A DNA stretch of 29,013 bases. Source: a virus. The position numbers were made by a program, and so were the translations under genes. Below, piece after piece: positions 1-29,013 of this stretch. The notes below the pieces were generated by a model, which saw only the letters and a list, made by a program, of their open reading frames with translations, did no database searches and was not told where the DNA came from. Location of the stretch: positions 1 through 29,013 of IMG/VR virus record IMGVR_UViG_3300025508_000115. The stretch is one strand, 5' to 3'. The first letter of the stretch is position 1. Every line of letters starts with the position of its first letter.

Positions 1-443
1 AATCCCGGCTTCTTGACTGGTGCAGATAAATTAGTGCCTCCTGAACCGATTGATCCTATAGAGCCTCCTCCATCAACAGTGAAAGAACCTCCTTGTTGTG
101 GTGTAACAATTGGATCTGTCATACCACCAGGAGTCATACCAAAACCACTTTTTACTCCACCCATAAATCCTTCAGGTGTGCCCATAGCACCAATACCTCT
201 GGCCAGTGATCCGTAGGCCACGTTTCTTAAAACATTCTCAGGTTTGTCACCTGCAAGTAAACCTGCACCTGCTTGTGTTAACATCGGGTTCGCTGCTGCA
301 AAACTTCCTATACCACGTGCTATATTTGCCATGGTTCCTGCACCTTGAACTCCTGCTAGACCAGGTAATAGTAGTCCAATACCGATTTGTCCAACAGGAC
401 TTCGTAATAAATCTTTTGCAGCTTTGAATATCTTCTTAAACAT
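1..443 (-). CDS. N-terminus of a large Gly/Ala-rich virion protein (partial)
   Basis: This frame is open from an ATG at 443 to the left edge, giving 147 codons and no stop, so the gene is cut by the window. A GGAG ribosome site sits about 7 bases upstream and the start lies just after the stop of the 83-residue gene. The N-terminus is basic and amphipathic (MFKKIFKAAKDLLRSP), followed by a hydrophobic Gly/Ala/Leu segment (residues about 16-40) and then a Gly-rich, Ser/Pro-containing linker. Large proteins with this kind of start are common at the end of structural modules in marine short-tailed phages, where some are internal or ejected proteins. That role is inferred, because the body of the protein is outside the window. 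The N-terminus resembles in style that of the 721-residue methyltransferase-like protein at 23731-25896. Confidence 0.75.
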   Translation of the reverse strand, partial: MFKKIFKAAKDLLRSPVGQIGIGLLLPGLAGVQGAGTMANIARGIGSFAAANPMLTQAGAGLLAGDKPENVLRNVAYGSLARGIGAMGTPEGFMGGVKSGFGMTPGGMTDPIVTPQQGGSFTVDGGGSIGSIGSGGTNLSAPVKKPG

Positions 444-445
444 TT

Positions 446-697
446 TTACTCCGGTAGTGTATGTGCTCCAGCAAATACATTCGGAGCTGTTACATGAACA
501 TCTCTTCTTATATCTGCTTCTTTTGTGTCTGTATCTGGATTGTCAATATCTGCCTGACATTCCTCATGTGAATTATATTCTTGACCTGTTTTAGTATTAG
601 TGACAGTAGTTTCTACTTTTGCACTATATACAGGAACTTTTTTACCATCGATCGAGTCATAACGCAGGATCTTTGGTTCATCTACAATCTTTGCCAT
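446..697 (-). CDS. Small conserved phage protein, 83 aa
   Basis: A soluble acidic protein of 83 residues with no membrane segment. It begins with a lysine/proline-rich strand (MAKIVDEPKILRYDSIDGKK) followed by a short Thr/Asn-rich region with the pattern TNTKTGQEY, and ends in APNVFAGAHTLPE. I recognise this as a type of small protein often found beside tail genes in uncultured marine phages, but no function is known to me. It lies between the 117-residue structural protein and the large partial protein, with a 2-base gap to the latter, so it is probably co-translated with the virion genes. It could be a minor tail component. Confidence 0.7.
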   Translation of the reverse strand: MAKIVDEPKILRYDSIDGKKVPVYSAKVETTVTNTKTGQEYNSHEECQADIDNPDTDTKEADIRRDVHVTAPNVFAGAHTLPE

Positions 698-737
698 ACT
701 CTATTTTTATAGGTAGAAAGCTAGGAAATCAACAGGT

Positions 738-1091
738 TTATTGTTGTTGCTTGACTTCTAATACAGATATATCAGAGGTGAGATCTGTTGAAGACGCTTG
801 AATTTTTAAAGAGTCTCCACCCTCATACACAAAAGGTCCATTGAGTTGTTGAGTAGCACCGTGAGCCACATCAATGTTATTAATTTCTACGTCAGTAGAA
901 CCATTATTATGTGTAATTTTTGCATTAACAGTACCTGATCCTGAATCATTATGAAGAACTATCGTTTGAACTATAAAGGTTGAAACAGGTGTTGGAGGAG
1001 TTGCTGCCACATTTGCAACAGGAACTGTAAAAATTGTTATAGCTGCAGTGTTAGCTGCTTTTTGTGTAAACCTTTTAAATACATCAGCCAT
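738..1091 (-). CDS. Probable small virion structural protein, 117 aa
   Basis: The protein has a basic start (MADVFKRFTQK), then a Val/Thr/Ala-rich beta-strand pattern with little charge through residues 15-110, typical of small beta-sandwich capsid or tail accessory proteins. There is no signal peptide or membrane helix. Its first 55 bases overlap the end of the upstream 68-residue gene in another frame. Similar small beta-rich proteins occur beside nozzle and fibre genes in marine phages. The structural role is inferred from composition and context; the precise position in the particle is unknown. Confidence 0.7.
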   Translation of the reverse strand: MADVFKRFTQKAANTAAITIFTVPVANVAATPPTPVSTFIVQTIVLHNDSGSGTVNAKITHNNGSTDVEINNIDVAHGATQQLNGPFVYEGGDSLKIQASSTDLTSDISVLEVKQQQ

Positions 1092-1243
1092 CTATCTAAA
1101 AAACCACGCTCTTGAGTGTCTTGTGTATATTGAGTGTTCAATTGTTGTATCATTTCCTCTAATTGTCGAATTAGTTCAGCAGACTGTTGAGCATCATACT
1201 CAGGTCTAGGGTCAGGAAATCTTTGTAATGTTAGTTTTGCCAT
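1037..1243 (-). CDS. Small helical phage protein, 68 aa
   Basis: A 68-residue protein with a polar, Gln/Glu-rich helix in the middle (residues about 18-45, pattern SAELIRQLEEMIQQLNTQY) that could form a coiled coil. The start ATG at 1243 overlaps the last base of the nozzle-like gene (TAATG), so translation is coupled. Its tail overlaps the next gene by 55 bases. A T_TTT_TTA heptamer at 1097-1103 lies in the correct phase for minus-one slippage, which would end the protein at a TAG directly abutting the next ATG. Function is unknown; a minor tail or nozzle-associated role is only suggested by position. Confidence 0.65.
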   Translation of the reverse strand: MAKLTLQRFPDPRPEYDAQQSAELIRQLEEMIQQLNTQYTQDTQERGFLDRWLMYLKGLHKKQLTLQL

Positions 1244-3069
1244 TATCTTCTACCATCGGGTTGAATATCAAAACGTTGTGTTCCTAATCTCCAAGCGGTG
1301 CCTGTTGTATTAGAGACAACATTGACTGTGAATTCTCTACCTCTTCCTCGTAAGCTTACAAACTCTGTTGTGTCAGTAAAGGTCGCTGTCTTAATAGTGC
1401 TCGTTGTATTGTTTGGATAATACTTAAATTCTAATTTCATATTTAAAGTACCTTCTTGATTTTGAATATCAGGTATAAGTTTTTGTACAAAAAGAATATC
1501 ATTACCTTCACCTATTTCTACAGATCCTGATTTCACAAAAGCAGTCATGGCTTCACCGTCTGCATTATTTCCTGTCTCATGTAAAAACATTTGAGTCGCA
1601 CCATCAGTTAAACCAGAGATAACTTCATTGTTGGCCGTGGTCGTTGGTAAGTAGTCCGAGGCTACAGGATTATCATAGACTTCTCTATCAATCCAAGTTG
1701 TTCTATCTAGTGTTCCTGTCCACCAAGTTTGCTCTAGATAGTTATAAGCCACTACTGCGTTAATTGTGTCAGATCCTGTTCTTGGGTAAAACCATAATAC
1801 TTCATTGTACTCGCCATTATGACCTACAAAAGCATTTTCAGATCCTGTTATATTAATATTGTCAAAAACAAACTGTTCCACGGTACACGGTAATTTTTTG
1901 ACTGTACCATCAAACAGATAAAAAGAATCTTGCGACATCCAATAGGCAACACCGTTTAAATCAAGTCCTGCGTGACTACCAATGATTCCACAGTTTTGAC
2001 CTAATTGTCGTAAACCAAAAGTAAAAGGAGGACCAATAAACTGCATTGAGTGTAATGATGTATCTGTCCATACAAGTATTTGACCTCTTGATCGCTCTGC
2101 TGCCACGATCCGTGATCCGTCAGCAATTCTTAATGAGCCAGCAGTATTTTCTGCTGTAGGTTGATACGTGGTAATATCCTCTTGATCCGAAAATCTTATT
2201 AGTAAATCATCTTGCGAACCTATATTTCCAATTGTGTTTTCTGTTCCCATAAAAAGTAAATGTCTATCAGGCGTTGAAACTAAACTTATTCTTGATGCGG
2301 TTGGTGCACCTGATATAGCAGCAGCTCTTGTGCTTACACCTGTTGATGTGTCCCACCTAAAGGCACCACCATTTAAAACTGTTGCAATTAAATCTTCTCC
2401 AAAATTGTCCAAGGACCACTGACGAGCTTCTAAGGTTACGTTCGAAACTGTTGAAGGTTCTCCCCAAGCTCCATCGCCCCAACCATCTGTGCCCCAACCA
2501 AAAGCTGAAGTAGATATTTCAGGTCCAATTGATATCTGATATTTAGCATTGCCTGATCCACCACCACTTGCTGTTGATCCTGAAGCAGCAGCGGTTGTTG
2601 TTACAACATAGGCATTGTTATTAGCTACTGATGTAACTTCAAATTCTTTATTCATATCCAAGCCATCAATAGCTGAGAAAGAATCAAAAGTAACAAAGTC
2701 ACCTTTCGCTGCTCCATGCGCAGTGTCAGTCACAACCACTGAAGTTGTTGCGTTTGTAGTAAAAGGATTGGTTAAAGCCTGTGTTTCTCTTATAGGAGTA
2801 ATGTCATAAGCCAGACCCTCCTCTATAACGTAAAGCTTTCTATCAGTGCCAATAGCGTTGTATCGTGTGCCATCTAAGGCTACCCAAGCATGTTGATCAC
2901 GAGCCACACCCACCAAAGTCGTGGAGATAAACTTCTCCCATCCTTTAATTTTCTGTGGCAATCCTTGAAAAAAACGTACGTTATCACCATCTGTCCACTT
3001 GCCTTCGCCTGTGTAGTCGGTGACTTCTTTATTGATACCTGGTGCTGGTCTAAAATTTACTAATGGCAT
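1243..3069 (-). CDS. Tail nozzle / hub-like structural protein, 608 aa
   Basis: A long beta-rich protein without signal peptide. It opens with NFRPAPGINKEVTDYTGEGKW and repeatedly shows short strand motifs such as KLYVIEEGLAYDITPI and AVVAYNYLEQTWWTGTL, the style of beta-propeller tail hub or nozzle proteins of short-tailed phages. Residues about 95-185 look like an inserted small beta domain ending in a Gly/Ser-rich linker. Residues 191-203 hold a Trp-Gly motif (GWGTDGWGDGAWG) that is shared with the 338-residue repeat protein. The likely role is the lower tail channel, attached to the adaptor. The family name is inferred from general pattern and from the SU10-like adaptor found upstream; a P22 gp10-like or T7 gp12-like protein would look similar. 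Confidence 0.7.
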   Translation of the reverse strand: MPLVNFRPAPGINKEVTDYTGEGKWTDGDNVRFFQGLPQKIKGWEKFISTTLVGVARDQHAWVALDGTRYNAIGTDRKLYVIEEGLAYDITPIRETQALTNPFTTNATTSVVVTDTAHGAAKGDFVTFDSFSAIDGLDMNKEFEVTSVANNNAYVVTTTAAASGSTASGGGSGNAKYQISIGPEISTSAFGWGTDGWGDGAWGEPSTVSNVTLEARQWSLDNFGEDLIATVLNGGAFRWDTSTGVSTRAAAISGAPTASRISLVSTPDRHLLFMGTENTIGNIGSQDDLLIRFSDQEDITTYQPTAENTAGSLRIADGSRIVAAERSRGQILVWTDTSLHSMQFIGPPFTFGLRQLGQNCGIIGSHAGLDLNGVAYWMSQDSFYLFDGTVKKLPCTVEQFVFDNINITGSENAFVGHNGEYNEVLWFYPRTGSDTINAVVAYNYLEQTWWTGTLDRTTWIDREVYDNPVASDYLPTTTANNEVISGLTDGATQMFLHETGNNADGEAMTAFVKSGSVEIGEGNDILFVQKLIPDIQNQEGTLNMKLEFKYYPNNTTSTIKTATFTDTTEFVSLRGRGREFTVNVVSNTTGTAWRLGTQRFDIQPDGRR

Positions 3070-3087
3070 GACGCCAATATATATAAA

Positions 3088-3903
3088 TTACTCTTTTTTA
3101 GCAACTAAAGACCCAACATGACCTTTAAATGCTCTATTACCAAAGTGAGTTAAAGGCATAGCTAAGTCAGCCCAAATCTGTCCACCACACTCCTGCCATA
3201 GACGAGAGAAGTAGTAATCTTCGGATAGATATCTTATTTGTGGTTGACCTTCTTTGGTTTTAGTGTTGTAAGGTCCAACAGCAAATAAATCATAACAATT
3301 ATCAGACTTATAAGATCCACCATTAACAATTTGATCAGACTCATATTTTCTTTCAGGAAACTTTTTCATCATAGTTCTAAATACTTTTCTTTTCACAAGC
3401 ATCATACCTGTGGCTGCTTCTTGCACAGGAAAAAAACCTCCCTCACCTTTTAAATTTAAAGGGTCATCAAAGTTTACATTATACCCTAAGGCTCTAGCCT
3501 CTATTTCATCAGGTTGCGCATCGGGGTATTCTTTTAAAATGTCTTTAATTTTTTCAAGATATAAATGTTTTCTGGGATAAATTCCACAAGCTATATCTTT
3601 ATCTACACAAAGTAATCGCTCGATATTTTTCCAAGTAAAACCTATATCAGCATCTATAAATAAAAGATGTGTAGCAACAAAATCTTGTTGATCCATCATC
3701 ATAGAAACTATGGTATTTCTAGCACGAGTAATTAAACTTTCATTACCCATTGTTTGTATTCTCATTGCAATATTGTTAGCTTGAGTCCAAGACTGTAACT
3801 CCAACAAACCATGTAGTGTTGATTCAGTAAGTAATCCACCATACATTGGCATTCCTAAAAATATTTTAAAATTTTGATCTTTTAGTTCTTCTGGTTTAAT
3901 CAT
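3088..3903 (-). CDS. GT-A type glycosyltransferase-like protein, 271 aa
   Basis: The N-terminal half looks like a Rossmann-type nucleotide-sugar binding domain (KIFLGMPMYGG near residue 13, then ARNTIVSMM). A DAD motif at residues 84-86, preceded by the strand HLLFI, fits the metal-binding DxD of GT-A enzymes. SEDYYF at 227-232 and a histidine at 253 (LTHFG) fit the acceptor-side and late metal-binding elements of the fold. Related phage proteins are often annotated as glycosyltransferases similar to the Anp1/Mnn9 group. A good AAGGAA ribosome site lies upstream. It directly follows four oxygenase-like genes, so the donor sugar may be added to a hydroxylated target, but substrate and acceptor are unknown. 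Cytoplasmic; no membrane segment. Confidence 0.75.
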   Translation of the reverse strand: MIKPEELKDQNFKIFLGMPMYGGLLTESTLHGLLELQSWTQANNIAMRIQTMGNESLITRARNTIVSMMMDQQDFVATHLLFIDADIGFTWKNIERLLCVDKDIACGIYPRKHLYLEKIKDILKEYPDAQPDEIEARALGYNVNFDDPLNLKGEGGFFPVQEAATGMMLVKRKVFRTMMKKFPERKYESDQIVNGGSYKSDNCYDLFAVGPYNTKTKEGQPQIRYLSEDYYFSRLWQECGGQIWADLAMPLTHFGNRAFKGHVGSLVAKKE

Positions 3904-3935
3904 TTTGTTTTTCCTTTATTATGTTAGTAAATATC

Positions 3936-4583
3936 CTATTTCTTGCTTTCTAAGAAGTACACTGCGTTATATCTCCAAGTGTCACTACAATATTTTTTAT
4001 GATCTTCAATATATCCTCCATGTGGTAGTTTACCATTAAATATAACACATCTATTAAATTTAGCGGGAATAATATCAAACTTGTTATTTGATATATCACA
4101 TCGTATATCAATTTCTTCTTCAATTAAATTCTGTGGCATGTCTTTGTATATTGCTGTTCCTCCAGAACATTGTTTATCTAAATAAATAAGTATATTAAAG
4201 CTATCGTCTATGTGGGGCCTAAATTGAATATGATTAGAGGGATCATTAATCCATTTGAATATATTAAATTTTATTGCGTCACAATGATAGTCTTGCAGAT
4301 TTAATATCTGTTTCAAAGTATTAATTGTTTTGTGTTCTTTATCTACACCATAATTAGTTAAGGGTATTTCTAATCTGCAGTCATAATACTCTTTAAAATT
4401 TTTAGTATCTTTATTTAATTTCCAATTAGGAACCCAAGTTTGTTTTAACATCTCGTATATTTGTTCAGAGTTTTTATAAAAATTATCAATGTATATATAC
4501 TCTTGATCTCCTACTTTGCTTTTTGCTACTTCTAAAGTATCGTTTATTTCAAATAGTTCATGTGTTAAAAAAGGATAAGACAT
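3936..4583 (-). CDS. 2OG-Fe(II) oxygenase-like protein, DUF6445-like, 215 aa
   Basis: I place the start at the ATG at 4583, which overlaps the upstream stop (TAATG); the frame is open for seven more codons upstream. Counting from this start, the double-stranded beta-helix signature is visible: H124-x-D126 in RPHIDDSFNILIYLD, a distal histidine H188 in GKLPHGGYIED, and R204 in WRYNAVYF, which would bind 2-oxoglutarate. The spacing suits a non-haem iron oxygenase and the pattern resembles the DUF6445 group. It is the last of four such genes in a row. Base composition is strongly AT-rich compared with the capsid genes. The substrate is unknown. This is the least canonical of the four, so catalytic activity is less certain. 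Confidence 0.7.
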   Translation of the reverse strand: MSYPFLTHELFEINDTLEVAKSKVGDQEYIYIDNFYKNSEQIYEMLKQTWVPNWKLNKDTKNFKEYYDCRLEIPLTNYGVDKEHKTINTLKQILNLQDYHCDAIKFNIFKWINDPSNHIQFRPHIDDSFNILIYLDKQCSGGTAIYKDMPQNLIEEEIDIRCDISNNKFDIIPAKFNRCVIFNGKLPHGGYIEDHKKYCSDTWRYNAVYFLESKK

Positions 4584-5137
4584 TAAAAAAACATTCCTTT
4601 CCATTTAGAAACAAATAAATAGTTGAAAGCTAAACTTATTCTTAAATCTTCATTTTGATTTGGAGATACACTATGTGGGCAATCATCATTAAATATAATT
4701 ATATCTGCAAACTGTGGTTGAATGTTTGTTTCGATATTAGATCTATGTTGAGAATGTAAATTTAAATTAGAATTATTATCACTAAGATAGACAACGCCAC
4801 TTAAATATTTTCTATAATCATCACTATGTATGTGCTCCTCTTGATAAAAATCTTTTTCATAAATATTTATCCAAGAATTAAAAATATATCCATTAAAGTA
4901 ATTATTTCTTAAATGCATAAAATTTTCAATATGGCTTTGTATATTTAATTTTAATTCATGTAACTCAGTGCAATTCAAAATATTGTCTGTAACATTAAAT
5001 GAAGTTCTTATTTTACAATTCCAACTTTTTTCTTTGTAAGAATTATTGGTTTTGTTAATAAAGTCAAAAGATTTTTTACATACTTCATCATTAATTTTAG
5101 AGTGATAATAATCTTCTTTATATAATGTTTTTAACAT
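4583..5137 (-). CDS. 2OG-Fe(II) oxygenase, 184 aa
   Basis: The protein carries a clear iron-binding triad. HIHSDDY gives H104-x-D106 (with H102 also present), H155 lies in FNDDCPHSVSPN, and R166 in LRISLAFNY would hold the 2-oxoglutarate carboxylate. The segment YLSGVVYLSD after the first histidines and the final RISLAFN strand are typical of the family with PF13759 (2OG-FeII_Oxy_5). Length is normal for that family. It overlaps the downstream oxygenase by one base. The coding DNA is extremely AT-rich: 4861-4920 has only 9 G/C in 60. The expected reaction is hydroxylation of a peptide, nucleotide or small molecule with 2-oxoglutarate as co-substrate; which one cannot be told from sequence. 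Confidence 0.85.
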   Translation of the reverse strand: MLKTLYKEDYYHSKINDEVCKKSFDFINKTNNSYKEKSWNCKIRTSFNVTDNILNCTELHELKLNIQSHIENFMHLRNNYFNGYIFNSWINIYEKDFYQEEHIHSDDYRKYLSGVVYLSDNNSNLNLHSQHRSNIETNIQPQFADIIIFNDDCPHSVSPNQNEDLRISLAFNYLFVSKWKGMFF

Positions 5138-5149
5138 TAAAGTTAATGT

Positions 5150-5743
5150 TTACTTAATTCCAATATTATTTCTTTTATCAAATTTCCATTCTTTATAAGG
5201 ACCTGATTTATCCACGTAATGAAGAAAAACAGTTATAAAATGATCGTGTTCACAATATTCTCTCCAATGTATTTTTTCCATTCCTTGAAAAATTACCGCA
5301 TTATTTGGTAACATAGAAAATTTATGATCAATTCTATATCTTTCCCAATCATTTTTATCACTGAAATATTTATACTCAGATTCTTTATCTCTCTCACCTA
5401 CAAAAAGATTATAAGGCTTATCTTGTGGTTCTGCTCCCAAACAAAGAGCTACTGTGTATTCGCACGATTCTCTATCGGTATGAACTTTAAGATCTGAGCC
5501 TTTATCATAAATTCTTAAAAAAGAATAAGTTGGGAAAAGTTCTTTACTAACATTTTTTTCTATAACAGGCTTACTAGCTTCTAAAAGAGTTTCCATTAAA
5601 AAATCACTATGTTCTTTTATTAATGAGTTTGATTGAGTGTCTGAGTCTATAAAACTCTTATTTTGATATTTTAATAAACAATAACTATAGGCAATATTTA
5701 AAATATCTTTTGGAAGAAATTCTTGAATAAAAATTGGTTGCAT
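5150..5743 (-). CDS. 2OG-Fe(II) oxygenase-like protein, 197 aa
   Basis: The ATG at 5743 is preferred to one at 5755, because it overlaps the upstream stop (TGATG) and has an AGGATGG ribosome site eight bases away. In the longer numbering, the jelly-roll signature is H92-x-D94 (KVHTDRESCEYTVAL) and H163 in EKIHWRE; R165 next to it may serve as the 2-oxoglutarate ligand. FLRIYDKGSDL just before the first histidine is typical of the family. It belongs to a different subfamily from its neighbours, so the four genes are not a recent tandem duplication. Substrate unknown. Confidence in the fold is good, in activity moderate. Confidence 0.8.
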   Translation of the reverse strand: MQPIFIQEFLPKDILNIAYSYCLLKYQNKSFIDSDTQSNSLIKEHSDFLMETLLEASKPVIEKNVSKELFPTYSFLRIYDKGSDLKVHTDRESCEYTVALCLGAEPQDKPYNLFVGERDKESEYKYFSDKNDWERYRIDHKFSMLPNNAVIFQGMEKIHWREYCEHDHFITVFLHYVDKSGPYKEWKFDKRNNIGIK

Positions 5744-6288
5744 CAAATAACCCATCCTATTAGTGCATATCTTGATCCACTAGTTATCTTTTTTACTTGA
5801 TGTGGAAACATAAAGTTTGAAGGAAAAATTATAGCATCGCCTGTATTTTGAGGATATTGAACTTGACCATCTAAAAAATCAAAAATAAATTCTCCACCAG
5901 TAAAAGAATTATTTAAACATATAGATATTGATAAATGTCTATCTGAAGTCTTCGAACTAAAATCAACATGATAGTCATAACCTACATCATATTGATTATG
6001 ATCATATCGTAACAAGTCGCAAGAGCTGATTTTATCGATGTAACACATTTTATGTTTCTTTTTGTATTCTTGAACGCATTCAATTATTTTATTTTGAATA
6101 TAATTTGAACAAATTTTTTGACCAAAAGAATTTGGTGTCATTACTGATTTGAAAGTGCAATTCCTAACTTTTTTATTAGACCCACCAATAGTGGTGGCAT
6201 CTTCTAATTTTTCATCAAAATAAGATATTATTTTTTTACAATAATTTTCTGGAATTAATTTTCTAACTTCTAGAATATAATCTTTCAC
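5743..6288 (-). CDS. Prolyl-4-hydroxylase-like 2OG-Fe(II) oxygenase, 181 aa
   Basis: First of the four oxygenase genes in transcription order. It shows the full signature of the P4H-like / 2OG-FeII_Oxy_3 group: H107-x-D109 in YDYHVDF, GGEFIF strand at about 131-136, the Gly-Asp-Ala pattern GDAIIFPS, H163 in MFPHQVKKI, and R173 in GSRYALIGW. It uses a GTG start at 6288, two bases after the stop of the 149-residue gene. The 60 bases at 5641-5700, in the adjoining oxygenase gene, have about 20% G+C, whereas the sampled capsid stretch 17221-17280 has 40%, hinting at a separate origin for this block. Likely cytoplasmic. Peptide hydroxylation is the usual role of close relatives, but the target here is unknown. 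Confidence 0.88.
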   Translation of the reverse strand: MKDYILEVRKLIPENYCKKIISYFDEKLEDATTIGGSNKKVRNCTFKSVMTPNSFGQKICSNYIQNKIIECVQEYKKKHKMCYIDKISSCDLLRYDHNQYDVGYDYHVDFSSKTSDRHLSISICLNNSFTGGEFIFDFLDGQVQYPQNTGDAIIFPSNFMFPHQVKKITSGSRYALIGWVI

Positions 6289-6289
6289 T

Positions 6290-6739
6290 TTAGTAAGTAA
6301 TACTTAAACCTGAAAGATAGTTGTCTCTAGCAGTATTTGCAGTTGTAGTTGCACTAGCTTGAGAATCTTCATCACCACTCATTGCATTATCGTATGATGT
6401 TTGCCAAATATCTTGTGCTTCACATCTAATAACTACATTATTAACCCAACTAGGTAAGTCAGATTGAGAGGAATAAATAGTGTTAGGATTTGAGTTTGTA
6501 TGCTCTAATTCATAAGACCATGAACCACTTTTGTTCCAACATTGAAGTGCATGCACAGTAGTAGGAACTTCAGTGTGTGATCTAATATTAAGATAATTTT
6601 TTGAATCTATATATACATCTGATTCAGTGTTACCACTACCAAAAACAGGTCCATCATTTACACTATCTTTATTTGTATTGGCATCAAAAATTATAGTGAG
6701 TCTTTTATTAATAGTTGTATTATTTATTGTTATAGACAT
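6290..6739 (-). CDS. Probable tail-associated protein of unknown function, 149 aa
   Basis: A polar Asn/Thr/Ser-rich protein of 149 residues with no signal peptide or membrane helix. The first half has beta-strand alternation (MSITINNTTINKRLTIIFDA), and the second half contains WVNNVVIRCEAQDIW followed by an Ala/Thr-rich helix. Comparable proteins sit next to fibre genes in marine phages, where they are annotated as hypothetical. Its start overlaps the upstream stop (TAATG). It separates the fibre gene from the oxygenase cassette. It could be a fibre tip or chaperone, but there is no direct evidence. Confidence 0.65.
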   Translation of the reverse strand: MSITINNTTINKRLTIIFDANTNKDSVNDGPVFGSGNTESDVYIDSKNYLNIRSHTEVPTTVHALQCWNKSGSWSYELEHTNSNPNTIYSSQSDLPSWVNNVVIRCEAQDIWQTSYDNAMSGDEDSQASATTTANTARDNYLSGLSITY

Positions 6740-7158
6740 TATTTTTTACCTCTCTTAGTTTTTACTTTATTATTGCTTAATTGTCTAATACTTTCATTTT
6801 CTAGTTTTTTATCTTTAATTTCCATAGCTTTTTGATGATCCCCTATCGCTCCAAATAAACTACCTATATTTTTAACTTGTTTTTTGGTTTGAGGATTTGT
6901 GGCTAAAATATTATTCATCACATTTTGACCTTTTACCATTTCATTCCTAAAAGATTCAGTAGCAGCTTGAACACCATTTAATTTTGAAGAGTTTTCAACT
7001 AATAAAAGAGGCAACCAAGCAATAGAACACCCCCACTCTTGAACGTCTAATCCTGTTTGTGGGTGCTTACCTTGAAGCATATTATACCAAACGCATTGAT
7101 GTTTGATACATTTCTTATTTAAAAGAGGACACTTTCCATCAGGGTCAAATATTGGCAT
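6739..7158 (-). CDS. Conserved Cys-containing phage protein, 139 aa
   Basis: The N-terminal half carries four cysteines (C10, C17, C22, C44) in the order CPLL, KKC, CVWY and WGCSIAWLP, with a TG turn before the last one. This arrangement could bind zinc or an iron-sulfur cluster. The second half is charged and helical, rich in Lys, Asn and Gln, and ends in a very basic tail (KVKTKRGKK). I recognise the CVWY...AWLPLLL arrangement from uncultured marine phage proteins without assigned function. It is coupled by TAATG to the fibre gene upstream and to the next gene downstream. A tail-assembly helper or minor virion protein is possible. Confidence 0.7.
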   Translation of the reverse strand: MPIFDPDGKCPLLNKKCIKHQCVWYNMLQGKHPQTGLDVQEWGCSIAWLPLLLVENSSKLNGVQAATESFRNEMVKGQNVMNNILATNPQTKKQVKNIGSLFGAIGDHQKAMEIKDKKLENESIRQLSNNKVKTKRGKK

Positions 7159-8186
7159 TAATCTTTGGCAGCTATAATCACGTTTGCATATTTAACGTTT
7201 GCGGCAGGAACGGTTGCATCAACATCCGCTGCGGCACTTGACAAACTTCCACTAAATGGATGAGAGTGAGATCCACCACCACCTGTGTTACCTGTGGTTC
7301 CAGAAGCTATGTAGTTATTACTAGGAGCATTTCTAGGACCACTAGTTGGTGATATGGCTGCTGCAGGGTGATTGTGAGAAGGTATCTGAGGCGTTGATAA
7401 TGTAGTATTTCCTACTGTTCCAGAAAGTGAACCAGTTACAGGAGCTGAATCTTGAACCGCTGTTTTATTTGTCGTTGCTAAGAAAGATGAAAAGAAAGCG
7501 GTTGAACCCCCTGTACCACCACCTGATCCTGTGACAACTGACATAACAGCTTCATTAAGTGCAGCAGTTGTATCTTTAGTCCAACCTGTTGGAGCAGATG
7601 CTTGATAGAAAACTTGTTTTGTTCCAGAAGGAAAAGGTTCAACTCCACTTAAATTTGAACCATCACCTGTAAATGTTGTAGCAGTTACAGCACCATTTGT
7701 TCTAAGAATAATTTGTCCTGATGAACCAGCAGTAACAGTGTCTTTAAAAGTTGTTGCTCCTAGTTTATCAACTGAGTTGTAAATTTTAAAATTTGCAGAA
7801 CCCTCACAATATACATGTGAGTATGCTCCTTGTGCTATAACAAAACCATTTGCTGTATGACCTGTTGCAGCTATGGTAAGAGTTTGAGAACCTGTTGTAT
7901 TATTAAAGAAAACATATTCACTTTCAGTGGCAGGGATAAATACTACGATATCTCCTGTTAAAGCCCCTGTAAGTTCAATTACTTTATTAGAAGACTCAGC
8001 AGTTGGATCTGCATCCGCAGTTGAAAGAGTAATATTAGAAGAACCTGCAACAGATTTAGCTAAATAACCACCACCAAAAGCGTCTAAAACATCTAAATTA
8101 TTATTAGTGTTTGTACCCCAGGTATTGGCGTTAGCCCCTGTTTCCATCTTTTCTAATTTGAATCTACTTGTATATGTACTTGCCAT
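7158..8186 (-). CDS. Tail fibre / collar-type host-recognition protein, 342 aa
   Basis: Residues 1-40 contain a conserved phage fibre start (MASTYTSRFKLEKMETGANA, then NTWGTNTNNNLDVLD). The middle is beta-rich and Ser/Thr/Gly-rich. A collar-like module follows (FPSGTKQVFYQASAPTGWTKD at about 185-205), which in many fibres precedes the receptor-binding tip. Two HxH pairs, H271/H273 (SHNHP) and H307/H309 (SHSHP), recall the metal-coordinating His motifs of trimeric T4-type fibre tips. The C-terminus (KYANVIIAAKD) is typical of such proteins. It probably forms a trimeric fibre that contacts the cell surface. Placed next to the tail and the glycosyltransferase cassette. Confidence 0.85.
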   Translation of the reverse strand: MASTYTSRFKLEKMETGANANTWGTNTNNNLDVLDAFGGGYLAKSVAGSSNITLSTADADPTAESSNKVIELTGALTGDIVVFIPATESEYVFFNNTTGSQTLTIAATGHTANGFVIAQGAYSHVYCEGSANFKIYNSVDKLGATTFKDTVTAGSSGQIILRTNGAVTATTFTGDGSNLSGVEPFPSGTKQVFYQASAPTGWTKDTTAALNEAVMSVVTGSGGGTGGSTAFFSSFLATTNKTAVQDSAPVTGSLSGTVGNTTLSTPQIPSHNHPAAAISPTSGPRNAPSNNYIASGTTGNTGGGGSHSHPFSGSLSSAAADVDATVPAANVKYANVIIAAKD

Positions 8187-8236
8187 GTTTAAACCTCTCT
8201 AAAATATATCTTTTTTTGTTATTCAAGCAACATCTT

Positions 8237-9253
8237 TTATGCTGCGTCTACCCCTGTCCAAGTATTACTTGCACCTGTCGTTATGCCTGTCCATGTATTG
8301 CTAGCCCCTGGAGAAACATTTGCCCAAGGTGTGGCAAACGGATTTCCTGTGACTATCGATAAGTCAAGTCCTGTTAAGTTCACTGTAGCACTACCTGTAG
8401 CTGTTGCTGTTCCTGCAGCGAAACTCATGGCAACTGTGGAAACACTTACAATTACACCCGTTCCTACCTCTACTGTTTCCGTACCTAAAGCAGAAGTCAT
8501 TGAAACTCCTGTAGGTTGTACAAGAGCATCTGCCTCTGCCACAGCAGTTCCAAGTGCAGAAGTCATTGTTACTGGAACAGGATCTACTTGTGTAAATATT
8601 TCAATAGTAGGAGTTCCAATAGCAAAGTCTAATTGATCGGAAGGTGCAATAACTGCAACACTTCCCTCACCAGAAACAGTCGCTCCTGATAAAGCTACAC
8701 TTACTAATTGACTATCTAAAGTAACAAGAGATGTTCCTGTTTCAGTTGTATCACCTAGAGCACTTGTCATCTCTAAGCCTGTTACAGAAACTATGACACC
8801 CGAACCTACTTCAACTGTAGGAGTGCCTAGGTCCGTGGACATCGCCACGCTTGTGACGCTAACCTCTTGAGTTATATTTTCATTCCATGCGAAAGATCCC
8901 CATGTAGATCTTCCCCAACCTGCATCAACGGTTCCTGATGCGGTTTCAGTACCTAAACCAAATGATGTGGATAAACTTCCGAGAACAACACCTGTGCCCT
9001 CACCTACCGTGACTCCTGATAATTGTGTTTCAAATGAAACGCCTGTTGGAAAATAAACGTTTTCAGGTTCAGCTATTAGAGTGCCTAAAGCAGAAGATAC
9101 TTGTAATGAATCTAATGTGACTAAACAATCAGCTATAACACTTTCTGTGCCTAATGCTGTTGTAGTCGATAACCCAGTAACAGATACCGTGATCGAGCTT
9201 TGTTGGCCAAATGCCCCTTCGCCCCAATTATTTTCACCCCAAGCATCTGCCAT
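8237..9253 (-). CDS. Repeat-rich beta-structural tail/fibre protein, 338 aa
   Basis: The protein consists of about twelve degenerate units of roughly 25 residues, each centred on a motif like MTSALGTETV (examples TTTALGTESV, VSSALGTLIA, MTSALGTAVA). The units look like short beta hairpins that would stack into an elongated fibre or stalk. Trp-Gly motifs at residues 4-16 and 112-125 separate the blocks and match one in the nozzle-like protein. The C-terminus has a near-perfect duplication of GASNTWTG. A strong GAGGAG ribosome site lies upstream of the ATG. DNA-level direct repeats such as GCAGAAGTCATTG occur twice, so unit number may change by recombination. A structural fibre or tail-decoration role is inferred. 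Confidence 0.75.
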   Translation of the reverse strand: MADAWGENNWGEGAFGQQSSITVSVTGLSTTTALGTESVIADCLVTLDSLQVSSALGTLIAEPENVYFPTGVSFETQLSGVTVGEGTGVVLGSLSTSFGLGTETASGTVDAGWGRSTWGSFAWNENITQEVSVTSVAMSTDLGTPTVEVGSGVIVSVTGLEMTSALGDTTETGTSLVTLDSQLVSVALSGATVSGEGSVAVIAPSDQLDFAIGTPTIEIFTQVDPVPVTMTSALGTAVAEADALVQPTGVSMTSALGTETVEVGTGVIVSVSTVAMSFAAGTATATGSATVNLTGLDLSIVTGNPFATPWANVSPGASNTWTGITTGASNTWTGVDAA

Positions 9254-9270
9254 GGTAATGCTCCTCTAAA

Positions 9271-9714
9271 TTAAGATAATCTTAATATAGCACTTGAAGC
9301 ATCATTAGTTGGGAATGCGATTGTGAATGTACCGTTTGTTGATGTCTTTACACTTCCGAAATCAAGAACACAAATAGCTGCGTTTGTATTAGATGATGAT
9401 CTATTATAGATCAAAGCTGCTTGAGCAGATATTGTTGCTGATGTAAAACTTGCGTTTGCAAAATCAACAAATGCTGTTGAAGCTGTTGCGCTAGTTGCTG
9501 TTAAGCCAATGGTTGGACTTGTTAAAGTTATACCACCTGCTGCGTATGTTCCGGATGCACCTACTTCGTTTGTTGCGGAATAGGCTGTTGTGTTTCCATT
9601 TAAAGTTACAGAGTTTGTGTACAAAGCGAGATTGATTGTATCGTTATCAATATCATGATCGCCTGCTAACAGTTCTTTTTTAAATGAAGCACAGACTGCT
9701 TGATTTATTGCCAT
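9271..9714 (-). CDS. Virion structural protein, 147 aa
   Basis: A 147-residue protein with the conserved opening MAINQAVCASFKKELLAGDH, then INLALYT, a Gly/Tyr element (GTYAAGGITL), and C-terminal VLDFGSVKTSTNGTFTIAFP. This is a widely distributed phage structural family found in tail regions, almost wholly beta. No membrane or signal sequence. A 17-base AT palindrome (9270-9286) spans its stop codon. It lies between the SU10-like adaptor and the repeat protein, consistent with a tail component. Exact position in the virion is unknown. Confidence 0.75.
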   Translation of the reverse strand: MAINQAVCASFKKELLAGDHDIDNDTINLALYTNSVTLNGNTTAYSATNEVGASGTYAAGGITLTSPTIGLTATSATASTAFVDFANASFTSATISAQAALIYNRSSSNTNAAICVLDFGSVKTSTNGTFTIAFPTNDASSAILRLS

Positions 9715-9729
9715 TTTTTAGTTACTCCC

Positions 9730-10416
9730 TTATGGTGTTAGCGATTTCATCGGAATGCGTAACACACCATTTTGATACTCATCCCTACGTTTACGACCCA
9801 TTTGCTCTTGTGCAAAATCTTGCAGAGCTACTTGGTACTTACTTTCGTATAATTGCATATCTTGTGGGTTTTTCAAGTAAGAAAAAGCCTCCGATAAAGT
9901 TCCAAATAATAGAACTTCAGGAGCGTTATTAGACAAAAATGTTGTGGTGGAGGTTGTTCCTGAACCATTCCCTAATCTTTCGGCTGTTTCATCATACCAC
10001 ATCTCCACTGTATAAGCTACATTTGGAGTAGGAGCTACAATCAAGGTTGTTGCGTCCCAATTACCCCAATACTTGGGTTGCCCTGTAAAATTTGTATCTG
10101 TCGTGGATCTTTCTACCGAATATTCGTCCATAAAAGTGGCATCTCTTTGCTCTAACCAAGTTCTTGTTCCATCATCAGCTACGATTTGTAAGGCTCTAGC
10201 AAATCTAAATCCACCTTCTGGACCACTGACATCTAGAAAAGCATTATTAGCTTCAAAGGTTGTAGTGGCATATCTTCTTTGATCATCAGAATCTAATTGT
10301 CTAGCTACTTTATTTTCTATGTTAGTTAAAAAAACATTAATCACAGAATTAGACAATACATCACTTGTTACTTCTGTGTAATTTCTTACATTATCTAAAA
10401 GTTCTGAATAATTCAT
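9730..10416 (-). CDS. SU10-like tail adaptor protein, 228 aa
   Basis: The N-terminal helices (YSELLDNVRNYTEVTSDVLS, then VINVFLTNIENKVARQLDSD) followed by a long beta-rich middle and a C-terminal helical end (ALQDFAQEQMGRKRRDEYQN) match the pattern of adaptor proteins that sit under the portal in SU10-type short-tailed phages. Such proteins join the portal ring to the nozzle. Its start overlaps the zinc-ribbon gene by four bases (ATGA). The presence of this gene together with the P22/SU10-type portal is one of the main reasons for calling this phage a podovirus. Confidence 0.7.
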   Translation of the reverse strand: MNYSELLDNVRNYTEVTSDVLSNSVINVFLTNIENKVARQLDSDDQRRYATTTFEANNAFLDVSGPEGGFRFARALQIVADDGTRTWLEQRDATFMDEYSVERSTTDTNFTGQPKYWGNWDATTLIVAPTPNVAYTVEMWYDETAERLGNGSGTTSTTTFLSNNAPEVLLFGTLSEAFSYLKNPQDMQLYESKYQVALQDFAQEQMGRKRRDEYQNGVLRIPMKSLTP

Positions 10417-10745
10417 GATATCTCCACTGTCACTTTACCAACACTTGAACCAATAATCAATGCTCTACTTGGTTCAGACGGTTGCATTCCATTTGATTCA
10501 AAAGATGAGTCTCCTGAAGCTCCAACAAAAACAGTCATAGGTTCTTGTCTCGCTGGTCTAGCCCAAGGTAAGGCTTGTGCATCAGCACTATGATAAGGAG
10601 GATCTAGTTGAGGATGCTTGGGCTCAAAACACTCAGGACAAGTTTTTAAACCGTTCCATTCTTGTCTTAATTGATTGAAATTATATTGTTGACCACATCT
10701 GTCGCAAAGAGCAACAGCATATTTACCAGTAGCAAAAACGCCCAT
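10413..10745 (-). CDS. Zinc-ribbon virion-associated protein, 110 aa
   Basis: Two Cys pairs, CDRC at residues 14-17 and CPEC at 36-39, form a clear treble-clef or zinc-ribbon site, with the linking segment QLRQEWNGLKT. CFEPKHPQLDPP follows the second pair. The C-terminal half is beta-rich with GASGDSS and RALIIGSSVGKVTVEIS, so this is a two-domain protein. Small zinc-ribbon proteins of this arrangement occur between head-completion and adaptor genes in marine phages. It lies one base from the upstream gene and overlaps the next by four, so it belongs to the connector operon. A structural or assembly role is likely. Confidence 0.8.
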   Translation of the reverse strand: MGVFATGKYAVALCDRCGQQYNFNQLRQEWNGLKTCPECFEPKHPQLDPPYHSADAQALPWARPARQEPMTVFVGASGDSSFESNGMQPSEPSRALIIGSSVGKVTVEIS

Positions 10746-10746
10746 G

Positions 10747-11430
10747 TTACGACCCGTTTATAAAATAATTTTGAGGAGTCAAATGAACAGAGGCTCTTTG
10801 TCCGTCTTCGGTGAGAGCTCTTTGTAATTCATCTTCATAATATAATTTTAAAGATTGAGTAGCTTGTGGGTTTTTCTTTTGCGATAAATAAAAAGCTAAT
10901 CCTGAAACCATACAAGGAAGAAACCTAAATGGAGCGTCAGGCTGATTTGTATAAGCTCCAGCGTCTTGTATCCTACCTATGTAGTTATAATTAATCTGAG
11001 TATCTGTTGTATTAGGTGTTTGATAAAGATTAATTTGAACGTTAGACAAATTTCTCTCGACATAATACTGCGTCGGTTGACCTTGAGAAAATTTGTTAGG
11101 AATGGCTTGATACTCCGATCTTGATATTTTTGTCATAGTAGTATCAGTTGTTGTTCCACTTGAGACAGTTCTAAAGGTCATTTCTAACACATCACTTGCA
11201 TCACTAGGAGCATTATAAGTAGTTGTTCCCGCTGTTAAATTAGCAGTATGATTTTCTACTTTCCATAAATGAATACCTCTGTTCATCCATTCTTGGAATA
11301 AGATATTAAGACTACGTCTAGCAGATTTTAAATCATATCCTGATCTAGTCTCAAGACCACATCTTTCATATGCATCTTCTATAACGTCATCTATATCTAA
11401 ATTAAAAGTAGTTGTACCAGAGGTAGCCAT
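10747..11430 (-). CDS. Head-tail adaptor / head completion protein (P22 gp4-like), 227 aa
   Basis: The N-terminal segment (DIDDVIEDAYERCGLE, then YDLKSARRSLNILFQEWMNRG) is a helical bundle typical of gp4/gp11-like connectors of short-tailed phages, which bind beneath the portal after packaging. The middle is beta-rich, and a C-terminal helix region (LPCMVSGLAFYLSQK, then LKLYYEDELQRAL) resembles the same family. Location immediately before the zinc-ribbon and SU10-like adaptor fits. No signal or membrane segment. The exact family (P22 gp4 versus T7 gp11) is not resolved from sequence alone. Confidence 0.65.
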   Translation of the reverse strand: MATSGTTTFNLDIDDVIEDAYERCGLETRSGYDLKSARRSLNILFQEWMNRGIHLWKVENHTANLTAGTTTYNAPSDASDVLEMTFRTVSSGTTTDTTMTKISRSEYQAIPNKFSQGQPTQYYVERNLSNVQINLYQTPNTTDTQINYNYIGRIQDAGAYTNQPDAPFRFLPCMVSGLAFYLSQKKNPQATQSLKLYYEDELQRALTEDGQRASVHLTPQNYFINGS

Positions 11431-11431
11431 T

Positions 11432-11602
11432 TTACTTCTTCATCATTCCGCCACCACGTTTTTTGGCCATGCCACCACCACGCTTTTTAACGACAGATTT
11501 TTTCTTTGCTGGACCACCATCCATCATTTTCTTCATCATGCCACCACCACGCTTTTTGGCCATGCCACCTTTTTTCATTACTTGTTTCTTTTTTGCCATC
11601 AT
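11432..11602 (-). CDS. Lys/Gly/Met-rich repeat peptide, 56 aa
   Basis: The start overlaps the stop of the upstream gene (ATGA), and the stop lies one base before the ATG of the connector gene (TAAAATG), so the frame is fitted tightly between real genes. The product has almost no residues beyond Lys, Arg, Gly and Met. The unit MAKKRGGGMMKK occurs at residues 14-25 and 45-56, and the matching DNA is a direct repeat. The alternating basic and Gly/Met patches would bind nucleic acid or pack inside a capsid. I do not know a function; similar low-complexity peptides occur in uncultured marine phages. Confidence 0.7.
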   Translation of the reverse strand: MMAKKKQVMKKGGMAKKRGGGMMKKMMDGGPAKKKSVVKKRGGGMAKKRGGGMMKK

Positions 11603-12210
11603 GATTTTACTCCTTTTTTAAAAAGTTTTTCGTACGTATTTTGCCTTTCAGCTACTACTTCATCGTAGTATTCCTTAGGCCATTTCTTATAATAGCCTAT
11701 CTTATGTAGTTTGCAACTTGCATCATACAGTTGTTTAAATTTTTGTATAAGCATCATGGAATATTCTAAGTCACCATGTTCTACAGGATCCTCAGTGGGA
11801 TCACAAAGAAAAGCTTCACTATCAGGATCAGCAGGTGTTTCAGGATGAAATCCCATAAAGTACACATCTCTTCTGTTATAGGTTTTATTGTAAAAATCTA
11901 TTTTTTCTTGAAATTGTTCAGGATTATATTGTTCAAAAAAAGGGTCGCAGTAAATTATAATATCATGTTCTTTTTTATTCCAAGACTTAATAACAGAAGT
12001 TAAGTGTTTTTCATATTTAGACTTATCCATACGAACTTCAATTCGCACTTTTTTATCTTTTCTCCATTTAGCAGCGAAAGGACACGCTGGAAAACCTATA
12101 TGTTTATTCATTGGTTCCAAGACAGTCTTGGACCAATTAACTACATCAAGCTTTATTTTTTCTGCTTGTTTTTTTCTTGACAATTGTTTTAACCATTGTG
12201 GGTTTTCCAC
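11599..12210 (-). CDS. Conserved protein with a CPFA motif (DUF1415-like?), 203 aa
   Basis: The frame opens with a GTG at 12210 (MENPQWLKQL when read as Met), overlapping the upstream gene by 65 bases. Residues 37-49 read HIGFPACPFAAKW, and a later FHPETP follows YFMG. The CPFA plus FHP pattern resembles DUF1415-type proteins of bacteria, and I recall similar open reading frames in uncultured marine phages. No function is established. The protein is soluble, charged, and without membrane segment. Its gene sits between small basic structural-type proteins and the connector genes. Family assignment is tentative. Confidence 0.6.
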   Translation of the reverse strand: MENPQWLKQLSRKKQAEKIKLDVVNWSKTVLEPMNKHIGFPACPFAAKWRKDKKVRIEVRMDKSKYEKHLTSVIKSWNKKEHDIIIYCDPFFEQYNPEQFQEKIDFYNKTYNRRDVYFMGFHPETPADPDSEAFLCDPTEDPVEHGDLEYSMMLIQKFKQLYDASCKLHKIGYYKKWPKEYYDEVVAERQNTYEKLFKKGVKS

Positions 12211-12421
12211 CTGGGTTGCCAGCTTTTTGTTTTCTACTGACAGCGGATCTTTTTTGACCTTTTGACATGGCTCTTGCTTTTGCTATAGGAACACATTTAG
12301 GATAATTTTTTCTTTTTTCTTTACCACTTCTCCCACACTTAGGATAAGAGCCATCAGATTTTTTATTAGCTATATCTACCCAGTTTTCTCCTACCCAAGC
12401 TTTAAGACCTTTTTTAGCCAT
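12146..12421 (-). CDS. DUF5872-like small basic protein, 91 aa
   Basis: Residues 5-45 hold GLKAWVGENWVDIANKK, then a Cys pair, C29 and C43, in YPKCGRSGK and YPKCVPIAKA; the rest is Lys/Arg-rich and ends in KKKTSRKNKA. This WVDI and PKC...PKCVP pattern is the signature I associate with DUF5872. The two Cys-containing turns may bind metal. Start overlaps the upstream stop by one base (TAATG). It is one of several highly basic small proteins in this block; such proteins in marine phages are of unknown function and could be virion or DNA-binding proteins. Confidence 0.75.
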   Translation of the reverse strand: MAKKGLKAWVGENWVDIANKKSDGSYPKCGRSGKEKRKNYPKCVPIAKARAMSKGQKRSAVSRKQKAGNPGGKPTMVKTIVKKKTSRKNKA

Positions 12422-12690
12422 TACGTTTTTTTAGTAACTTTTCTTTTACTTTCCATGACACCACCACATCCCTTAGCTATTCCACCTTGACCATAACTAG
12501 ATACCATCTTTCTTTCTTGAGAAACTTTATTAATCATACCACCATCAGCTTTTTTCTTTGGTTTCTTTTTACCACCTGGAGTTACTTTTCCACTGCACAC
12601 AGCACCTGCATACATATTAGCATATGCGCTAGGGTAGACTTTAAATTTCCTCTTAGCGGCCGCTTTACCTCTTGCACATAATTTACCCAT
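12421..12690 (-). CDS. Small Lys/Gly-rich conserved protein, 89 aa
   Basis: The first third (MGKLCARGKAAAKRKFKVYP, then SAYANMYAGAVCSGK) is the recognisable conserved segment of a small basic family frequent in marine phages; the rest is Lys/Gly-rich low-complexity (GGKKKPKKKADGG, GQGGIAKGCGGVM). Cysteines at about residues 5, 32 and 75. Net charge is strongly positive. It is coupled with the neighbouring DUF5872-like gene, and begins within the last codons of a 21-residue Cys-rich frame. Function unknown; internal virion or DNA-compacting role is a guess. Confidence 0.75.
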   Translation of the reverse strand: MGKLCARGKAAAKRKFKVYPSAYANMYAGAVCSGKVTPGGKKKPKKKADGGMINKVSQERKMVSSYGQGGIAKGCGGVMESKRKVTKKT

Positions 12691-12748
12691 TATCGTTCTC
12701 TGTTTCTAAACCACATATGCATCCGTAATCTTCATTACACTTACACAT
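12683..12748 (-). CDS. 21-aa Cys-rich micropeptide
   Basis: An ATG directly abuts the stop of the upstream gene (TAGATG) and the frame ends inside the first codons of the 89-residue gene (ATGGGTAA). The product is MCKCNEDYGCICGLETENDN plus Gly: two CxC pairs (C2, C4 and C10, C12) in 21 residues, a plausible four-Cys metal site. Tight packing with real genes on both sides and the regular Cys spacing suggest it is translated. A clear ribosome site is lacking, with only AAGGTGG about 15 bases upstream, so it may depend on coupled translation. Function unknown. Confidence 0.45.
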   Translation of the reverse strand: MCKCNEDYGCICGLETENDNG

Positions 12749-12913
12749 CTATTTTACTATTCCACCTTTTTTCTTAAAGCCCATTTTATTCCTTACCTTT
12801 TTAGGTAATTTTTTAAGACCTTTATTTTTTGATGGTATTGGTTTTAGTTTTTTATTCATTTTCTTATCTCCTGTAGATACTTCCTTTTGCATTTGTGCTC
12901 GTGATATGACCAC
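12749..12913 (-). CDS. Small basic phage protein with GTG start, 54 aa
   Basis: The frame runs from a GTG at 12913, whose G is the last base of the upstream TAG (TAGTG), to the TAG at 12749-12751. The N-terminus reads MVISRAQMQKEVSTG, a start I recognise from small marine-phage proteins, which is the reason for choosing the GTG rather than internal ATGs at 12892 or 12859. The latter, with a CAGGAG site before it, would give 36 residues. The C-terminal half (KNKGLKKLPKKVRNKMGFKK) is strongly basic. No known function; it belongs to the cluster of basic small proteins between the membrane block and the connector genes. Confidence 0.6.
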   Translation of the reverse strand: MVISRAQMQKEVSTGDKKMNKKLKPIPSKNKGLKKLPKKVRNKMGFKKKGGIVK

Positions 12914-13140
12914 TAAAACTCACTATAATTCTTAATTAAGAATTCTTCCATCCAAGCCATTTTTTCATCAATTGCTTGAATTTGTACTTTTATAACAGCA
13001 ACATCTTGTTGCATTTTTGCAACACTATCTGCTTTTTGTTCTACTGCATTTAAACGTTCTGACCACATGCCCCATGTAATTAACATTGTGCCAATTAGGA
13101 CAAGATAAGGTAATATAGTTTTTATATCTAATTTAATCAT
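12913..13140 (-). CDS. Membrane-anchored coiled-coil protein, 75 aa
   Basis: A short N-terminal cytoplasmic tail (MIKLDIKT) is followed by one membrane helix (residues about 9-26, ILPYLVLIGTMLITWGMW), then an amphipathic coiled coil of about 40 residues (LNAVEQKADSVAKMQQDVAV, then KVQIQAIDEKM). Start overlaps the previous gene by four bases (ATGA). The architecture of a small inner-membrane protein with a soluble coil suits spanin-like lysis or exclusion proteins, but no lipobox or partner sequence is seen. It pairs with the 153-residue membrane protein that precedes it. Confidence 0.7.
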   Translation of the reverse strand: MIKLDIKTILPYLVLIGTMLITWGMWSERLNAVEQKADSVAKMQQDVAVIKVQIQAIDEKMAWMEEFLIKNYSEF

Positions 13141-13598
13141 TTTGTTTTAGCACTCATGTTACTTAAAGGGTTATTTAAAGCCTTATTAATTTGTAAGTCA
13201 AGGCTTTCTTCAATGAGCTTTAACTCATCAAATACTTCTCTTGTATCTTCTTTTTGTCTATCTTCCACGTCATTTACAATTTCGGTTATGTGACGAATAT
13301 CATTAGCTTGTTGACGTAAATCAGCCTTCATGTCTGAACGCATATCACGTGCCACATCACTGATTATGGTAATTTCGTCTAATATGATATCTAGTTCTGA
13401 TTTTAAAACTGCTATTTCTTCATCATATTTAGATAGATCGGGAGCTGTATACTCCAAAACTTTGGTGGTTAGGTCTTGATAATTTTTCCAAAATTCGAAG
13501 ACTGCCCAAGCACCACTACCTAGGGCACCTAATAGTGTAAGAATAGCAAAAGCTTTACCTCCACTTACCTTTAAACCTGAATACTCAATACTGGGCAT
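13137..13598 (-). CDS. Single-helix membrane coiled-coil protein, 153 aa
   Basis: A membrane segment is present at residues about 14-36 (GKAFAILTLLGALGSGAWAV), with basic residues before it. The rest is a long charged helix (residues about 50-135) with heptad-like spacing, rich in Asp, Glu and Ile (DLTTKVLEY, then LKSELDIILDEITI). No signal peptidase motif, so it is probably an inner-membrane anchor with a coiled-coil domain. The first 14 bases overlap the end of the large secreted protein gene, implying coordinated expression. Candidate roles are lysis regulation or superinfection exclusion. No homologue recognised. Confidence 0.7.
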   Translation of the reverse strand: MPSIEYSGLKVSGGKAFAILTLLGALGSGAWAVFEFWKNYQDLTTKVLEYTAPDLSKYDEEIAVLKSELDIILDEITIISDVARDMRSDMKADLRQQANDIRHITEIVNDVEDRQKEDTREVFDELKLIEESLDLQINKALNNPLSNMSAKTK

Positions 13599-15048
13599 TT
13601 ATCATATCCTGAATTGTATTTTCCTGTGCCATGTCAAACAACATACCATACTGATCATCTATTGTCTTGTTTAAATACTCACCCACATCAACTTCTGTAA
13701 AGCTTTGAGTAGGTGTAAAGAAAATTTTTGTATCTCCTAATATCTGCATTACAAGTAATGTTTTTGTTTGAGCAGTGTCGTCATAACGTTCTTTATCGTC
13801 AATATCCTTCACTATTTTTGTAGCTGCTTTTTCTTTTGCTGAAGGTTCTTTTGCAAGTTTTTCTTCTGGTTCTTCAACCTCTTCAGGTTTTTCTTCTACA
13901 GGTTTAGGACTACTTTCACTTTCTACAGGAGCTTCTTCTTTAGTTTCTTCAACAGGCTTTTCTGAAGGTTCTTCTTTGATCTCTTCGACACTAGCTACTT
14001 CAATTGTCTCTTCTAATTCTGCTTCAATTTCCATTTCTACTTCTGCCATTTGTGTTTCAGGTTCTGGTATATCTACTTCAAAATCTGTTTGTATTTCTTG
14101 TATTTCTACCTCAACTGTTTCATAAGAAATTTCTTCTTGTTGAGGTTCTATAGGTTCAAAACTCACGTCTCCCGCATCATCAACAACGACATCATTAAAT
14201 TCAATAATCTCTGTAGCATATTCTATTTCTACAGGATCAAAGATATTGAGATAAACTATTTCTTCTACTGAAGTGATTTGTTGTTCAATAATCGTATTAA
14301 TAACGTTGTAGAATACATTGACCGATACCTCGTCAAATAAAGGACCTATAGCAAGATTGATATCCCTACCCCCTATTTCAATTGTTAAACTTTTTAAAAC
14401 GCCACTGAAATCGAAAGCTCCATTGTATGATTGATAGCCTGACGAAACTCCAGATTCAGACAAAACATCAGTGCCTGAAAAGACTGTAGTCCCTCCATTA
14501 GTTCCTGTAATGTGCATGTAGATTCGATCTTGAGCATCTTGTTTATCAACCTTTATGGAATATCTAACTTGACCACCCTTATCTATACTTAAATCAGAAA
14601 TGTCAATTGTATTAACAAATGTTGTACCCATACCATCAACACCCATATTAGAAGTTGAATTACCTCCTCCTGTAATCTGAGCACACTTATCAGAACCGAG
14701 GCCATAACAAGAATTACCACTAGGAATATTTGCAGGGCCTTGACCACCCCAATCGTAATCCATATCACCTTCTTTGCTTGTAGTGACATAATCATTATCA
14801 CCATCAAGAATGTCTCCTGAATCTTCATTAGTAACAGTTGTTGTAGTAGTGGTTGTGGTGGTTGTGGTGGTATAGATAATTTCTGTACCTTTATCTTCTT
14901 CTGTTTTTTCTACAGTAACATCTTCTTCAATAGTAACACCAGGAGTACAAAGTCCTTCTACATCAGGTAAGCAAGTATCTGCTTTAGAATAAAAGGAGAC
15001 CAGTAGTAAGAATAAACAAAGTTTTAAATAAAGCAGCTTGTTGTACAT
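13585..15048 (-). CDS. Secreted acidic protein of unknown function, 487 aa
   Basis: The ATG at 15048 is chosen because an AGGAG site lies seven bases upstream; a GTG one codon earlier also exists. Residues 1-22 form a signal peptide (YLKLCLFLLLVSFYSKA before DTC). A twelve-threonine run follows at residues 60-71. The middle (about 100-260) is a beta-rich domain with Gly-rich turns (ITGGGNSTSN, IEIGGRDINLAIG). The region from about 275 to 420 is extremely acidic with Glu/Pro/Val repeats (EEPSEKPVEETKEEA), and a short soluble C-terminus completes it. The overall plan suggests export to the periplasm or cell surface. Co-transcribed with a second secreted protein and two membrane proteins. Function unknown. 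Confidence 0.75.
   Translation of the reverse strand: MYNKLLYLKLCLFLLLVSFYSKADTCLPDVEGLCTPGVTIEEDVTVEKTEEDKGTEIIYTTTTTTTTTTTTVTNEDSGDILDGDNDYVTTSKEGDMDYDWGGQGPANIPSGNSCYGLGSDKCAQITGGGNSTSNMGVDGMGTTFVNTIDISDLSIDKGGQVRYSIKVDKQDAQDRIYMHITGTNGGTTVFSGTDVLSESGVSSGYQSYNGAFDFSGVLKSLTIEIGGRDINLAIGPLFDEVSVNVFYNVINTIIEQQITSVEEIVYLNIFDPVEIEYATEIIEFNDVVVDDAGDVSFEPIEPQQEEISYETVEVEIQEIQTDFEVDIPEPETQMAEVEMEIEAELEETIEVASVEEIKEEPSEKPVEETKEEAPVESESSPKPVEEKPEEVEEPEEKLAKEPSAKEKAATKIVKDIDDKERYDDTAQTKTLLVMQILGDTKIFFTPTQSFTEVDVGEYLNKTIDDQYGMLFDMAQENTIQDMINAQY
14836..14871 (-). repeat. Twelve-threonine codon run in the secreted protein gene
   Basis: Twelve consecutive ACN codons encode an uninterrupted Thr run. The DNA is a degenerate trinucleotide repeat; on the plus strand the second half is nearly perfect (GTGGTTGTGGTGGTTGTGGT). 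Because the unit is three bases, slippage would change the length of the linker without shifting the frame. It separates the signal peptide and first Cys region from the beta domain. Confidence 0.8.
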
Positions 15049-15532
15049 CACTAAACTCCTGTGTTTGTGGTTTTGTTTGAGCTATATAGTCTTCTCTAAA
15101 TTTAGACCCAACAGGTATCTTATCAGGATTGGTTTTCCAATAAGTAGCCGCTTCAGCGCCTATGGCTCCTTCTGCTGGGCACGGAGTCCCTGCATCGAGC
15201 ATACTATCCCAGACACGAGGGTCTTGACATAATAATGCCACCGCTGCAACTTTCATGCCATATTGGTACATAGCACGACTAGCACGGAGAGTCTCACAAA
15301 ATTCGTCTGTAACGACATAGCCTGAAGCTAATCCTAAAACATTATTTTGTACACTAGCTCCAATTCCAATTTTACATATATCACTATTATTATTCATGAT
15401 AGTTGGAGCAGATGCTGTAGGAGGAGTTGAATTTGTCACAACCGTGCTCGACACGGTATTGGTTTCAGCTTTTATATCAGTTATTGTAGCTACTAATGTA
15501 AAGAAAAAAAGAATTGTTATAAGTAGTTTCAT
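14984..15532 (-). CDS. Exported Cys-containing protein, 182 aa
   Basis: A signal peptide is clear: MKLLITILFFFTLVATITDI followed by KA before Glu-Thr. The mature part has four cysteines (C53, C79, C102, C118) that could form two disulfides in the periplasm. A Ser/Thr/Pro linker lies at residues about 27-45, and the C-terminus is hydrophobic (AALFKTLFILTTGLLLF), possibly a membrane anchor or tail. Its last 68 bases overlap the signal-peptide region of the next secreted protein, which suggests paired expression. The role is unknown; adhesion, envelope modification or lysis are options. Confidence 0.75.
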   Translation of the reverse strand: MKLLITILFFFTLVATITDIKAETNTVSSTVVTNSTPPTASAPTIMNNNSDICKIGIGASVQNNVLGLASGYVVTDEFCETLRASRAMYQYGMKVAAVALLCQDPRVWDSMLDAGTPCPAEGAIGAEAATYWKTNPDKIPVGSKFREDYIAQTKPQTQEFSDVQQAALFKTLFILTTGLLLF

Positions 15533-15808
15533 CTAACATCTCCATCTCTTTCTTGCTTGTCTTAATCTGGAGTTTGGATCTTTTGCTGCTTTAGGAAATT
15601 TTTTCATTTGACCAGCAGATCTAGCACAGAAAGATTTTCTTCTTTTTGCATCTTTACTGCCTTTCTTTACTTTACCTGTGACTGCTGTTTTTAATTTAGA
15701 ACCAGGATTGTCTTTTCTATATTTAGCAACACCTGCTTTAGTCATTCCCGCTCCAGATTTAGTGGAGCGGAAATATTTTTTAGTTTTTGGTGGCTGTTTG
15801 TCTGCCAT
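15533..15808 (-). CDS. DUF6321-like basic protein, 91 aa
   Basis: The ATG at 15808 is preferred because it overlaps the upstream stop (TAATG); the frame is open for five codons further upstream. The sequence has the conserved chain GVAKYRKDNPGSKLKTAVTG, a lysine-rich stretch, then KRRKSFCARSAGQMKKF and AAKDPNSRL, ending in KRWRC. I recognise this pattern as the DUF6321 family found in cyanophages and other marine phages. The protein is very basic with two cysteines. It may bind DNA or be part of the virion; no reaction is known. Confidence 0.8.
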   Translation of the reverse strand: MADKQPPKTKKYFRSTKSGAGMTKAGVAKYRKDNPGSKLKTAVTGKVKKGSKDAKRRKSFCARSAGQMKKFPKAAKDPNSRLRQARKRWRC

Positions 15809-16080
15809 TACCCGAAGATGCAAGTCAGTGAAGTTACATTAGTCAATGTAGCATGTATTCTATCTTGGAATCTCATACCTGTATCGCCGATGTAAGTTTC
15901 AATTACCGTTGTAGCAGAAGCAGGAGTGTCAAGATCTAACAAAGTTGATCCTCCACTACCGTCTTTTAGAACAATGCTTCCAGCAGATGCACCACAGATA
16001 GCATGAATAGCAATAAGTCTTGCAGGACCTGATCCTACATTACCTGTTGCTGTTACTTTAGCCGATCTATAGTTAATCAT
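15808..16080 (-). CDS. Small virion structural protein, 90 aa
   Basis: A beta-rich, Ala/Thr/Ser/Gly-dominated protein with MINYRSAKVTATGNVGSGPA at the start and the motif LKDGSGGSTLLDL in the middle, ending in TSLTCIFG. No signal or membrane sequence. Small proteins with this arrangement follow capsid genes in many uncultured marine phages. Start about 10 bases after the 158-residue gene; a plausible AGGAG is present upstream. Likely a minor capsid or tail protein, inferred from context. Confidence 0.7.
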   Translation of the reverse strand: MINYRSAKVTATGNVGSGPARLIAIHAICGASAGSIVLKDGSGGSTLLDLDTPASATTVIETYIGDTGMRFQDRIHATLTNVTSLTCIFG

Positions 16081-16090
16081 AATTTACTCC

Positions 16091-16567
16091 TTACGCAGGT
16101 ACATCGCCAGCAAGTGCTATTGAATTATTTTGTAAATATTTCACAGTCACTGTTGCAGCACCTGTTGTTGCATCACCACTAGCTCCTGTAAAATCAGCTA
16201 CCACTTGAATATCGGTTGTGCCAATATCGGTAGCTTCCGTGTCAAGAGTACCATAAGTAGTGCCTAATGCTTTAACATTCGCAGCATCAATAAAAGCATT
16301 GGCATCAGCTATTGTTCCCACTGAAACAGTTGCAGCACCAGAGTCATTGTTTACTGTGGTGACGTTCAATACCACATCGGTGATTTGTGAATTTGCAGGA
16401 ATTGTTGCTATCACTTGGTTTAAGTGAGAAGCACCAATAATATCAGCAATTGCTGATTGTGCCATTACAACAAAACCTGTGTTCTTGACATCTGAGCCAA
16501 GAGTAGTTCCTGTTGTGTCTTTAATTGTTCCGGCCTTTACTGGTCCAGAAAATGTAGTTGTTCCCAT
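16091..16567 (-). CDS. Virion structural protein, 158 aa
   Basis: The opening MGTTTFSGPVKAGTIKDTTG is a conserved start that I recognise from marine phage structural genes just after the major capsid protein. The rest is Ala/Thr/Val-rich beta strand (VIATIPANSQITDVVLNVTT, VKYLQNNSIALAGDVPA). AGGAG lies six bases before the ATG. It is the first gene after the strong terminator that closes the capsid block, so it may have its own promoter in the gap, or depend on read-through. The role is probably a minor capsid or tail component. Confidence 0.75.
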   Translation of the reverse strand: MGTTTFSGPVKAGTIKDTTGTTLGSDVKNTGFVVMAQSAIADIIGASHLNQVIATIPANSQITDVVLNVTTVNNDSGAATVSVGTIADANAFIDAANVKALGTTYGTLDTEATDIGTTDIQVVADFTGASGDATTGAATVTVKYLQNNSIALAGDVPA

Positions 16568-16631
16568 GTCTATCTCCTTTTGTTAATAGTCCCCGAGGGG
16601 TCATAGGGTTAATAAAGTTATATTTTGACAT

Positions 16632-16664
16632 AAAAAAAGGGCGCAGTCAAAGACATACGCCCTT
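16632..16664 (-). terminator. Rho-independent terminator after the major capsid gene
   Basis: On the minus strand the stem AAGGGCG (from 16664) pairs perfectly with CGCCCTT (to 16637), with a 14-base loop containing an inner GTC/GAC pairing, followed by a run of T residues to about 16632. It lies about 20 bases beyond the stop of the major capsid gene, as expected for a terminator that limits read-through into downstream structural genes. Confidence 0.85.
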
Positions 16665-16684
16665 CTTATTAAGTTAATTATTTA

Positions 16685-17608
16685 TTATGCGCCTGAAGTT
16701 CCGAAAATACCTCTAGGATCTGAGAAACCAAATGAGTATCTCTCTCTAGCTTTATATCTTACGTTACCTGTATCAAAGTCGCCTTCCATATTTGTGGAAA
16801 GAGCAGTTCTTGTGAAATGCTTTAGACCATTAGGTGCATCAGTTTTAATGAAGAATGCGTTCACATCAGTTAAGAAGTGGTTCACTACATAACCTTCAGG
16901 AATCATTCCCATATTTCTGATTGCGTTAATGTCGTTATCAGCAGTTCCTGTTCTTAAAGCTGAAGCCATTAATCTGTCAGCAGTAAACTGTAATTCTTTT
17001 GGAATTATAAGTTTTCTACCTTGAGTGGCTATTTTAAGACCACGCTCATCCACGAATGCAGCAATGTCAATTAATGACTGCTCAAGTGATGTTTCATTCA
17101 AATCAGCATCTGTTGCTAATCTGTTTGATAAAAGACCACCTTGTGCTAGTGGGTGTTGTGTATTAATAAGTGATACACCATCACCACCAGGATTAGTTCC
17201 TGAAGCACCCGCAGCAGCAAAGGCTGTGTTTAGAACATCAGCACCTTTTACTTGCTTTGTGTTTGCCATTGATCTTGCAAGAGCTTTTGTGTAACGAGAA
17301 GAAAGCTGATCATAAAGATTATCTTCGATTGCCTCTTCTGTTATTGCAAAACCTAATGCAATTGTTTCGTGTGTATAACGTGAAGTGTATGCTTCGACCG
17401 CTGTGTCATAAGATATGCCAGCACCTTCTGCTTTTGATGGTGCAGAACCGAAACCTGATAACATTACTTCTTCTTCAAACGCTCTGTCTGAAGATTCGTT
17501 GTCAAAGATTTCTGCGTGTTCGTTTTCATACCTTGCGTACTCCAAGCCAAACAGTGCGTTTAGACCTGGTTCTAACTCTTTAACGAGTTGACTTCTAGAT
17601 ATAGCCAT
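16685..17608 (-). CDS. Major capsid protein (HK97-fold), 307 aa
   Basis: The sequence opens with a helical N-arm (SQLVKELEPGLNALFGLEY), then the element EEEVMLSGFGSAPSKAEG and YTHETIALGFAITEEAIEDN, features typical of HK97-fold major capsid proteins with a small, non-cleaved N-terminus such as those related to Mu-type gpT. The C-terminal part (KHFTRTALSTNMEGDFDTG, then RYSFGFSDPRGIFGTS) is likewise characteristic. Length (307 aa) is normal. It lies after scaffold and decoration-like genes and just before a strong terminator. It will form the icosahedral shell. No protease gene is visible nearby, which suggests assembly without proteolysis of this protein. Confidence 0.9.
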   Translation of the reverse strand: MAISRSQLVKELEPGLNALFGLEYARYENEHAEIFDNESSDRAFEEEVMLSGFGSAPSKAEGAGISYDTAVEAYTSRYTHETIALGFAITEEAIEDNLYDQLSSRYTKALARSMANTKQVKGADVLNTAFAAAGASGTNPGGDGVSLINTQHPLAQGGLLSNRLATDADLNETSLEQSLIDIAAFVDERGLKIATQGRKLIIPKELQFTADRLMASALRTGTADNDINAIRNMGMIPEGYVVNHFLTDVNAFFIKTDAPNGLKHFTRTALSTNMEGDFDTGNVRYKARERYSFGFSDPRGIFGTSGA

Positions 17609-17611
17609 AGT

Positions 17612-18190
17612 TTAGATTCCTGTGGTATCTCTATACTGATGTTTGTTAATTCTAACAAGAATGTTAGCGTTAGCAGCAGTATAGTCACTGTTGTCAGGAT
17701 CTGTTGAAAGATCATAAACAGCGAAGTTTGAAGCGTTGCTAGTTGCAAATGTACTACCGTCAATTGATACGCCTGAAATACCTGATTTGGTAGATCCTGC
17801 TGCATAAGTTGCGATATTAGCAGTTGAACCGACTTGCGCTCGTCCAGCGTTTGCATCGTCACATTTGACTTCAAACACTACGTCTGGGTCGCTGATTACG
17901 TTTGCAACGATATCATCAGCTACAATTGCCCCTGGATAGTGGTTTGAGAAAGTTGGTTTTTGTGAAGTTGGGTCTGTATAGAAACAACCATTGAAAACAC
18001 CAACAAGCTCAGCACCAGCAGAGGACCCACGAGAGATTGATCCGTTTGCGTTTAACACGACAGGATCTCCCATAAAAATGGAATTCGTTTCGTTGCTAGC
18101 TATGGTCATTTGTTGTTGACCTTGACCCTGATATGCAGAACCTAGCATTAGCACTGGACGAAATCCAAAGTTTCCTTGTTGATTTGCCAT
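17612..18190 (-). CDS. Capsid decoration-like protein, 192 aa
   Basis: The start MANQQGNFGFRPVLMLGSAY and the segment TNSIFMGDPVVLNANGSI followed by GAELVGVFNGCFY are typical of proteins that directly precede the capsid gene in uncultured marine phages; the rest is beta-rich. Length and context suggest a capsid cementing or decoration protein. A GGAG site lies upstream. Only 3 bases separate it from the major capsid start. No cell-envelope signal. Confidence 0.7.
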   Translation of the reverse strand: MANQQGNFGFRPVLMLGSAYQGQGQQQMTIASNETNSIFMGDPVVLNANGSISRGSSAGAELVGVFNGCFYTDPTSQKPTFSNHYPGAIVADDIVANVISDPDVVFEVKCDDANAGRAQVGSTANIATYAAGSTKSGISGVSIDGSTFATSNASNFAVYDLSTDPDNSDYTAANANILVRINKHQYRDTTGI

Positions 18191-18246
18191 AATATTACTC
18201 CTTTGTAATACGTTGTTAGTATTGGTCGTTTAACAAACCGTGCCGA

Positions 18247-18702
18247 TTACGACTTGTTTCCTGAACCAAAAGTTACTTTGGTTTGTCTTTGGGGTTTACT
18301 GATCGGCATCCGAGGATCCTCAATCTTCAGTAGATCGCTGTCGACAGCCTCTTTTTGGCTCTCGGTTAAATTTTTGTAATAAGAGTTTCTCTCTTCAACA
18401 GTTTCTACTGGCATACGAGCTAACAGTAACCCACCTACCCCTATAACACCAGCGTGTTTTCCATCATCAATAGTAGGAAGTTGCCAATCAGGATACTCGT
18501 CAGCTCGGACTAATTCCCAACCTTCTCGTAATTTTCCCATGATGTTTTTCGTATCATCAAATCCTCTGACTGATTCCCTAATCCATCTGTGTTTAAAACC
18601 TTCAGGTGCTGGGGGTGCGTCTAATGAAGAGGGTCTAGTCCAACCTTTTTTACGAGCTGTTTTTTCCCTAGTCTCATTAGATCTTGACGTTTTATTTACC
18701 AT
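18247..18702 (-). CDS. Conserved protein between scaffold and decoration genes, 151 aa
   Basis: The sequence has a basic N-terminus followed by GFKHRWIRESVRGFDDTKNI, then GKLREGWELVRADEYPDW and HAGVIGVGGLLLARMP, ending in DPRMPISKPQRQTKVTFG. I recognise the order (RWIR, LREGWE, GVIGVGGLLLARMP, RMPI, VTFG) from marine phage proteins near capsid genes. No enzymatic motif. Likely a minor capsid or assembly protein. The gap of 56 bases before the next gene contains a good ribosome site but no clear terminator. Confidence 0.75.
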   Translation of the reverse strand: MVNKTSRSNETREKTARKKGWTRPSSLDAPPAPEGFKHRWIRESVRGFDDTKNIMGKLREGWELVRADEYPDWQLPTIDDGKHAGVIGVGGLLLARMPVETVEERNSYYKNLTESQKEAVDSDLLKIEDPRMPISKPQRQTKVTFGSGNKS

Positions 18703-18714
18703 ATTATCTCCAAT

Positions 18715-19638
18715 CTATACATATTTTGCATATTGTTCAAGTGTAAGACCTAGTTTTTTCGCTATAGCTACTTGACTAGGTGTGAGCTTTACTTTTTTAG
18801 AACCACTTGTTCTAGAGGTTCTAGAAGTTCCTGCAACAGTTTGAGGGGCTCTTTCCTTAGGTTCTGTTACTTCTTTTTCAAACTTACTTGGAAATTGACT
18901 TTTCATGTAACCATTAATTTCCTCATAATAATCATCACTTTTAGGATCAAACCCTTCTCTTAAAAGTTTTTTATGATGAGCTAAAGCAGTAAAAGTCATT
19001 GCTTCATCCTTACCAAACCATTCATTTTCTTCTGCCCATTGTTCAGCTCTTGGATCAGGCTGTCTTGGTTGGGCTTGTTGTGGTGGTTGTTTTTCAGCCA
19101 TCAATCCTTCTTGTTGTTTTAATAACCTTTCTCTTTGTTCTTTAGAAACAATTGCTCTTTCTTCTTCAATTGCAAGTCTTGTCAAAGCTCTTTGAGCCTC
19201 TACTTCAGAATTTACATCATTATTAAACCTTGCATCAGTCAAAGCCTTTTTAGCTTGTTCAATTTGAGATTTAACTCTTGTTTCGTACTCTGAGATATAG
19301 TTTTCATCAAGAGATTTTATTTTTTTTTCATACTCTTCATACTTGTGTCTTGCTGTTTCAGCAAATCGAAGAGCTTCTTGTTCTCTTTTCTCTGTTTTTT
19401 CTACTCTGTCTAATAGTTTTTTAATACGTCTCTGAACGTTTTTAGAATATTTATCTAAACCGTCGTCTTTTGAATCATCACCTGAATCTTCTTCAGTTGA
19501 TTTCTCTTCTGCTTGATCTTCTGATGAAGCATCTACTTTTTCTTCGACTTTTTCTTCTTTAGTAGATTCTTCTTCTTGAAGTTCAACCTCTTGACTTTCT
19601 CCTGTAGTGTCAAGGTCTACCATTTTTTCTTCAGTCAT
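18715..19638 (-). CDS. Capsid scaffolding protein, 307 aa
   Basis: An acidic N-terminus (residues 1-60, with runs like EEKVEEKVDASSED) is followed by a long charged helical region (residues about 65-175) that would form coiled coils, then a Pro/Gln-rich linker. Residues about 205-215 (AEENEWFGKDEA) and the C-terminal helix (LTPSQVAIAKKLGLTLEQYA) match the scaffold-type proteins of phages of this gene order, where the C-terminus contacts the capsid protein. Position just before capsid genes fits. It would help nucleate the procapsid and then leave it. Confidence 0.85.
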   Translation of the reverse strand: MTEEKMVDLDTTGESQEVELQEEESTKEEKVEEKVDASSEDQAEEKSTEEDSGDDSKDDGLDKYSKNVQRRIKKLLDRVEKTEKREQEALRFAETARHKYEEYEKKIKSLDENYISEYETRVKSQIEQAKKALTDARFNNDVNSEVEAQRALTRLAIEEERAIVSKEQRERLLKQQEGLMAEKQPPQQAQPRQPDPRAEQWAEENEWFGKDEAMTFTALAHHKKLLREGFDPKSDDYYEEINGYMKSQFPSKFEKEVTEPKERAPQTVAGTSRTSRTSGSKKVKLTPSQVAIAKKLGLTLEQYAKYV

Positions 19639-19648
19639 TTTTATCTCC

Positions 19649-20071
19649 TTAATAGATAGTTAGTACGTCTTTTGGATCTTTCAACTTTGCTAGTATTTCA
19701 TCGTCATTAAGAATACGTATTTCTCCACCTTCAATTCTGACTCTAGAGCCAGCATATTTAGCAAATACTACCCAATCACCTTTTTTACACCAAGGTCCAT
19801 TAGGAAATTTATTCTTATCAGCATAAGCATCAGAACCCATACTTAAAATCAAACCCACATTAGTAGTGAGTTGTTGTTCCTCGATGGCTTTGTCAGTAAG
19901 TAACAAACCACCTTTTGTCTTTTCTACCCCTTTATAAGGTAGAATTACCATTCTCCAACCTGTTGCTTGAGGAACTCTTTCCATAGCAGGTTCTTTGTCT
20001 TCTTCTTTCTTTTTTTCCTTTTTTTTGTCGTCGTTATTTTTTAAATAACTCGGTACTATTAGTTTACTCAT
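19649..20071 (-). CDS. GroES-like co-chaperonin, 140 aa
   Basis: Residues about 37-140 match a Cpn10/GroES-type beta-barrel: TGWRMVILPYKG, a mobile-loop equivalent at residues 51-65 (KTKGGLLLTDKAIEE), NVGLILSMGSDAY, WCKKGDWVVFAKYAG and IEGGEIRILNDDEIL. The first 35 residues form a Lys/Glu-rich extension that bacterial GroES lacks. Phage co-chaperonins (T4 gp31, RB49 CocO) enlarge the folding cage for capsid proteins. Here it sits upstream of scaffold and major capsid genes, which supports a role in capsid folding with host GroEL. It is the clearest host-interaction gene in the window. Confidence 0.88.
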   Translation of the reverse strand: MSKLIVPSYLKNNDDKKKEKKKEEDKEPAMERVPQATGWRMVILPYKGVEKTKGGLLLTDKAIEEQQLTTNVGLILSMGSDAYADKNKFPNGPWCKKGDWVVFAKYAGSRVRIEGGEIRILNDDEILAKLKDPKDVLTIY

Positions 20072-20253
20072 TCTTCTATCACCTTTTCTTTTAGTTCTTG
20101 ATAGTCTATTAATAAATGCTCTAAAGCATGTAATTTTCCAAGTTCATACTGATACTCCTCATAAGAACTCAGATTTCTACTCAACAAGTTTTCTTTTTGG
20201 TTTTCTATTGCTTGTTGAATAAGTTTTTTTACTTTGTAATCGAACTGTTCCAC
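20068..20253 (-). CDS. Small helical phage protein, 61 aa
   Basis: A 61-residue, charged, mainly helical protein (MEQFDYKVKKLIQQAIENQK, then YEEYQYELGKLHALEHLLI), with no membrane segment. The last four bases overlap the GroES-like start (ATGA) and its start is next to the holin stop. It resembles small helical proteins seen beside the holin in marine phages. Function is unknown; a packaging or assembly partner is possible. Confidence 0.65.
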   Translation of the reverse strand: MEQFDYKVKKLIQQAIENQKENLLSRNLSSYEEYQYELGKLHALEHLLIDYQELKEKVIEE

Positions 20254-20666
20254 TATTTCGTAATTTTCTTACTTTTTTCGAAGCTACGAAGCCCCGCCAT
20301 TCCGAGCAAAGCTGTGACAAGAGGAAATAAAGTCGACATGTCAAGCTCTGGAAGAGGTGCGTGTTCAACACTAAATGCTGCCAATATAAATACTAAGAAT
20401 TGTTTTAAGACATACTCCCAAAATATAGCTAGAGCACAGGACATTCCAATGAGGGGTCGCCATGATCTTTGCATAATACCACCAATACCTGTAGCAGTAG
20501 ACTTAGCGTCAGCTAAGTTGATATCCATTTGTTTGGAATTAATGTCGTTTTCTAATTGTTGTAATTTTATTTTGATTTGACCTTTTTCTTCTTCTGAAGT
20601 GTGGACACTGTCAATAACTTTACCGACAGTGTCTACTAAAGATCCACCTAATATTTTAGATAACAT
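20253..20666 (-). CDS. Three-helix holin (GTA/Holin_3TM type), 137 aa
   Basis: An N-terminal charged helix (VGKVIDSVHTSEEEKGQIKI) is followed by three hydrophobic segments: residues 71-86 after the motif RSWRPLIG, 87-101, and 113-128 (LFPLVTALLGMAGLRS), ending with FEKSKKITK. The SWRP, the central membrane pairs and the LxxLLGMxGLRSxEK ending are characteristic of the GTA/Holin_3TM family. It would form inner-membrane lesions for lysis. No endolysin gene is recognised in this window, so the partner enzyme must be elsewhere or not detectable. Confidence 0.85.
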   Translation of the reverse strand: MLSKILGGSLVDTVGKVIDSVHTSEEEKGQIKIKLQQLENDINSKQMDINLADAKSTATGIGGIMQRSWRPLIGMSCALAIFWEYVLKQFLVFILAAFSVEHAPLPELDMSTLFPLVTALLGMAGLRSFEKSKKITK

Positions 20667-20669
20667 TGA

Positions 20670-20768
20670 TTAGATATATTGAGCGATTACCCAACCGATT
20701 ACTACACCGATTATGAGCCATTTTTTCTTTGGGTGTTGTTCCCAAAGGTCCTTAATCCATTTTTGCAT
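20670..20768 (-). CDS. 32-aa single-pass membrane peptide
   Basis: The ATG at 20768 overlaps the stop of the upstream 56-residue gene (TAATG), and the frame ends three bases before the holin gene. It encodes a cytoplasmic, Trp- and Lys-containing part (MQKWIKDLWEQHPKKK) followed by a hydrophobic helix (WLIIGVVIGWVIAQYI). Location directly before the holin suggests a lysis-related or holin-modifying role, such as an antiholin, but this is inference. Confidence 0.6.
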   Translation of the reverse strand: MQKWIKDLWEQHPKKKWLIIGVVIGWVIAQYI

Positions 20769-20938
20769 TAGAATACTCCTTCGAATTTAAGTCCTTTTGA
20801 TGCTATTCCATAGCCACGTTTACGCTTTTTATCCTCAGGGACAGTGCCAACTGGTACTATTTTTCCATAAGGAATATCCATACCTTGTGACTTAGGTCCT
20901 TTTTTTGGAGGAACTGTTTTTGTTAATCGTTTAGTCAT
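20768..20938 (-). CDS. Small basic conserved phage protein, 56 aa
   Basis: The 56-residue frame starts at an ATG that overlaps the upstream stop (TAATG) and ends with a TAA overlapping the next ATG. It begins MTKRLTKTVPPKKGPKSQGM and ends KRGYGIASKGLKFEGVF; the RGYG...KG.KF.G ending is one I recognise from many small marine phage proteins near the portal gene. It is strongly basic. Function is unknown; a minor virion or portal-associated role is possible. Confidence 0.7.
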   Translation of the reverse strand: MTKRLTKTVPPKKGPKSQGMDIPYGKIVPVGTVPEDKKRKRGYGIASKGLKFEGVF

Positions 20939-21204
20939 TAGTGTAATGTTAGACTATTTTCAGGATTTTTCAAATAACTAATTTGTTGTTTAATATAACT
21001 ATCTGCCACTACTTCACCATAAACGTCAACCATAGCTTCTCGACTCATTGAAAGCATAACCTGAGCTAACTCTATTAAATCAATACCTTGTTCAGCCTGT
21101 TCTTGAACAAAATCTCTTGTGCTATCAATAATTTTTTGAACTCTTCTTTTTGTTGTTTCATCCATAATATCTACAATATACTTTGCTTTTAACTTACTTT
21201 CCAT
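20938..21204 (-). CDS. Small helical phage protein, 88 aa
   Basis: Predicted to be almost entirely helical (MESKLKAKYIVDIMDETTKR, FVQEQAEQGIDLIELAQVML), with mixed charge and no membrane segment. The start overlaps the last bases of the 45-residue gene, and the stop overlaps the next start. I do not recognise a family. The helix pattern and position close to the portal could suit a packaging or capsid-assembly partner. Confidence 0.65.
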   Translation of the reverse strand: MESKLKAKYIVDIMDETTKRRVQKIIDSTRDFVQEQAEQGIDLIELAQVMLSMSREAMVDVYGEVVADSYIKQQISYLKNPENSLTLH

Positions 21205-21331
21205 TTTTCTTTTCTACTTTCTTTATTGTACCTTTGTTCTTAGAAGCGTAAAATACTTGCTCTCCTTTTTTCTTTCCATATGTCTTTTCCATGGATTTTT
21301 TTATTTTGCTACCCTTTTTTGTTAGAGGCAT
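21194..21331 (-). CDS. Small basic phage protein, 45 aa
   Basis: The ATG at 21331 lies within the last 23 bases of the portal gene and the frame is complete to 21194. It encodes MPLTKKGSKIKKSMEKTYGK, then KKGEQVFYAS and KNKGTIKKVEKKNGK. The YGKKKGE.VFYAS.NKG pattern is a family frequently seen beside terminase or portal genes in phages, often called a hypothetical protein. It is highly basic and has no membrane segment. The start is supported by the overlap. No function is assigned. Confidence 0.75.
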   Translation of the reverse strand: MPLTKKGSKIKKSMEKTYGKKKGEQVFYASKNKGTIKKVEKKNGK

Positions 21332-23702
21332 CTTTTCTCGCTTGATTCAAAGTTTGAGTAGTCATTTTATCATACTGAACTTCGGCACGTCTATCTGCAA
21401 TATCGTAATCTTTTTGTATTCTTGCTTGATCAATCGCTGTTCTTTGTTTCAATCTTTCAACATCTAATTGTAGCTTTGCTTGATCCACTTGCGCATCTAT
21501 TTGATCTTTTTGTGCGTCTTGTGCTAACTCTTGTTGTTTTAACTGTATTACAGGATCAGGTTTACCTTGGCCACTAAGTTGTGCTGATAATTGTTTTATC
21601 TCTGCCATAAACTGAGCCTCTAACTTAGCTACAACAGAGGCCATATCGTCGATAGGTTGTTGCATTGCCAAGAACTGAGCTTGTTCTTTTGCTTTGAGAG
21701 AAATATGTTCTAAAACGTGTTTTTGTAATTTCATTGCCATTGGAGGATTACCAAGAATCATTTGATTAGTTCCAAAGATTAAGTGATTCTGTATATGTGC
21801 ATCATGATCTTGTCCTTCATAGGCTTTCAGTAAATTACCATCGAGTAAATCAGCGTGCTCCGTGGCTGGATCTTTGGGAGCAGTTGGAGAATCTTTTCTT
21901 AAAATTTGATCAATGTCCTTGACTCCTAAAGCTTCATACATTCTCCTATAAGCTTCTTTGATATTGTGAATATCAGGAGCACTTTGTGCTAATTGTAATT
22001 CAGTTTGAGCTAAAGTTACTCTTTGAGTTGTAGAAAATATGTTAGGATCAGAAACAGGAAGAACATCTACACGATCACTGAAATCTTCAGCTTTGATAGT
22101 TCTATCTGCACCTTCGACAGAATACGGATATGTTTCAGGTAAGTAATCGGAGAAAACATCAAACAATAGTTTGAATTCTTTTTTCTGAGAATAATGACAT
22201 CTCTTATGGATGCCTGACATAACTTTTGAGCCCCTCTCTAATAATGCCATTGTTGTTCCCACTGGAGCATTTTGATTAGCATCACCAACCTGTAAATCAG
22301 TTATGGCTGCAAATCTCTGTCCTGACTGAACAACAAATCCTAGAAGAGAGTATAAAGTTTGAGAGGGTTCTTTATAAGGTAATGGCATGAGAGCATTTCG
22401 TAAATCACCATTAGGTGCATCAATATCCCTAAATTCTCCTGGTTGAATTGGCTCTGCGTCGTCTCTAATTTTAAGTCCTCTTGACTTAAATCCTGCTGGT
22501 AAATTTGCTAATGTACCTGCGTCTATTAACTGTCGTAACATTTGTGTTGCTGCTCTTGATAAAGCGCCTATCAAATGTATTAAACCTAGTCCATAAAAAC
22601 CTAAACCAGGTAAAAACTTGTAGTGAACAAAATATCTTTTCTTTAATTTTTTTTCGTCACTTTTTTCATAGTTTCTTCGAATACCTACTACCTTACCTGA
22701 GCTATCTTCAATGGTTACGATGTAAGGTATTTTAATTCCTGTGGGCTCATCATCCATGCCTTTATCTTCAAAACCTTCTAAGTCTAAAGATACATGAAAC
22801 TCATAAAGTCTAATTGACTTGTCCATATAGGAAGGCTTGATACCTTCCATTTGATCGTATTTTTTTTTGACTTCTGAAGGACTTGTTTCCCCAGGAACAA
22901 TTTCTACGTCTTTGTAAAAACCTGAAACTTGTTTTTTTCTAAAATCATTATAACTCATGTTAATGATTTGAGTAATTCTTTCACAAGAGTCTAAATCACT
23001 AGCCATATAGTTGACGACTAAGTCCTCTGCTGGAACAAACTTTGAGACAGCTCGATCTAACAATTCATCATAGTAAACTTTTTTAAATGTCGAACCTGCG
23101 AGAGGTAAATAAAATAACATTTGATCGAACTCAGGAGTGTAGTCTTCCATTTTGTTCATCAATTGATAGTTCATAAATTCTTGAACACGTTGTGACTGAG
23201 AATATTTTTCAGGAGTCTCTTCTCCCATGACTGCTGTGCGAACAGGACCGTTCGCTGGTAAGAGCTCTTTAAAAGCTGTTGCTTGAAACTGTGTAGCACT
23301 TTCAGCTAACAAAGGATGAGTGACACCACTAGCTCCTTGAAAAGGTCTTGTTCTTTCTTCGTACTTAGTTCCTAATAAATCTAAACCTTTGATATAAGAA
23401 TCTTCCCAATCTTTTCGAGAAGAACGATCGTTTTCTAATTCACTTAATAATTCATCGGATAGTTGATCTAGATCTCCTTCATCCATGACTTCAGCTAAGT
23501 TAGAATAAAATTCTACTTCTTCAGGAATCTCGGACATTGGATCAAAATCAAGTGTTGCTCCTCCGTCTTCATCCATTTCAATTTCTAATCCTTCAGGAGT
23601 AGGAATAGGTTGACCGTCAATCTCGACGGAAGTATCTGATTTAATGATTTCAAGTTCAGGTTTACCACCTAGGTCTAGAGACTTATCAATATTATCTGCC
23701 AT
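21309..23702 (-). CDS. Portal protein, 797 aa
   Basis: This large protein fits the portal of P22/SU10-like short-tailed phages. It has an acidic N-terminus (to about residue 95), then the signature THPLLAESATQFQATAFKEL and LPANGPVRT at about 128-156, the crown/wing-like middle (YLPLAGSTFKKVYYDELLDR, RYFVHYKFLPGLGFYGLGLI), LQVGDANQNAPVGTTMALLE, and a long coiled-coil C-terminus (residues about 690-797) rich in Gln, Ala, Asp and Lys. Length (797 aa) is in the range for these portals. It would form the dodecameric ring at the packaging vertex. A GGTGG ribosome site precedes the ATG. The next gene begins inside its last codons. Confidence 0.88.
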   Translation of the reverse strand: MADNIDKSLDLGGKPELEIIKSDTSVEIDGQPIPTPEGLEIEMDEDGGATLDFDPMSEIPEEVEFYSNLAEVMDEGDLDQLSDELLSELENDRSSRKDWEDSYIKGLDLLGTKYEERTRPFQGASGVTHPLLAESATQFQATAFKELLPANGPVRTAVMGEETPEKYSQSQRVQEFMNYQLMNKMEDYTPEFDQMLFYLPLAGSTFKKVYYDELLDRAVSKFVPAEDLVVNYMASDLDSCERITQIINMSYNDFRKKQVSGFYKDVEIVPGETSPSEVKKKYDQMEGIKPSYMDKSIRLYEFHVSLDLEGFEDKGMDDEPTGIKIPYIVTIEDSSGKVVGIRRNYEKSDEKKLKKRYFVHYKFLPGLGFYGLGLIHLIGALSRAATQMLRQLIDAGTLANLPAGFKSRGLKIRDDAEPIQPGEFRDIDAPNGDLRNALMPLPYKEPSQTLYSLLGFVVQSGQRFAAITDLQVGDANQNAPVGTTMALLERGSKVMSGIHKRCHYSQKKEFKLLFDVFSDYLPETYPYSVEGADRTIKAEDFSDRVDVLPVSDPNIFSTTQRVTLAQTELQLAQSAPDIHNIKEAYRRMYEALGVKDIDQILRKDSPTAPKDPATEHADLLDGNLLKAYEGQDHDAHIQNHLIFGTNQMILGNPPMAMKLQKHVLEHISLKAKEQAQFLAMQQPIDDMASVVAKLEAQFMAEIKQLSAQLSGQGKPDPVIQLKQQELAQDAQKDQIDAQVDQAKLQLDVERLKQRTAIDQARIQKDYDIADRRAEVQYDKMTTQTLNQARKDASNKKG

Positions 23703-23730
23703 TTTTTATTTATACCACCTAATTAGCCTT

Positions 23731-25896
23731 TTACAACATGTCTATTTTTGGAATAGAAATAGGTCCTCCTCTTCGTTTTTTGTCAATTGGTTTTGTAATA
23801 AAATTAGGAGTTTGTACGTTAGAGTATTCACTGTTTAAGTCAGGAAGATTTGATAAAAAATTATTCAAAGCATCTGCACTATCTGAAGCGACATATCCTT
23901 TAAAATTACCTGAATCCCAATATTGAACTACATTGTTGAAATGTTTCATCAATATCTTTTCAAAATCTCCAGAAGTAACCTGTCTTTTATCCATTCCTTC
24001 TAAAGTTTCTTTTTGTTTTTTTGTCAAATCTTTTTGATCGTAATACTGTAATTTAAACTGATTCTTTTTATCCTCATTAGCTTTCCATTCAGGATCGTCA
24101 TAAGAGGTAAAAAACTTCTCTTCAAATAAGGCAATCCCTGTTGGTTTTAATTTTTCACTAATTAGTTTTACTTTATTGTTTCTTCCTTTATCAATGAACT
24201 GAAAAGTCATTTTTTCCGTAATTGCATCCAAAGAATTGTCTTCAATTAAATTGGCATCAAAGAAGTCTGTTGAGATTGGTTGTTTCTTTTCGTCCTTAAC
24301 ATCAAACGCATAATTGCCAAATTTAGATTTATCTGTGGTGAAAGCACTTCGAATATAGTAAGCGTTAGACATTTGTTGTTGATTAAATATTTTATTAGCA
24401 ACAACGTTAGGGTCCACAATAAATCCAGTCACATCTGGTCTTACTTCAGCAATCGTATTGATAAATCCTCCTTCCGTTCCACCAATGTCTAAGACATTAG
24501 CATTTTTAGGAAGAGACTTAATTAGTGCATCAGCAGTAGCGACTTGAGCTTCTTTAAAAGTAGGAATACTAGTGAAGATATGGTTTTCAAAATTACCACT
24601 TCTCTTTTCCTCAAAGATATTAAAAGTCTGTCCTATCTCTGATAGGTCGACAATAGGTTGATAGGTTGATTTGGGAGTACCAATTTCTCCCAACATGGTT
24701 CGAGTGAAAAAATCACTGCTTTGTTCTAGAGGCGCAATTTCAAAACCTTCTTCGGTTTTTAATACATATTCTCCCTGATCGCTTTGAGATCCTCGGTCGA
24801 CATCTCCTCTTTGGGTTTGTTCACTTTGCGCTTTGAGGGCTTCAATGGCTGTTTGGCCTTCTTCTTGGCGTGTTCCAGTAGTTTCTTCATTTGTTTTACT
24901 TATATCACCTTTTTCAGATAAAGACAAAGACTGTTCTTTAAAATAGTCCTCTCCTTTTTTTAATTCATCTCTTAAAAAATATAAATTTTCTAAAGCACTA
25001 TCGACATCTAATTTTCCTATTGAAATAGCAGCATCCTTAGCTGCTTGATGAATAGGGTTGTAGGTTGGTAGTTTTTCGTGAGCAGAAACATAGTTTTTCA
25101 AAAGAGAGTCTAAATTACTTTTATACTCCTCTACTGTCATATCTTTGTATTTTGCATTCCCTAAAATATTTTGTTCATGGTTTTTTAAAAAAGGCATTCT
25201 ATAGTCTTGGTCCTCTAACATTTTAATTTGTCTGTTCACTTTTTCTAAAACAGCTCCAGGAGAACCCTCTGTTATTCGATGACTTAAATCTCCGATATCT
25301 TCTAAAGATTTTGCTAAAACTCCACTATGAAACCTAGTGGCTTCTAACATTGCATCTTCTGGTTCTTGTCTTTGTTTTAGTCCAATTTGTTCGTAATAAA
25401 ACTTACTTCGCTCTTTTGGTTCTTTTGGAACATCTTCAGATGTCATAATGAAATCAGAAGGATCTCGTTTAGATTCTGTAAAACCTACGTCTTCTACTTT
25501 TGTCTTCTGTTCAGGAACATCAGGCGTGATCAACGGTTCAGGGACCGTGGTTGTTTGTGGTGTTGATAAAATTTGTCCGATTGGTATTTCCGAAGGAAGA
25601 GTAATGTTTTTATTTAGTTCTCTCATTCGTTCTTGTTCTTTTTCTATTTCTCCTAAATCAGGTGCAGAAAAAGTTCCTGAAGGAGTATCTCTTAAAGCGC
25701 TCACCGCAGGTGACGCAGCAAAATTTATAAGAGTATCGTATACATCATCTAAAGTTATGTTACCTAAGTTTAATTCGTTCTGTATTTTATTAGCTTGTTG
25801 CGATCCCACAGTACCCACGAGCAACGATCCGAGGACCGCGGGATTCTGTAAAGCTTTCATGGCTATTGGTCTTGCTACATTGAATAGTGATATCAT
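23731..25896 (-). CDS. Large protein with N-terminal hydrophobic region and methyltransferase-like domain, 721 aa
   Basis: The N-terminus (MISLFNVARPIAMKALQNPA, then VLGSLLVGTVGS) is amphipathic and hydrophobic, resembling internal or ejected virion proteins. Residues about 70-350 are charged and low in hydrophobics. A class I methyltransferase core appears at about 443-600: NANVLDIGGTEGGF (motif I, 466-478), GFIVDP, NSLDAITEKMTFQFID (motif IV-like, about 554-569), LKPTGIALFEEKF (about 583-595). The C-terminus ends in KKRRGGPISIPKIDML, a basic Gly motif of the sort seen at the ends of large marine phage virion proteins. Lying between the small terminase and the portal, this may be a protein packed in the head and injected, bringing a methyltransferase into the host. 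That is an inference. Confidence 0.75.
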   Translation of the reverse strand: MISLFNVARPIAMKALQNPAVLGSLLVGTVGSQQANKIQNELNLGNITLDDVYDTLINFAASPAVSALRDTPSGTFSAPDLGEIEKEQERMRELNKNITLPSEIPIGQILSTPQTTTVPEPLITPDVPEQKTKVEDVGFTESKRDPSDFIMTSEDVPKEPKERSKFYYEQIGLKQRQEPEDAMLEATRFHSGVLAKSLEDIGDLSHRITEGSPGAVLEKVNRQIKMLEDQDYRMPFLKNHEQNILGNAKYKDMTVEEYKSNLDSLLKNYVSAHEKLPTYNPIHQAAKDAAISIGKLDVDSALENLYFLRDELKKGEDYFKEQSLSLSEKGDISKTNEETTGTRQEEGQTAIEALKAQSEQTQRGDVDRGSQSDQGEYVLKTEEGFEIAPLEQSSDFFTRTMLGEIGTPKSTYQPIVDLSEIGQTFNIFEEKRSGNFENHIFTSIPTFKEAQVATADALIKSLPKNANVLDIGGTEGGFINTIAEVRPDVTGFIVDPNVVANKIFNQQQMSNAYYIRSAFTTDKSKFGNYAFDVKDEKKQPISTDFFDANLIEDNSLDAITEKMTFQFIDKGRNNKVKLISEKLKPTGIALFEEKFFTSYDDPEWKANEDKKNQFKLQYYDQKDLTKKQKETLEGMDKRQVTSGDFEKILMKHFNNVVQYWDSGNFKGYVASDSADALNNFLSNLPDLNSEYSNVQTPNFITKPIDKKRRGGPISIPKIDML

Positions 25897-26154
25897 TTAC
25901 TTATCCAAACACAATCCATTGTCTAAAACTATTTTCTCATTAGTCTCAATCCAAACTCGTGCACCACAGGACAAAGGTTTAGTAGGACTATAAATAACTT
26001 TTGCAACAACATTATTATTCTTATCAAAAATTTCTACATTCTTTGCGTAATCGTTTGACTTAGAAGTTTTGCAAGTAATCACAGGTTCTTCTAATCCATG
26101 TTTTTTATTCGATCGGATCTTGTGTTGATTGATATGAATTATTTTTTTTACCAT
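25897..26154 (-). CDS. Conserved small phage protein near terminase, 85 aa
   Basis: The sequence MVKKIIHINQHKIRSNKKHG, then EEPVITCKTSKSNDYAKN, VVAKVIYSP and CGARVWIETNEKIVLDNG, matches a small protein I recognise beside terminase genes in many uncultured marine phages. It is beta-rich, with two or three cysteines. It starts two bases after the small-terminase stop and ends immediately before the 721-residue gene. No function is known. It could be a terminase partner or a decoy of a host protein. Confidence 0.75.
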   Translation of the reverse strand: MVKKIIHINQHKIRSNKKHGLEEPVITCKTSKSNDYAKNVEIFDKNNNVVAKVIYSPTKPLSCGARVWIETNEKIVLDNGLCLDK

Positions 26155-26155
26155 C

Positions 26156-26722
26156 TCAATTACCTGTCATCACATCTTTATCATCATCAATAATGAGTTT
26201 GGTATCATGAGTTATACCATTCTTATCGTAGTTCTCTAAAATCTTTACCAACTCATCTTTACTCATATTTTCTAAAGGAGTTTCTGTTTGAACTTTGTTA
26301 TCGTAAAAACCAGCAACCTTACCTCTATTGACTTCAGCAGCCACGGCCGCCGAATAGTGTTTATGTTCTCGTGCTTCCTCTCTGATTTGTTTTAAGGAGG
26401 CCAAGTGAGACGCTGTCGATACTCCATACATTTGATGAAGATCTTGTTTCATCTCATGAATGGCCTCCACGACGAAAGGATTCATATGAGGGTTCAGTAA
26501 ATCAGTAGCAGTTTGACGTGCTCGATTTTGTGAATAGCCCGCGCGTCGCGCAGCTTCGGCAGCGGAACATTCTCCGAGTAAAACTTTGTGTACGTATTCA
26601 TAAACAAAAATCATCTGTTTCGGTGTTAGTTTTTGTTTTAGTCTTCTATCTTCAGGATTAATTAATTTTTTAATAGTATTCATATTTGCGTTTTCCAATA
26701 GGTTCTTCAGGCTCATCATCAT
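26156..26722 (-). CDS. terS: Terminase small subunit, 188 aa
   Basis: Residues 31-90 match a Terminase_2-type DNA-binding region: KLTPKQMIFVYEYVHKVLLG, then AAEAARRAGYSQNRARQTA and DLLNPHMNPFVVEAI, the helix-turn-helix that recognises the packaging site. The C-terminal half is charged and helical. Three ATG codons in a row at 26722 and another at 26683 (residue 14) could be the start; the second gives a shorter overlap with terL, while the first has an AAGGAAGG element upstream. It overlaps the end of terL, which supports coupled expression with the large subunit. Confidence 0.85.
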   Translation of the reverse strand: MMMSLKNLLENANMNTIKKLINPEDRRLKQKLTPKQMIFVYEYVHKVLLGECSAAEAARRAGYSQNRARQTATDLLNPHMNPFVVEAIHEMKQDLHQMYGVSTASHLASLKQIREEAREHKHYSAAVAAEVNRGKVAGFYDNKVQTETPLENMSKDELVKILENYDKNGITHDTKLIIDDDKDVMTGN

Positions 26723-28136
26723 ACAATGAAATGAACCTTCCTTGTCTATATCTTAACAGGGCTAAGGTGGTTGCGTCAACAAGATCATCATGCTCTCCAT
26801 AAGGAAAAGATGCGCATTCTTCTTGTACTTCTTCAGCCCAATCGATGTCAGGTCTCCAAACATGACCAGCTTCAAAAATAGGGGCAACAGAATTTAATCG
26901 TACATGCTTATCCATACCACGGTTCGGAGAGAAAGCTGTCGCGTACACACCAAATCGCCGTAGCTCCTGTATCAAGGGTGTCCCTGAAGCCTTGGCTTCA
27001 ATCATGACAGCATCAGGATTATAGAGACGTAGTTCTTCTTTTGCGACTTGTTTAAGCTCAGGAAAGTCCCAACGACCTTTTCTACAGTTTAACAAAATTA
27101 AATGTGTCTCTTCTCCTTCCTCAGGATAGAAAACTCCCCAAGTTGTAATAGCTGAGTAGTCAGCAGACTCTTTTTTTGAGAATGCTGTATCATAGCTTTG
27201 AATTTTAAAGGCACATTCAGGTGGATCTTCTTTTTCCCAAATGTTCCACCATTCACGTTTAATGATACTTGTACCGTCATGCGTGGGATTTTGTTGCCAT
27301 TGTGCGCTCCACTTAGTTGGAACAAGAGAAGCTTTCACTTTATCTAGTTCATTAAGCTTCCAATACTGAGGCCAAATAGGTTTTCTCTTATCTTCGTCAT
27401 CGTCGTCTAAAATTGCCGGGAATTCTATGACATCCCATTTGTCAGCTTTCAGATCTCCCATCTTTTTGATTAATTGACCAGTAAGATCCTTATCAGACCA
27501 TCGAGTCATCACGATAACAATGCTTCCCCCTGGTTGCATACGCTGTCGAGGACCAGATGTGTACCACTCATAGGCGTTATCCATTGCATTTTCAGACAAA
27601 GCATCTTGTTCACTATGTGGATCATCGATAATTAGTAGATCAGCGCCACGACCTGTGATCGCACCACCTACACCTGCCGCGTAATACTCACCTCCAAGGT
27701 TAGTTTCCCAACGTCCCGCCGCCTGATTATCAGTTCTTAGCGTAACATCAGGGAATATTCCTTTATATTCTTTGGTGTTCATCAAGTTTCTTACTTTTCT
27801 ACCAAATCTTATTGCTAATTCACCTGTGTGAGTCGCTTGAATAATTTTTAGTCGGGGATTTTGCCCCATCATCCATGCCGGGAATAAAAATGAGGCAAAC
27901 TCACTTTTTGTGTGACGTGGGGGCATGTTCACTATCAATCTTTTGTTCTTTCCTGTCATAAAATCCTGAAGTTTTTCTGCAATTCTAATGTGATGTGATC
28001 CTTCAACAAACTCAGGCCACACCGATTTTACGAATCTCATGAAATTTCCACGTGCATGCTCTTGTTCCACCTTCCTTCTAAGCAATACCATTGCCTTTAA
28101 TTGGTTTGGATCAAGTTTTGAATAGTCTATGTGCAT
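26670..28136 (-). CDS. terL: Terminase large subunit, 488 aa
   Basis: All expected motor and nuclease motifs are present. The ATPase Walker A-type loop is at residues 71-78 (MPPRHTKS), Walker B at 167-172 (LLIIDD), and coupling motif C at 211-213 (TRW). The nuclease domain has D316 (QSYDTAF), E380 (VMIEAKAS) and D451/D454 (EHDDLVDAT), matching an RNase H-like fold. Length is normal. An AGGAG site lies eight bases before the ATG. It drives DNA into the procapsid and cuts concatemers at the ends. It is preceded by an unusual GC-rich, hairpin-rich leader. This is the most certain gene of the window. Confidence 0.97.
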   Translation of the reverse strand: MHIDYSKLDPNQLKAMVLLRRKVEQEHARGNFMRFVKSVWPEFVEGSHHIRIAEKLQDFMTGKNKRLIVNMPPRHTKSEFASFLFPAWMMGQNPRLKIIQATHTGELAIRFGRKVRNLMNTKEYKGIFPDVTLRTDNQAAGRWETNLGGEYYAAGVGGAITGRGADLLIIDDPHSEQDALSENAMDNAYEWYTSGPRQRMQPGGSIVIVMTRWSDKDLTGQLIKKMGDLKADKWDVIEFPAILDDDDEDKRKPIWPQYWKLNELDKVKASLVPTKWSAQWQQNPTHDGTSIIKREWWNIWEKEDPPECAFKIQSYDTAFSKKESADYSAITTWGVFYPEEGEETHLILLNCRKGRWDFPELKQVAKEELRLYNPDAVMIEAKASGTPLIQELRRFGVYATAFSPNRGMDKHVRLNSVAPIFEAGHVWRPDIDWAEEVQEECASFPYGEHDDLVDATTLALLRYRQGRFISLYDDEPEEPIGKRKYEYY

Positions 28137-28349
28137 ATTTTACTCCTATAGTGTGTGTATGTTGCCAGGACAAGGCCAGAGCCATGCGGACCGGGGCCAA
28201 ATTTTTGGGGGTCGGTGCTCGATCTCCGCGACCCTCGGACCGTTCGGTCTAAGTACCTAAGGTTATTTGTTGCATAATATATGTTATAGGCCACCCAAAC
28301 GCTATATTTATCAACGTTTTTCGCGTCTCGCGGATTGGTATGTCTGTAT
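28137..28349 (-). other. Structured GC-rich leader before terL, no gene
   Basis: The part 28161-28260 has 61 G/C in 100 bases, while most of the window is far lower. It contains several inverted repeats: GACCG-TT-CGGTC (28238-28249), GGGTCG/CGACCC (28209-28214 with 28229-28234), and CCAA/TTGG around ATTT (28197-28208) enclosed by GACC/GGTC (28189-28192 with 28210-28213). An AT-rich piece (28262-28318) separates this from the palindromes at the end of the nuclease gene. No convincing ORF; a 24-codon frame from an ATG at 28185 overlaps terL but has no independent support. It may be a packaging site or a structured RNA leader. Confidence 0.55.
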
Positions 28350-28742
28350 CTAGTGGTACTCATGCAAAATTTCGCTGATCGTGGACCATGGTTGGCCCAC
28401 GTGGACCGTGCAAAGTGGTGCAAATTCACCATTTTCTGCAAGAAAGTCGATATCTGTCGATCTATACAGAAAAAACGCTCTCTCTTTGAGGGAGCGTTGC
28501 AAGATAAATAGTCCGTTCATAATCTGTTTGTATTTATGATGAAAAGCTTTTTGATGTGGTCTCAGGCTCTGTAACAATCTAGAACGTTCACAAACCTTAC
28601 ATTCGATAAACAAAACACGTTTCTTTTTATTGAACAATATCAAATCAGGAAAACCGTTTATTGTAGTTGTTTCAATCCTAATTGGATTAAAATCAGACAG
28701 TTTATCTTTAACTATTTTGTATAAATTCTTTTCAGCACTCAT
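28350..28742 (-). CDS. VRR-NUC-like nuclease, 130 aa
   Basis: The motif GFPDLILF (G30-x-P32-D33) followed by VLFIECK (E47-x-K49) is the PD-(D/E)XK core of VRR-NUC nucleases. RPHQKAFHHK at 61-70 and LFILQRS at 78-84 are further typical elements. Related phage proteins resolve branched DNA or trim DNA during packaging. The coding region contains an 11-base-pair hairpin with a T run (28470-28498), and its last 20 codons run through palindromes (CCATGG, CCACGTGG). The C-terminal residues VGQPWSTISEILHEYH fit the usual tryptophan ending of the family, so I keep the full length. Confidence 0.82.
   Translation of the reverse strand: MSAEKNLYKIVKDKLSDFNPIRIETTTINGFPDLILFNKKKRVLFIECKVCERSRLLQSLRPHQKAFHHKYKQIMNGLFILQRSLKERAFFLYRSTDIDFLAENGEFAPLCTVHVGQPWSTISEILHEYH
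28470..28498 (-). terminator. Intrinsic-terminator-like hairpin inside the nuclease gene
   Basis: On the minus strand AACGCTCCCTC pairs with GAGAGAGCGTT (11 base pairs including one G-T wobble) around an AAA loop, followed directly by six T residues counting the stem end. It has the full form of a rho-independent terminator but lies within codons 82-91 of the nuclease gene rather than after it. It could attenuate transcription entering the structural operon or be a chance result of coding constraint. Confidence 0.6.
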
Positions 28743-28850
28743 TTGAAATACACCGTTACATCTTAATCATTATTTAACAAATTGGTACTAGAGATTTTCT
28801 GACAACTTCTTTTAAAATAATCAATTTTGAAAAAGGGTCTAATTGCCTAG

Positions 28851-28872
28851 AGGGTTAAAAAACCCTTATTTT
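28851..28872 (+). terminator. Weak hairpin followed by T-rich sequence
   Basis: AGGGTT (28851-28856) pairs with AACCCT (28861-28866) around AAAA, and TATTTT follows. This could act as a weak terminator for a rightward transcript; its complement also has T residues in the loop only. A short stem makes it uncertain. Confidence 0.3.
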
Positions 28873-28881
28873 TCAACAAAC

Positions 28882-28902
28882 AAGCGGACACTATGCACAC
28901 TT
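28882..28902 (+). repeat. Direct repeat copy 1
   Basis: AAGCGGACACTATGCACACTT; the second copy at 28957-28976 is identical except that it lacks one G. The two lie 75 bases apart, start to start, in the non-coding right end. They could be operator sites or replication iterons. Confidence 0.75.
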
Positions 28903-28956
28903 CTAAAAATGAGTAGTGTGATAGGTAAAACCCACCTAATTAAGGTTAAAACACAT

Positions 28957-28976
28957 AAGCGGACACTATCACACTT
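28957..28976 (+). repeat. Direct repeat copy 2
   Basis: AAGCGGACACTATCACACTT, matching copy 1 at 28882-28902. Its end (CTATCACACT, 28966-28975) is also the exact reverse complement of AGTGTGATAG at 28915-28924, so direct and inverted copies are interleaved, as in binding-site clusters. Confidence 0.75.
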
Positions 28977-29013
28977 GTTTTAAAATATTTTTTTATTTTT
29001 TTTTTATTTTTTC

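Follow-up and report, generated by a model that had tools for sequence, protein, structure and literature searches.

The locus considered here raises the question of why a phage should place a large protein with a methyltransferase-like domain among its DNA-packaging genes, and whether such a protein is carried in the head and enters the host together with the DNA. The initial annotation had proposed the latter, with DNA, RNA or a host molecule as the target. We thus focus on the protein's position, its domain structure and its relatives, and on what these suggest about its delivery and its activity.

Genomic context of the cargo gene

The stretch analysed (the window, 29,013 nucleotides) comes from a marine phage. 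The reading frame is real and is open over exactly 23731..25896 on the minus strand, a strand that the initial annotation had left unstated, and it encodes a modular cargo protein of 721 aa. Its ATG, at 25896, directly follows the stop codon of a conserved 85-aa ORF (25897..26154, minus; phrog_8676, unknown function) that abuts it. Upstream of these lie the genes for the terminase small subunit (Terminase_2; 26156..26722, minus) and large subunit (26670..28136, minus), and downstream lies that for the portal protein (SU10_portal/phrog_1216; 21309..23702, minus), whose start is separated from the cargo stop codon by 28 bases. Read from right to left, the region is thus a compact head and packaging operon in the order TerL-TerS-85-aa ORF-cargo gene-portal. 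The gene had been placed between small terminase and portal; the portal is indeed next to it, but the 85-aa ORF intervenes on the terminase side. In a scan for promoters and terminators, promoter-like sites were no commoner than in shuffled sequences.

The nearest named phages in terms of backbone are HTVC027P, HTVC023P, 023Pt_psg01 and DSL-LC04 (portal about 50%, major capsid protein 70-76%). In the cultured phages HTVC027P, 023Pt_psg01 and DSL-LC04, the same slot holds other large proteins, that of DSL-LC04 with a PcfJ domain. Two further genes near the portal (19649-20071 and 20253-20666, minus) encode a GroES-like co-chaperonin, with 50% identity to a region of HTVC-type phages, and a small membrane protein that resembles holins. 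Elsewhere (3936-6288, minus), matches of the 2OG-Fe(II) oxygenase type are found for three genes (3936-4604, 4583-5137 and 5743-6288), which, with an unassigned 201-aa neighbour among them (5150-5755), occur in a low-GC island (25-29%) adjoining the tail genes.

A methyltransferase domain of CmoA-like fold

The class I methyltransferase core recognized in the initial annotation was found as described, with LDIGGTEGGF at exactly residues 469-478 (24463..24492, minus) forming SAM-binding motif I of a domain that spans residues 395-691 (23824..24714, minus). In family libraries, the METHYLTRANSFERASE domain matches Pfam Methyltransf_23 at 21.4 bits, which is below the cut-off, and phrog_4752, 'tRNA methyltransferase', at 3e-10; the latter label probably derives from the old name of CmoA. 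Outside this domain, the window protein has no Pfam or PHROG matches. A profile was needed for the PDB search, since a single methyltransferase sequence returned nothing useful; built from 19 divergent members, it matched the CmoA family from end to end (1im8, E 8e-12; 4iwn, 9e-11; 4gek, 1e-10), with the next PDB family appearing only at 0.045. Structure prediction, which had been proposed as a check, supports the same fold. In an AlphaFold2 model of the whole protein, block pLDDT is about 68-97, mostly above 85, over residues 401-690, and VIA-align gives a Z of 20.9 to CmoA 4gek (220 residues at an rmsd of 2.6), level with YecO, MM_2633, BelI and CysG. The closest folds in this comparison are those of CmoA, CysG/BelI and similar enzymes. 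The likeness to CmoA and YecO (4gek, 4iwn, 1im8) thus consists of a full-length profile match and of a fold that includes the N-terminal and lid regions, at about 17% identity to CmoA and, in the window, fused into a cargo protein.

The domain is a class I SAM-dependent methyltransferase, with a Rossmann-like fold, motif I and an acidic residue after strand 2. Across 32 aligned family members, D470, G472 and G476 of motif I are invariant, as are E561, F565, Q566 and F567 of the EKMTFQF motif (residues 561-567; 24196..24216, minus), K594, K627, M635, W660, N664 and F665, and position 495 is either D or E. Equivalents of CmoA D62, G64, E164 and K198 are conserved, the last being K627 of the pair K627-Q628 (24013..24018, minus). 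Loss of SAM-binding residues in homologues, which had been named as grounds for abandoning the enzyme reading, did not occur in any of the 32. The dN/dS between the window and its relatives is about 0.07-0.2, an approximate range, as several pairs have dS above 1. Taken with the invariant residues, this indicates that the methyltransferase domain is under purifying selection and that its SAM site is intact. The divergence of the cargo locus is synonymous-biased, and this bias, the dozens of homologous loci and the invariant motif residues together amount to more than chance.

As regards the substrate, the best conserved stretches include NHIxxSIP, NExKK...FK and K627-M635, which match the lid of CmoA. 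The helices of that lid lie over the cofactor of CmoA and obstruct the site at which tRNA and rRNA methyltransferases bind RNA (PMC3663124). By analogy, the strong conservation of the lid-matching stretches suggests that the substrate is a small molecule or a side chain instead of DNA or RNA. The earlier emphasis on nucleic acid is thus probably wrong, given both these stretches and the closest folds.

Constant ends and exchangeable payloads

The gene before the portal encodes a protein whose ends are constant and whose enzyme payload is interchangeable; in the window, this payload is an apparently intact CmoA-related methyltransferase. Scanning viral contigs with the methyltransferase-domain alignment yielded 66 loci, and a second scan, using the N-terminus alone as the query, found carriers in the same slot that lack the methyltransferase. 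When relatives are aligned, the first 70 and last 16 residues are kept and the middle changes; at least eight payload classes occur behind one N-terminus, in carriers of about 315-1390 aa. This exchangeability of the middle and methyltransferase modules had been missed in the initial annotation. Among the 71 distinct contigs with structural neighbours, the order terminase-carrier-portal is found in all 71, with both flanks present in 49.

The constant N-terminal segment (residues 1-70; 25687..25896, minus; VLGSLLVGTVGSQQA...LGNITLDDVYD) is retained in carriers whose payloads differ widely. Its hydrophobic character, already remarked upon, is borne out by a GRAVY of +0.38 over residues 1-60 and by predicted helices over residues 2-60, with pLDDT of about 75-89 from residue 11 on. 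It is followed by a low-confidence Pro/Thr-rich linker (residues ~71-159; 25420..25686, minus) that is conserved across many carriers. What had been described as a long charged middle contains an exchangeable helical module (residues ~160-328; 24913..25419, minus), modelled with pLDDT mostly below 60, whose homologues are found within other phage proteins: it resembles the C-terminus of Salicola phage SCTP-2 gp47 and parts of the giant phage proteins L123-L125. In relatives, this module is absent or is replaced by ART-like or GHEGRHRA modules.

At the other end, the constant tail KKRRGGPISIPKIDML (residues 706-721; 23734..23781, minus) is basic, as had been stated, but with two Gly is hardly Gly-rich. 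The tail usually takes the form (K/R/Q)GGx(I/V), and GGx(I/V) occurs in 48 of 48 methyltransferase carriers and in 11 of 14 carriers of other payloads, counts that take in KAQGGSI tails. The three carriers that lack it (L112, L113 and L117) indicate that the GG tail is not essential. The comparison of ends for shared signals shows that the ends are kept across payload classes, but a general enrichment of GGx(I/L/V) found no support: in shuffles over slot proteins and giant proteins, significance was reached in L124 and DSL-LC04 only, and we therefore claim no general packaging motif from enrichment. The 2344-aa giant protein in L124 (6001-10815 region) contains 13 GGx(I/L/V) sites against 2.5 expected in shuffles, many of them of the form (Y/F)AKGG(K/R/L)(I/V) and lying between modules, as if they were processing or linker marks. 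In the window itself, a basic 89-aa protein (12421-12690, minus) carries KKADGGMIN and YGQGGIAKG, which are similar to the GG motif at the C-terminus of the cargo protein.

Among methyltransferase carriers, the middle is empty in most, helical in the window type, ART-like in four (L006, L007, L014, L017) and marked by the GHEGRHRA motif in two (L015, L019). The non-methyltransferase carriers are more varied. L083 (1390 aa) combines a GNAT domain (Pfam) with an ART-like module; L084-L086 and L094 have a second domain in addition to a module that matches phrog_12251 in the two tested; L106, L107, L114 and L115 have only that second domain; L092 and L093 have a 570-residue payload common to the giant proteins L053 and L054; and L112 and L113 are further carriers in the slot. 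The 570-residue payload, of unknown function, is 35% identical between L092 and L053 and L054, which are giants that bear the methyltransferase. In the ART-like module, R, S and E residues follow one another as expected for an ART, and a Foldseek search with its model (pLDDT 72) gives ART-superfamily folds as the top hits and as most of the remaining rows, an assignment that is moderate, with a Foldseek E of 5e-3 at best and a Z of at most 6.2. The suggestion that the GHEGRHRA module is ParB-like was dropped, as it has no Pfam match. GHEGRHRA and ART-like modules are also joined in L131 (249-1961), behind a different N-terminus and without the methyltransferase, and in L009 (1-1940) a methyltransferase carrier is spread over several reading frames, possibly owing to sequencing errors in the contig.

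Compared with the window, TerL and portal have a median identity of about 90%, the N-terminus one of 70% and the methyltransferase one of 57%, the last figure taking in distant giant-protein loci. One relative (L043) shares 99% identity with the window in the portal but only 56% in the methyltransferase, and another (L081) pairs terminases of 99.8-100% identity with another carrier allele. Payload alleles thus differ on near-identical backbones, which indicates exchange between close phages. No PADLOC model matched among four carriers tested, and within the limit of our search (two alignments, by a pattern-plus-tblastn route) no cellular relatives were found in 84,980 species genomes.

Giant relatives and polyvalent proteins

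The same methyltransferase domain occurs inside proteins of 1,200-4,400 aa. In Pfam, some of these giants contain ART-PolyVal (E 3e-15) and LPD22, both above the curated cut-off, as well as GNAT and DUF7178, and in a viral structure library the methyltransferase matches an ART-PolyVal-like protein, at 41% identity over 135 columns. L064 has two genes for internal virion proteins (phrog_308, then phrog_418), followed by those for a 663-aa protein, a 2376-aa methyltransferase protein and a T7-type tail fibre; this order matches gp14-gp15-gp16-gp17 and puts the giant in the position of T7 gp16, the ejected core protein. In L067, the giant methyltransferase protein directly follows the portal. The terminase-portal slot is kept neither by Maribacter phage Panino nor by most giant-protein loci. 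Panino WZE63588 (1829 aa, 'tRNA methyltransferase') is the nearest annotated relative of the methyltransferase domain, at 29% identity; unlike the window protein, it has other ends and lies at the end of the structural module.

Polyvalent proteins are phage polypeptides in which enzyme domains of several unlike kinds, among them ART, GNAT and methyltransferase domains, are combined (Iyer et al. 2017, PMC5512222). Two features by which they are recognized are found here: a virion-gene context with a portal/terminase packaging system, here TerL-TerS-orf85-cargo-portal, and domains common to recognized polyvalent proteins, as ART-PolyVal and LPD22 occur in the same polypeptides as the methyltransferase of the window family. 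The window protein contains one enzyme and a helical module, and sister carriers combine ART with methyltransferase or GNAT with ART. The carriers differ from the surveyed proteins in being much smaller and in occupying one fixed slot, with a constant N-terminus, a mostly constant tail and one swapped payload. Furthermore, their methyltransferase is CmoA-like, whereas polyvalent methyltransferases are mostly DNA adenine enzymes of the EcoKI/TaqI type, nearly always fused to an SF2 helicase (PMC5512222). As for ejection proteins of the T7 type, the window protein has no recognizable homology (Pfam, PHROG) to gp14, gp15 or gp16, and it sits in the terminase-portal slot, whereas its relative in L064 takes that of gp16, a protein for which a basic C-terminus has been noted (PMC8954989).

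Alternative explanations

Because CmoA is the best match by both profile and fold, and phage CmoA genes are known, the domain might be a true carboxy-SAM synthase that supplies Cx-SAM for carboxymethylation of DNA or tRNA, as in Synechococcus phage S-B43, where a stand-alone CmoA serves CmoX in DNA modification (PMC12783734). We regard this as very improbable. The phage protein of S-B43 belongs to the CmoA family and is not fused, whereas the window domain is fused and lacks the arginine (Arg199) with which CmoA binds the carboxy-SAM carboxylate through a salt bridge (PMC3663124); the aligned column, Q628 in the window and adjoining the invariant K627, is Q, E, A, G or D in 32 of 32 members and never Arg. 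Together with a score of 16.8 bits against the CmoA equivalog TIGR00740, whose cut-off is 193.3, this led us to reject membership of CmoA, and plain SAM is therefore probably the cofactor. No CmoX-type C5-methyltransferase was noticed in a non-exhaustive look through the window, which is a fragment. The phrog_4752 label, and the existence of virion DNA methyltransferases of the DarB-like kind (PMC5512222), could instead point to an enzyme that protects incoming DNA or modifies tRNA, a role that seems to us improbable. The lid of a CmoA-type fold blocks the RNA-binding region (PMC3663124), and we rejected a DarB-like polyvalent DNA adenine methyltransferase, as the protein contains neither the EcoKI/TaqI-type motif NPP(Y/F) nor an SF2 helicase match.

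The delivery of the protein is open to other readings as well. An enzyme made with the head genes may act in the same cell without being injected; it could, for instance, affect host metabolism, modify the DNA before this is packaged or help to exclude superinfecting phages. Since the gene lies in a dense operon alongside those for terminase and portal, late expression is to be expected whether or not the product is packaged. We nevertheless consider this alternative unlikely, since methyltransferase relatives occur in giants with ART-PolyVal and LPD22, one of them in the gp16 slot, and since the payload varies in the manner of early-conflict effectors while the N-terminus stays constant. That the methyltransferase fold has become a non-enzymatic remnant or scaffold, a structural spacer in an internal virion protein, would suit the portal-adjacent position and the long low-confidence linkers, but is very improbable: the SAM-site and active-cleft residues are invariant in 32 of 32 divergent proteins, dN/dS is low, and a structural role would be odd for a domain that is dispensable and is replaced by other payloads.

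Proposed mode of action

Our preferred reading, to which we assign a probability of roughly 60%, is that the window protein is a head-packaged, co-ejected effector of the polyvalent type. The initial proposal of a packed, enzyme-bearing effector thus gains genomic evidence from the slot, the module exchange behind a constant N-terminus, the polyvalent-type giants and the relative in the gp16 slot. No virion proteome was found for the window phage or a relative, and the case for packaging is drawn from where the gene lies and from the domains that accompany it. The constant hydrophobic N-terminus and the short basic GG tail would address the protein to the head or portal and help it to exit with the DNA. 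Between these ends, the payload is interchangeable, and in the window phage it comprises the helical module and a predicted SAM-dependent methyltransferase of CmoA-like fold. Once ejected, the methyltransferase would methylate a small molecule or a protein side chain of the host early in infection, and the phage may benefit through a blunted defence or a redirected metabolism. T4 Alt and the P1 Dar proteins are enzymes that are packaged in the head and injected. The likeness to these lies in the proposed mode of action, and some relatives of the window protein have an ART-like module.

A broader reading, to which we give somewhat less than even odds, is that the constant N-terminus and the GGxI/V tail are packaging and ejection addresses of a head-to-host delivery chassis, into which unrelated enzymes (CmoA-like methyltransferase, ART, GNAT and others) are plugged and swapped between near-identical phages. 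The methyltransferase would then represent a class of injected effector that is new and that targets a small molecule or side chain. Such a chassis would exchange its payloads in the way that toxic ends are exchanged in polymorphic toxin systems.

Implications

Polyvalent proteins, including those with ART and GNAT domains, are already known (PMC5512222). A literature search, with subscription papers outside its coverage, found the locus undescribed, and in the literature searched we found no description of a CmoA-like methyltransferase in polyvalent-type proteins or of a compact carrier with fixed ends and swapped payloads beside the portal. If our reading is true, a methyltransferase class absent from the text of the polyvalent-protein survey (PMC5512222) would be added, and short candidate packaging signals would be gained. 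In relatives of HTVC023P-type pelagiphages, a single locus that is easy to read would hold a variable repertoire of injected effectors, and sequencing the interval between terminase and portal could then serve to catalogue the weapons that abundant marine phages use early in infection.
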